Of a DNA stretch of 42,594 nucleotides, positions 1-42,594 are shown one piece after another (position 1 is the stretch's first letter; each line of letters starts with the position of its first letter). The DNA is from a virus: positions 1 to 42,594 of IMG/VR virus record IMGVR_UViG_3300025942_000012. One strand, written 5' to 3'. A program made the position numbers and the translations under genes. The notes beneath the pieces are model-generated. The model made no database searches and was not told the origin of the DNA. It worked only from the letters and a program-made list of their open reading frames with translations.

Positions 1-267
1 CGAGGGCCGCTGCATCGACACGCCCTGCAGGATCGCAATGCCCTCGGCGCTGAGCGCCGGGCGCACGGCGTTGAGCACGCTCGCGAGGTCCGCGTAGTTG
101 TACTTGTATTTCTCGGCGTCGGCGACGCTCGACGCCTTGAGCGTCGTGAACTGCGCCTGGGCCTTCGCGAGCGCTTCAGCGAGCTTCGCGATAGACGGGG
201 AGTGCGTGAACACGTCGCCACTCTGCTGCGCGACGGTGACGCTGACGGGCTGATCGGTCTGTTCCAT
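1..267 (-). CDS. ERF-family single-strand annealing recombinase, N-terminal part (runs off the window)
   Basis: This is the first 89 codons of an ERF (essential recombination function) protein, which anneals single-stranded DNA in phage recombination or genome circularisation. The ERF signature is visible: a FTTLKAS stretch, then KYNYADLASVLNAVRPALSAEG and an AILQ strand. The start is ATG at 267, with ACTGGAG about 11 nt upstream. The reading frame is open to base 1. The matching C-terminal part lies at the other end of the window (41991-42594) on the same strand, so the gene spans the junction of a circular map. Joined directly, the two parts are out of frame. The HTH gene lies immediately upstream with a 23-nt gap. 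Family assignment is from motif memory; the nuclease and coiled-coil genes downstream fit the usual ERF neighbourhood. Confidence 0.85.
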   Translation of the reverse strand, partial: MEQTDQPVSVTVAQQSGDVFTHSPSIAKLAEALAKAQAQFTTLKASSVADAEKYKYNYADLASVLNAVRPALSAEGIAILQGVSMQRPS

Positions 268-290
268 TGGACGTGTCTCTCCAGTGAGCG

Positions 291-551
291 TTAGCGCTCT
301 TTGAACCCGTAGAGCAGTTCCCACGCGAGCGTCTGCAGTTCGGGCCAGATGATCGCTGCGGGCACGCGCACGACGCGCGCCACCCGCAGCTTGAGCGGCA
401 ACGACAGCCGCCCTGACGACAACGTGCGCGTGCTGCAGCCCGCGCGCTGCGCGATCACCTTCGACGGTGTCGGCAGCACTTTGAGCAGCAGCGCGAGGCG
501 CTCGCCCCTCGGCGCGTCGGCGACCAGGGCAATGAGGTCGTCACGTTTCAT
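291..551 (-). CDS. Small helix-turn-helix protein, candidate early-gene repressor
   Basis: An 86-residue basic protein. The middle (about residues 27-60) reads as a helix-turn-helix: SKVIAQRAGCSTRTLSSG followed by a Leu/Arg/Val-rich helix. I chose the ATG at 551 because upstream codons in the same frame run into the control region and are not credible protein. It is transcribed away from the rightward early cluster and sits directly before ERF, the position of a Cro/CI-like or early regulator. It is the only HTH-like protein next to the candidate operators at 651-661, 2783-2793 and 4320-4330, so I infer that it binds them. No lysogeny gene is visible, so it may only time early transcription. 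The function is inferred, not proven. Confidence 0.55.
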   Translation of the reverse strand: MKRDDLIALVADAPRGERLALLLKVLPTPSKVIAQRAGCSTRTLSSGRLSLPLKLRVARVVRVPAAIIWPELQTLAWELLYGFKER

Positions 552-713
552 GCAGAGCAGTGTGCCACAGGTTGAGCCGGATGCACCAAGTCGCCGTATT
601 GGCGCGCCGAATCTCGAGAAAAGCCTAGCAAAAGCCCACTTGTTGACGGCAGCGCTGGGTTTCCAGTAAGCTTCTCTGGTCGCCGGGATGTCCCCGGCCC
701 ACTGGAGCCACCG
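552..713. promoter_or_regulatory. Divergent control region between leftward HTH/ERF and rightward early genes
   Basis: This gap is relatively AT-rich for the genome. It contains a rightward sigma70-like promoter (643-672), the inverted operator-like element AGCGCTGGGTT (651-661), a GCCGGG/CCCGGC hairpin with a 5-nt loop (682-698), and two AAAAGCC copies at 619-625 and 630-636, spaced 11 bp or one helical turn. I could not find a convincing leftward promoter for the HTH gene, although one must lie here or overlap the operator. Confidence 0.6.
643..672 (+). promoter_or_regulatory. Early promoter P1 (sigma70-like)
   Basis: TTGACG at 643-648 and TAAGCT at 667-672, 18-nt spacer. The spacer holds AGCGCTGGGTT, the reverse complement of the element found in the spacers of the promoters at 2775 and 4312. 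A short hairpin (682-698) and an ACTGGAG ribosome-binding motif (701-707) follow, then the first gene at 714. Confidence 0.6.
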
Positions 714-935
714 ATGACCACGCAGATCCTCACCACCCGCGAGCACTACGCCGACCTCGGCTCGCTCCGCGCCAGCCTCTGCACCGATCTCAAGGGGCAG
801 AACATCACCCACGTCGTCCTCTACACCGACCTCGACGGCAAGGACCGCATCTACTTCGCGAGCAGCCTGCGCGACGCCAAGCGCTTCGCGGCGCGCGTCG
901 CCGCCGTCCTCGCCGCCGTCCAACCCACCCGCTAA
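714..935 (+). CDS. Small early protein, unknown function
   Basis: A 73-residue protein I do not recognise. It has a predicted beta-alpha pattern (HVVLYTDLDGKDRIYFASS, then an Ala/Arg-rich helix to the C terminus) and no cysteines or membrane segment. ATG at 714 follows ACTGGAG (701-707) at normal spacing, and it is the first gene behind promoter P1. First genes of such early operons often meet host proteins soon after infection, but nothing in the sequence shows that here. Confidence 0.7.
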   Translation: MTTQILTTREHYADLGSLRASLCTDLKGQNITHVVLYTDLDGKDRIYFASSLRDAKRFAARVAAVLAAVQPTR

Positions 936-962
936 CGAGCGGGTCATCACTGGAGCACGCCC

Positions 963-1493
963 GTGACGAAGACCACCCTGATTTACGAGACGCAGACCTG
1001 CAGCCGCTGCCTGGGCAGCGGCCACCACTCCTTCAACCTGCGCGACGGCACGATCTGCTACGGGTGCCGAGGCCGCAAGGTGCAGCACACCCGCGCGGGC
1101 ACCAAGGCCATCGAGGCCGTGCGCGCGTTCATCGCCGCGCGGCACACCGTGCCGGTCGAGGCCGTGCTCGCGGGCGACCGCGTGCGCGTCACCCGCCTGG
1201 GCGGCAGCATCGTCACGCGCACCGTCGTCGCCACCGAGCGCACGCCCAACAGCTTCGGCAGGCGCGAGTCGGGCAGCGACGAGACGGTGTGGACCGACGG
1301 CATCACGCTGACCTACGCCAAGCCGGTGCCGGATCAGTTCGGCGCGTACGACAGCACCACGTCGCCGGTCGGCTCGACGGTGCTCAAGTCGGTGAGCGGC
1401 GCGGACTGGGACGAGGTCGTGGCCTACGCACGCACGCTGAAGAAGGGCGTCACCGTCCACGAGCAGGAGGTGGCCGATGCCGCGCACGCGTGA
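963..1493 (+). CDS. Zinc-knuckle early protein (DnaJ-like CxxCxGxG motif at N terminus)
   Basis: A 176-residue protein starting with GTG at 963, with ACTGGAG at 950-956. Residues about 13-40 hold CSRCLGSGHH and CYGCRGRK, two CxxC-G knuckles like one half of the DnaJ zinc domain, probably binding one Zn. The rest is a beta-rich region (about residues 60-150) with no family I can name, and it may recognise nucleic acid or protein. The last 17 nt overlap the next gene, which suggests translational coupling. The zinc site is seen; the function is unknown. Confidence 0.7.
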   Translation: MTKTTLIYETQTCSRCLGSGHHSFNLRDGTICYGCRGRKVQHTRAGTKAIEAVRAFIAARHTVPVEAVLAGDRVRVTRLGGSIVTRTVVATERTPNSFGRRESGSDETVWTDGITLTYAKPVPDQFGAYDSTTSPVGSTVLKSVSGADWDEVVAYARTLKKGVTVHEQEVADAAHA

Positions 1494-1692
1494 GTGCGAG
1501 CGGTGCGGCGAGCGGCTCGACCCCGAGCGCCTCGTGCAGCTAGAACTCAACACCTACACGGGCACCTACCACCGCGCGGGCGAGGTGCCCCCCGATGACT
1601 CGCAGGGCTGGTTCGACTTCGGGTCAGGCTGCGCGGCGACGGTCCTGGCGAACGGCGGCGTCAACAAACAGATTCGACGGAGGCAGCGATGA
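1477..1692 (+). CDS. Small zinc-binding early protein
   Basis: A 71-residue protein beginning with a CERCGERL knuckle and carrying a later FGSGCAATV cysteine, so it may bind zinc with an incomplete ligand set. Between them lies a Tyr/Asp-rich stretch (TYTGTYHRAGEVPPDDSQGW). ATG at 1477 is preceded by GGAGG. It overlaps both neighbours (17 nt and 4 nt), a sign of coupled translation. It resembles small phage proteins with short zinc ribbons, but no function can be assigned. Confidence 0.65.
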   Translation: MPRTRECERCGERLDPERLVQLELNTYTGTYHRAGEVPPDDSQGWFDFGSGCAATVLANGGVNKQIRRRQR

Positions 1693-1955
1693 GCGACAAC
1701 GTGATCACTCGGCGATACCAAGTGCAGGTCAACCACGCGCGCAGCTACGGCGATGCGCCCGACCTGCGAACCCATGAGGTCGAGGTCGAAGTGGACCTCG
1801 ACGCCGTCGTGGAGCTTCTCCACCGCGCGGCGGTGCGGTCGAAGGGCGGCATCTCGCGTGAGTGCTCGGGAGCGGTGCGCGTGCGCCGCCTCGACGCGAC
1901 GCGCGTGACCGGCCCGGCGTGGCGCGACCGTGTGGCGACGGGCGGTGCGAAGTGA
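1689..1955 (+). CDS. Small early protein, unknown function
   Basis: An 88-residue protein with a charged beta-strand pair (HEVEVEVDLDAVVELLHRAAV) and a basic C-terminal half. No cysteines or membrane segment. It starts at an ATGA overlap with the preceding gene and ends in a GTGA overlap with the next, so it is embedded in the operon. Not recognised. Confidence 0.65.
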   Translation: MSDNVITRRYQVQVNHARSYGDAPDLRTHEVEVEVDLDAVVELLHRAAVRSKGGISRECSGAVRVRRLDATRVTGPAWRDRVATGGAK

Positions 1956-2137
1956 GCGCGCACGTCTGCCCCTGCGGCGAACCGGAAGACGGCCCGCTCG
2001 GCTGGCACAACGATGCCGAGCACCACCTCGTGTGCAACGCGTGCGGGCTGGACCCGCACCGTCGCCGCGTCTACACGCGCGCCGAGCGCCTCGCGGCGCG
2101 CACCGACACCACACCAGCCACTGGAGAGAACCGATGA
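1952..2137 (+). CDS. Small Cys/His zinc-finger protein
   Basis: A 61-residue protein starting with GTG at 1952 in a GTGA overlap. CPCGEPEDG and CNACGLDP, with two or three intervening histidines (WHNDAEHH), form a plausible single zinc ribbon. The C-terminal 25 residues are Arg/Thr-rich. A longer in-frame start exists upstream at 1862 but would lie wholly inside the previous gene. Function unknown; a nucleic-acid or protein adaptor role is only inferred. Confidence 0.6.
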   Translation: MSAHVCPCGEPEDGPLGWHNDAEHHLVCNACGLDPHRRRVYTRAERLAARTDTTPATGENR

Positions 2138-2778
2138 GCAACCACCTTCGCGACTTCCCGCGCCCTGACGAACAGGTCGCCAACGCCGTGCAGACGTGCC
2201 TCAAGCAGCAGCTAAAGATCCTCATCGTCGGCACGAAGAACGGCAACCTGCCCGACTGGGCCGACAAGCACCCGTCGGTGCTGCAGTGGGCCTCCGAGGG
2301 CACCGAGGTCGAGCGCGCCACGGCGATCCCGTCGGGGGTGGGCATGGTGCTCTTCCTGCGCTGGGTGGGGCACCGGCAGCACCAGCGCATCCACAACTTC
2401 GCGCGCGTCACGCACTACGCCGACCACGCCGTCTACTCACACCCCGAGCTACTCGGCACGGGCGAGGTGCGGCGGCTGCTGGCGCCGCTGTCGCCGGGGC
2501 CAGGGCGCCCTCGGAGGCCGGTCGAGGCCGCGCCGACGCCCGCGCCGACGGCGGAACCCGAGACGGTGTCTGTGCCCGCACCAGAGGCCGCTGGGGCGAC
2601 GACCGAAGCCGCCGTCGATAGTTCGATCACCGAACTGCTGCGGATGCTGGACGACGCCGTGGCGACCCTGGGGCTGGCGCGCGAGCAGCTGGTCGCCCTC
2701 AGCGCCACGAACGCGGTGCTGCGGACCAGCCGGGCGGCACTTCGCGACAAAATGCTCAGCCTTTTCGAGGGCGCTTGA
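2134..2778 (+). CDS. Early protein with Pro/Ala linker and C-terminal coiled coil
   Basis: A 214-residue protein in three parts. The first 110 residues form a compact domain with WADKHPSVLQWASEGTEVE and a VLFLRWVGH strand. Next is a Pro/Ala/Thr-rich linker (about 118-160). The last part is a helical stretch (about 165-212) with coiled-coil spacing. ATG at 2134 lies in an ATGA overlap and follows ACTGGAG (2120-2126). Its TGA stop (2776-2778) is built into the -35 box of the next promoter. The domain is not recognised; the linker plus coiled coil suggests a multimeric partner-binding protein. Confidence 0.65.
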   Translation: MSNHLRDFPRPDEQVANAVQTCLKQQLKILIVGTKNGNLPDWADKHPSVLQWASEGTEVERATAIPSGVGMVLFLRWVGHRQHQRIHNFARVTHYADHAVYSHPELLGTGEVRRLLAPLSPGPGRPRRPVEAAPTPAPTAEPETVSVPAPEAAGATTEAAVDSSITELLRMLDDAVATLGLAREQLVALSATNAVLRTSRAALRDKMLSLFEGA

Positions 2779-2803
2779 CAGAAACCCAGCGCTCCTGTAA
2801 TCT
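2775..2803 (+). promoter_or_regulatory. Early promoter P2 (sigma70 consensus) with operator-like spacer
   Basis: TTGACA (2775-2780), 17-nt spacer, TAATCT (2798-2803). The spacer contains AACCCAGCGCT (2783-2793), also present at promoter P3. The -35 box contains the stop codon of the upstream gene. The leader holds two copies of TTGGGTCGGC (2811-2820 and 2822-2831), then ACTGGAG (2842-2848). Confidence 0.8.
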
Positions 2804-2857
2804 TTGGGTGTTGGGTCGGCGTTGGGTCGGCCCACCCCGTCACTGGAGAACAGACCG

Positions 2858-3220
2858 ATGACCAGCTACCACGAACAACTCGCCGCCCTCTGGTCGGCCT
2901 ACAACAGCCGCTCGGGTCGCCCCAGCCCCAAGCAGGTCGCGCGCATCCTCAAGCAGCTGTCGGTCGCCGACCTGACGCGGATGCTCACCGAGCGCCGCGT
3001 CGCGCTGCCGGGTGCGCCGCCCGCCATCGACGTGCGCGTCGAGAACCACGGCAGCGTCGTCATCCTGCAGCTGCTGACGCGCGCCGCGCGCGAGTGGGCC
3101 GACGCCTACCTCCCCGAGGACCGGCAGACCTGGGGCACCACCGGCACCGTCGTGGAGCCGCGCTACGTGCTCGACATCGTCCAGGGCATGGACGCCGCCG
3201 GGCTGCGGATTCAAGCCTAA
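2858..3220 (+). CDS. Small early protein, unknown function
   Basis: A 120-residue protein that is the first gene after promoter P2. It is mainly helical at the N terminus (LAALWSAYNSRSG, then KQVARILKQLSVADLTRML) and ends in a mixed region with WADAYLPEDRQTWGT. ATG at 2858 follows ACTGGAG (2842-2848); an upstream in-frame ATG (2804) lies in the leader and lacks this signal. No cysteines or membrane segments. Not recognised. Confidence 0.7.
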   Translation: MTSYHEQLAALWSAYNSRSGRPSPKQVARILKQLSVADLTRMLTERRVALPGAPPAIDVRVENHGSVVILQLLTRAAREWADAYLPEDRQTWGTTGTVVEPRYVLDIVQGMDAAGLRIQA

Positions 3221-3245
3221 CCCGCGACCACACTGGAGCACGACG

Positions 3246-3536
3246 ATGACGAAGAGACTCGGAAAGACGGAAGCCGCCCTGCTGCTACGGCTGCTGCACT
3301 CGCAGCACGACCGCATCGCTATCGAGTGGGGGTCACGCCTCACGCAGCACTGGGGCGGGCAGGACCGCAACGCGGCAGGCAACCTGCTGAAGCGCAAGCT
3401 GGTGCTCATCACCAGCGACGGCGAGCACCGCGACCACAACCGGGGCATCTGCACCTTCAGCTACTGCTGGACGATCACGCTCGCGCCGGGCGTCACGCAC
3501 GAGGCAGTGCTCGCGCTGCTCGCGGAGGTGCGGTGA
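3246..3536 (+). CDS. Possible winged-helix early protein
   Basis: A 96-residue protein. KTEAALLLRLLHSQ, then a helix with RNAAGNLLKRKLVLI, and a strand-turn-strand (CTFSYCWTITLAPG) give a helix-helix-wing layout compatible with a small winged-helix DNA-binding fold. This is a reading of the pattern, not a family match. ATG at 3246 follows ACTGGAG (3232-3238). The stop overlaps the next start (TGATG). Confidence 0.6.
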   Translation: MTKRLGKTEAALLLRLLHSQHDRIAIEWGSRLTQHWGGQDRNAAGNLLKRKLVLITSDGEHRDHNRGICTFSYCWTITLAPGVTHEAVLALLAEVR

Positions 3537-3655
3537 TGGACAGACAGACGGCTTCGACACACCTCGCCAAGGTGTTCGCGTTCCTGGCCTGCGGACAGAC
3601 CGCCAAGGCCCGCGTCCACGCCGAGGCGCTCATCGACTGGCTGCAGGGCATCTAG
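3536..3655 (+). CDS. 39-residue helical micro-protein
   Basis: A very short protein in a TGATG overlap with the preceding gene, with GGAGG just upstream. Sequence is helical and Ala-rich (HLAKVFAFLACGQTAKARVH). It is supported mainly by tight coupling and GC-rich third positions, so it is probably translated. Function unknown. Confidence 0.5.
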   Translation: MDRQTASTHLAKVFAFLACGQTAKARVHAEALIDWLQGI

Positions 3656-3683
3656 CCCTGCGGCCCTGACACTGGAGACGACC

Positions 3684-3926
3684 ATGACGATCACTGCGAC
3701 CCTGCGCCCGTTCCTGCTCACGTTCCACGCGACCGGCACCACCTACCGGCTGTCCTCGGGCGAGGCCCAGCGGCTGCTGGACGAGCAGCCCGTCGTGACC
3801 GCCACGCGCAACCGCGTGGTGTTCCCCGGGCACAACACGTCCGACCCGCAGCAGCGCGTGACGCTGCAGCCCGCGACGCGTGGCGGTGGCCCGGCGTTCG
3901 TCATCACGAAGGACGGTGCCCGGTGA
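3684..3926 (+). CDS. Small beta-rich early protein, unknown function
   Basis: An 80-residue protein with alternating strands (LRPFLLTFHATGTTYRL, VVTATRNRVVFPG, FVITKDGAR), probably a small beta domain. ATG at 3684 follows ACTGGAG (3671-3677). It overlaps the next gene by 4 nt. Not recognised. Confidence 0.65.
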   Translation: MTITATLRPFLLTFHATGTTYRLSSGEAQRLLDEQPVVTATRNRVVFPGHNTSDPQQRVTLQPATRGGGPAFVITKDGAR

Positions 3927-4315
3927 AGGACTACGCCATCGACACCGACCACCCGACGCAGGGCTGCTGGCGCGAGGATCCGAGCGGTAACCGCTATGCG
4001 AGCGCGACGCTGCCCGACGGCAGGCGCTTTCACCTCGCGGTCGTGCGCGACAAGCGCGTGCGGATCCCCTACAAGCCACGGGGGCAGAACTACGGGTGGA
4101 CCTGGGCAGGCTACGTGCGCGACGTGAACGGCAAGGTGCTCGCGAGCGACCGCGTCCAGGGCAGCATCGGCGTGCGCGGCCTGCTGGAGCTTGCCGGGCT
4201 GGTGCCCCCGACGCGCTGCCTGACCTGCGGCAGCAAGCGCCACCGGAGTGGCCCCGACTGCATCCGTTGGCGCTGGGAAAACGGCGAAAAGACGCCTGTT
4301 CCTGGGCCTGCTTGA
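3923..4315 (+). CDS. Early protein with C-terminal zinc knuckle
   Basis: A 130-residue protein that starts with GTG at 3923 in a GTGA overlap. Residues about 15-85 are beta-rich with many basic and aromatic residues (RIPYKPRGQNYGWTWAGY), and CLTCGSKRHRSGPDC near residues 100-115 is a likely zinc site. A nucleic-acid role is plausible but inferred. The TGA stop (4313-4315) lies inside the -35 hexamer of promoter P3, the same arrangement as at 2778. Confidence 0.65.
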   Translation: MKDYAIDTDHPTQGCWREDPSGNRYASATLPDGRRFHLAVVRDKRVRIPYKPRGQNYGWTWAGYVRDVNGKVLASDRVQGSIGVRGLLELAGLVPPTRCLTCGSKRHRSGPDCIRWRWENGEKTPVPGPA

Positions 4316-4341
4316 CAAGAACCCAGCGCTGGCCTTAGTAT
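4312..4341 (+). promoter_or_regulatory. Early promoter P3 with operator-like spacer and leader hairpin
   Basis: TTGACA (4312-4317), 18-nt spacer, TAGTAT (4336-4341). The spacer contains AACCCAGCGCTGG (4320-4332), whose CCAGCGCTGG core is a perfect palindrome. The leader forms a perfect 8-bp hairpin, GGGTCGGC/GCCGACCC (4351-4372) with a 6-nt loop, followed at once by ACTGGAG (4375-4381). Confidence 0.8.
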
Positions 4342-4389
4342 TAGAGTGTTGGGTCGGCGAGGGTGCCGACCCGCACTGGAGAACAGACC

Positions 4390-4923
4390 ATGAAGAGCAC
4401 CGTCGCCAAGATCGTCACCGGCCTCACGAACACGGGCCGCTTCCCCTTCGCCTACGCCGACCTGACCTGCGGGCACTCAGCCAAGGTGGACCTCGTGCCC
4501 GCCACCTACGCCTGCTGGCACTGCAGCCGCCCCACGGCTGGCCCGTCGTCCGAGGGGTGCCCCTGCGGCAAGCGCGAGGGCGTCAAGACGCTGTCCACGC
4601 CGAACCCGCACGTCGAGGCCGACCGCCTCACGAAGGTCGGCGACGTGGTCGAGTGCGAGCACTGCGACCGCAACGTCGTGGCGACCGCCAAGATGCGCGC
4701 GGCGCTGCTCAGCGGCGAGATCGTCCACACGCGCTTCCGCAACTGGTGCGGCCAGGGCATCGTCTACGCCTACCGCCGCGCGAGCGACTCGCCGAGCGGC
4801 GTGTTCCAGGCGGCGACGCTCGACGCCCCCGACTTCGACAAGCTCTTCGCCGAGCTTCGCAGCGCCGGGCTGATCTCGTCCAGCCTGTCGCCCCTCTCGC
4901 CGACCGAAGGGCTGGGCCGTTAG
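4390..4923 (+). CDS. Multi-zinc-knuckle early protein
   Basis: A 177-residue protein with several Cys/His pairs in the first 100 residues: LTCGHSAK, CWHCSRP, CPCGKRE and CEHCDRN, enough ligands for two zinc sites, then CGQG. The C-terminal part (about 110-177) is mixed and not recognised. ATG at 4390 follows the leader hairpin and ACTGGAG; an upstream in-frame start (4363) lies inside the hairpin and is unlikely. It is the first gene after promoter P3. Zinc-rich early proteins often bind nucleic acid or host complexes, but this is inference. Confidence 0.7.
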   Translation: MKSTVAKIVTGLTNTGRFPFAYADLTCGHSAKVDLVPATYACWHCSRPTAGPSSEGCPCGKREGVKTLSTPNPHVEADRLTKVGDVVECEHCDRNVVATAKMRAALLSGEIVHTRFRNWCGQGIVYAYRRASDSPSGVFQAATLDAPDFDKLFAELRSAGLISSSLSPLSPTEGLGR

Positions 4924-4956
4924 GCTCAGCCTCGTTCACTCACACTGGAGACGACC

Positions 4957-5406
4957 ATGACCACGAAGAAAGAGCTACGACCGGCCAGCGACTCGGGCCA
5001 GGACAACTTCGACCACCAACTGGGGCAACTGCACAAGCTCCCCGAGGCGGCGCAGACCCGCCCGGCGACCGTGCGCTCGACCGACATCGTGTCGAGCGAG
5101 ACGTTCATCATCCAGACCGTGCGCTTCGACAAGGGCGACTACCTGTTCGTGGAGCACGTCGCCCGCAACCGCACGACGCGCATCGTGTTCCCGCCGCACG
5201 TCACCGAGGTGATCGCGCGACAGCGCGACGCGGTGGCCTACCTCGCGAAGCGCAAGCAGGGGCTGCGCCTCGCGGAGACGCAGCAGGACGCGCCGTCGAG
5301 GCCGAACCCGCTGCTCGACCCGAAGGTCCGCGCCAAGGCGCTCGCCGCGCGCAAGGCGAAGGCCGCGAAGCGACGCGCACGCCGCGAAGCGCGAGGTGCG
5401 AAGTGA
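4957..5406 (+). CDS. Early protein with lysine/arginine-rich C terminus
   Basis: A 149-residue protein. A central beta region (about 45-90, TFIIQTVRFDKGDYLFVEHV then RIVFPPHV) is followed by a strongly basic tail (about 120-149) of Lys/Arg/Ala repeats, which likely binds nucleic acid non-specifically. ATG at 4957 follows ACTGGAG (4944-4950). The central part resembles small transcriptional co-activator-like folds only in general pattern, so I assign no family. It ends in a GTGA overlap with the next gene. Confidence 0.65.
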   Translation: MTTKKELRPASDSGQDNFDHQLGQLHKLPEAAQTRPATVRSTDIVSSETFIIQTVRFDKGDYLFVEHVARNRTTRIVFPPHVTEVIARQRDAVAYLAKRKQGLRLAETQQDAPSRPNPLLDPKVRAKALAARKAKAAKRRARREARGAK

Positions 5407-5717
5407 CGCGCACCTTCATCGACGCCCTGCAGCACGACCGCTGCAGGGCAGTCGTCACCCTGCGCGACAAGTCCACCGCCGACTGCGGACGCAGGGCGGT
5501 GCGCGACGGCCTCTGCACGCAGCACTTGAAGATGGCCGCGACGCGGGTGGTGGTCCTCGGTGTCCCGACCGCCCTGCTGGAGCGCCTCCGTCCCGCCCTC
5601 ACGGCGCGGGCCGCGCAGCTGCAGCACGACCTGACCCTGGAGCACCTCGTCGTGCAGCTGCTGGAGAACTGGGTAGACACGCGCGACTTCGACCGGAAGC
5701 ACGGGGGTGGCAAGTGA
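5403..5717 (+). CDS. Small protein with Cys/His zinc site and helical tail
   Basis: A 104-residue protein starting with GTG at 5403 (GTGA overlap). The N-terminal 45 residues carry DRCRAVV, TADCGRRA and LCTQHLK, a C-C-C-H pattern common in small phage zinc proteins. The rest (about 55-100) is Leu-rich and helical (LERLRPALTARAAQLQHDL), suggesting self-association. Function unknown. Confidence 0.6.
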   Translation: MTRTFIDALQHDRCRAVVTLRDKSTADCGRRAVRDGLCTQHLKMAATRVVVLGVPTALLERLRPALTARAAQLQHDLTLEHLVVQLLENWVDTRDFDRKHGGGK

Positions 5718-5968
5718 AGCGAGGATTGATCGGCTACATCCGCTGGCGCGAAGACGAAGAGGACAACCGCCTGTCGTCGGCGCCAAACCCTGACCGCGCC
5801 GCGCGCGTGACCTCGCTGCCCTGCGCGGGCGGCTGCGGCGGCTTCATCGTGGAAGTCATCACCGCCGACGGCACGCGCCGCTTCGATCAGGACGGCGTGT
5901 GCTCGGGCATGGGCAAGGTGTGGCACCGGGGGTGCCCGAACCCGCTCTACGACCTCGGAGGCAAGTGA
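5714..5968 (+). CDS. Small Cys-containing early protein
   Basis: An 84-residue protein starting with GTG at 5714 (GTGA overlap). LPCAGGCGGFIVEV, a later VCSGMG and GCPNPL give four cysteines plus His, so zinc binding is possible. The layout is close to the later gene at 6487-6720 (Cys pair, acidic turn, then WHR-C), so the two may be distant relatives. Function unknown. Confidence 0.6.
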   Translation: MKRGLIGYIRWREDEEDNRLSSAPNPDRAARVTSLPCAGGCGGFIVEVITADGTRRFDQDGVCSGMGKVWHRGCPNPLYDLGGK

Positions 5969-6033
5969 TGAACTGCTGGGTCGTCGCGTGCGTGCTGCTC
6001 TGGTTCATCGTGTCGGAAGTGTTGGAGGACTGA
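5968..6033 (+). CDS. 21-residue hydrophobic micro-protein (single membrane span)
   Basis: A 21-residue peptide in a TGATG overlap with the preceding gene, and a GGAGG motif inside its own end serves the next gene. Almost all of it is a hydrophobic helix (VVACVLLWFIVSEV) with an acidic end (LED), so it would sit in the inner membrane. Support is positional (coupling between two real genes) plus composition. It could instead be a leader peptide for the next gene. Confidence 0.4.
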   Translation: MNCWVVACVLLWFIVSEVLED

Positions 6034-6034
6034 A

Positions 6035-6490
6035 ATGTTGATTGATGTCTCACTGCAGGCGACCGGGGTCGATCACCGCGACCTCGGCACCACCGTGTCG
6101 CTGCCGCCCGAGGTCGTCTCGGTGCGCTACAACCCGCGCGACAGCACGCGCGTCGCCGAGGTGGTGGGCGACCGCCCCAAGCTCGCGCGCACGCTGCGCG
6201 AGTCAGGCTACGACGTGGTGTGGAACGACGCCAACCCGGCGGTGGCCCTGGCCTCGCGCACGTCGCCGCTCAAGGTGATCACCGCGCGCGAGAACGGGCG
6301 GCTGTCGAAGGGGCGTCCGCGCAGCGAAGCGAAGCTCTGCCCCGAGCCGCTGCTCACCTCGCTGATGCACCTCGACAAGGGCACCCTGGCCGACATCGTC
6401 TACGTGGCCGCGCAGATGCGCGTCGGCGATGCGTTCGCCGCGATGCGCGCGACGCGGGCCGCACGCGATGGCATCGGAGACGACGCGTGA
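6035..6490 (+). CDS. Early protein, unknown function
   Basis: A 151-residue protein. The first 75 residues are strand-rich (VSLPPEVVSVRYNPRD), followed by a basic turn (ENGRLSKGRPRSEAK) and a helical, Ala-rich C-terminal third. ATG at 6035 sits 6 nt after GGAGG. It ends in a GTGA overlap with the last gene of the cluster. No membrane segment; the single Cys is at about 102. Not recognised. Confidence 0.65.
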   Translation: MLIDVSLQATGVDHRDLGTTVSLPPEVVSVRYNPRDSTRVAEVVGDRPKLARTLRESGYDVVWNDANPAVALASRTSPLKVITARENGRLSKGRPRSEAKLCPEPLLTSLMHLDKGTLADIVYVAAQMRVGDAFAAMRATRAARDGIGDDA

Positions 6491-6720
6491 GCTTGCCCTT
6501 CACGCGTAAGCCGTATCCGCCCTCGACGCATCTGCGCCGGGGGCCGCACTTTTTTTGCGAGGGGTGCGGGCAGGCGGCGAACCTTGAGCGGGATCCGCCC
6601 GGGGCGCTCGTAGACGACGCGCACGGCGAGACGTGGCACCGCGTGTGTCACCGCGCCGTGAAGGGGTTCGACCTGCCGCCGACGCCGACGCGCGGACGCC
6701 TGCTCACCTTTCCCGAGTAG
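6487..6720 (+). CDS. Small zinc-finger protein, last gene of the early cluster
   Basis: A 77-residue protein with GTG at 6487. HFFCEGCGQAANLE and WHRVCHRAV provide three Cys and several His for a zinc site. Its final 17 bases overlap the 3' end of the convergent late gene (6704-7765), so the two operons meet tail to tail with no room for a separate terminator. Function unknown. Confidence 0.6.
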   Translation: MSLPFTRKPYPPSTHLRRGPHFFCEGCGQAANLERDPPGALVDDAHGETWHRVCHRAVKGFDLPPTPTRGRLLTFPE

Positions 6721-7765
6721 CGCGCGCCTTCCGCTTGCCCCAAATCCCCAGCGACGCTTCGATGCGGTCGAGCACGCGCATCAGGTCGGGCGGGATCGGA
6801 TACTCGCGCGGCCCGGTCTGCCCGGCCTCGTGCGCGTAGGGCACCGGGCGATCCTGCACGGTGAAAGTGCCCTTGGGGTAGTCGTTCGCGTAGAGGTCCG
6901 CGAGGATCTCAGCCGACTGCGTGTTGTCGAACTTCGACCGCCCCGTGCGCTCGGCCATGTAGTCCCAGAGGGGGTGCCGCCGGTCCTGTTCCCAGAGCTT
7001 CCAGAGCGCGGTGTCGGTGTCCTTCCAGTGCTCGCCCTCGGTTTCGATCTTGTGCGCCAGTTCGTGCCGCACCAACTCCGCGCGCTGCTCGCGCGAGAGC
7101 GTCTTCATCGTTTCGCGGTCGAGCATCGTGCGCCCTGACCACGGGTCGTACATCCCCTGGCCGCGCTCGCCCGTGCCGCGCTGCCGCACCTCGCCCACCT
7201 CGACCTTCGGCGGTTCGTCGCGCACGACCACGTCGATGGTCTTGTCGCCTCGGAGCTTCGCCGCCTCGTAGCGGTGACTCCCGTCTTCGATCATCCACTT
7301 CTCGCCAGGGTGCTCGGGCGGGATCGCTTCGATGGGCGGCAGCGGCGTGTCCCGCGCCGCATACTCCCGCACCAGTTCTCGCGCTGACGGCCACGTCAGC
7401 TTCCCGCCCGGCATCGCGCTCTCGCCGTGCTCCAGTTCCGTCAAGGGCAGGCGCACGACGCGCGTGCGCGGCTTGCGCGGCGCGTACTCGTGGACGGTTT
7501 CCCCGGCGGTGGCGCCGACGCGCCCGCGCGACTCTTTCGTGATGGCGGCGCGGTCGAGCGCGTCCACGATCCGGCGCGGCGTCCCGTCCCAGAACTTGCT
7601 GTTCTTGATGTACTTCTTCGCCTCGGCCTCAGTGTGGAACGAGTCCTCGGCGTGCCACTGCTCCCCGTCGTGCGCTACGACGTGAAAGCGCGGAGGTGCC
7701 TGGGTGAGCGGGTCAGGGCGGCTCCACGCCTGCCGCTGCAGGCGCAGAGCTTTCCTGTTCTGCAC
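6704..7765 (-). CDS. ParB-like domain plus HExxH metallopeptidase protein, end of late operon
   Basis: A 353-residue protein. Residues about 105-180 look like a ParB/sulfiredoxin-type domain, with IEDGSHRYEAAKLRG (159-173) as the ParB box-like motif. Residues about 205-300 hold RHELAHKIE with HELAH at 234-238 (zincin HExxH), and SAEILADLYAND (E286) is a plausible third zinc ligand. Such domain mixtures occur in proteins that phages inject with their DNA. GTG at 7765 overlaps the preceding giant gene by 53 nt, so the true start may be later. I infer a virion-packaged, injected enzyme; an anti-host or virion-processing role is possible. Confidence 0.6.
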   Translation of the reverse strand: MQNRKALRLQRQAWSRPDPLTQAPPRFHVVAHDGEQWHAEDSFHTEAEAKKYIKNSKFWDGTPRRIVDALDRAAITKESRGRVGATAGETVHEYAPRKPRTRVVRLPLTELEHGESAMPGGKLTWPSARELVREYAARDTPLPPIEAIPPEHPGEKWMIEDGSHRYEAAKLRGDKTIDVVVRDEPPKVEVGEVRQRGTGERGQGMYDPWSGRTMLDRETMKTLSREQRAELVRHELAHKIETEGEHWKDTDTALWKLWEQDRRHPLWDYMAERTGRSKFDNTQSAEILADLYANDYPKGTFTVQDRPVPYAHEAGQTGPREYPIPPDLMRVLDRIEASLGIWGKRKARATRER

Positions 7766-10700
7766 GCCACTCGCGGATCATGCGGCGCTGCGATTCAGTG
7801 AGGCGTGGGTCGTGCTCCAGCGCGGTGAGACGCGCGTCCACCGACCCCGGGTCGAGTGCTTGCGCGCGCTCGTAGATCCCAGGCCGTCGGGCCTGGGCCT
7901 CGCGCATCGCCGCAGGCGACCCCTTCGCGAAGCTCTGCCCGCCGGTCTTGATGTTCGCGAACTTCTCCAGATCGAAGATCGAGTCCTGCAGGTACTCCAT
8001 GCCGAGCGACTTCGCGATGGCGTTGTTCGCCTTGTTGCTCGGCGTCGCGACCACGTCGAGCACGAGCGACCCTTCGGGCACCTCGCGGCCCTTGAAGCGC
8101 ATCGGCACTTTGCCTGCGCGGCGCTCTGCCGCCGTGGGCGCTTTCACCACCCAGCCGCCCACCGCGAGGTTCGGATCCTGCAGCAGGTCGTGGTTGTTCT
8201 TGATGAACGCCGCCAGCGCGGTGTGGTAGTTGCCCATCTGCGCGCGCACGGCACGCGGCACGATGGTCTGCCGCTCGGGGTAGATGCTCACCGCCGTCAG
8301 CGGGTTGCCCCCAGGGTCGGCGCCGGTCGCGACGTTGTAGGAGAAGCCGCTGTCAGGGCCGGTGATGTTCTGGTGCAGCGACTCGGCGAGTGCCTCGTTG
8401 CGCGCGTCGATGGCCTCCTTCGCCTCGCTCACCTTCGTCGTCCACGACTTGCGCTTGTCGGTGCTGCGCGCAGCCTCCGACGCGATGAGCTTGTCGGTCG
8501 CCGCCGCGAGCTTGCGCTGCTGGTCGAACGGCAACCCCTGCTCGGGCGCTTGCCCGCTCGACAGGTCGCCCTGGAGCTTCTTCTGGTACCACATCATCGC
8601 CTGCAGCTGGTCTTCGTCCAGGCCGTGCCGCTTCCCGGCCTGCCGCAGCTGCGTCTCGATGACCTCGTAGCTCGTGTTGCCCTGCGTGGACTGCCCCAGC
8701 CACTTGCTGCCGACGGCAGTGGGCCGGGTCTTCTGCATCTGCTTCGGCACTTCGAACCGCGTGGCCGCGCGCGTGGCCTCGCGCTCGACGCGCGCGATCT
8801 CCCTCGGCGTGATCGGCGTGCCGCGTGCCGTCGCCCGCGCCGTCAGTTCGTTCATCAGGCGCGTCATCTCGTTGGTTTCTTGCTTGGGGTTCAGCGCCGA
8901 GGTCACGCGCTGCGCGGTGCGCGGCGCGACGGTGCCGCCGCGCTGGAGCGGCTCGCCCGTCTTCGGATCGATCACCGGCTCGCCCGTGCGCGGGTTCGTG
9001 CGATACACCGGCACGCCCGTGCGCTCGGGCACCTCGGTCGGCAACCCAACCGCGCGGTAGATGTGGCGGTCCACGGTGGCGGGCGTCACGAGCTTGCCGG
9101 TGATGTCAGGGCGCTGCCCGCCCGCGAGGTTGATGCTGTAGCTCTCGATCTTCCGCCCGCCGAAGCCCACGTCCTCGCCGAGGATGATGTTCCGCAGCGC
9201 CGGGATCCCGGGCTTGTCAGGGTCCATGTCGAAGACGCGCGTCACGGTGCGCGCGTTCTTGCCCTTGCCCACCGTCACGTTCTCCACGACGTTCTCGCGC
9301 ATCCACTGCAGCAGTTCGTCGCGCGAGAGGCCGGGCGGCGCGTCGTTGATCACGTTCGCCAGCTGCGCGGCCAGCGTGTTGCGCTCCGATGCCTTCGCGA
9401 ACAGTTCGTAGTTCTGCTTCGGCGGCGTGTTGGTGCCGAAGGTGGCGAGCGCGTCGGTGGCGAACGCCTGCTTCGTCGTCATGCCGTTGGCGTCGCGCGC
9501 CTCGCCTGCGTGCGCGGGCACGACCTCCTTGATCATGTCGGGCACGCCGCGATACCAGTCGCCGTAGGGGCGGAACGCCGGGTCGGCGGCGCGCTCGTAG
9601 GTGCGCGGGTCGAGTGCTCGTCCACCGCTCTCGGCGTGGATCTGCTCCAGCGCGGTGCGCGCGTTCTCGATGGCGTCGTCGGCCAGCGTCGTCACCTTCT
9701 GCCGCACGCGCTCGTCGGACCACGACGGATACTTCGCCCGCACGCCCGCTTCCAGCGCGGGCGTGATCTCGTGGCGTACGATCGACTCGGCGCGGCCCAG
9801 GCCCAGCTGCCCGGCGGCGTGCGTGGTCGCCATCATCGAGGGCGTCATGCTGCGATAGGCCGCAGCGCCGAGTGCCCCCATGCCCATGACCTGGGCGCCC
9901 AGGATGAACGCGTGGCGCCGGTCGTCGTCGGGGATGAGCCGCCGCATCGCCGGGGTGTCGGCGAGCGTCTGCGCCCCCAGGGCGAGCGCCGGGCCGACCA
10001 CCGCCTGCTTGCCCGCCCCGGCCAGCCCCTTGCCGAGCCGCGAGGCGACGCTGCCCACCTCCTCAGCCGTGCCCGCCAGCCCGCGTGCCCTGGCGCCCAG
10101 GCCACCGAACACCGCCTGGGTGGCCCCGCCGACGACCTGACTCGGGCTTTTGCTCTTGATGCCCTCCTCGACGTTCTGGAGGCCCGCTAGGCCCATTGTT
10201 CCGGCGACGGCGCGCCCTGCGGCCTCGACCGGGCGCGCGTAGCGTGTGCCCGCTGCCAGGGGCCGGGCCACCTCCTCCCCGGCGAAGGCGAGGTCGAGCG
10301 GCGAGGTGAACTGCGCGCCCAGCTGGAGCGCTCGCGAGATCGTGGGGTGCCCCTCGATGGTCGGCCCCTCCAGCAGCGGCGTCTGCGCCCAGCCCAGTGC
10401 CTGCTTGAGGAACCCTTCGGGCACCATGCCCGCTTGATACGTGCGGTTGGGGTTGCGCGGCCCGAGGTTCGTCTCGCCGCGTGCCTGCTCGGCGGGCGTG
10501 TCCTCCAGCGCCGGGCCATCGACCCCCGGCTGGTAGTCGGGGTCGCCCGGCATCGGGTCGGAGGCATCGTCGCTGCCCGGCAGGATGCCCGGCTCGGGCA
10601 TCTCGGGTGCGCCAGGGCGGTCCTCGTCCCAGCCCGGCGCGTCGGCGTAGGTGCTGTCGGGGTTCGCACGGTCGAAGATGCCCGGCGTGGCGCCGTCGCC

Positions 10701-12971
10701 GCGCTGGATCCGGTCGAGTTCGTGCTGGTACTCCTCGTCGGTGAGATCGCTGCCGCCGCTGGCCGGGCCGTCGGCGAGTGCCTGCTCGTGCAGCTTCGCT
10801 TCCAGCGTGAGCCGCTGCGCCGCGCTCCACAACTTCTCCACGCTGCCCGAGCGCACCGCGTCGGCGATGGCGAGCCGCGTCTTCGCGCTCAGCAGGTTGA
10901 ACTCGGGCGACTTCACGATCTTCGTGAACACCGGCACGAGCGACAGCACCAACGTGCTCCCGCCAGTCGCCGCGTGGCCTGCGGCCATGCCGCCGATGCC
11001 GAGCGCGCTGCCCAGCATCGACAGCGACTTCATCAGCCCGCCGGTCTGCCCGGTGCGTCGCGTCAGGGTGTCGGCGATAGCGTCGCGCAGGTTCGACTGG
11101 AAACTGAAGTCCGCGTTGTGCGGCAAGATCTCGGGCGCCAGCTGCCCCAGTTCGCCGCGCAGGATGTTCGCGCCGATCTTCGTGGTGCCGCGCCGCGACT
11201 CATCCGCGATGCTCGTGCCGAGCCAGCCCTTGCCGTCCGCGCCCGCGACGACGTTGTCCCAGTTCTGCCGGATGCCGCGCAGCGTGTCGGCGCTGACCTC
11301 GGGGCCGTAGCTCCGCACGTTGGCGATCATGTTGTCGATGTGCGCGACCGCTTCGGGCACGTCGGCCACGAAGCGCCCCGCCGCGTTGTAGGTGCCGAAG
11401 CCCTCTTTCGCTTTCTCCAGGGCGGCGATGATCGGGGCCGTCTCGGTGCGCGTGCCCGCGACCGCGTCCATCACGTTCTCGATACCCGCGCGCCCGATGC
11501 GCGCACCCTGGCGCGCCTGCTGCGGCACGCCTGCCGCGATGGCCTTGTCCATCACGGTGCCCGCCCAGCCCAGACGCGTCTGCCGCACGCGGCGCTGCAC
11601 CTCGCGGCGCATCTCGTAGACGGCGTCGTTCACCACGTCGTGCGCCTGACGCAACGTCGTGAGGTTCGTGTCGAGCGGGTTGAGCTTGCCCTTGCCGGTG
11701 GTCAGCAGTTCGACGGCCTGCTCCAGCGCTTCGCGCGTCTTCGGCGCCAGTTCCACGACGCCCTGCTTGTCCTTCAACAGCATCGAGGTGGCGGTGGCGT
11801 GCAGGTCGCTGCGCGCCGAGCGCAGCAGCCCTGACACGTCGCCCTGGCGGTGCGACGCCATCGCTTGATCGATCTTCTCGCCCGCGCTCGTGGCCTTTGC
11901 TGCGGCCTTCTCCTGCAGCCCGCTCAGCCCGCCCGTGCCGAACCAGTCCACCTCGCGGATGATGTCCTCGGCGTTATCCTCCACGAACTTCTTGTTGCCC
12001 TTGATGGTCGGCGCGATGGCGCGGCCCAGGCGGGTCTTCGCTTTGCCGACCATGCGGTCTGCCGCCGCGTCGAGCGCCTCCTGGGGACGCCCGCCACCCA
12101 TCGCCCCGCCCGTGATGCCGCCGAACACCGCGCCCGCCAGCGGGTCGCGCGTGGTGCTCTGCCCGATCACGCCGCCGATGATCGCCTGCCGCGCGGCCTC
12201 CTTCGACCGTGCGGCGGTGCGCGCGATGCGCCCGCCGGTTGACCCTGCCGTGATGAGCGACTCCAGCCCGGCGGGCAGTTCCATCTCGGGGTTCGTCGCG
12301 AGCGCAAGCGCAAGCTCCGTCGAGATCGCGCCCGCGTGCTGCGCCTTCCCCTGCGGCGTCAACGGTTCAGTCAGCGCGCCATACTGCGGCGCACTCGCGC
12401 GTCGCTCGTGCTGCGCCTGCGCGCGGTTCATCAGCGCCTGCTCTTCAGCGGTCGGTGTCACCGCGCCGGTCAGCGGGTCAGCCTGCTGCGACGACGGCGG
12501 CACGATGATGTCGGCTTCGTCGTCCAGGCCGAACGCCGACTTCACGGCGGGCTTGCCAAAGAGGTCTTCGGCGCCGCCGCGCAGCACGCCCGTGGGATCG
12601 TGCGTGATGGCGCCGTGGCCCAGGTTGTAGCCGATCTGCCCGAGCTTCTTCGCCCCGCCCGTGAAGAAGTCCTGCGTGCCCTGCCCCAGCGTGTCGAGGC
12701 CGCGCACGAGCGCGTTGTCGCTGCCGGTGAGTTCCTGCAGGGTGAGCGGTGGCTCGGCGGTGTTGAGGCCGCGCACGTCGCTGAGCGTCTGCCCCAGGCG
12801 CCCCTCGGACAGCGGCGTGATCTCGTGCTGCCGCTTGCGAGGCGTCGTGCCCGCGCGCACCGCTGCCGCCGTGTGCGACGCCATCGGCGCGATGGGCGGC
12901 GACGGCGGGAGTGTCGCAACGTCTTCGACCTCGGACGGGTCGAGCGAGACGAACCCTTCGGGTGTCGGCAT
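7713..12971 (-). CDS. Giant internal virion / DNA-ejection protein (1752 aa)
   Basis: The largest gene in the window. It occupies the place of podovirus ejection proteins, at the distal end of the late operon after fibre and tail genes. The N-terminal half has many Gly/Ala-rich and amphipathic stretches (about residues 240-320 and 650-700). About residues 900-1080 repeat this style (ALGAQTLADTPAMRRL). A later region has RHEITPALEAGV, NLAGGQRPDITGKL and SYEVIETQLRQAGKRHGLDE, which recall phage polyvalent proteins. I see no RNA polymerase or lysozyme motif. ATG at 12971. The product is probably injected into the cell envelope or cytoplasm. Confidence 0.6.
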   Translation of the reverse strand: MPTPEGFVSLDPSEVEDVATLPPSPPIAPMASHTAAAVRAGTTPRKRQHEITPLSEGRLGQTLSDVRGLNTAEPPLTLQELTGSDNALVRGLDTLGQGTQDFFTGGAKKLGQIGYNLGHGAITHDPTGVLRGGAEDLFGKPAVKSAFGLDDEADIIVPPSSQQADPLTGAVTPTAEEQALMNRAQAQHERRASAPQYGALTEPLTPQGKAQHAGAISTELALALATNPEMELPAGLESLITAGSTGGRIARTAARSKEAARQAIIGGVIGQSTTRDPLAGAVFGGITGGAMGGGRPQEALDAAADRMVGKAKTRLGRAIAPTIKGNKKFVEDNAEDIIREVDWFGTGGLSGLQEKAAAKATSAGEKIDQAMASHRQGDVSGLLRSARSDLHATATSMLLKDKQGVVELAPKTREALEQAVELLTTGKGKLNPLDTNLTTLRQAHDVVNDAVYEMRREVQRRVRQTRLGWAGTVMDKAIAAGVPQQARQGARIGRAGIENVMDAVAGTRTETAPIIAALEKAKEGFGTYNAAGRFVADVPEAVAHIDNMIANVRSYGPEVSADTLRGIRQNWDNVVAGADGKGWLGTSIADESRRGTTKIGANILRGELGQLAPEILPHNADFSFQSNLRDAIADTLTRRTGQTGGLMKSLSMLGSALGIGGMAAGHAATGGSTLVLSLVPVFTKIVKSPEFNLLSAKTRLAIADAVRSGSVEKLWSAAQRLTLEAKLHEQALADGPASGGSDLTDEEYQHELDRIQRGDGATPGIFDRANPDSTYADAPGWDEDRPGAPEMPEPGILPGSDDASDPMPGDPDYQPGVDGPALEDTPAEQARGETNLGPRNPNRTYQAGMVPEGFLKQALGWAQTPLLEGPTIEGHPTISRALQLGAQFTSPLDLAFAGEEVARPLAAGTRYARPVEAAGRAVAGTMGLAGLQNVEEGIKSKSPSQVVGGATQAVFGGLGARARGLAGTAEEVGSVASRLGKGLAGAGKQAVVGPALALGAQTLADTPAMRRLIPDDDRRHAFILGAQVMGMGALGAAAYRSMTPSMMATTHAAGQLGLGRAESIVRHEITPALEAGVRAKYPSWSDERVRQKVTTLADDAIENARTALEQIHAESGGRALDPRTYERAADPAFRPYGDWYRGVPDMIKEVVPAHAGEARDANGMTTKQAFATDALATFGTNTPPKQNYELFAKASERNTLAAQLANVINDAPPGLSRDELLQWMRENVVENVTVGKGKNARTVTRVFDMDPDKPGIPALRNIILGEDVGFGGRKIESYSINLAGGQRPDITGKLVTPATVDRHIYRAVGLPTEVPERTGVPVYRTNPRTGEPVIDPKTGEPLQRGGTVAPRTAQRVTSALNPKQETNEMTRLMNELTARATARGTPITPREIARVEREATRAATRFEVPKQMQKTRPTAVGSKWLGQSTQGNTSYEVIETQLRQAGKRHGLDEDQLQAMMWYQKKLQGDLSSGQAPEQGLPFDQQRKLAAATDKLIASEAARSTDKRKSWTTKVSEAKEAIDARNEALAESLHQNITGPDSGFSYNVATGADPGGNPLTAVSIYPERQTIVPRAVRAQMGNYHTALAAFIKNNHDLLQDPNLAVGGWVVKAPTAAERRAGKVPMRFKGREVPEGSLVLDVVATPSNKANNAIAKSLGMEYLQDSIFDLEKFANIKTGGQSFAKGSPAAMREAQARRPGIYERAQALDPGSVDARLTALEHDPRLTESQRRMIREWRAEQESSAPAAAGVEPP

Positions 12972-12978
12972 GGGGTGC

Positions 12979-15015
12979 TCAGAAGTACTGGTCGAGTGGT
13001 TTCGCTTTCAACGTGCCGTCGGGGTTGGTGCCGAACACCTGATAGAGCTTGCCGTCCTTCCCTTTCACGATCTTCGTCGGGGCGGTGGTCGTCGGACGCG
13101 TGCCGCTCGCGCGGGCCGCTGCGGGTGGCGGGGCTTTCGGTGCCGCCGTGGGCTGCGCGCGTGCCGCGTCACTGGCCTGCGGGGGCGCGATGGGCGACGC
13201 CGTCTCCGAGCGCTTCGGCGCGATGCCCGCGCTCGCGGGCAGCGGACGCGTCTCGTCCTCCACCTCCAGCGTGCGATACGACGCCGGGTCACTCACCGAT
13301 CCCTGCGGCGTGAGGAACAGCCCCGGCGCGATCTTGTAGGCGCGCAGCTGCTTGCCCGCGTTGTCGAACAGCTGCTGCTGGCCCTTCGCGAGGCTGGAGT
13401 AGAGCCGGTGCGCGCCGCCGACGATCTCCAGCTTCTGCTGCTTGGTCAGGCTCAGCGCGTTGTTCGTGATGAGGTTGTTGTACATCATCCGCACCGAGTC
13501 GGGCACACCGCGCGCGTTGCGGACCTGGGCCTGCTCGCCCTCGCGCACCGTCGAGGTCGGGTCGAGCATCTTCATCCACGAGAACACCATGGCGATGTCG
13601 CCTTCCGACGTGCTCTTCCCGCTCGCGAGCGAGTTGATCGTGTCGTAGGCTTGCGCGCGCAGGTTGAACGGCGCCGACGCCTTCTCGTAGCGCGCCTGCA
13701 CGTTCATCCCGAACCGAACCTGCCCGGGGTTGAGGTTGCTGATGCCGTCGCTGTTGCCGCCCGCCAGGAGCTTCGCGCGCTGCAGCCCCATGAGCGCGAG
13801 GCGCGCGCGCCCGATCTCCCGCTGCAGTTCGTCGGGCGGCTTCGCGCTGGCCTTCGCGAAGTCTTGCAGCGCTTGCAGCCGGAACTCCGCGCGCTTCTCG
13901 GCGTCGGGTTCCTTGCCCGTGGTGTCGCGATAGCCCGACACGTAGTCGTTGAAGATCGCGTTCGCGTCGGTCTTCGTGGACGAAAACGCGCCCTTGTCCA
14001 CGTTGGGCACGCCGCCGATGGCCGCGACCTCGGCCATCGTCATGTCCTTGCCTCGGAACCGGATCGTGCTCTTGTTGAACACGTCGATGTCCACCGCCTC
14101 GCCGGGGTTCGCCTCGCGGAAGTTCTTCAGCGCGTCGTAGTAGGTGGTGGACGCCTGCTTCGCGATCTTCTGCTCGGCGCCGGGCAGCACGCCGCCGGGC
14201 ATCGCGTCCATGGCATCGACGCCGAAGGGCGCGTAGATCTTCCGCTGCGCCGCGAGCCACTGGCGCGCCGCGTCAGGGTCATCGAACTCGGCGGCTTTCT
14301 TCGCGAGGTCCGAGAGGATCGTCGCGCGGTCCTTCGCGTGCTGCCACGTCTGGTTGTAGGTGGCGACCTCGCGCGCGTACTGCTGCTTGGCCTTCTCGTA
14401 CTTCAGCAGCCCCATCTGCCGCTGCTGCTGGTTGTACTGCTCGTTGCCGCGCGCCGCGCCCGACATCACGCCTGCCGCTGCCATCTTGCCGCCGGTCAGC
14501 CCGGCGATCAGCGCGGCGATGCCGGGCACCACGCCCTGCAGCACCGCACGCTTGGTGCTTGGGTAGAGCGACCGCTCATCGAGCACGGGCGCCTGGGGAA
14601 CGTGCAGCCCCGAGAGGTCAGGGGACGGGGCCGCGCCGGGTGCAGCGGCGGCGTCCTCGTCGGGCGCGGGCTGCTCGCCCAGGCCGAGGTTCTCCTGAAG
14701 CTCGGGGCCGAGGCCGGGCACCGCCGTCGGCGCGTCCTCGTCGTGCGCGGGTGCGGTGTCGTCCACGTAGCCGGTGGGGCGCGGCACCTCGTCCATCGGT
14801 TGCGCCCCAGGCTGACCACCGCCCAGCGCGCCGCCGAGGGCTTGCGTGAGCATCGCCAGCGGCCCGGCCATACCCCCGCCCCCGCCCTGCTGCAACTCCT
14901 GCAGCGCGGGCAACTGCGCGTAGCTGTCCTCGTCGGGCACGGGCGGCGGTGGCGGTGCCTGGAGCAGCGCCTGGAGCGGGTTCGGGTTGCCGAGCAGTTG
15001 CTGGAAGGTGTCCAT
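12979..15015 (-). CDS. Internal virion protein (678 aa)
   Basis: Begins with a Gln/Pro/Gly-rich stretch (about residues 1-130, including a poly-Pro run and GGGGGMAG) and continues as a long helical protein with regular charged heptads and few cysteines. The last 80 residues are Pro/Ala/Thr-rich. ATG at 15015 comes 3 nt after the previous gene's stop. Size and position between the 368-residue and 1752-residue proteins match the middle member of the ejection-protein trio of podoviruses (comparable in layout, not in sequence, to T7 gp14/15/16). Assignment is by context. Confidence 0.55.
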   Translation of the reverse strand: MDTFQQLLGNPNPLQALLQAPPPPPVPDEDSYAQLPALQELQQGGGGGMAGPLAMLTQALGGALGGGQPGAQPMDEVPRPTGYVDDTAPAHDEDAPTAVPGLGPELQENLGLGEQPAPDEDAAAAPGAAPSPDLSGLHVPQAPVLDERSLYPSTKRAVLQGVVPGIAALIAGLTGGKMAAAGVMSGAARGNEQYNQQQRQMGLLKYEKAKQQYAREVATYNQTWQHAKDRATILSDLAKKAAEFDDPDAARQWLAAQRKIYAPFGVDAMDAMPGGVLPGAEQKIAKQASTTYYDALKNFREANPGEAVDIDVFNKSTIRFRGKDMTMAEVAAIGGVPNVDKGAFSSTKTDANAIFNDYVSGYRDTTGKEPDAEKRAEFRLQALQDFAKASAKPPDELQREIGRARLALMGLQRAKLLAGGNSDGISNLNPGQVRFGMNVQARYEKASAPFNLRAQAYDTINSLASGKSTSEGDIAMVFSWMKMLDPTSTVREGEQAQVRNARGVPDSVRMMYNNLITNNALSLTKQQKLEIVGGAHRLYSSLAKGQQQLFDNAGKQLRAYKIAPGLFLTPQGSVSDPASYRTLEVEDETRPLPASAGIAPKRSETASPIAPPQASDAARAQPTAAPKAPPPAAARASGTRPTTTAPTKIVKGKDGKLYQVFGTNPDGTLKAKPLDQYF

Positions 15016-15018
15016 CGC

Positions 15019-16125
15019 CTACCCGTTCCGGTTGTTGAGATACGCGTTGAGCGCGCTCGACCCGATCTGCCCCGCCGCCCCCCAGACCGCCGCGTTGCCC
15101 TGCTGGCGCGTGGCGTCCTGCTGGTTCTGCAGCTGCTGCATCTGCCCGTACTGCCCGAAGATCGACGCCGCCGTCGGCCCACCCGCGAGCACCGACTGCA
15201 ACGCCTGCATCCGCTGCTGCGCGAGCGCACTCGGCAGCGCGGAGGTTTCCAACAGCGCGTCCCCGCGCGACAGGTCGTCCATGTATTCCTGACGGCGCAG
15301 CCCCGCCATCGTCGTCGCCGCGTTCAGGCCCATGCCCTGCTGCTGCACGAGCGCGGACAGCACGTTGCCCAGGATGCCCGCACGCGCCGACTGCCACTGC
15401 TGCTGCAGCTGCGCGTCGCCGAGGCCCGCCTGCTGCAGGTTGCCGCTCATCGACACGGCGAGGTCGCGCCGCCGGTTGCGCTCGTCGGTGACGTACTGCA
15501 GCATCTGCTGCTGCTGCCCGGCGCGAGCTTTCTGATAGCCCATGCTCGTCTCGGCGCCGAGCGCCTGGGCGACGCCACTCGACGGCGCGAGGCCACGCGA
15601 CGCCATCTCGGCGGCGTTCTGCTGATACGCCTTGTCGCGGTCCATCGCGAGCGAGTCGAAGAACCGCGCCTTGATCGCGGCCTCGTCGGCGGTTGAGTAG
15701 GGGTCCGCGTTCAGTTCCTTGATCCGCCGCGCCGTGTTGGCCGCGAACTGCGGCGTGTATTTGTTCGTCGCGCCGGGGCTGTTCGCTGCCGCCTGCATCT
15801 GGCTCATCGCGTCGTTGAAGCGCGGGTCAGGCTGCAGGTACTTCCCCAGCGCGCTGTTGATGTCGCCGTACCCGGGGCCGGGCCGCGACAGCTGGTTCAT
15901 CCGCTGTCCCCAGGCACCCATGATCGGCTGCGTCAGCGGGTCATCGAAGTAGGTGTCGGGCGTGGAGCCGTACGCGCCCGGCTGGTAGCTGCCCCCGCCC
16001 GGTTGCCCCCACGTCGCCATCGGCGACGGGGACGACGGTGCCTGATAGCTACTCGGCGCGCCACTCCACGCGGGCGCGCCGCCGTACTGCGTCGGGCTGT
16101 AGGAGTAGGGTGAGGGCGCAGCCAT
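15019..16125 (-). CDS. Internal virion protein (368 aa), Gln/Ala-rich helical
   Basis: The first 60 residues are Pro/Ser/Tyr/Gly-rich. The rest is almost entirely helical and rich in Gln, Ala and Arg (KARAGQQQQMLQYVTDERN, then AALVQQQG-like stretches). The end (AVWGAAGQIGSSALNAYL) is an amphipathic or weakly hydrophobic helix, typical of small ejection proteins such as T7 gp14-like ones. ATG at 16125 is preceded by AGAGG. No homolog is recalled by name; the virion role is inferred from gene order. Confidence 0.55.
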   Translation of the reverse strand: MAAPSPYSYSPTQYGGAPAWSGAPSSYQAPSSPSPMATWGQPGGGSYQPGAYGSTPDTYFDDPLTQPIMGAWGQRMNQLSRPGPGYGDINSALGKYLQPDPRFNDAMSQMQAAANSPGATNKYTPQFAANTARRIKELNADPYSTADEAAIKARFFDSLAMDRDKAYQQNAAEMASRGLAPSSGVAQALGAETSMGYQKARAGQQQQMLQYVTDERNRRRDLAVSMSGNLQQAGLGDAQLQQQWQSARAGILGNVLSALVQQQGMGLNAATTMAGLRRQEYMDDLSRGDALLETSALPSALAQQRMQALQSVLAGGPTAASIFGQYGQMQQLQNQQDATRQQGNAAVWGAAGQIGSSALNAYLNNRNG

Positions 16126-16134
16126 GATGAACCT

Positions 16135-16494
16135 CTACACGTCGTACGGGGTCGTGCGCTGCGCCGCCGCGCGCATCGCGGCCTGCGCCTGCGGCGCGCT
16201 GTTCTGCAACCACTTCGCGTAGTTCGGATCCGACTTCATATAGCTCGGCAGCAGCCCCGCTGACTGCGAGAGCAGCAGCTTCCGCAGCGGCGACTCCTGC
16301 TGCATCTGCTGCGTCTGTTGCGCGAGCAGCGCGTCCATCGCGCTGGAGGTCGCAGTCGTCTTCGGCTTCTTCTTCGTCGCACCGAACAGTGCCCCCAGCC
16401 CCGACGCGATCAGCGGGATCGCCAACTGCCAGAACCCGGGGCCGAAGGTCGCGAGCCGAAGCGCCCGCCCGCCGAGCAGATCGAACAGAGTCAT
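16135..16494 (-). CDS. Small structural protein with duplicated C-terminal module
   Basis: A 119-residue protein. An N-terminal hydrophobic segment (FWQLAIPLIASGLGALFGA, about residues 20-40) and a KKK turn precede the module MDALLAQQTQQMQQES, then PLRKLLLSQSAGLLP. This module is nearly identical to the C terminus of the adjacent upstream gene (16498-17430), so the two are tandem paralogs over about 55 residues. ATG at 16494 starts 3 nt after the neighbour's stop. Probably a membrane-active virion component. Confidence 0.6.
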   Translation of the reverse strand: MTLFDLLGGRALRLATFGPGFWQLAIPLIASGLGALFGATKKKPKTTATSSAMDALLAQQTQQMQQESPLRKLLLSQSAGLLPSYMKSDPNYAKWLQNSAPQAQAAMRAAAQRTTPYDV

Positions 16495-16497
16495 GGG

Positions 16498-17430
16498 TTA
16501 TCGCCCGCTAGTCCGCAGCCACTGCGCGAAGTTCGGATCCTGCTTCATGTAGGTCGGCAACAGCCCCGCGCTCTGTGACAGGAGCAGCTTCCGCAGCGGC
16601 ATTTCCTGCTGCATCTGTTGCGTCTGCTGCGCGAGCAGCGCGTCCATCGGGCTGGAGTACTGCGACCCTTTGCCGCCGCCGCGATTCGCCAGCGCGTAGC
16701 CCGCCATCGCGCCGCCCGCGCCCGCTAGCCACGGTGCCGCCGCGCCGAGCTTACTCTGCTGGTCGTCTTCCTTCTTCGCGCTGCCCGGGTAGGCACTCTT
16801 CGCCTTGCCGTACACATCGTAGGCGGTGCGCGCGTTCTTCAGCAGCCCGCCCTGCGCCGCCGTCGGCGACCACGCGCCTGCCGTCGTGGAGCCGGGATAC
16901 GCGGCGAGGCCGCTGTTGATGGCCGACCCGGCGCCTGCGGTGTTCGGCAGCAGCGCGCCCGCTGCGCCTGCGCCCCCGGCGATCCCGCCTGCGCTCGCGG
17001 CCCCGGGGAAGCCCGCTGCCGCCAGCCCGCCGTAGATCGATGACCCTGGCGCCGCCGTGTTCGCGAGCAGCCCCGCCCCGGCAGCACCGCCGCCACCACC
17101 GGCACCAGCAGCGAGCAGCGCCGGAAGCCCGATGCCCACGCCCGCCGCCGTCAGCGCGAGCATCAGCGGCGACTCGGTGTAGCGCTCCCACAAGCCCTTG
17201 TTCTTGATCTGCCCGCCCACCGTCGCGTACTGGCCGGGCCGCACGCCGAGCATCTGCTCGATGCTGCCGCCCGCGCGCATATTGTTCATGTAGCGCGACT
17301 GGTAGTCGGTCTGCGACGGGGTGTAGGTGCCCCCCATCGACGGGGTCCACGTCGCGTGAACGCCCTGCGGCATCGGCGCGCCGTCTTCGATGAAGACGAC
17401 CTCGCCCTGATTGTTGATGCCGTACGCCAC
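16498..17430 (-). CDS. Gly/Ala-rich structural protein with shared C-terminal module
   Basis: A 310-residue protein. The N terminus (GINNQGEVVFIEDG) is followed by a tyrosine-containing segment, then a hydrophobic stretch (about residues 88-110, LMLALTAAGVGIGLPALLAAG). A long Gly/Ala/Ser repeat-like region follows, and the module MDALLAQQTQQMQQEMPLRK near the C terminus is shared with the downstream gene. GTG at 17430 has an excellent GGAGG. It may span or perturb membrane during genome delivery. Virion location is inferred from context. Confidence 0.6.
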   Translation of the reverse strand: MAYGINNQGEVVFIEDGAPMPQGVHATWTPSMGGTYTPSQTDYQSRYMNNMRAGGSIEQMLGVRPGQYATVGGQIKNKGLWERYTESPLMLALTAAGVGIGLPALLAAGAGGGGGAAGAGLLANTAAPGSSIYGGLAAAGFPGAASAGGIAGGAGAAGALLPNTAGAGSAINSGLAAYPGSTTAGAWSPTAAQGGLLKNARTAYDVYGKAKSAYPGSAKKEDDQQSKLGAAAPWLAGAGGAMAGYALANRGGGKGSQYSSPMDALLAQQTQQMQQEMPLRKLLLSQSAGLLPTYMKQDPNFAQWLRTSGR

Positions 17431-17796
17431 TCAGACCTCCAGCGCGACCATAAACGCCGCGCTCGCCACCGACGACGCCAGATAGATCCGGTTCTTGTCC
17501 GCTGCGCGCGTCACTCGCAGCGGCACGATCTGCGCCCCGACGATCCGCAGCGGCAGCACCTGAATCATGTTGTAGGGCACCGTCGCCATCCCGTGGACGA
17601 CGCTGAACTCCGCGTTCGGCGTCGCGCTCGTCACGCCGTCGAAATAGTACAGCTGCAGGTTCTCCGCGCGGCTCGCCGGGTCGGGCTGACCGAGCCGCAG
17701 GTTCGTCAGCACGTATTCGAACGCCAGCTGGAGCGCCTTCCGCTCGTCGGTCGGAAAGCTCGCGAGCAGCTGGTTGATGTAGGACGCCTGGGCCAT
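17431..17796 (-). CDS. Tail-associated structural protein (121 aa)
   Basis: A helical start (INQLLASFPTDERKALQLAFEYVLTN) followed by a beta-rich part with FSVVHGMATVPYNMIQVLPL and NRIYLASSVASAAFMVALEV. The HG-x-x-x-VP(Y/W) strand pattern is common in small phage proteins encoded beside tail fibres. ATG at 17796, 2 nt after the fibre-like gene. Likely part of the tail tip or fibre attachment. Confidence 0.5.
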   Translation of the reverse strand: MAQASYINQLLASFPTDERKALQLAFEYVLTNLRLGQPDPASRAENLQLYYFDGVTSATPNAEFSVVHGMATVPYNMIQVLPLRIVGAQIVPLRVTRAADKNRIYLASSVASAAFMVALEV

Positions 17797-17798
17797 CG

Positions 17799-18731
17799 CT
17801 ACGCCGGGTTCTGCCGCATCAGCCCCGCCTCCGTGATCGAGTCAGCCGTGCCGCCGATGGTGCCCGCCGCGCTGAGGTAGACCTGCACCTCGACATAGTC
17901 GTTCTGCCCGAGCATCAGCAACGCCACGTCCATCGCGCTGATCGACGCCACCGCCGCCGACCCAAAGCGCATCTCGGTCGAGGCGGGGGTTCCATTCCGC
18001 AGAAACCGCAGCCGGTTGTTGCTGTTCACGTTGCTCTGAATCTTCGCGTAGGCGAGGTAGAGGCCGGTCTGCCCGGCGGGCACCGTCATGCGCGTCGGCG
18101 CACCCGCCGCCCACATCGGGCCGACGTTGTAGTCCGCGCCCGCGAAGGTCACGGCGGTGTAGGCCGCTGCGCCAATCGACTGCGCGGCGGTGTTGTAAAT
18201 CTTGCAGCCCGTGTAGGTCGGCGCGCTGCCTGCCGACGCGGTCAGCGGGCCGCTGACGATGCGCCAGAAGCCCGTGCCCACGTCGTACCACAACCAGCAG
18301 CAGCCGTTGCTGACCAGCACGAAGTTCGTTGAGGACGGGCCGACGATCCGGTTCGCCGCCGCGCTCGATGGGCTGTTGAACGGCAGCGTGATCGGGAACG
18401 AACTGTAGTTGATGAGGCAGAGCAGGCGTCCGGTGCCCTGCGAGAGGATCCCCGTGATCGAGCGCGCCGCGTCCGCGCTGAGCCGCAGGGCGAACGCGGT
18501 GCTCAGCCCGGCGGGCGCGTAGTCGTTCTGGTCGGCGGTGATCTGCGGCGGCGAGAGCACACCGCTCAGCGTGAAGCCCTGCGCGCCCCACAACGTGTGC
18601 GCCAGCCCTCCCAGCAGCCCGGCCTCAATCGCTGCGACCTCGTCCTGCAGCAACTGGACGTGCTGCGCGAAGATGGTCTGGCCGTCACTGCGCGCCGGGA
18701 ACGTGCTGACCCCGCTCGGATAGTTCGCCAT
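17799..18731 (-). CDS. Tail fibre / receptor-binding-like protein (310 aa)
   Basis: The N terminus (SDGQTIFAQHVQLLQDEVAAIEAG) looks like a short trimeric coiled coil, common at fibre attachment ends. Residues about 165-310 form a beta-rich C-terminal domain (IYNTAAQSIGAAAYTAVTFA, TVPAGQTGLYLAYAKIQSN, RLRFLRNG) with the strand order of C1q/TNF-like jelly-roll heads used in phage receptor-binding proteins. ATG at 18731 overlaps the preceding stop (TGATG). I infer host-surface recognition. Confidence 0.6.
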   Translation of the reverse strand: MANYPSGVSTFPARSDGQTIFAQHVQLLQDEVAAIEAGLLGGLAHTLWGAQGFTLSGVLSPPQITADQNDYAPAGLSTAFALRLSADAARSITGILSQGTGRLLCLINYSSFPITLPFNSPSSAAANRIVGPSSTNFVLVSNGCCWLWYDVGTGFWRIVSGPLTASAGSAPTYTGCKIYNTAAQSIGAAAYTAVTFAGADYNVGPMWAAGAPTRMTVPAGQTGLYLAYAKIQSNVNSNNRLRFLRNGTPASTEMRFGSAAVASISAMDVALLMLGQNDYVEVQVYLSAAGTIGGTADSITEAGLMRQNPA

Positions 18732-20617
18732 CAGTTAAAGCCTCGCATCTGCGGCTCAGGCCGCACGCCAATCGCGTAGGTGAACAGCTTGAAGAGGCCG
18801 AGGCCCACGTAGGTCGCGCGCACCGTGATGGCGTTGCCCTCGGCAGTCAGCGGGAGCATCGACGTGAAATAGCGCCGCTGCTTGCCGCTGTAGCCGCTGG
18901 CACCATACACCGAGACGCCGTAGAGCGAGACGCCGAGGCCCGCGATGTCGATGGGCAGCGCGCACACCGACGTGTCGTCCACCAGTACCTCGACGGTGAG
19001 CGCCCCGGCGGTCGGACGATATTCGCCGAAGATCTCGATGAAGCGCGCCCACCGCCGCGCCGCAGGCAGCAGCGCCGGGCCTTCGTAGTAGCTCGTCATC
19101 GGCCCGCCGTCTTCGCCCGCGTTCGGCAGCGACTCTTCGGCCAGTTCACCCGACAGGTACTTCCACGTCCACAACCGCCCCTGGTCGCCTGCGGCCACTT
19201 CGCGCCCGTCCCACGGGATGTAGCCGCCGATGCGGCGCGTGGTGCTCGTCCAGGCCATCTGCCCTTCCGACACCTTCGTGCGCGCGAGGTCGAGCACCCA
19301 CTCACCGGGCGTCGAGATGTCGTAGAGGCGCGGCACCGAGACGCGCACCTCCTTGCGCTGCGGGTGGTAGACGACCGGGATCCGCTGAATCTCGCTTGGG
19401 GCGACGTGGCTCATCATGTCCTGCCACGCGACCCAGATGTCGTCACTGAGCAGCGTGTCGGTCGCGCCGTCGAACAGGTAGACGCCGCCATCGCTGCAGT
19501 GCAGCACGCCCGCTTCGATCTGGTAGACCGCACGCGGGCCGAGCGCTCCCGCGACCGCGCCCGCCGAGGGGCGCACTTCGAAGTCGAGCGAGGTCTGCCC
19601 GATGATGAGATAGACGCCCGTGTTGCCGAAGACGATCAGCGTGTCTCCGAGCGCGATGAGCGCCGTGATCTGGTCGCCGCGTTCGAACGGGATGTCGAGG
19701 TAGTAGAGGCCCGGCCACGCCTGGGGCAGGAAGATCTCGGAGAACCAGATCCGGTTCGTGATGTTCGCGTCGCGCGCCCACCAACGGTTGCGCCACACGA
19801 CGCCGAAGCTGAACGCGCCGGGCACCGTGTTCTTCGTCGGCAGTTCGACGCCGTCAGGGAAGAACAAGCCCGGGGCGGTGATGTCGAAGGTGGTCGTCGC
19901 ATTCGGCACGCTACCCGCGCGCCGCAGCACCGACTCGCCCGCCGTCACGTTGCGCGCGTAGATGTACTTCGTCGTGACCTGCGGGTCGGCGCTGACCGCC
20001 ATCGTCACACGGATCGTGAGGTTGCCCGCCGTCGGCGAGATCGTCGCGACCGCCGAGCCGCTGCTCTCGTAGTTGAGGTTGTTGTCGCCGAAGGTGTAGG
20101 CGACCTCGTAGCTGTTCGACACCACCAGCGTGCCGCCTGCGACCACCGCGAGGCCCGGCGCGGCAGCGGGCTTGTCGATGCCCATGTTCGACCACGTCGC
20201 GCCGTTGATCGACTTCTTCATCCCAGCGAGGCCGTCGAACAGCGCGACGAGGTTGCGGTCGTAGACGAAGAAGTGCTCGTTGCTCACCGAGCGCCCCGTG
20301 AGCGTGGCCGCGCCCCACGCGCCGCCGTCGGTCGGACGATAGACGCTGCCGTTGTAGCTGGCGAGCAGGAAGGTCGAGGCCGCGAGGTAGATGCGCCGCC
20401 CGCCCTGCGGCCTGAGCACGCCAAGGTTCGTCAGGCTGCGCGTCTGCCAGCCGGGGAACGGCTGCAGCGCGCCCGGCTCCTGCAGCGACACGTTCCGCAG
20501 GAAGCGCGCGCGCGAGGGCTGCAGCAGCGTCGGCGAGTGGCGCAGATCGACGCCTGCGGTCAGGTCGTTGACCGGGACGAGTTGGTACGGCTTCTTCCCG
20601 ATGGCGGTCGTTGCCAT
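18731..20617 (-). CDS. Large tail/neck structural protein (628 aa), beta-propeller-like
   Basis: Repeated beta segments run throughout: FLRNVSLQEPGALQPFPGW near the N terminus, then IWFSEIFLPQAWPGLYYLDI, ITALIALGDTLIVFGNTGVY and SDGGVYLFDGATDTLL. This NR-I-WFSE / GD-ITAL-VFGN pattern is familiar from podoviral tail-hub or stabilisation proteins encoded near the adaptor genes. ATG at 20617. I take it as a tail-tube or hub protein; the exact part cannot be told from sequence alone. Confidence 0.6.
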   Translation of the reverse strand: MATTAIGKKPYQLVPVNDLTAGVDLRHSPTLLQPSRARFLRNVSLQEPGALQPFPGWQTRSLTNLGVLRPQGGRRIYLAASTFLLASYNGSVYRPTDGGAWGAATLTGRSVSNEHFFVYDRNLVALFDGLAGMKKSINGATWSNMGIDKPAAAPGLAVVAGGTLVVSNSYEVAYTFGDNNLNYESSGSAVATISPTAGNLTIRVTMAVSADPQVTTKYIYARNVTAGESVLRRAGSVPNATTTFDITAPGLFFPDGVELPTKNTVPGAFSFGVVWRNRWWARDANITNRIWFSEIFLPQAWPGLYYLDIPFERGDQITALIALGDTLIVFGNTGVYLIIGQTSLDFEVRPSAGAVAGALGPRAVYQIEAGVLHCSDGGVYLFDGATDTLLSDDIWVAWQDMMSHVAPSEIQRIPVVYHPQRKEVRVSVPRLYDISTPGEWVLDLARTKVSEGQMAWTSTTRRIGGYIPWDGREVAAGDQGRLWTWKYLSGELAEESLPNAGEDGGPMTSYYEGPALLPAARRWARFIEIFGEYRPTAGALTVEVLVDDTSVCALPIDIAGLGVSLYGVSVYGASGYSGKQRRYFTSMLPLTAEGNAITVRATYVGLGLFKLFTYAIGVRPEPQMRGFN

Positions 20618-20620
20618 CGG

Positions 20621-21526
20621 TTAGTACCACTGAACGCCGGTCGCTCCCGGGGGCGGGCCGCTCGGGCCGAACGCGCGCGGCTCGCCGGTCGGCGTGTGGT
20701 ACACGCCGCCACGGTTCGCGGCCTGCTGCGTGGTGTAGCCGACGCCGCCCGGCGCAGGCTGCGACTGTGGTGCGTACGGCACGTTGCCCGGCGCGCCACC
20801 CGACACCGGGCCTCCACCAAACCCACCACCCGCGCCGCCCGTCGGCGTGGTGAAGCTCGGGCCACCGCCACCGAACACGACCGGCGGCTTCGACACGCTG
20901 GTGTCGAGCATCCCCATGCCGGGGATGTTGGGGTTCCAGTTCTTGTCGCCCGGCTCGGGCGCTTCGAACGGCTTCTTCGGCGGCTTCATGCTCGGCAGCT
21001 TCGGCGGCTTGAGGCCCGGGGGCAATTTGAATCCGCCGCCGCCACCAGGGAGGCCGCTGATCACGTCCTTGACCTTGCCCGGGATGTTGCCCGGCAGACC
21101 CGGCAGACCCGGCGGCTTCATGCCGCCTGGAGGCTTCGGCCCCGGTCGCGGCCCGGCAGGTTTCGGCGTGGGACGTGTCGTCGCACCGCCCGCGCCTGCG
21201 ACCGGCCCGCCTGCGCCGAACCCGCCGCCTGCGAATCCGCTCGTGCTGCTGGTGCCCGCGCCGGTCAGGGCGTTGAGCATCGTCCGCAGCCCCGGCGTGG
21301 CCTGCTGTCCTGGCGCGGTGGGCTGCGCGGCCTGCGTGGCCCCGGCGCCCGCCTGCCCGGCCAGCAGGCGGCTCGTCAGCGCGTTCTGCTGCCCGCCCGT
21401 GTAGGACGGCATCTGCAGCTGCACTGACTGCAGCGCCTGCTGCACGGGTGTGCGCCGCTTCCGCAGACGCGGGTCGCTCGCTTCCTGCTGCGCGGTGATC
21501 GGCGAGAACGCGTCCCCAAGGGCCAT
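20621..21526 (-). CDS. Collagen-like Pro/Gly-rich virion protein (301 aa)
   Basis: After about 95 residues of Gln/Ala-rich sequence the protein is dominated by Gly, Pro, Lys and Thr, with Pro-Gly and Gly-Pro runs (GLPGLPGNIPGKVKDVISG) and Phe/Gly blocks near the end. It resembles no enzyme. ATG at 21526 has AGGAG. Its place between the adaptor region and the tail protein suggests a virion role, perhaps flexible or surface-exposed. Low-complexity composition makes homology calls unreliable. Confidence 0.55.
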   Translation of the reverse strand: MALGDAFSPITAQQEASDPRLRKRRTPVQQALQSVQLQMPSYTGGQQNALTSRLLAGQAGAGATQAAQPTAPGQQATPGLRTMLNALTGAGTSSTSGFAGGGFGAGGPVAGAGGATTRPTPKPAGPRPGPKPPGGMKPPGLPGLPGNIPGKVKDVISGLPGGGGGFKLPPGLKPPKLPSMKPPKKPFEAPEPGDKNWNPNIPGMGMLDTSVSKPPVVFGGGGPSFTTPTGGAGGGFGGGPVSGGAPGNVPYAPQSQPAPGGVGYTTQQAANRGGVYHTPTGEPRAFGPSGPPPGATGVQWY

Positions 21527-21535
21527 GATCGACTC

Positions 21536-22723
21536 CTAGTAGTAAGCGAACGAGGGATGCACGCCGCCCGGGCCTTGCGCCTTCTTCGCCTCGGCGGCGG
21601 CGGTGTCGGCGCGCTGCTTCTCCAGCGCGGCAGCGGCGGCGACTTTCGGATCGACCTTCGGCGCGGCGGGTGCGGCCTGCGCCGTCATCACGTTCTGCTG
21701 CGGCCCGCCCATGAGCATCGCGATCAGCGACGAGAGGTCGCCGCCGCCCATCGCGGTCTTGATGTCGTAGTGCGGCGGGATGCCCAGCCCGCCGCCGCCG
21801 CTGCCGCCCTGGCTGCGGTTGTCGGGGAACTTCTGCGCCGACTGCCCGCCGCCCCACTGCCAGCCCTTGCCGCCCGCGCCAGCGGCGCGCAGGATGTCCA
21901 CGCTGCCGACGCCGGGGATGTTGATGTCACCGGGGCCGATCTGTCGCGCGCCCGGGTAGGCCGCTTGAATCCGCTGCATCGCCATCGCCATGTTCTCGGT
22001 GCGCGGCGGGATGTCCTGCAGCAGGCGCCCGACGACGTACTTCGGCGTCTGGTGGTTCGGGTCGTTCCACTTCGTGTTGTCCCAGCCGGGCATCGCGTTG
22101 GCCTGGGGCATCTGCGTGATGCGCGGCTGCGGGTAGCCGTCGGTGTTGACGCCCTGCGGCGGCACGTAGGAGGTGCCCCGCTGCGGCGGGCCTTGCTGCT
22201 GCGGGGGCGGCGCGTAGCCGCCGTAGCCCCCCTGTTGCGGGTTGTAAGGGGCCATGATCTGCCCCATCCACTGCGCGTAGGGATCGCTCTGCGGCGGCGG
22301 CGGTCCCTGCGGCGTGCCCTGCGGGTACTGCCACGAGGTCGGCCCCTGCTGATACTGCGGCTGCACCTGGGGGCGCGCCTGCTGCGGTGGCGGCTGGTAC
22401 TGGTAGCCGCCCTGCTGCTGCTGCGTCGGGAAGCCCCACTGTCCCTGCTGCGTCTGCGCGCCGCCACCCGCGTAGCCCTGCTGCTGCGGGTGCGCGGCGG
22501 CGGTCGAGCCAGGGCCGGTGTAGGTGTAGCCGCCCCCGCTCTGGTTCGGCGACCAGAGCGGCGACGGTCCCTGCTGCGGCGCGGGCTGACCCCACGGCCC
22601 CGCCTGCGCGCCGCCCTGACTGCCGTAGCTGCTCGCCGGGTTGCCTGCCGACGACTGCTGCATATAGGGCGACGGCTGATTGTTGTACTGGTAGCCGCCC
22701 GACCCGTAGGGTGCGTTCGCCAT
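21536..22723 (-). CDS. Prion-like Gln/Gly/Pro/Tyr-rich protein (395 aa)
   Basis: Residues 1-190 are a low-complexity region of Gln, Gly, Pro, Tyr and Ser with poly-Gln and QQQ-G-Y-Q-Y blocks, like prion-like domains of phase-separating proteins. From about 200 the sequence becomes ordinary (PGWDNTKWNDPNHQTPKYVVG, then RIQAAYPGARQIGPGDINIPG). The last 60 residues are Ala/Lys-rich. ATG at 22723. It may organise assembly in the virion. Function unknown; composition and position are the evidence. Confidence 0.55.
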   Translation of the reverse strand: MANAPYGSGGYQYNNQPSPYMQQSSAGNPASSYGSQGGAQAGPWGQPAPQQGPSPLWSPNQSGGGYTYTGPGSTAAAHPQQQGYAGGGAQTQQGQWGFPTQQQQGGYQYQPPPQQARPQVQPQYQQGPTSWQYPQGTPQGPPPPQSDPYAQWMGQIMAPYNPQQGGYGGYAPPPQQQGPPQRGTSYVPPQGVNTDGYPQPRITQMPQANAMPGWDNTKWNDPNHQTPKYVVGRLLQDIPPRTENMAMAMQRIQAAYPGARQIGPGDINIPGVGSVDILRAAGAGGKGWQWGGGQSAQKFPDNRSQGGSGGGGLGIPPHYDIKTAMGGGDLSSLIAMLMGGPQQNVMTAQAAPAAPKVDPKVAAAAALEKQRADTAAAEAKKAQGPGGVHPSFAYY

Positions 22724-22725
22724 CG

Positions 22726-22995
22726 CTACCTCGTGCGGCGGTGCGGACGCCGACGGCGCTCGGTGCGCTGCGCCTCCGTCTCACCTTCGGGCGGGGGTGC
22801 GTCAGGCACTTCGACCGGCGGCACTTTGATCACGCGCACGACCTCGGTGTTGTCGTGGACCGCGCAGTGCGCGCCCTCGGCGTCGAACGTCGCGGCGTCC
22901 ATCACGATGCGGCACCCGCAGCCCATGATCGCTTCGCGCGTCTCGTAGGTGGCCTTCGTCTCGGCCTGCGGTTCGGCTGTCTCGCGCGTCGTCAT
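22726..22995 (-). CDS. Small Cys/His protein, paralog of the adjacent gene
   Basis: An 89-residue protein with the motif MGCGCRIVMDA followed by GAHCAVHDNTEV, then a Pro/Glu/Arg tail. The CGC plus HC-x-x-H layout matches the next upstream gene (22992-23177), and both continue with a Val-rich strand, so they look like a tandem duplicate. ATG at 22995 overlaps that gene's stop (ATGA) and has GGAGG upstream. A zinc-binding role is likely; the target is unknown. Confidence 0.6.
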   Translation of the reverse strand: MTTRETAEPQAETKATYETREAIMGCGCRIVMDAATFDAEGAHCAVHDNTEVVRVIKVPPVEVPDAPPPEGETEAQRTERRRRPHRRTR

Positions 22996-23177
22996 TTCAG
23001 TTCCTCCACCAGTGGCCCGGTCACGCCGGGCGATCCGCGAAACCTCGGCGGCGGCGTCTTCACGCGCGACACCACCCAGCAGTTGTGCTCGACGCAGTGC
23101 GGCTCGGCGCTGCCACTCTCCGAGGCGTCGAGCGAGGTCGAGCAGCCACACGCGAACGTCACCTCGATCTTGCTCAT
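22992..23177 (-). CDS. Small Cys/His protein (61 aa)
   Basis: Starts IEVTFACGCSTSLDA and continues with PHCVEHNCWVVSRVK, so CGC and HC-x-x-H motifs about 15 residues apart give a compact zinc site. It is the upstream copy of the twin pair. It overlaps both neighbours by 4 nt. Small zinc proteins of this shape are common in phage structural operons, but I cannot assign a role. Confidence 0.6.
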   Translation of the reverse strand: MSKIEVTFACGCSTSLDASESGSAEPHCVEHNCWVVSRVKTPPPRFRGSPGVTGPLVEELK

Positions 23178-23941
23178 CGCCGTGGGTCGCCCTGCACGAT
23201 CACGCCGCCGCGCTCGCGCGACACCTCGCGCAGATAGTCGCGCTGCATCAGCACGCGCTTGTGCGCGCCGCTGGGGCTGGTGCTCTTCGCGTTCCAGTCC
23301 TCCAGATACGCGCCGAACTTGGTGACCTGGGCCTGCTCGGCTTCGGGATCCTTCCGCAAGCGCTCTAGGATGCTGGCCGCGAAGTGCGCCAGCCCCCAGT
23401 GGAACGGCTCGATGTCAGGACGCCCGTCGAACGGCACGTCGGTGTCGTTCGTCATGTCGGCAGCGTTGGCCTGGATCGGGACGATGAGATCCCACGTCTC
23501 GCTCGGCGTCACGGTCGGCACCGGCACGCACACCAGCCAGTTCACCCCGTTGACCGGGTCGTGGCCGATGTTGTCAGGCACGCCCCGGCTCGCGCTGTCG
23601 CGCCAGTCGGGCTTCACCTCATCGAGGTAGGCCACCGAGCGCACCAGCAGCGACGTGGCTGAGACGGCTCCACTTTGGGCCACCGTGTGCCGCAGACGCA
23701 GCGGCGGGCGTCCAAACGACACGAAGCGCCCTACGCTCGCCGCGTCGAGGTCATACCGCGCGGTGCCGGTCGCCAGGGGGATGACGACCTCGCGGCTCAG
23801 CGAGATCTTCGCGAGGCGCGCGAACTCCTTCTGCGCGCGGTTGACGGCGTACTTCCGCCGCGCCGTGGTGAACAGCTGCGTCGTGTCGTAGCTGCCCAGT
23901 TCGTGGTCGAGCGCCGGGCCATACAGTTCGCTGAACTGCAC
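23174..23941 (-). CDS. Head-tail adaptor-like protein (255 aa)
   Basis: A helical N terminus (FTTARRKYAVNRAQKEFARLA) is followed by a beta part with VVIPLATGTARYDLDAASVGRF, LRLRHTVA and LDEVKPDWRDS-x-x-GVPD. The order of helix bundle, PLA-TG-x-x-YDL strand and then P-x-WR-x-x-x-x-x-G-x-P is the pattern of podoviral adaptor (gp4/gp11-like) proteins, which sit between portal and tail. The C-terminal helix (RLRKDPEAEQAQVTKFGAYL) is also typical. The start GTG at 23941 is 2 nt after the preceding stop; longer in-frame starts lie inside that gene. Confidence 0.55.
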   Translation of the reverse strand: MQFSELYGPALDHELGSYDTTQLFTTARRKYAVNRAQKEFARLAKISLSREVVIPLATGTARYDLDAASVGRFVSFGRPPLRLRHTVAQSGAVSATSLLVRSVAYLDEVKPDWRDSASRGVPDNIGHDPVNGVNWLVCVPVPTVTPSETWDLIVPIQANAADMTNDTDVPFDGRPDIEPFHWGLAHFAASILERLRKDPEAEQAQVTKFGAYLEDWNAKSTSPSGAHKRVLMQRDYLREVSRERGGVIVQGDPRR

Positions 23942-23943
23942 GG

Positions 23944-24270
23944 CTACCTCGCGACGAGATAGACGCCGCCCGTGCCACCCGTGAGCGGCGTCGTGATGCG
24001 GGCGCGCACGCACTTCGCCGTGCCCGCAAAGCGCGACGGTGCCGCCACGGCGCTGGCGACGACGGTGATCGCCGTGCCGAGGATCGTCCACGCCCCGGCG
24101 AAGTTCGGGTCGTGCGCCTCCTCGATGGTCACCGCGCCTGCCGAGACGCCCGCGCCGCCGACGACGTAGACGGTCAGGTTCGCGCAGCCCGCGACATCGA
24201 CGGCGGGCGACGTGCCCGACGCCACATCCTTCAGCAGCCACTTATCGACCAGCGGAACAGTGAGGCCCAT
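23944..24270 (-). CDS. Virion protein, possibly neck or decoration (108 aa)
   Basis: A beta-rich protein: LLKDVASGTSPAVDVAGCAN, LTVYVVGGAGVSAG, WTILGTAITVVASAVAAP and TTPLTGGTGGVYLVAR. The last strand motif (RA-x-x-x-PLTGGTGGVY) is frequent in phage proteins that average a sampled value plus variance, often beside capsid genes. ATG at 24270 overlaps the upstream stop region. Role in virion inferred. Confidence 0.5.
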   Translation of the reverse strand: MGLTVPLVDKWLLKDVASGTSPAVDVAGCANLTVYVVGGAGVSAGAVTIEEAHDPNFAGAWTILGTAITVVASAVAAPSRFAGTAKCVRARITTPLTGGTGGVYLVAR

Positions 24271-24272
24271 GA

Positions 24273-24707
24273 TCAGAAGACCTGCGTGCCGAGCGAGTAG
24301 AACGTCACCGCCGGGACCGCGCCCGCGTTGTTGATGACGACCATCCACTCCTTGCTGTTCGACTGCCCGACCGCGCCCGTGCCCGACAGCGTCACGCCCG
24401 TGCCCGCCGTCAGCGTCGAGGCGAACGCGCCGCCCGAGCTATTGCGGATGATGAAGCGGAACGAGTTGCCCGGGACCGGCGGGCGCCCGAAGACCGTGAG
24501 CGCGTCGATGATCTGCTGCGCGGTGGGCGTGTTGTCCGCGCGCGCCGCGCCGTTGCAGTCCCTGAGCACCAGCCCCTGCAGCAGGTCGCTCGCGAGGAAC
24601 GTGACGGGGGCAGCGGTGTTGTAGTTGGGGACGCCTGCTTGATCGGACGGGCGGAACACGTAGTCCACGATCCGCCGACCCATCGCCATGAGGCCAGTCG
24701 CGTGCAT
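24273..24707 (-). CDS. Virion protein next to the capsid gene (144 aa)
   Basis: It contains FLASDLLQGLVLRDCNGAAR, a central QQIIDALTVFGRPPVPGNSF and beta strands (TLTAGTGVTLSGTGAVG, KEWMVVINNAGAVPAVTFY). ATG at 24707 follows AGGTGA; an earlier in-frame start at 24767 lacks such a signal and falls in the hairpin. The strand-turn pattern ending in a valine-rich piece fits a capsid decoration or neck protein. No specific family recognised. Confidence 0.5.
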   Translation of the reverse strand: MHATGLMAMGRRIVDYVFRPSDQAGVPNYNTAAPVTFLASDLLQGLVLRDCNGAARADNTPTAQQIIDALTVFGRPPVPGNSFRFIIRNSSGGAFASTLTAGTGVTLSGTGAVGQSNSKEWMVVINNAGAVPAVTFYSLGTQVF

Positions 24708-24825
24708 GAGATCACCTCGTCTGAACAGCCACGTTCCGCGTGGAACCATTGCCACGCGGCGACTCAAGACCTTGACTCAGCGCGCGGCAGGAAGGGGACC
24801 GCCCACCGCGCGCCTAGCTACGAGA
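24708..24825 (-). terminator. Intergenic hairpin region after the major capsid gene
   Basis: Between capsid and the next late gene lie two stems. A perfect 8-bp one is CCGCGTGG/CCACGCGG (24736-24759, 8-nt loop); the other has arms GCGCGCGG/CCGCGCGC with an 18-nt loop (about 24780-24813). Neither is followed by a U-run on the minus strand, so full termination is unlikely. Partial termination or an mRNA-processing/stability role, boosting capsid relative to downstream genes, is more likely. Confidence 0.45.
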
Positions 24826-25743
24826 CTACGCCCCGGCAGTCCCGTAGATGTTCTGCCACAAGAACGCGTCCCACGCCTGCCGGAAACGCACCTTGTAGAT
24901 CCGGTTGCCCGTCCTGGCGTCCTGCATGGCAGGCGCCGCCGTGATCCCCACGCGGTCCACGCACACGAGGCCGTGCGTTTCCTTCGCCGAGGCGACGAGG
25001 TACCACGCGTCCTGATCCGTGAGGTAGGGGTTCGTGAGGATCGTGATGTTGCGCCGACGCTTGATCGGGTTCACATCGTTGTCGTTGCTGCCGGGCAGCT
25101 GCGTGCTGTTGAGCAGCCGGTCGGCCAGCATCTCCAGCTGCGGCGGCACGTAGAGGATCCAGTTCATCACGGGCGCGACCAGCTGCCCTGACTCCAGCTT
25201 CGTGTCGGTCTGCACGTCCACGATGGCCTGATTGAGCGAGTCGTAGCTGAGGTCGGCGTCCGTCGCCGGGCGGTTGCGCGCGGTGCCCCCGCCCGCCAGG
25301 ACGTGCGCCGTGTTGAACAGCGACACGCCGTCAGGCGCCAGCTGCGTGGTGAACCCCAGGTTGAACGGGATCGCCGCGTACTTCTCCTGCACGACGCGCG
25401 CGGAGAACGCGAGCCACGACGCCTGCCGCTGCAGCACGTCGAACTGGTCGTCCTCCAGGGCCGTCTCGGTGACTTCGAACCCCAGGCCGAACTCGACCGG
25501 CGTCACGTCCTTGCTGTAGCCGGGCCGGATGAGGTCGAACGCGTAGACGCTGCCCTCGGGCTTCTCGGGCACGTCGCCGAACGGCGTGACCGTCTGGAAG
25601 CGTTCGAACTTCCGCGAGGACGACTTCTTCGAATAGACATCCGGCCAGATCGCCGGAAGCTCCTTCAACTGCTTGCCGAGCAGCGCGTACACCGTTTTGT
25701 CTACGTTGTCGTAGAGCGCGGCAAAAGTTCCTCTAACCTGCAT
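24826..25743 (-). CDS. Major capsid protein (gpT-like, 305 aa)
   Basis: This protein forms the icosahedral shell. The sequence has the gpT/HK97-type order: an N-terminal helix and YSKKSSSRKFERFQTVTPFGD, then FGLGFEVTETALEDDQFDVL, an E-loop-like segment with KYAAIPFNLGFT, FNTAHVLAGGGTARNRPATD and DAWYLVASAKETHGLVCVD. About 300 residues is usual for the family. ATG at 25743 has AGGAG. The decoration-like gene and scaffold-like protein upstream and the adaptor downstream agree with the call. No fused maturation protease is visible. Confidence 0.8.
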   Translation of the reverse strand: MQVRGTFAALYDNVDKTVYALLGKQLKELPAIWPDVYSKKSSSRKFERFQTVTPFGDVPEKPEGSVYAFDLIRPGYSKDVTPVEFGLGFEVTETALEDDQFDVLQRQASWLAFSARVVQEKYAAIPFNLGFTTQLAPDGVSLFNTAHVLAGGGTARNRPATDADLSYDSLNQAIVDVQTDTKLESGQLVAPVMNWILYVPPQLEMLADRLLNSTQLPGSNDNDVNPIKRRRNITILTNPYLTDQDAWYLVASAKETHGLVCVDRVGITAAPAMQDARTGNRIYKVRFRQAWDAFLWQNIYGTAGA

Positions 25744-25776
25744 GGCGTGCTCCTAGTTAGGAACGGGTTGCCGAGC

Positions 25777-26244
25777 TTAGGACCACAGCGGCGTGCGTGC
25801 CGCGTTGAGCCACTTGAACGCCACGCGCCCGTTGACATCGCCGACCGCGTCGAGCAGTTCGGTGATGGTGCAGGTCTTCGCGGTGGTTTCGGTGAGGTCG
25901 ATCCTGAAGATGTCGCGCGCGCCGTCGAGCACGATGCCGAACTGCGCGCCGACGTTGGCGAGCGCGAGCGCTCCCGTGTCCTGCACGCGGCCCTGGAACT
26001 CTGCCGTCTCGTCGGCCATGTAGACGCCGATCTTCCGGTCGGTGACGCCGGTCGCCGCTTCCGCCGCGACGCCGACGACCGTGTTGGCCGCAGGGTCCGA
26101 GGCGCCCTTCACGAGCTTCCCGGCGCTGAGCACCACGACGTGCCCCGGCTTGAAGGACTGCGACGCGCCCTCAAGGAAATACATGATCCGAGTGTTGCGG
26201 TACGGGCGGAACCCGTCCCCAGCCCCGGCTACAAAGGTGACCAT
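25777..26244 (-). CDS. Capsid decoration or head-stabilising protein candidate (155 aa)
   Basis: A beta-rich protein: GFRPYRNTRIMYFLEGASQ, KPGHVVVLSAGKLVKGA, then ANTVVGVAAEAATGV and RKIGVYMADETAEFQGRV. The pattern PGHVV-LS-GK-VK-GAS-D, then VVGVAAEAA, recalls DUF2190-type phage proteins that sit beside major capsid genes and decorate the head. ATG at 26244 has GAGGG. First gene after the late promoter at 26530-26558. Confidence 0.6.
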   Translation of the reverse strand: MVTFVAGAGDGFRPYRNTRIMYFLEGASQSFKPGHVVVLSAGKLVKGASDPAANTVVGVAAEAATGVTDRKIGVYMADETAEFQGRVQDTGALALANVGAQFGIVLDGARDIFRIDLTETTAKTCTITELLDAVGDVNGRVAFKWLNAARTPLWS

Positions 26245-26529
26245 AGAACCCTCGCCCTGATAGTCCGCGCGGGCGCGCAGACGTGGAAACTTCGGGGTTG
26301 CGGGTTGGCCTCGACGCAGTCGTGCGCGGCCAACCGAGGGCGCACGAGCAGCAGCACGCGCGGGGGATACACCGGAGCCAGCGCGCGCGTGACACGCCGG
26401 GGGGCGACGACGGGATGAAGGGGACGAATTGCTTGTCGGGGAACGGAGAGTAGGGGCCGCGCGCCGTGTCCACTGGAGTAAACCCGGCGCGCGGATCCAG
26501 TTACTCGACCGTCCCCGTCAAGCGCGATC
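26245..26529 (-). other. Long leader between the late promoter and the head genes
   Basis: About 280 nt lie between the promoter's -10 box and the first clear start at 26244. In one frame the beginning (GTG at 26473) has coding-like third positions for about 33 codons; the pattern then continues in another frame, as in a frameshifted or decayed small gene. No good ribosome-binding site precedes it. I call it a leader of unknown function that may contain a broken ORF. Confidence 0.4.
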
Positions 26530-26558
26530 AGTGTAGGGGCGCACCCCTACGGTGTCAA
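26530..26558 (-). promoter_or_regulatory. Strong late-region promoter with palindromic spacer
   Basis: On the minus strand: TTGACA (26553-26558), exactly 17 nt, TACACT (26530-26535). The spacer is almost entirely the inverted repeat GTAGGGG/CCCCTAC with a 4-nt loop (26533-26550), a probable operator for a phage or host regulator. The promoter lies 2-4 nt past the stop of the upstream membrane-protein gene and faces the head and tail genes. The operator-like repeat does not match the early AACCCAGCGCT element. Confidence 0.75.
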
Positions 26559-26561
26559 CCC

Positions 26562-26762
26562 TCAGAACAGCGCGGGCGGCTCGGGGCCGAACAGCACGTA
26601 GAGGATCACCAGCGCCGCGAACGCGAACCGCAGCAGCGTGATGGCCGGGCCTGCCGGGATCGGCATCCCCACCAGTTCCAGCAGCAGCGGGATCACCACG
26701 GCGAGGATGACGACGAGGATCACGGCGTACACGACGCGCCAGAGCAGCGCCTTGATGTTCAC
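26562..26762 (-). CDS. Small membrane protein with two spans (66 aa)
   Basis: Two hydrophobic segments: YAVILVVILAVVIPLLLELV (about residues 12-31) and TLLRFAFAALVILYVLFG (about 42-59), joined by a short GMPIPAGPA turn, with basic residues at the N terminus. The size and hairpin topology match class II holins, but it sits just before the head genes rather than beside an endolysin. GTG at 26762 has GGAGG; it ends just before the late promoter. Membrane localisation is clear; holin function is only a candidate. Confidence 0.55.
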   Translation of the reverse strand: MNIKALLWRVVYAVILVVILAVVIPLLLELVGMPIPAGPAITLLRFAFAALVILYVLFGPEPPALF

Positions 26763-26770
26763 GGTGCCTC

Positions 26771-27445
26771 CTACGGCTGGGGATCCTCCGAGGTTGCATC
26801 GAGCGCGCCAGCAGCATCGTCGGGCGACACCAGCGTGTCGCGTCCGATCTTGATCCCGCCGACCACGTCGCCGACCGCCTCGCTATCTTCGGGGCTGAGG
26901 CCGCGCGCGTGCGCCGCCGCCACCGCCGACTCCTTGAGTGCCCGCCCGGTCATCGTCCTGGCGTGCTTCTCGTGCTGCTTGGCCTTGATGCGCCGGTAGA
27001 GCGCCATCGGCATCTTCATCAGCGCTTCTTTGCCGCCCTCGGAGCGCCTGACGAACTCGTCGCCCTTGAACGGGTTGCTGATCACGTCGTCGGTCTGCAG
27101 TTCGGTCCACCGCACGGGCGCGTAGCCCAGCGACTGTTGCGCGATGTGGTGGCGGTTCGGCATCGCGAGGTTGATCCAGCGCAGGTACCACTTGCGCCTG
27201 ACGCCGCGCGGATCCTCGTGCTCCTCGGGTTCGTCCTTCAACCGGATCGGCAGCGCGTTCGGGAGCGTCGGGTCGGTCAACCGGCGCTCGGCAACCGCGA
27301 TGTTTTCGAAGTCCTTGAACGCGTCGAGCAGGGCTTCGTCGCTGACCTTCAGCCCCTGCTGCTTGATCGTCTCGCGCAGGCGTCCGCGCACCGACTTCTG
27401 CAGCTTCTCGGTTTCGATCTCCAGGCGCGACTTCTTGCGGTCCAT
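26771..27445 (-). CDS. Structural-region protein, unknown function (224 aa)
   Basis: A charged protein with an N-terminal helix (RLEIETEKLQKSVRGRLRET), a central KWYLRWINLAMPNRHHIAQQ with strands (GYAPVRWTELQTDDVISNPF) and an acidic C terminus. Its place just upstream of the late promoter and after the scaffold-like gene suggests assembly or head function. It is a conserved type of phage hypothetical protein by look, but I cannot name it. ATG at 27445 follows an ACTGGAG that lies within the previous gene's end. Confidence 0.6.
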   Translation of the reverse strand: MDRKKSRLEIETEKLQKSVRGRLRETIKQQGLKVSDEALLDAFKDFENIAVAERRLTDPTLPNALPIRLKDEPEEHEDPRGVRRKWYLRWINLAMPNRHHIAQQSLGYAPVRWTELQTDDVISNPFKGDEFVRRSEGGKEALMKMPMALYRRIKAKQHEKHARTMTGRALKESAVAAAHARGLSPEDSEAVGDVVGGIKIGRDTLVSPDDAAGALDATSEDPQP

Positions 27446-27448
27446 GCA

Positions 27449-28399
27449 CTACTCCAGTCGGTTCGGCGCGCCGGGCACGAAGCGCTCCAGCGACGCGTTG
27501 ATCGTCTCGTCCTTCATGCCCGTCGAGCGCAAACGCTCGCGGAAGACATCGTCCAGCTGCGGCGTCGCCCTGGGGCGCCCGCCCGGGGCTTCGGTGAACA
27601 GCGGCGGGCGCAGCGCGCCCCGCTGCGGCACCGCGCGGCCCGGCTGCGGCGCACGCCCGTGGCCGTTGGGCGGCGTGGTGCCGAGCATCGTCTGCGTGCC
27701 GAGCGCCATCATCAGCACCGCCTGCTGCACTTCGGGGTTCCCCAGGTGCTCGGGCGGCGTGGCCTGCAGCCCCTGGTAGACGAGGTTGCGGTCGATGCCG
27801 AACTGGTCGGCCACACCCAGGACGTGCGCGATCACCGGCTGCGAGGCCAGCGACTGCGTGGTCTGCTGGAGCGGCGCCAGGGCTTTGTTGAGCAGCGCCT
27901 CGGTGCGCTTGCGGTCGCGCAGCACGATGCGCGCGGCGGTGCGGATGTCGGGCTGGCCCTCGGTGTCATAGAGGCCCAGGTCGTGCGCGACCTCCTGCGC
28001 CTCGGCGAACAGCTGCTTGTCGTCCTCGGTCGGCGTGCCGGGCTTTGCCTCGGGGGGCTTGCCGAGCGCGGCACTCTGCAGCAGTTCCATCCCGCCGGGC
28101 AGCGACATGACCTGCCGCAGCAGTTCCTGCGACTGCTGCAGGTTGCCCTCGGCCATCTGGCGCCGCTCGCGCTCGCGCACGAGATCGGTGACGACGGTGC
28201 GACGGCCCGGCTGCGGCGCGCCCTCTTCCTCGGGCAGGTCGTCGTCGTCGGGTGGGGGCGGTTCGTCAGGGTCCGCGAGCGGCTGCGTCAGGTCGGGCGG
28301 CGGTGCCTCCTGCGGGGCTTGCGCGGGCTGGGGCAGGGTCTGCGCGGTCGCCGGGGGCATCCCGCCACCGGCATCTTCCAACACGATCTCATCGGCCAT
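27449..28399 (-). CDS. Scaffold-like protein (316 aa)
   Basis: An acidic, Pro/Asp-rich N-terminal third (PPPDDDDLPEEEGAP) is followed by a long helical stretch (TVVTDLVRERERRQMAEGNL, then DLGLYDTEGQPDIRTAARIV) and a Pro/Gly/Arg-rich part before the C-terminal helix (LRSTGMKDETINASLERFV). Acidic, helical proteins just upstream of capsid genes are usually scaffolds that are lost or degraded during capsid maturation. ATG at 28399 follows GGAG. Role inferred from order and composition. Confidence 0.55.
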   Translation of the reverse strand: MADEIVLEDAGGGMPPATAQTLPQPAQAPQEAPPPDLTQPLADPDEPPPPDDDDLPEEEGAPQPGRRTVVTDLVRERERRQMAEGNLQQSQELLRQVMSLPGGMELLQSAALGKPPEAKPGTPTEDDKQLFAEAQEVAHDLGLYDTEGQPDIRTAARIVLRDRKRTEALLNKALAPLQQTTQSLASQPVIAHVLGVADQFGIDRNLVYQGLQATPPEHLGNPEVQQAVLMMALGTQTMLGTTPPNGHGRAPQPGRAVPQRGALRPPLFTEAPGGRPRATPQLDDVFRERLRSTGMKDETINASLERFVPGAPNRLE

Positions 28400-28401
28400 A
28401 C

Positions 28402-28692
28402 TCACTCCACAACAGCATCGATAGCCGTCTCAGGGACTAGCACGCACGGCCAGTCGTTCACGCGCACCTCCTCGGCGGCGAAGGCGTCGAAGATCACACG
28501 GTCGTGCAACTCTACGCTCGTGACGGCCTCGCCGGTCTGCAGCACGAGGCCCAGGGCTTGCTCGCGCACGTAGCCCGGCAGCACGAGCAGGCCGACGGCG
28601 CGCACGCGCGGCGGCAGCGCGATGAGCACCAGATCTTTCCGCAGGCGCTCGGGGAACGTCACGCTGGGCACGAGGTCGGCGCGCGCGCTCAC
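28402..28692 (-). CDS. GroES-like co-chaperonin (96 aa)
   Basis: Caps the host GroEL chamber. Residues run as in GroES: a start strand (RLRKDLVLIALPPRV) that reads like the GroES RPL(G/H)DRV(L/V)V region, the mobile-loop-like GLLVLPGYVREQALG, then VLQTG, DRVIFDAFAAEEV (roof/Gly-loop side) and the end strand CVLVPETAIDAVVE. The length is right for GroES (about 95-100). GTG at 28692 overlaps the upstream stop (TGA/GTG). No GroEL is visible, so it would work with host GroEL to fold capsid proteins, as T4 gp31 does. The family is judged by pattern. Confidence 0.7.
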   Translation of the reverse strand: MSARADLVPSVTFPERLRKDLVLIALPPRVRAVGLLVLPGYVREQALGLVLQTGEAVTSVELHDRVIFDAFAAEEVRVNDWPCVLVPETAIDAVVE

Positions 28693-28910
28693 TCCGTCCC
28701 AACCTCGCTCTCGGGATCGTTGAACACGACGGCCTTGATCGCCCACATCGCCGCCGTCTCCAGTTCGGTGATCGCGACGGCGCGCTGCCGCGACTCGGGG
28801 CACTTCTCCTCGATGGCGCGCTTCACGCGGCTGAACTCGTCGCGCAGGGCGGTGATGCGGATCAGCCCGTCGGCACTGGGCTTGTGGTAGGCGAAGGGCT
28901 TGTCGATCAC
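28689..28910 (-). CDS. Acb2/Tad1 hairpin-like anti-defence protein (73 aa)
   Basis: Seen: FAYHKPSADGLIRITALRDE, then RAIEEKCPESRQRAVAITEL and ETAAMWAIKAVVF. This matches the phage family with F-x-YH-x-P, then P-x-SRE-x-x-x-ALT-x-LE-A-x-MW-A (Acb2/Tad1 hairpin domain). Its Acb2 members bind cyclic nucleotides and blunt CBASS or Thoeris signalling. Length about 73 is typical. It overlaps genes on both sides by 4 nt and sits in the virion operon between portal and GroES-like genes. Activity on a given second messenger cannot be told from sequence. Confidence 0.7.
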   Translation of the reverse strand: MIDKPFAYHKPSADGLIRITALRDEFSRVKRAIEEKCPESRQRAVAITELETAAMWAIKAVVFNDPESEVGTE

Positions 28911-29251
28911 TGTGAAAGCTCCACGTTAGGGCCGAGCGACGGGCGCGGTGTCTCACTCGGCGTTGCCGCCGCGAGCTTGCGCTTCTCGTCCTCCAGCAGT
29001 TGCGTCGGCAGGTTGATCAAGCGGCCCGCCGCGACGCGGGCGGCGACCAGGGCGATGGTCTTCGGCCCGACCTCGGCCACCGGCTCGGTGCGCGCGAGGT
29101 GCTCGATCTGGTCGGTGAAGGTGCGCTGGCCGTAGAGCTTGTTCGCTTCCGCGCAGACGATGGCCCAGCCGGTGGAGGCGAGCAGCGTCTCCAGATCCGC
29201 CACGCGCTGCTGCAACGCATCGAGGTCCACCTCGGGCCGCGCGCGTCTCAC
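28907..29251 (-). CDS. Small protein beside the portal gene, unknown (114 aa)
   Basis: Helical throughout (DALQQRVADLETLLASTGWA, then a FTDQIEHLARTEP stretch and ALVAARVAAGRLINLPTQLL). GTG at 29251 overlaps the portal stop by 4 nt. No membrane segment, one cysteine only. It resembles small phage structural-region proteins with coiled-coil potential but has no recognised family. Confidence 0.6.
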   Translation of the reverse strand: MRRARPEVDLDALQQRVADLETLLASTGWAIVCAEANKLYGQRTFTDQIEHLARTEPVAEVGPKTIALVAARVAAGRLINLPTQLLEDEKRKLAAATPSETPRPSLGPNVELSQ

Positions 29252-31449
29252 ATCGGCCTCTGGTTCATGCTCGTCATCATGTTGGCGAGCAGGTCAGGCG
29301 ACACGTTCGGCATCCCCGGCGGCGGCGCGGGCGGCGGCTCGGGTGGGCCTTGTGGCGGCGGGGGCGGGCCTCCAGCCGGGGGGCCGGGTGGCCCTGGCGG
29401 CGGTCCACCGCCTGCGGGAGGAGGGCCACCCGGGGGCGGCGGGGCACCAGCACCCGGCCCGCCCGGCGGCGGTGCCCCTGGCTGGCCTGGAGGCGCGCCA
29501 GGAGGCGCAGGCGGCTGCTGCGCGGCCATCTGCGCGGCCTGCGCCTGCTGCTCCTGCCAGCCTTTCAACGAGCGCATCAGCTGCCCCTTGTTCGGCGAGT
29601 CGTACAAGCTCAGCGCCTGTTCGAACAGCGGGATGATCACGTCGGGGCTGGCGAAGACCTGCTGCAGCGACGGGTTCATCTGCGCGAACCCGCCCATGAC
29701 CTGCATGAACCCGTTGTAGTTGCTCCGCTGCTTCGACTTGTCGGCGCTCTCCACCGAGCCGTGCGGCTTGCCGTGGAACGTGCCCGCCAGGGCTTCGCCC
29801 GTGATGCCGCCCTCGGCGAGGTCAATCGAGCGGAACTCCAGCTGCCGCATGAAGCGCTCGCTGGGTTCCAGCGGCTCTTCGTCCGCAGCCCGGCGCCACA
29901 ACTCGTGGCGGATCTTAAACAGGTCTTCCATCGTCTCTTGAATGTTGCGAACCTGCTCTTCGATCCTGACAAAGCTCTGCTCGGTGACCATCTGCACTTC
30001 GCCCAGCGTGCGCGACTCCTGGGGGGCACTGCCGAGCGTCACGTCGTTCAATCCCGAGAGGCGCTCGGCGGCGTCGATGATGCCCTGCTCGCGCCCGGCC
30101 ATCGACCCGGGCACGTCAGGGATCACGACCGGCTGCACGTCGTTCATGTCCTGCACGGTGATGACGGCGCCGACGCCCCACGGCTCTTCGTCCATGTCCC
30201 AGCCGCTGTTCCGCAGCCGCTTGATGGGCGCGTTGTTCACGAGGTTGCTGCGGTCGGCGACGGCGTTGCGCGTGCCCATATGCTCTTCGCCGATGCTCGC
30301 GAGCTTATCGACGTGGCTGTCGCCGTAGACGTTCAGCGGGTTCGGCGCCGGGCGGAACAGCAGGTAGCGCGGCAGGCCGATGTCGTCCAGCTGGATGCGG
30401 AGGATCTGCTTGTGAATCGCGGACAGCGTGATGAGGTACCACTCCTCGCAGCCGTCCTTGTCGAGGTCGAGCAGGACGTGCAGTTCCCAGAGTTCTTTCT
30501 CGATGGTGGTCGGCGTGGTCTGCGGCGCCACGTCGATGCCTGACGCGTTGACGCTCTGCGGCAGTTCGGTGCGCGTACGATCGCTGGTCGCGGCCAGCTG
30601 ATCGACGGCGTCCTTGTCGTAGATGCCGGTCTTCGCGCGGTACTGCAGTTCCTTCAGCCGCCGCCAGAAGCGCTTCGCATAGCACCAGACCTCCGAGTCG
30701 TCCTGGGCGTGCGCGGGCAGCATCAGGAAGTCGCGCAGGCTGATGTTCCGGTAGCTCGGGCCGCGCCTGACCGGCACGTATTCATCGACCGCCGTGTGCA
30801 ACGCGCCCTGCGTGGCCGGGTCGTCACTCTCGACGTAGCCGCCCGTGTCCTCGTTGACCATCGGCTGGAACGACGCGTCCTCGCCGAGCGCGAAGCCGCC
30901 GTCCTCGTTCATCTGTGGGCGCAGCTGCCGCATCGACCGGCGCTTGATCATGTCGGCGCGCTCGCTGCACTCCAGCACGCCAGTGCCCTCGACGAGCGCC
31001 AGCTGCAGGGTGCGCTGCAGCCAGCCCTGGAGGCGCTCCTCTTCCAGCTTCCACTGGTGGAACTCTTCGACCATCGCCGCGCGCTCAGCGGCACGCCCCC
31101 AGCCATCGACCACCCACACCGGCTCGACAAACACGGTCTTGACGAAGCGTGCGCGCATCGCGTCGATCTTCTCGGCGACGATCCATGTCGAGAGGTCGGC
31201 GGCACCAGGGAAGGGCAGGTCGCGCACGTTGCGCTTGCCCTGCTTGTAGAGCCAGTGCCAGTAGTCGAGATCGCCGCCGGGCGCGATGACCGGCCCACGC
31301 GCCTGGAGCGCGCGGTCGATCTCTTCGGCGAGCATCTGGACGAGTTCGGTGTGTTGCTCCGTGTTGAGCTTTACGTCGAACGCGGTCTTCTCACGCTTCG
31401 GTGGCCCCGGCGGGCGACCGATGGTCTTCCCCGGCAGGTATGGCGGCAT
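29248..31449 (-). CDS. Portal protein (733 aa)
   Basis: Forms the dodecameric ring at the head vertex through which DNA enters and leaves. The order of features fits podoviral portals: an N-terminal LNTEQHTELVQMLAEEIDRALQ region, WHWLYKQGKRNVRDLPFPGAAD, a central ISLRDFLMLPAHAQDDSEVW, ITVQDMNDVQPVVIPDVPGS and a stem/wing helical part (EQSFVRIEEQVRNIQETMEDLF). The C-terminal 120 residues are a Pro/Gly-rich low-complexity tail with poly-PG runs. ATG at 31449; other starts upstream would overlap the neighbour. Size (P22-type about 725) agrees. Confidence 0.85.
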   Translation of the reverse strand: MPPYLPGKTIGRPPGPPKREKTAFDVKLNTEQHTELVQMLAEEIDRALQARGPVIAPGGDLDYWHWLYKQGKRNVRDLPFPGAADLSTWIVAEKIDAMRARFVKTVFVEPVWVVDGWGRAAERAAMVEEFHQWKLEEERLQGWLQRTLQLALVEGTGVLECSERADMIKRRSMRQLRPQMNEDGGFALGEDASFQPMVNEDTGGYVESDDPATQGALHTAVDEYVPVRRGPSYRNISLRDFLMLPAHAQDDSEVWCYAKRFWRRLKELQYRAKTGIYDKDAVDQLAATSDRTRTELPQSVNASGIDVAPQTTPTTIEKELWELHVLLDLDKDGCEEWYLITLSAIHKQILRIQLDDIGLPRYLLFRPAPNPLNVYGDSHVDKLASIGEEHMGTRNAVADRSNLVNNAPIKRLRNSGWDMDEEPWGVGAVITVQDMNDVQPVVIPDVPGSMAGREQGIIDAAERLSGLNDVTLGSAPQESRTLGEVQMVTEQSFVRIEEQVRNIQETMEDLFKIRHELWRRAADEEPLEPSERFMRQLEFRSIDLAEGGITGEALAGTFHGKPHGSVESADKSKQRSNYNGFMQVMGGFAQMNPSLQQVFASPDVIIPLFEQALSLYDSPNKGQLMRSLKGWQEQQAQAAQMAAQQPPAPPGAPPGQPGAPPPGGPGAGAPPPPGGPPPAGGGPPPGPPGPPAGGPPPPPQGPPEPPPAPPPGMPNVSPDLLANMMTSMNQRPM

Positions 31450-31460
31450 GAGCCGAGAGT

Positions 31461-31787
31461 CTACCGCTTTTTGCCGCCGCTCTTCGGCTTCGGCTTCGGA
31501 CGCGGTTGGCTCAGGGCGGGGAAGGTGCCAGTGGTTTGCATCGGGGTGGCCTCGCAGCGTTCGCAGGACTCGACGTAGTGGTGAAGCACGCCGAGGATAC
31601 ACCCTTCGGCCTTCCAGGCGCGATGGCACCGCCGACACTCGACCCAGGTGTCGTAATCGGCAGCACCGTGCGCGGCGCGGATGTCGTCAGCCGTGTAGGG
31701 GAGGGTCGGGCACGATGATCGGTTGGACGCGCGTCGTGCCCGAAGGGACGCATGACCCACAGTGACTCCCCGGCCCTTGTAGGTCAC
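31461..31787 (-). CDS. Small zinc-binding protein before the portal (up to 108 aa)
   Basis: Core: PYTADDIRAAHGAADYDTWV, ECRRCHRAWKAEGC, GVLHHYVESCERC, then a Lys/Pro-rich tail. Four Cys and several His make one zinc site. The start is uncertain: GTG at 31787 or 31760 both overlap the previous small gene, and no clear ribosome-binding site marks either. It ends 11 nt before portal. The DYDTW-x-EC-x-x-C pattern recurs in small phage proteins but has no known function to me. Confidence 0.55.
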   Translation of the reverse strand: MTYKGRGVTVGHASLRARRASNRSSCPTLPYTADDIRAAHGAADYDTWVECRRCHRAWKAEGCILGVLHHYVESCERCEATPMQTTGTFPALSQPRPKPKPKSGGKKR

Positions 31788-31905
31788 GCGCCCACACCGT
31801 GCGCGACAGCACTGACGCCAGCACGAACGGAGTACCCAAGAGCACCGCCCGCCGCCCGCAGATGCAGACGGCGAGGTAGTGCCCGCACTTCGGACAGCGC
31901 AGCAT
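31687..31905 (-). CDS. Small Cys-rich protein following the PEP-CTERM gene (72 aa)
   Basis: Starts at the TGATG overlap with the PEP-CTERM gene and reads LRCPKCGHYLAVCICGRRA, then a hydrophobic piece (VLLGTPFVLASVLSRTVW) and a Gly/Ser/Pro end. CPKC plus CIC may bind zinc. It overlaps the next gene's uncertain 5' part by about 100 nt, so either that gene starts later or the two overlap. Function unknown. Confidence 0.5.
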   Translation of the reverse strand: MLRCPKCGHYLAVCICGRRAVLLGTPFVLASVLSRTVWARDLQGPGSHCGSCVPSGTTRVQPIIVPDPPLHG

Positions 31906-32573
31906 CAGCGCCGCGCGACGCGCTTCCGCAGCTTGCCCGCGAAGCCGACAAGGCCGAGGCCCAGCAGCGTGAGGCTGGCCGGTTCCGGCACGGGCTGCGC
32001 CAGCGCCGCATCCGCCACACCCGAGTAGCTCGACGTGAAGGACGCGATGGTCGGGTTCGGGCCGCTGCTGTCAATGTGCAGCGGCAGGTTGATGTTCGCC
32101 AGCGACAGCTGGAAGCTCTCGGGGTTGACGAGATCGCCGAGGTCACTGAACAGCACCAGCGGCGGCGACTGCGGGAAGCTGTTGGTCTGCAGCGTGGCCC
32201 CGGTCGAGCCGTTGCCGCCGAACTCCAGCCCCGCGCCGAACGTGCCGCTGAGGTAGTTGATCGTGCCCGCCTGATTCGTCAGCGTGAAGCTGCCCGCGTA
32301 GCGTTGCGTCACCACCGCGCCCAGCACGAGCGAGGCGTCGTTGGTGCTGGTCGCCGTGAACGTGAACAGCGCGTCGGCGTCGAGCGCGCCCGCGAAGATC
32401 TGCGTGATGTTCACGTCGGACGAGGTCGAGAGCGTGGTCGTCCCGTCGCCGTTGTCGGTCGCCGTGAACTGGTTCGGCGTGATGTTCCCGAAGCTCACGA
32501 TGGTGTCCGCACGGGCGAGGGGAGCGACGACGAGGGCGGCGACGAAGGCGAGCGTGGCGACGAGCAGCTTCAT
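31905..32573 (-). CDS. Secreted PEP-CTERM protein (222 aa)
   Basis: A secretory signal peptide (MKLLVATLAFVAALVV, cleavage after ARA near residue 22) and a C-terminal sorting signal: VPEPASLTLLGLGLVGFAGK then RKRVARR (about residues 195-222). This is the tripartite PEP motif, hydrophobic span and basic tail recognised by exosortase/archaeosortase systems in Gram-negative bacteria. The middle is Thr/Ser/Asn/Gly-rich and beta-like (VNPESFQLSLANINLPLHID), without an enzyme motif. ATG at 32573 follows AGGAGA. It lies between the terminase and portal genes. It would need a host exosortase; no exosortase is encoded here. Confidence 0.85.
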   Translation of the reverse strand: MKLLVATLAFVAALVVAPLARADTIVSFGNITPNQFTATDNGDGTTTLSTSSDVNITQIFAGALDADALFTFTATSTNDASLVLGAVVTQRYAGSFTLTNQAGTINYLSGTFGAGLEFGGNGSTGATLQTNSFPQSPPLVLFSDLGDLVNPESFQLSLANINLPLHIDSSGPNPTIASFTSSYSGVADAALAQPVPEPASLTLLGLGLVGFAGKLRKRVARR

Positions 32574-32616
32574 GGGGCGGTTCTCCTTGACGGGGTCAGT
32601 CGGGTGACGGCTGAGC

Positions 32617-33057
32617 TTACTTCTTTTTGGGCTGCGCGACGGCGTCATCTTCGACCGGCACGAGCACCCAGCCGTAGCGCACCGAGTACTTCAGTTCGAA
32701 GAGGCGCTCGTCGTCCACCACCGGGTCGGGCGGCAGCACGATAGGCAGCGAGATCGTCGGCGGCGGCGCGGTGTCGGGCAGCGTGTTGTCGGGCGTCACG
32801 GGCGGCGGCGTCGGCACCGGGCCGGTGGTCGGGTAGTTCCCGCTGCCGGGCAGACCCTGGTCAGGACGCGGCCCGCCGAGGTGCCCAGGCAACCACGGGT
32901 GCCCGCCGCCACCAGGGTGGCCGTAGCCGGGATCGACCGGCGGGCGCACGCCCCAGCCGGGATCGACCCCGCCACCACCGCCGGGTCGCCCGAAGCCGGG
33001 ATCGACCGGGTGGCGTCCATCATCGAGGAACGTGATCAACGCGAGCTTGCTTTCCAT
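32617..33057 (-). CDS. Pro/Gly-rich virion-region protein with short repeats (146 aa)
   Basis: N terminus ESKLALITFLDDGRHPVDPG, then GFG/GWG/GYG with PGGGG blocks: the unit P-x-DPG-(F/W/Y)-G recurs three times in about 45 residues. A Pro-rich middle (PTPPPVTPDNTLPDTAPPP) and a C-terminal beta piece (LFELKYSVRYGWVLVPVE) follow. ATG at 33057 has AAGGAG. Short proteins of this look occur beside terminase genes in related phages; they are of unknown function, perhaps head- or surface-exposed. Confidence 0.6.
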   Translation of the reverse strand: MESKLALITFLDDGRHPVDPGFGRPGGGGGVDPGWGVRPPVDPGYGHPGGGGHPWLPGHLGGPRPDQGLPGSGNYPTTGPVPTPPPVTPDNTLPDTAPPPTISLPIVLPPDPVVDDERLFELKYSVRYGWVLVPVEDDAVAQPKKK

Positions 33058-33091
33058 GATTGTGAACTCCTTCACGCTGGGGACCGTCGGG

Positions 33092-33244
33092 TTACTTCTT
33101 GCGCGGCGCGGGCGGGCCACCGCCACTCGTGCGTGCGGTGTGCAGCGCGATGGCGACCGCCTGCTTCTGCGGCTTGCCGTGCGCGATCTCGGTGCGGATG
33201 TTGTGGCTGATGACCTTCTGCGACGCGCCGCTCTTGAGGGGCAT
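33092..33244 (-). CDS. 50-residue conserved-type phage small protein
   Basis: Starts at ATG 33244 with [19 protein letters not shown], then [15 protein letters not shown]. This shape (SGxSxKVISxNIRTE, GKPQKQAxAIA) is a familiar small conserved phage protein seen near terminase/portal genes in several phages. Its basic charge suggests nucleic-acid or virion contact. No strong ribosome-binding site upstream; the sequence match carries the call. Confidence 0.7.
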
Positions 33245-33268
33245 GACGGGTCGCGAGGATAGCACACG

Positions 33269-34783
33269 TCAGCGGCGGCGCGGCAACCCACCGAAGCGCG
33301 TGCCTGCGCGCACCGCGCGCCGCACGTCGGCCTCGTCGTAGTCGTGCTGCATCTGCTTGCGCGCTTTCGCCTGCTCCTTCTCGTGATCCACCTTCGTCGG
33401 CTGCGCCGGGCCATAGGCCAGCACCACGTACTCGATGCAGTTCATCGCGTGGTCGTAGAACCCGTCCTTGCGCGCGCGCCGCGTGTTCGGCGACACGGCG
33501 TGCGCGATAGAGCGCTCGTCCCAGACGTAGCCCGCCTCCAGCGCGTCGATGAAGTGCGTGCTGTCGGTGACGCCCTCCAGCGTGTTGATCTTCCAGCGGT
33601 CAGGGTCCACGGTGAACGCCGGGCCTTGCCGCGTCAGCCGCTGCATATAGCCCGCGAGGTGCTGGATGCAGCGGTCGCGCGCGTCGGGATGGTTGGCGCC
33701 GCCGATGGTGTAGAGCGCCACGCCGTACTCGCGCAGCACGTCTGCCGCGCTGACGCGCGTGCCCTGCGAGTTGTTCTGATCGCCCGCCGGGTCGCCCGTG
33801 CTCCACACCTCCATGGGCAGCAGGCGCTCGCCTGCCGCGTTCGGCTCGCCCCCAAACCACATCGTCCGCAGCGCCACCGCCATCGGCGCGAAGTCCTCGA
33901 TGAACTGGTCGCTGCCCAGGATGCCCCCCAGGACGCGTAGCTCGCCCCAGGGCAGGAGTTGTGCCCACACCACCGCCGGATGGGAGTGCCCGAAGTCCCA
34001 GCCCTCCAGCAGCGGCACCGACGGGTTGAGCGACAGCCGCTGACAGTGCAGCCGGGCCTGGAAGACGCCCGCGTAGACAGGCTTGCCGATGATGGGCAGG
34101 CCGCGCTTGCCCTCGATGAACCGCCGCCGCAGCGCGTGGCCCTCGGGGTGCGCCGCCTCAAGCTCGGCGATGTAGCGGTCGCCGACGTTGTGCCGGTTGT
34201 CGTAGACGGAGGTCCGCAGGTAGAGGTACCCGGCCTTCGTGTTGCGCTCGGGGAAGTCCTGCGCGATCCAGTGCGTGAGGCCCGGCGGGTTCGGCGTCAG
34301 CAGCACCTGATGCGGGTAGCCCGGCTGCGACAGCCGCGCGGGCACGTAGGCCCGATACACGTCCTCGGGCACCTCCTCGGGCTGGTCGATGCCGAGGATC
34401 GCGAGCGTGAGGCCCGCGAGCTTGCCGTAGCGGCTCGTCTCCTCGGCGCCCTTCAGCGCGCGCAGGTAGACGCGCGACCCTTTGCCGACCACCTCGTCGT
34501 ACTCCTCGTCGGCGTGCCACTGCAGCTGCAGGCCGTGCGTGCGGCACCAGTCGCGCCACCGAGGCTTCAGCTGCGCGTCGAGCGCATCCTGCGTCCAGCG
34601 GCAGAGCGCGCACGCGATGCCGGGGAAGTCCACGCAGTAGGCCGCGACCTTCGCGACCAGCGGCGTCGTCTTGCCCGCCCTGACCGCGCCCTCCAGATCG
34701 ACGTAGGGCCACGCTTCGGCGTCGGCCTGGAGGAACGCCGACTGCACGGGGTTCCAGTAGTCGCGGACCTCGTGCGCCGTCAT
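33269..34783 (-). CDS. Terminase large subunit (504 aa)
   Basis: The DNA-packaging motor that also cuts the concatemer. ATPase part: LEGAVRAGKTT (residues 30-40) is the Walker A-like loop, TLAILGIDQPEE (126-137) the Walker B region with D133, and LLTPNPPGLTHW (161-172) the coupling motif. The nuclease part begins EGWDFGHSHPAVVW (260-273) with D263, then STGDPAGDQNN (a second acidic site) and KDGFYDHAMN near 455. ATG at 34783 is in an ATGA overlap with the small upstream gene. About 500 residues is standard. Confidence 0.9.
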   Translation of the reverse strand: MTAHEVRDYWNPVQSAFLQADAEAWPYVDLEGAVRAGKTTPLVAKVAAYCVDFPGIACALCRWTQDALDAQLKPRWRDWCRTHGLQLQWHADEEYDEVVGKGSRVYLRALKGAEETSRYGKLAGLTLAILGIDQPEEVPEDVYRAYVPARLSQPGYPHQVLLTPNPPGLTHWIAQDFPERNTKAGYLYLRTSVYDNRHNVGDRYIAELEAAHPEGHALRRRFIEGKRGLPIIGKPVYAGVFQARLHCQRLSLNPSVPLLEGWDFGHSHPAVVWAQLLPWGELRVLGGILGSDQFIEDFAPMAVALRTMWFGGEPNAAGERLLPMEVWSTGDPAGDQNNSQGTRVSAADVLREYGVALYTIGGANHPDARDRCIQHLAGYMQRLTRQGPAFTVDPDRWKINTLEGVTDSTHFIDALEAGYVWDERSIAHAVSPNTRRARKDGFYDHAMNCIEYVVLAYGPAQPTKVDHEKEQAKARKQMQHDYDEADVRRAVRAGTRFGGLPRRR

Positions 34784-34866
34784 CGCCGGTCACTGGGGCG
34801 CGTCGTCGCCAGCAGGATCAGCAGCACCGCCACGATAGCCGCGAGTGCCCAGAACCAGTTCGACAT
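34780..34866 (-). CDS. 28-residue single-span membrane peptide
   Basis: Lies between two genes with overlaps of a few bases on both sides (TGATG with the upstream gene, ATGA with terminase). Almost all of it is one hydrophobic helix (WALAAIVAVLLILLA) with a short polar N terminus and a basic end (RPSDRR). Inner membrane is expected. It could be a minimal holin/pinholin-like piece, or just a coupling micro-ORF. Its coupling to both neighbours is the main support. Confidence 0.45.
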   Translation of the reverse strand: MSNWFWALAAIVAVLLILLATTRPSDRR

Positions 34867-35144
34867 CAGTGCCCTATCGTGTCGCGTAGCTCGCGCACCA
34901 GGGCGCTCGACGTGGCGCTGTCGCCCTGCTCGCAGAGTCGCACGAGCGCGCGCTTCATCAGCGCGAAGTGCCGCTGCCGCTCGCGCTGCCAGTCGGCCAG
35001 CACCTCGCCCATCACGCACTGCTGCGCGCTGTCTACCATCCGCGCAAGCTCGGCGCGCGTCACCGTCACGAAGTGCGCGCCCGCCTCCTCACGCGTGAGA
35101 TCGCCGTCGTGCTCGCTGAAGCCGGTGCCGTCAGGGCTGCTCAT
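34866..35144 (-). CDS. Small helical protein near terminase (92 aa)
   Basis: Helical: LTREEAGAHFVTVTRAELAR, then VLADWQRERQRHFALMKRAL and a C-terminal SSALVRELRDTIGH. One Cys pair, no membrane part. Its stop overlaps the next gene's ATG, and its own start overlaps the gene upstream. It may contribute to terminase recruitment, but this is context only. Confidence 0.55.
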   Translation of the reverse strand: MSSPDGTGFSEHDGDLTREEAGAHFVTVTRAELARMVDSAQQCVMGEVLADWQRERQRHFALMKRALVRLCEQGDSATSSALVRELRDTIGH

Positions 35145-35595
35145 CGCCTGTCTCCAGCTGCGGCGCGCGCGTGGTGCCCACCAGCTTGGGCCGCGCCTGG
35201 GTCACGAACGCATACTCCTCGCTGGTCGCGAACACGTTCACAATCGTCACGGGGCGCACGTCGGGCGTCTGGTCATCGACGCTCGGCACGCGCCCAAAGC
35301 GGCGCTGCTCCAGGGTCTGCAGCGCAGCGTGGCGGTCCCGCGCGCGCATCCGCAGCGGCGCACCGAAGGTCTTCTCGATCTGCTCGGGGGTGCCCACCGC
35401 CAGGGCGGCGAGTGCCTCAAGGATGGCGGCGCCGTGCGGCTTGCCGGTGGCGGTGTCGATGATCTCAGCGGTTGGGGAGCGCGCCGCCTCGCGGAGGTTT
35501 CGGACGACCGGCCCGCCTCGGGCGGTCCTTGTCGGGCGGTTGCGGATCACGCGGCTTCCGCCGCCCAGGGGTGGGTGTCCGTTCCTCGGAGGCAT
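35131..35595 (-). CDS. Probable terminase small subunit (154 aa)
   Basis: It binds pac/cos DNA and hands it to the large subunit. The middle reads VVRNLREAARSPTAEIIDTA, then HGAAILEALAALAVGTPEQI and RARDRHAALQTLEQRRFGR. The LREAAR - AAILEALAALA - R-x-GR order is that of DUF5681-like small terminase proteins. ATG at 35595 is preceded by AAGGTGA. Placement two genes before terminase large subunit supports the call. The first 131 nt overlap the gene upstream in another frame. Confidence 0.55.
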   Translation of the reverse strand: MPPRNGHPPLGGGSRVIRNRPTRTARGGPVVRNLREAARSPTAEIIDTATGKPHGAAILEALAALAVGTPEQIEKTFGAPLRMRARDRHAALQTLEQRRFGRVPSVDDQTPDVRPVTIVNVFATSEEYAFVTQARPKLVGTTRAPQLETGDEQP

Positions 35596-35806
35596 GAGTC
35601 ACCTTCGGCTTGCCGATGAGCGCGACGTAGAACGTCCGCAGGCGCAACCGTTGTAGCACGGCGGTGAGGTCGGCGACGCTCTGCGGGGCCACTTCGATGC
35701 GAAGCACGGCGTCGCCCTCGGCGCTGATCGCGAGCGCGTTGCCGAGCGCGGGGATGGACGCGAGCGCGCAGAACACAAGCTCGCCGTCAGGCGTCGTCAT
35801 TGTCAT
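35465..35806 (-). CDS. Protein with strongly basic Pro/Arg tail, unknown (113 aa)
   Basis: Residues 1-70 look ordinary and beta/alpha (LVFCALASIPALGNALAISA, then LRIEVAPQSVADLTAVLQRL and TFYVALIGKPKV). The last 45 are Pro/Arg/Lys-rich and lie over the 5' end of the small terminase gene, 131 nt in a different frame. One of the two might end earlier in vivo, or both are translated. Start is ATG 35806 (or 35800). Not recognised; the basic tail could bind DNA. Confidence 0.5.
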   Translation of the reverse strand: MTMTTPDGELVFCALASIPALGNALAISAEGDAVLRIEVAPQSVADLTAVLQRLRLRTFYVALIGKPKVTHASEERTPTPGRRKPRDPQPPDKDRPRRAGRPKPPRGGALPNR

Positions 35807-36179
35807 CGAACAGGTTGCGCGCAGGCAGCGGCTGCGCGGCGGGCACGGCTTTGCCCTCGGCCCAGGCACGCACGCGGTTCATGTCCGCACTCGCCGGGGT
35901 GCCACGCGAGCAGCTACGACGATGCGGGCAGGTTCCCGAGTAGTAGAACGGCGGCAGGTAGTGCGTGCGCCGGTCGAACGCGGCGTCCTTCGCGCGCTCG
36001 CGAATCGGGTGGACGCCGAACCACCCGCACGTCGGGCAGTGCGTCTCGATGGCGAGCGCTTCGGCCTTCAGCGCGGGCGGTAGCTCGGTGAAGTCCACAC
36101 CGCGCGACTCTGTCCGCAGTGGTCGCTTCACGTAGCCGTGCAGCCGCTCACTCAACGGGTGGTTGAGGAAGTGCTGCAT
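35787..36179 (-). CDS. Zinc-binding small protein (130 aa)
   Basis: Contains HCPTCGWFGVHPIRERAKD, then FYYSGTCPHRRSCSRGT: a CxxC and a later CPH-x-x-x-C give a zinc site. The rest is helical (LNHPLSERLHGYVKRPL). ATG at 36179 is a TGATG overlap with the PAPS-reductase-like gene. A longer start at 36203 would overlap more and lacks support. Function unknown. Confidence 0.6.
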   Translation of the reverse strand: MQHFLNHPLSERLHGYVKRPLRTESRGVDFTELPPALKAEALAIETHCPTCGWFGVHPIRERAKDAAFDRRTHYLPPFYYSGTCPHRRSCSRGTPASADMNRVRAWAEGKAVPAAQPLPARNLFDDNDDA

Positions 36180-37048
36180 CAGACGCCGCACATCCCTTCG
36201 CACTCGTTGTTGAACAGGTTCGGCTGGCCGCGCTCCTCCGCGCTCGACAGGTCCACCTCCGCGAGCGGCACCAGCGAGCGATGCACGAACATCTGCCCCT
36301 GCAACGGCGTCTTCCTGGCCGCGTCGCGCAGCCCCGTGCGGATCGCTTCATCGACGCGCACGGCTTCAGCCCAGCCCTCGGGATCGTTGTCCTTGAGATC
36401 GCGGAACTGCCGGTCGCTGCGATAGGGGCAGAACGTGCAAGCGCTCTTCGGCGGCAGCGGATACCCGCGTGCCTCCAGCCAGTCGAGACACGCCACGCGC
36501 GTGAACCCCAGGTCGATCAGCGGGTAGAGGTTCGCGATGGTCATGGGGAACCGGCTGTCGCGCATCCGCGAGATCTCGTCCATCGAGATGCCCATCCACA
36601 TCTCGACGGCGCGGCGCTGCGGCCACCGGCTGCGCGGGCCGATGCCGAGCAGCGTGCGAAGGTGGCGGTAGATGGGGTCCACCTTGTAGTCGCCTGTGCA
36701 TTGCCGCTTCACCATGCCCTTGTTGCCGGTGCGATCGTCGCGGATGTAGAACGGGGCACGCGCGAAGCTGCCGCGCGTGGGCCGCGTCGCGCTGTCAGGC
36801 GACGCAGCGGCGAAGATCTCCTCGCCCAGGCTGAGGCCCGGGGCTTTCACGATGTCCACGGGGAACGGCAAGCGCCCCGCCTCCATCAGCCACGCGAGGT
36901 GCGCGTAGACGTGGTGCGGTTCGCTGCCGGTGTCGGCGAAGATGGCGCGGTCGAGCGGGGGCAGGTCGCCCGTCGCGCTCATCAGCGCGAGGGTCGTGCT
37001 CTGCACGCCTGCCCCGAGGGACAGCACGCGCAGCGGTCGGTCTTGCAT
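36179..37048 (-). CDS. PAPS reductase / adenine-nucleotide alpha-hydrolase family protein (289 aa)
   Basis: Seen: LSLGAGVQSTTLALMSATGD (residues 9-28, a PP-loop-like nucleotide-binding site with the variant GAGVQST), RAIFADTGSEPHHV, MGISMDEISRMRDS, SACTFCPYRSDRQF and the end NNECEGMCGV. These are the marks of phage phosphoadenosine-phosphosulfate-reductase-family proteins, with Cys-rich sites that may bind Fe-S or Zn. The classical function is sulfur or nucleotide activation; in phages the substrate is mostly unknown. ATG at 37048 follows ACTGGAG/GGAGG. Confidence 0.75.
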   Translation of the reverse strand: MQDRPLRVLSLGAGVQSTTLALMSATGDLPPLDRAIFADTGSEPHHVYAHLAWLMEAGRLPFPVDIVKAPGLSLGEEIFAAASPDSATRPTRGSFARAPFYIRDDRTGNKGMVKRQCTGDYKVDPIYRHLRTLLGIGPRSRWPQRRAVEMWMGISMDEISRMRDSRFPMTIANLYPLIDLGFTRVACLDWLEARGYPLPPKSACTFCPYRSDRQFRDLKDNDPEGWAEAVRVDEAIRTGLRDAARKTPLQGQMFVHRSLVPLAEVDLSSAEERGQPNLFNNECEGMCGV

Positions 37049-37083
37049 GGGAGCCTCCAGTGTGCCTGCTGAGCTTACCACGG

Positions 37084-37521
37084 TCACCACCGCACGCGGA
37101 AGCCGACCCGGGTGGGGCTGGTGACGATCTGCACGCGCTGCCCGCCGTAGGCCATCAGGACGCCGCCGCCCGCGCTCGCGATGATGCCGAACACCAGCAG
37201 CCCCGTGTTCGTCTTGCAGTCGGCGACGGGCTGACGCGTGCGCCCGGGGTCGGTGCCGCACGGCGCGAGGTCGCGGCCCAGCCGGGTGTTCGGATCCTCC
37301 AGCGACAGGTCGCTCTCGCGCGCGAAGGTCTGCGCCGCGATGACGGCGAGCGCCCCCCCGGCGACGATGGCGGTGCCGGTCCAGAACAGCGGCGGCGAGT
37401 GCATCGCCGTCGTGTAGCTGCGCGGGGCCGCGTACTGCCGCGCGGCGCTCTCGGCGAGTGGACCCGCTAACAATCGGGTCGGCAGCGCGAACAGCAGCAG
37501 CAGCAGCGTCACCAGCTTCAT
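37084..37521 (-). CDS. Membrane protein with signal/anchor and two further spans (145 aa)
   Basis: Starts MKLVTLLLLLFALPTRLLAG, a signal peptide or anchor, then PPLFWTGTAIVAGGALAVIAA (about 50-70) and LLVFGIIASAGGGVLMAYGG (about 112-130) as hydrophobic spans, with CGTDPGRTRQPVADCKT (a possible disulfide loop in the periplasm) between. ATG at 37521 has GGAGAAG. It is the partner of the lipoprotein gene with a 4-nt overlap. An envelope function (exclusion, lysis or surface) is possible; nothing assigns it. Confidence 0.6.
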   Translation of the reverse strand: MKLVTLLLLLFALPTRLLAGPLAESAARQYAAPRSYTTAMHSPPLFWTGTAIVAGGALAVIAAQTFARESDLSLEDPNTRLGRDLAPCGTDPGRTRQPVADCKTNTGLLVFGIIASAGGGVLMAYGGQRVQIVTSPTRVGFRVRW

Positions 37522-37940
37522 GGCACTTCTCCGCTCGCGCTGATCGCGAGGCTGAACCCGGTGCCGCGCGCCTCGCGGAACAGCCGGTCGTTCACGAAGA
37601 TCTGCACCGTCAGCGTGCCGGTCACCACGTTGTCGAACGGCGTCTCGGCGGCGAGGTACAGGAACGGGTGCAGGTCTTCCGTCTCGTAGCGCACGGTCCA
37701 CGGCAGGTCGGTCTTGACCTGGGCCGTGCCCTGACTCGCGCTGAAGTAGGTGATCTGGGTGTTCGGGATCGTGCCCGTCACGCGGTACTCGACCGTGATG
37801 GTCGGCGTGACCGGCGGCTCGGGGATGGGCGTCGGCGTCGGCACGCCCACCGGGCTACGCACGCCGCGCTGCCCGTCGTCGTGCGCGCAGCCAACGAGGA
37901 GCACCAGCGGGAGCAGCAGCAGCGCGCGTCTCAGCATCAT
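37518..37940 (-). CDS. Lipoprotein (140 aa), possible envelope or exclusion protein
   Basis: A lipobox signal peptide: MLRRALLLLPLVLLVGC with Cys at about 18 as the lipidation site. A Pro-rich spacer (PTPTPIPEPPVTPTIT) leads to a beta-sandwich-like part (TVEYRVTGTIPNTQITYFSA, LPWTVRYETEDLHPFLYLAA, TLTVQIFVNDRLFREARG), whose pattern resembles MmpS-type domains. It would sit in the outer or inner membrane facing the periplasm. Small phage lipoproteins often block superinfection or act in lysis (o-spanin), but this one lacks the usual spanin overlap pattern. Confidence 0.6.
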   Translation of the reverse strand: MMLRRALLLLPLVLLVGCAHDDGQRGVRSPVGVPTPTPIPEPPVTPTITVEYRVTGTIPNTQITYFSASQGTAQVKTDLPWTVRYETEDLHPFLYLAAETPFDNVVTGTLTVQIFVNDRLFREARGTGFSLAISASGEVP

Positions 37941-38383
37941 GTCCTCAGCGCCGCATCGAGCAGCGCGAGCACGGTATCACGGCCTGCGTCGTTCATCAGC
38001 GCGCGTCGGGCGTCCCCGAGCGCCACGCGCAGCCGGTGCTCCTCGGTGGCGCCCTCAGAGTCGTAGCCCGCGCCGGGCGTCGGCGGCGTGCCCTCGACGG
38101 TGACCGCCCCTTCGCCGGGCAGCAGGATCTGCAGCACGTCGGGCACGCGCGGGTCGTGCTTCACGCGCAGCGGCACGAGCGCGGCCATCGCCAGCGAGGT
38201 GAACGGCAGGGCGAGCGCTTCGGTGCCGGTGCTCTCCATCAGCACGATGAGCGCACGCCGCAGCAGCAGTAGGCCGGTCACCAGATCGAGCGCATCGCCC
38301 GTCAGCGTGTTGCGAAGGTCGCGGCTATCGTCGTCAGGCGGCGACACGAGGTCGAACGGCTCGGTGAGGTGCGCGGTGGTCAT
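37937..38383 (-). CDS. Unknown protein (148 aa)
   Basis: A Leu/Ala-rich N-terminal half (ALDLVTGLLLLRRALIVLME, then SLAMAALVPLRVKHDPRVPD), then an acidic, Gly-rich turn and an Arg-rich helical end (ALGDARRALMNDAGRDTV). Its hydrophobic helices are not clear membrane spans. Overlaps neighbours on both sides by 4 nt. Not recognised. Confidence 0.55.
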   Translation of the reverse strand: MTTAHLTEPFDLVSPPDDDSRDLRNTLTGDALDLVTGLLLLRRALIVLMESTGTEALALPFTSLAMAALVPLRVKHDPRVPDVLQILLPGEGAVTVEGTPPTPGAGYDSEGATEEHRLRVALGDARRALMNDAGRDTVLALLDAALRT

Positions 38384-38814
38384 CGGTCCTCCACGGTCAG
38401 CAGCAGTCCTTCGGGGTCATCGAACGGCGCGTGCGGCACGAGGCGCTTCGCTTCGCTCACGAACGGCGACGCCTCGCTTGCGTCCCGCGCCAGCGAGCGC
38501 CGCGCGTCGATCTGCACGACCTGCTTGTCATCGAGGTAGGCGATCTTCGTGAGCGCGTCGAGCACGCCGCGCACCAACTTGTCGAGGTCGGGCGCATCGC
38601 CCTGGCGCGTAGGGCGCACGAGAAAGTGCATCCGCACAATCACGTCGGCGGGGGTCGGCTCGTCGGCGCCCATCGCGCTCCGCACCACCCAGCCGATGCT
38701 CTTGCGCCACGCGCGCAGCTTCACGTTGTCGTGCGTCATGCGGCCTCGTCCGAGCGATCTCATGCTGCCCTGACCGACGGCGCGCCCGGCGACGAACACG
38801 CTGAAGCCCCCCAC
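38380..38814 (-). CDS. RusA-like Holliday-junction resolvase (144 aa)
   Basis: Cuts four-way junctions in recombination intermediates. The order fits RusA: GFSVFVAGRAVGQGSMRSLG (residues 3-22), KLRAWRKSIGWVV, and the acidic core APDLDKLVRGVLDALTKIAY (74-93) with LDDKQVVQIDARRSLA (94-109). D76, D78, D86, D95 and D96 are the candidate catalytic or metal residues. I took GTG at 38814; earlier start codons would overlap the previous gene. About 120-145 residues is usual. It fits with ERF and the PD-(D/E)XK nuclease as a recombination set. Confidence 0.85.
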   Translation of the reverse strand: MGGFSVFVAGRAVGQGSMRSLGRGRMTHDNVKLRAWRKSIGWVVRSAMGADEPTPADVIVRMHFLVRPTRQGDAPDLDKLVRGVLDALTKIAYLDDKQVVQIDARRSLARDASEASPFVSEAKRLVPHAPFDDPEGLLLTVEDR

Positions 38815-38815
38815 C

Positions 38816-39055
38816 CTAGCCCTCCCCCCGCTCGCCAGCCTCGCGCACGCGTAGGACGCTCGCCTCGGCGGCACCCGACAGTCGTCGCCCGAGCAGGCCG
38901 GGGTGCGGCCAGTGGCGCACGCGTCGCATCGGGATCTGCACGCGGTGCGCGTCGAGGTAGAGCACCACGTCGTCGCCCTTGACGCGCGCGATGCGGGCTT
39001 CGCGCCACCGATGCGCGTGCCAGAAGCAGACGAGGTCACCGCGCTTGGGTTTCAC
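38816..39055 (-). CDS. Small SH3/Tudor-like barrel protein (79 aa)
   Basis: PKRGDLVCFWHAHRWREARI, then VKGDDVVLYLDAHRVQIPMR: the GD-LV-x-F-W-x-x-x-W and GD-V-x-L strands give a small five-strand barrel look common in phage replication-region proteins. GTG at 39055 overlaps the upstream stop (GTGA). Function unknown; a DNA- or protein-contact role is inferred. Confidence 0.55.
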   Translation of the reverse strand: MKPKRGDLVCFWHAHRWREARIARVKGDDVVLYLDAHRVQIPMRRVRHWPHPGLLGRRLSGAAEASVLRVREAGERGEG

Positions 39056-39537
39056 TTCGCGTCTCGCGCGTAGATGGGCTGATGGTTGGCCTGGAAGTAC
39101 GGGTTGGTGGCGCGACAGGGGCAGCGCATCAGCGGACGAGGATACTCCAGTTCGTTTTTGACGTAGGGGTGGAGCGGGCACTCGTGGGTCATGGTGAGCA
39201 CGGCGAGGTCGCAGCCGCAGTCAGGGAGCCAGCCGGTGTCCTCGCAGTGCGGGCAGTTGTGGACCGTCTCGATGGTGCCGTCCGCGTGCAGCACCTCGCG
39301 CGCTTCGGGGAACACGGCGGGGCGGTTGCGCTGCACGGCCTCCAGCCACTCGACGGGCTTGGGGAAGAACTTGTGGCCGCGCATGAGGGTGGCGGCAGCG
39401 GCGTCAAGCTCGCTGAGGGGCACCTGTTCCAGGGCGAGGTAGTAGCTCTCGATGACCTCCAGCTTGAGGGTCTTGTTGAACGTGAAGGCGAGACGCTTGC
39501 AGAGCGCGGCGAAGTCCTGGCGGTCAGTGGGTGTCAT
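39052..39537 (-). CDS. Zinc-containing replisome-loader-like protein (161 aa)
   Basis: N-terminal helices (FAALCKRLAFTFNKTLKLEV, then YYLALEQVPLSELDAAAATL) with KFFPKPVEWLEAV are the layout of short phage proteins that pair with a replisome organiser (helicase loader-type). The second half has CPHCEDTGWLPDCGC, HECPLHPY and MRCPCRATN, so two zinc sites. ATG at 39537 is 13 nt inside the previous gene's end. Loader function is inferred from order and the N-terminal pattern. Confidence 0.6.
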   Translation of the reverse strand: MTPTDRQDFAALCKRLAFTFNKTLKLEVIESYYLALEQVPLSELDAAAATLMRGHKFFPKPVEWLEAVQRNRPAVFPEAREVLHADGTIETVHNCPHCEDTGWLPDCGCDLAVLTMTHECPLHPYVKNELEYPRPLMRCPCRATNPYFQANHQPIYARDAK

Positions 39538-40345
39538 GTTTGTGTGTCTCCAGCCACGCAGCGATGGCGCGGTCGTTCTCGTCGGGTTGGTCGGTGAGTT
39601 GGGGCAGCGCCATCACGAAGTAGCCGAGCGTGACGGCTTTGACGTTGAGCGCTGCGGCCTGCTCGGGCGTGAGGGCCATGAAGCGGGCGAGTCGGGCGTG
39701 CAGGTCGGCGTCGTCGGCGATGAGCGTGACCGCATCGAGCAGCTTGGGCAGGTCGTGGGCTTTGGGCTGCAGCGGCAGGGTGAGCTTGCGCGTGTCGCGC
39801 ATCAGCGTGCGCCAGCGGTCCCAGAGCGCTTGGCCCCGGCCATCGACTTCGGGGTCGTGGTCCTCGCGCGCGCGCGCTCTTTGCACACGGTCTTCCGTGT
39901 GCTCTGATCTCTTGTTCTGATCTCTGAGATCTGATCTCGCATCGTTTGCCATAGGCTGAGCCTTTGGCTGAGCCTTTGGCTGAGGGATGGCTGAGCCATC
40001 GCTCTGCCATCGTCCTGCCGCCCCACGCTTCCCGGCCTCCGAGCGCTCGGCGCGGAACGCCAGCAGCTGCGCGCGCTCGCGCTCCAGGCGCTTCTGCGTG
40101 TAGCCGTCCTCGCTCCATGTGAAGCACGGCGACAGCTGCGGCCACACGCGGCGTTCGAAGATGGGGAACGACAGCCCGGCCATGCGCGCGAGCACGCGCG
40201 GGTTGAGCGGCAGCGAGCCGTCGCGCCAGCAGAGGCAGAGCAGCTGGATGTAGGCACCGCGTGCCTCAGCGGTCATCGCCTGGACGTTGGAGTCGGCGAG
40301 CCAGTCGCCGGGGTAGAACTTAAACCAGGGGTTCGGGTCGGGCAT
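39524..40345 (-). CDS. DUF1376-type phage replication protein (273 aa)
   Basis: N-terminal domain: PWFKFYPGDWLADSNVQAMT, then RGAYIQLLCLCWRDGSLPLN and MAGLSFPIFERRVWPQL. This is the DUF1376 pattern (FYxxDWL, RGxYxxLL, GSLP), a winged-helix-like DNA-binding replisome-organiser domain. A repeat-rich linker (about residues 115-160, PKAQPKAQPM) carries origin-like DNA repeats (see the 39883-39990 entry). The C-terminal part is helical. ATG at 40345 (GTG at 40351 is an alternative). Likely starts phage DNA replication by recruiting host helicase and polymerase. Confidence 0.75.
   Translation of the reverse strand: MPDPNPWFKFYPGDWLADSNVQAMTAEARGAYIQLLCLCWRDGSLPLNPRVLARMAGLSFPIFERRVWPQLSPCFTWSEDGYTQKRLERERAQLLAFRAERSEAGKRGAAGRWQSDGSAIPQPKAQPKAQPMANDARSDLRDQNKRSEHTEDRVQRARAREDHDPEVDGRGQALWDRWRTLMRDTRKLTLPLQPKAHDLPKLLDAVTLIADDADLHARLARFMALTPEQAAALNVKAVTLGYFVMALPQLTDQPDENDRAIAAWLETHKHDTH
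39883..39990. repeat. Repeat array inside the replication gene; candidate replication origin
   Basis: Three kinds of repeat sit in about 110 bp: a perfect hairpin GCACACGG/CCGTGTGC (39883-39902, 4-nt loop); three TGATCTC copies (39905-39911, 39918-39924, 39932-39938) with a GATCTC-T-GAGATC palindrome (39919-39931); and a 12-bp tandem repeat GGCTGAGCCTTT (39954-39965, 39966-39977, partial third copy to 39984). The stretch is less GC-rich than the rest. It falls in the linker of the DUF1376-type protein, the place where lambdoid origins lie in gene O. Confidence 0.55.
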
Positions 40346-40487
40346 CGTCACACTCTAGGGGAATTGCCGAGGTGACGACGAGGCGGGCGACCGGCTAGAC
40401 TGTGGTCGCACTGCGTCTCGTGCGTGCCCTCAGCACGACACGAACGGGGTCGGGGGCGGTGTCCCAGCCGCGCCCGACCCGCACATC
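40346..40487 (-). terminator. Gap with strong hairpin after the coiled-coil gene; possible attenuator
   Basis: An inverted repeat with 8 bp (GGGTCGGG/CCCGACCC), one mismatch and 4 bp inside, 8-nt loop, at 40447-40480, lies 7 nt beyond the stop of 40488-41186 on the minus strand. There is no clear U-run, so it may be a weak terminator or a processing site. The rest of the gap should contain the promoter of the replication genes; no sigma70-like site is convincing. Confidence 0.4.
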
Positions 40488-41186
40488 CTACCGCCGCCGC
40501 GTCGAGCGCACAACCGGAGCTTTCGCGACGCGCGTCACGCCGGGGATGTTGAAGCCCTCCCCCAGCTGCGTCACCAACGCCTGCAGCCCTTTCAGATTCG
40601 GCTCCACCAGCATCGAGGTCATGGCCGGGTGCTCGACCGCGAAGCGCAGCAGCAGCCCCAGGTCGGTCACCTGGGGTTCGAAGCTGGCCGTCACCGCCAC
40701 GCCTGCCGTGGGGCGCTCGGGCGTCACGACCACCGGGGCCATGAACTCCTCGACCGGCGCGCGCTCGATCTCGCGTGCGGCCTCCTCGTAGCCCTTCGCA
40801 CGCTGGGCCTCGGCATCCGCCGCGCGGTTGCGCTCGGCCTCGCGCAGGGCCGCAGCCTCGGCCTCGCGCCGGGCCTGCTCCTCACGCCAGCGGCGCGCCA
40901 CCTCGTAGCTGCCGATGGCGCGCGTCAGGGCGTCGAGCGCGATCTTGGCGGGCGTCAGCCGCGCGTTCAATTCGGCGAGCAGCCCCTTGTGGACGGTGTG
41001 CGCGGCGGCGATGTGCGGACGGTAGCCGCTCTCGATCTCGGCGATGAGCGCCTTAACATCCTCGCGGTAGGCCACCGCCAGTTCGCACGTCTCGGGACCG
41101 CTGACCGCGAAGGTCGCCACCTCGGCGAGGTCCACCGCCACGGTCGGGGTAAAGGGCACCAGGGTTGTTTCAGTCGTCATCGCCAT
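40488..41186 (-). CDS. Coiled-coil protein of the recombination cluster (232 aa)
   Basis: A central coiled coil is clear (about residues 90-145: ARRWREEQARREAEAAALRE, then RNRAADAEAQRAKGYEEAAR), preceded by a helical SYR/HIAAAHTVHKGLLAELNA region and followed by a beta strand region (VAVTASFEPQVTDLGLLLRF) with a C-terminal GFNIPGVTRV piece. It is the layout of phage coil proteins that neighbour ERF/RecT genes (DUF1351-like), possibly tying recombination to exonuclease activity. ATG at 41186 follows ACTGGAG (41191-41197). Confidence 0.6.
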   Translation of the reverse strand: MAMTTETTLVPFTPTVAVDLAEVATFAVSGPETCELAVAYREDVKALIAEIESGYRPHIAAAHTVHKGLLAELNARLTPAKIALDALTRAIGSYEVARRWREEQARREAEAAALREAERNRAADAEAQRAKGYEEAAREIERAPVEEFMAPVVVTPERPTAGVAVTASFEPQVTDLGLLLRFAVEHPAMTSMLVEPNLKGLQALVTQLGEGFNIPGVTRVAKAPVVRSTRRR

Positions 41187-41754
41187 GTGTCTCCAGTGAG
41201 AGTTGCAGCTGCGCCACCGTGACGCACGCGTGCCAGTTGCGAAGGTCGCCGCGCGTCTCGCGGCACGTTGTGAGCTTGGGCTTGCCGGTCGGCAGCAGTT
41301 CGATGAACGCGCGCCGATGATACGCGGGCAGGGGCGACGCGTACGCCGCCAGCTGCAGCGGCGTCCAGGCTGCGGCCCGCCCGCTCTTGTAGTCGATCAC
41401 GAACGGCTCGGTGAACCCGCGCAGGTGGCACCGCAGGTCGAGCCAGCCCGCGTAGCTGCCGCCATCGACAAGCTCCTCGGCGCCGAGCACCTCGATGCCG
41501 AACGTGTCGAGCGCGTGCCGCCCGGCCTGATAGAACGGGTCGTCGCCGTCGCGCAGTCCCTCGCGGGCCTCGCGGTCGGAGGCGCTCTGCAGGACGTGCA
41601 GCGCGCGATGCACGCGCGTGCCACGGTCGCGGGCCTCCTCGGTCCAGTAGGGCGACGTGAGGCCGCAGCGGCGCAACACCTGGGTGACGCTGAGCACGCG
41701 GTGCCCATCACGCCAGAAGGTGTGCGACGCCACGTCGAAGGTCAGGCCCGCCAT
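41170..41754 (-). CDS. PD-(D/E)XK nuclease, Cas4/RecB-like (194 aa)
   Basis: A recombination exonuclease candidate. GTRVHRALHVLQ (residues 45-56) is the conserved His motif, GSYAGWLDLRCHL (99-111) supplies D106, FVIDYKSGRAAAW (118-130) has D121 and K123 (the catalytic D-x-K), and TPLQLAAYASP (131-141) is the QLxxY helix typical of this nuclease fold. The C terminus has RRAFIELLPTGKPKLTTCR. ATG at 41754 makes a TGATG overlap; a longer in-frame start upstream would overlap the previous gene. It is encoded beside ERF, as usual. Confidence 0.75.
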   Translation of the reverse strand: MAGLTFDVASHTFWRDGHRVLSVTQVLRRCGLTSPYWTEEARDRGTRVHRALHVLQSASDREAREGLRDGDDPFYQAGRHALDTFGIEVLGAEELVDGGSYAGWLDLRCHLRGFTEPFVIDYKSGRAAAWTPLQLAAYASPLPAYHRRAFIELLPTGKPKLTTCRETRGDLRNWHACVTVAQLQLSLETHGDDD

Positions 41755-41990
41755 CACCAGTTCTGGTAGAGCAGCACGGGGATGCCGCGCATCTCGTCCA
41801 GCCCCTGGCGCAGCAGCGCGTGGTCGCGACGGCACCAGCCCGTCGCCTCGGTTGTCTCGCAGCGCCAGCCCGCGCCTGCGGCCATCGCCACAAGGTCGGG
41901 CCAGGACATCGTCGCCGCTTCCATCAGCGCCGCACGCGGCACCTCGATGACGTGGTGGATGTACTTCGCCGGGGCGGTGGCCTTCGCCAC
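41754..41990 (-). CDS. Small protein between ERF and nuclease genes (78 aa)
   Basis: GTG at 41990 has an excellent GGAGGGG upstream, which lies in the ERF gene's last codons. The N-terminal KYIHHVIEVPRAALMEAATM and a central WRCETTEATGWCRRDHALLR are ordinary globular sequence with two Cys. The C-terminal MRGIPVLLYQNW is a strand. Not recognised. Translationally coupled to ERF and the nuclease, so it is probably part of the recombination set. Confidence 0.65.
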   Translation of the reverse strand: MAKATAPAKYIHHVIEVPRAALMEAATMSWPDLVAMAAGAGWRCETTEATGWCRRDHALLRQGLDEMRGIPVLLYQNW

Positions 41991-42594
41991 CTACATCCCC
42001 TCCGTCACGTCCACCGGCAACGGGTTAGCGTCGGCGTGCCGCTCGTAGAGCGCGTCGTCCTCGGCGAACGTCACGCCGTGGTCCTCGGGGTGCTCCAAGG
42101 CGCTCGTGACCTTCACGAACTCGGCGCCCTGGCGGATCTGGCTGGTCGAGGTGTAGCCCCAGAGCGCGAAGATGAGCGACTTGACCTGCCGCTCGGTGAC
42201 CTGCTGTTCCTTCGCGATCTTGAAGAGCAGGCCACGGTCGGCGGCGCTGATCGTGCCGGGCAGCGACAGCGGCGCGTGGCGGTCCACCACCGGCTTGGCC
42301 TCGGGCCTCGGCTTCGTCACCTTCGCGGGCGGCAGTTCGTTGGCGGGCACCGGGTTCGGGACCGCCACCGGGCGCGCGGTCGTCGGCTCAGCCTTCGGCG
42401 CGCGCGGCTCCTGCTCCTGACGCGGACGCTGCGGCCTGGGCGTCGGCGTGCTCGCGCTCGACGCATCGTCGTCTTCTGCCGCGCACGCCGTCAGCGCGAG
42501 CAGCCCGTAGCGACGCAAGTAGCTCGTGAGACTGCCGACTTTCTGCGGCGCCACCTCACCCGACGGCAACTTCAACGTCGTCGCGATCCACTCG
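41991..42594 (-). CDS. ERF-family recombinase, C-terminal part (continues from base 1)
   Basis: Open to the last base of the window. The frame reads EWIATTLKLPSGEVAPQKVG, then SLTSYLRRYGLLALTACAAE and DDD: the ERF core (EW, PQ-x-VGSx-T/SYx-RRYxLxAxx-A-x-DD). A Pro/Arg/Ala-rich linker follows (about 65 residues) and a helical C-terminal domain (ADRGLLFKIAKEQQVTERQV, then QIRQGAEFVKV). The N-terminal half is at 1-267. A join without gap breaks the frame, so a short sequence (length 2 modulo 3, perhaps 20-45 nt) is missing between base 1 and the last base of the window. Confidence 0.85.
   Translation of the reverse strand, partial: EWIATTLKLPSGEVAPQKVGSLTSYLRRYGLLALTACAAEDDDASSASTPTPRPQRPRQEQEPRAPKAEPTTARPVAVPNPVPANELPPAKVTKPRPEAKPVVDRHAPLSLPGTISAADRGLLFKIAKEQQVTERQVKSLIFALWGYTSTSQIRQGAEFVKVTSALEHPEDHGVTFAEDDALYERHADANPLPVDVTEGM

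Follow-up and report, generated by a model that had tools for sequence, protein, structure and literature searches.

In the bacterial PEP-CTERM/EpsH (exosortase) route described by Haft et al. (2006; PMC1569441), proteins are exported through Sec, anchored by a helix in the C-terminal tail and processed by exosortase, with the PEP motif located on the inner membrane's outer face. Host PEP-CTERM proteins act at the interface between surface and polysaccharide (PMC1569441, PMC9850573, PMC12188702), and work in Aquincola and Nostoc indicated that they contribute to keeping polysaccharide attached to the cell or are found outside the cell (PMC9850573, PMC12188702). Phage-encoded exosortase substrates are described neither in Haft et al. 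(PMC1569441) nor in the open-access literature that we searched. Phages can place proteins of their own in the envelope of the infected cell, as phage T5 does with the receptor-blocking lipoprotein Llp (PMC4728585).

The window analyzed here is the whole stretch of 42,594 nucleotides of IMG/VR virus record IMGVR_UViG_3300025942_000012. On its minus strand, an ORF from ATG to TGA (31905–32573), supported by profile matches and homologues, encodes a PEP-CTERM protein of 222 residues that we assigned to family A; a Shine–Dalgarno sequence, AAGGAG (32583–32588, minus strand), lies 9 nt before the ATG. Residues 1–22 (32508–32573, minus strand) form a predicted Sec signal peptide with the cleavage site ARA/DT. 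Signal peptides were judged from eye and hydropathy only, and in the window protein this revealed K2, a hydrophobic stretch at residues 3–19 with a 15-residue Kyte–Doolittle mean of up to 2.87, and A-R-A before D23; the structural model places a helix at residues 2–15. The body is composed of 13% Thr, 12% Ser, approximately 10% each of Ala, Leu and Gly, and 8% Asn, with a single Lys/Arg and no Cys. The C-terminal tail, VPEPASLTLLGLGLVGFAGKLRKRVARR, contains the PEP-CTERM domain (31923–31994, minus strand) and, after it, the final basic residues before the stop codon, and matched PF07589 with 30.6 bits (E = 3.1e-7; gathering score 20.7) and TIGR02595 with 20.6 bits (curated cut-off 16), whereas the PEP-CTERM profile search in genome mode gave 0 matches in 14 control genomes. 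The initial annotation, which had read a signal peptide, a Thr/Ser/Asn/Gly-rich body and a PEP-CTERM tail from these letters, was therefore right in both coordinates and description, and the profile check that it proposed was significant. The protein thus carries the PEP motif, hydrophobic helix and basic end of the class and, by inspection and hydropathy, its signal peptide. Like the bacterial members (TIGR02595/PF07589), it combines these elements with a body of no known homology; unlike them, it is encoded by a phage, in a putative packaging operon, and belongs to a cassette shared among phages.

Homologues align with the window protein over its whole length, and the tail is kept by 15/15 homologues found through body or terminase sequence (alignment A3). 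Together with dN/dS values below 1, this indicated that the ORF is coding. Tail invariance in a second alignment (A4) was set aside as evidence because many of its members were found through the tail pattern, and the count of signal-like starts is biased for a similar reason. An AlphaFold model built with 29 family members showed a confident all-beta body (mean pLDDT 89) and a C-terminal helix at residues 199–221. Searching the PDB with two models (pLDDT 79 and 89) returned no structure with E ≤ 0.001, the first model (pLDDT 79) had no match among viral structures, and a sequence search of the PDB found none. The all-beta body has no matching solved structure, and the fold therefore offers no functional lead.

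The flocculation protein PepA (NF033554) shares the sorting tail and a similar overall layout with the window protein, which scored 24.3 bits against this family, far below the cut-off of 80. As the body alone gave no match, PepA membership was rejected. In the host, the PEP-CTERM protein PepA increased bound exopolysaccharide, decreased soluble exopolysaccharide and restored flocs (PMC9850573). A comparable binding or aggregating role, in which the phage protein would link exopolysaccharide and cells to one another and thereby free progeny among fresh hosts or keep the infected cell in the floc, is a possible but unlikely alternative. It is consistent with the T/S/G/N-rich body, predicted to be exported, and with the sub-threshold, whole-length similarity of some family members to floc_PepA (42.5 bits in L024; cut-off 80). 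However, bodies alone gave no floc_PepA match, indicating that this similarity rests mainly on the tail, and no carbohydrate-binding fold was recognized in the structure search.

The gene shares its strand with the flanking large terminase subunit gene upstream (33269–34783, minus strand; TIGR01547, E = 8e-9, below its curated cut-off) and the SU10-type portal gene downstream (29248–31638, minus strand; PF23899, 66.9 bits; GTG start uncertain), which confirmed its location in the terminase–portal block. The major capsid protein was found by profile search at 24826–25743 (minus strand). Directly upstream lies a Gly/Pro-rich ORF of 146 aa (32617–33057, minus strand; probable start MESKLALITF) that is conserved in relatives, and the 43-nt gap between this ORF and the PEP-CTERM gene contains the Shine–Dalgarno site. 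A scan for sigma-70-like sites found no such promoter in the block, and no minus-strand terminator was found there. Since there is little room between terminase and portal for a promoter of its own, the gene is probably read within the packaging operon, and from this layout we infer late expression together with the packaging genes. In L034 and L036, the family A gene lies outside the terminase–portal block, suggesting that late timing may not be general.

The position in the head/packaging block and the all-beta product would also suit a virion component, such as a decoration protein, whose export-like ends arose by chance. This is very unlikely: the signal peptide and the complete sorting tail are present in 15/15 homologues found through body or terminase, and the gene is repeatedly lost from otherwise near-identical phages and stands outside the structural block in other phages.

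Elsewhere in the window, an Acb2/Tad1 hairpin family protein (28689–28910, minus strand; PF24729, 51.8 bits, cut-off 27) is likely an anti-CBASS nucleotide sponge, and a similar gene occurs in L034. A phosphoadenosine phosphosulfate reductase-like protein (phrog_424, E = 1.7e-38) is encoded at 36179–37261 (minus strand), and a DNA module with RusA, DUF1376/primosomal, exonuclease and ERF-like genes occupies 38380–39039, 39524–40351, 40488–41186 and 41991–42575 (minus strand). No integrase was detected among the window ORFs scanned.

Terminases 83–100% identical to that of the window were found in 30 IMG/VR loci, and presence of the PEP-CTERM gene was judged where the contig covers the terminase–portal interval. 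Terminase and portal flank the gene in L002, L003, L004, L005, L009, L010, L012, L020, L024, L027 and L033, and it comes after the terminase on two contigs that stop short of the portal, L008 and L011; it is absent from L013–L017, L019, L021–L023, L025 and L029. Moreover, phages with approximately 70% identical terminases (L053, L091, L163, L166 and others) carry the gene beside the terminase or portal. Of 27 records, 21 scored above the PF07589 cut-off, and four of these have two such genes. Recurrence at the same locus in related phages, which the initial annotation had named as support, was thus observed in separate IMG/VR assemblies.

A degenerate tail-only pattern run over all viral contigs detected at least 119 stretches. 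Clustering of bodies without signal and tail sorted the 105 distinct proteins among those collected into 24 clusters; the family of the window protein comprises 53 of these bodies, about half, although searches with the window protein itself contributed some of the 53. Among 104 large neighbouring ORFs compared with PHROG, matches were obtained to terminase (phrog_2, 12; phrog_979, 8) and portal families (phrog_156, 11; phrog_1216, 7), counts that overlap because several families can match one ORF. These neighbours indicated that the collected PEP-CTERM genes are largely phage genes rather than bacterial stretches misfiled as viral. The suggested search of phage genomes for PEP-CTERM tails therefore succeeded, both in these viral stretches and in the cultured phage Tunturi_5, but the gene is less unusual for a phage than first supposed, as it belongs to a large family across unrelated phages.

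The bacterial distribution of family A was covered by a two-pattern scan of 84,980 bacterial and archaeal genomes, which returned no confirmed relative of the window protein. In all, two scans of genome contigs for host clues, the two-pattern scan among them, gave no confirmed relative of the PEP-CTERM protein or the terminase of the window. INPHARED searched by tblastn with family A queries yielded no full-length match, and a plasmid search gave a Roseomonas match at tail level only. PEP-CTERM proteins are a bacterial class and the ultimate origin of the gene is presumably bacterial, as would suit contamination, a chimera or a chance capture without function. The probability of this explanation is negligible, given the same junctions in separate assemblies, a phage-wide family with terminase and portal neighbours and dN/dS below 1, no confirmed relative in the two-pattern genome scan, and two PEP-CTERM proteins in cultured Tunturi_5. 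Contamination and chimerism were rejected on the separate assemblies and the synteny.

Comparison of near-identical phages revealed how the gene comes and goes. L019 has no PEP-CTERM gene, although its terminase DNA is 99.5% identical to that of L020, which carries one. Relative to L024, L019 retains the gene's ribosome-binding region (TAAGGTGCTCCCCA) but not the gene, and this region runs straight into GACGTGGGCGCAG, the sequence that follows the cassette in L024, with a short shared CCA at the junction; read from the two sequences, this junction is a clean deletion. In L015, the gene is deleted with a different right end, and the simplest reading of these alignments is at least two losses among near-identical phages. 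In the body tree, moreover, genes of the terminase clade are interspersed with those of otherwise unrelated phages: a constraint keeping the clade together was rejected (p-AU 9e-47), and L012 (70% GC) pairs with L051 (56% GC) at 100/99. Family A is common to phages of 43–71% GC, and clear sharing between the window and L034 (43% GC) is limited to the PEP-CTERM gene and the Acb2-like gene. Nei–Gojobori dN/dS of the PEP-CTERM gene ranged from 0.11 to 0.85 and was below 1 in every estimable pair, compared with 0.09–0.42 for the terminase, the ratios being rough owing to strong GC bias. These values suggested that the protein is maintained but changes faster than the terminase. Presence and absence in near-identical phages (L019 vs. 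L020 and L024; L015) is the pattern of a moron or accessory cargo gene, and the comparison indicated that the PEP-CTERM gene is such cargo, repeatedly lost and exchanged within the clade, rather than a structural gene.

The initial annotation had missed a small linked gene downstream and the second PEP-CTERM genes of several phages. The downstream partner (72 aa; 31687–31905, minus strand) shares a single base with the PEP-CTERM gene, the final A of that gene's TGA being the first base of the partner's ATG. Its product shows a CxxC...CxC start, RR followed by a hydrophobic stretch and RTVWA, and the sequence GSHCGSCVPSG. When every ORF of every locus was searched irrespective of position, relatives were found directly behind PEP-CTERM genes, including those of L035, L036, L041, L042 and L051, and with the partner profile 16/16 distinct strong matches fell between −8 and +126 nt of a PEP-CTERM gene end. 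In the shared core, [RK]R precedes a segment of moderate hydrophobicity, which is followed by R[TSRA][VL]xA and a GSxCGSxxPSG-like end; the core resembles either a signal anchor or a signal of the twin-arginine type in which a basic residue precedes the cleavage site. The CxxC...CxC start is fused in front of the partner only in the window's clade. A stand-alone MLRCPKCKRYLPVCTC ORF resembling this start was observed in L051 (3828–4076, minus strand). No Pfam or NCBIfam family matched the partner over cut-off, and a viral scan with an L042-based partner-like query, its end edited toward the PSGTTR motif of the relatives, returned only already known contigs. Family members in L010, L034, L103, L125 and others have no recognizable partner.

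L012 and L036, phages otherwise unrelated, both show the order PEP-A, partner, PEP-B; their PEP-B proteins share 74% identity across 186 residues and have a run of prolines before the tail; in L051, PEP-A and the partner are followed by a third kind of PEP-CTERM protein. These second PEP-CTERM proteins lie directly behind the partner (L012, 13234–13968; L036, 6442–7155; L051, 10816–11598). Linkage of the partner to family A in otherwise unrelated phages is new here. We tentatively propose that PEP-A, the signal-anchor or Tat-like partner and sometimes a second PEP-CTERM gene could constitute a mobile two- or three-gene cassette for surface conversion in phages whose hosts differ widely. Such a cassette would be a phage system in its own right and not a set of individually captured genes, with the partner as a dedicated helper that links the phage-made proteins to the exosortase or the envelope of the host; this proposal is doubtful at present.

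PEP-CTERM proteins were also found in a cultured phage. An L141 query against INPHARED matched, through the tail only, Tunturiibacter phage Tunturi_5 (PP885688), a jumbo phage of an acidobacterium, Tunturiibacter (PMC11924767). Its gp97 and gp179, both annotated as hypothetical, exceeded the PEP-CTERM cut-off with 30.3 and 28.3 bits, while Tunturi_2, 3 and 4 have zero such proteins; the text of the Tunturi_5 paper does not mention PEP-CTERM (PMC11924767). Like the window gene, gp97 and gp179 encode phage proteins with a signal peptide and a PEP-CTERM tail, but they have different bodies and lie in a DNA-metabolism region. In Tunturi_4 (PP885687), a glycosyltransferase gene lies between terminase and portal (L179, 1567–2565), suggesting that other phages, too, may use the terminase–portal interval as an accessory slot.

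Exosortase in the same genome, which accompanies the bacterial class, was not found in the phage records examined: PF09721 gave 0/27 matches in the records of this phage and 26 related ones and 0/18 in others, many of these records being fragments. Hence the tag can work only through host machinery, in agreement with the host-supplied exosortase assumed at the outset. We consider it likely that the gene is mobile accessory cargo that displays a host-sorted protein on the surface of the infected cell, and phages of this kind probably alter that surface via the host's own exosortase machinery. In the proposed route, the gene would be transcribed as part of the packaging operon late in infection, and its product exported through Sec and held in the inner membrane by the C-terminal helix. 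Host exosortase would then cut the protein and pass the product to the outer surface or the exopolysaccharide layer; both processing and surface location are predicted from the sorting signals. Surface remodelling, occupation of the sorting pathway and assistance with release, as suggested in the initial annotation, are candidate benefits at this stage. Two observations weigh against this explanation, namely that the gene is dispensable in some lineages and that the all-beta fold has no solved relative. Moreover, late expression would leave little time before lysis for a surface effect.

Alternatively, the phage protein could be a decoy that floods host exosortase and starves host PEP-CTERM proteins of sorting. 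The tail kept in 15/15 homologues found through body or terminase, and the two different PEP-CTERM bodies in several phages, would fit a decoy. However, a decoy would need signal and tail only, whereas the body folds confidently and is conserved across very different GC contents (dN/dS 0.11 for the pairs L012–L051 and L034–L035), which makes this explanation improbable.

If the protein is instead displayed at the surface, its most likely use would be to make the infected cell's surface and debris interact differently with virions and neighbouring cells. By analogy, it may work like T5 Llp without belonging to that type. Both would be phage-encoded envelope proteins of the infected cell, a working analogy in which the location of the window protein is itself predicted. 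Unlike Llp, the window protein has no lipobox (ARA/DT site, no Cys in the mature body), its gene is not beside a receptor-binding gene, and its sorting route is different. That the gene changes fast, exchanges alleles and is repeatedly lost is consistent with a contest at the surface, for example the blocking of adsorption. Interference with adsorption, taken alone, is still a guess that we consider somewhat improbable, and a role in binding polysaccharide or in aggregation comes close to it in probability.

Exosortase substrates have so far been treated as bacterial matter, and the gene of this soil phage is genuine phage cargo of a widespread kind for which no description was found in the open-access literature. 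If phages routinely use the exosortase route, infection of exopolysaccharide-producing soil and water bacteria would include a phage-made change of coat, and the PEP-CTERM tag would help to read from sequence which hosts such phages require. Tunturi_5 on Tunturiibacter, a cultured phage–host pair with two such genes, makes this question testable now.
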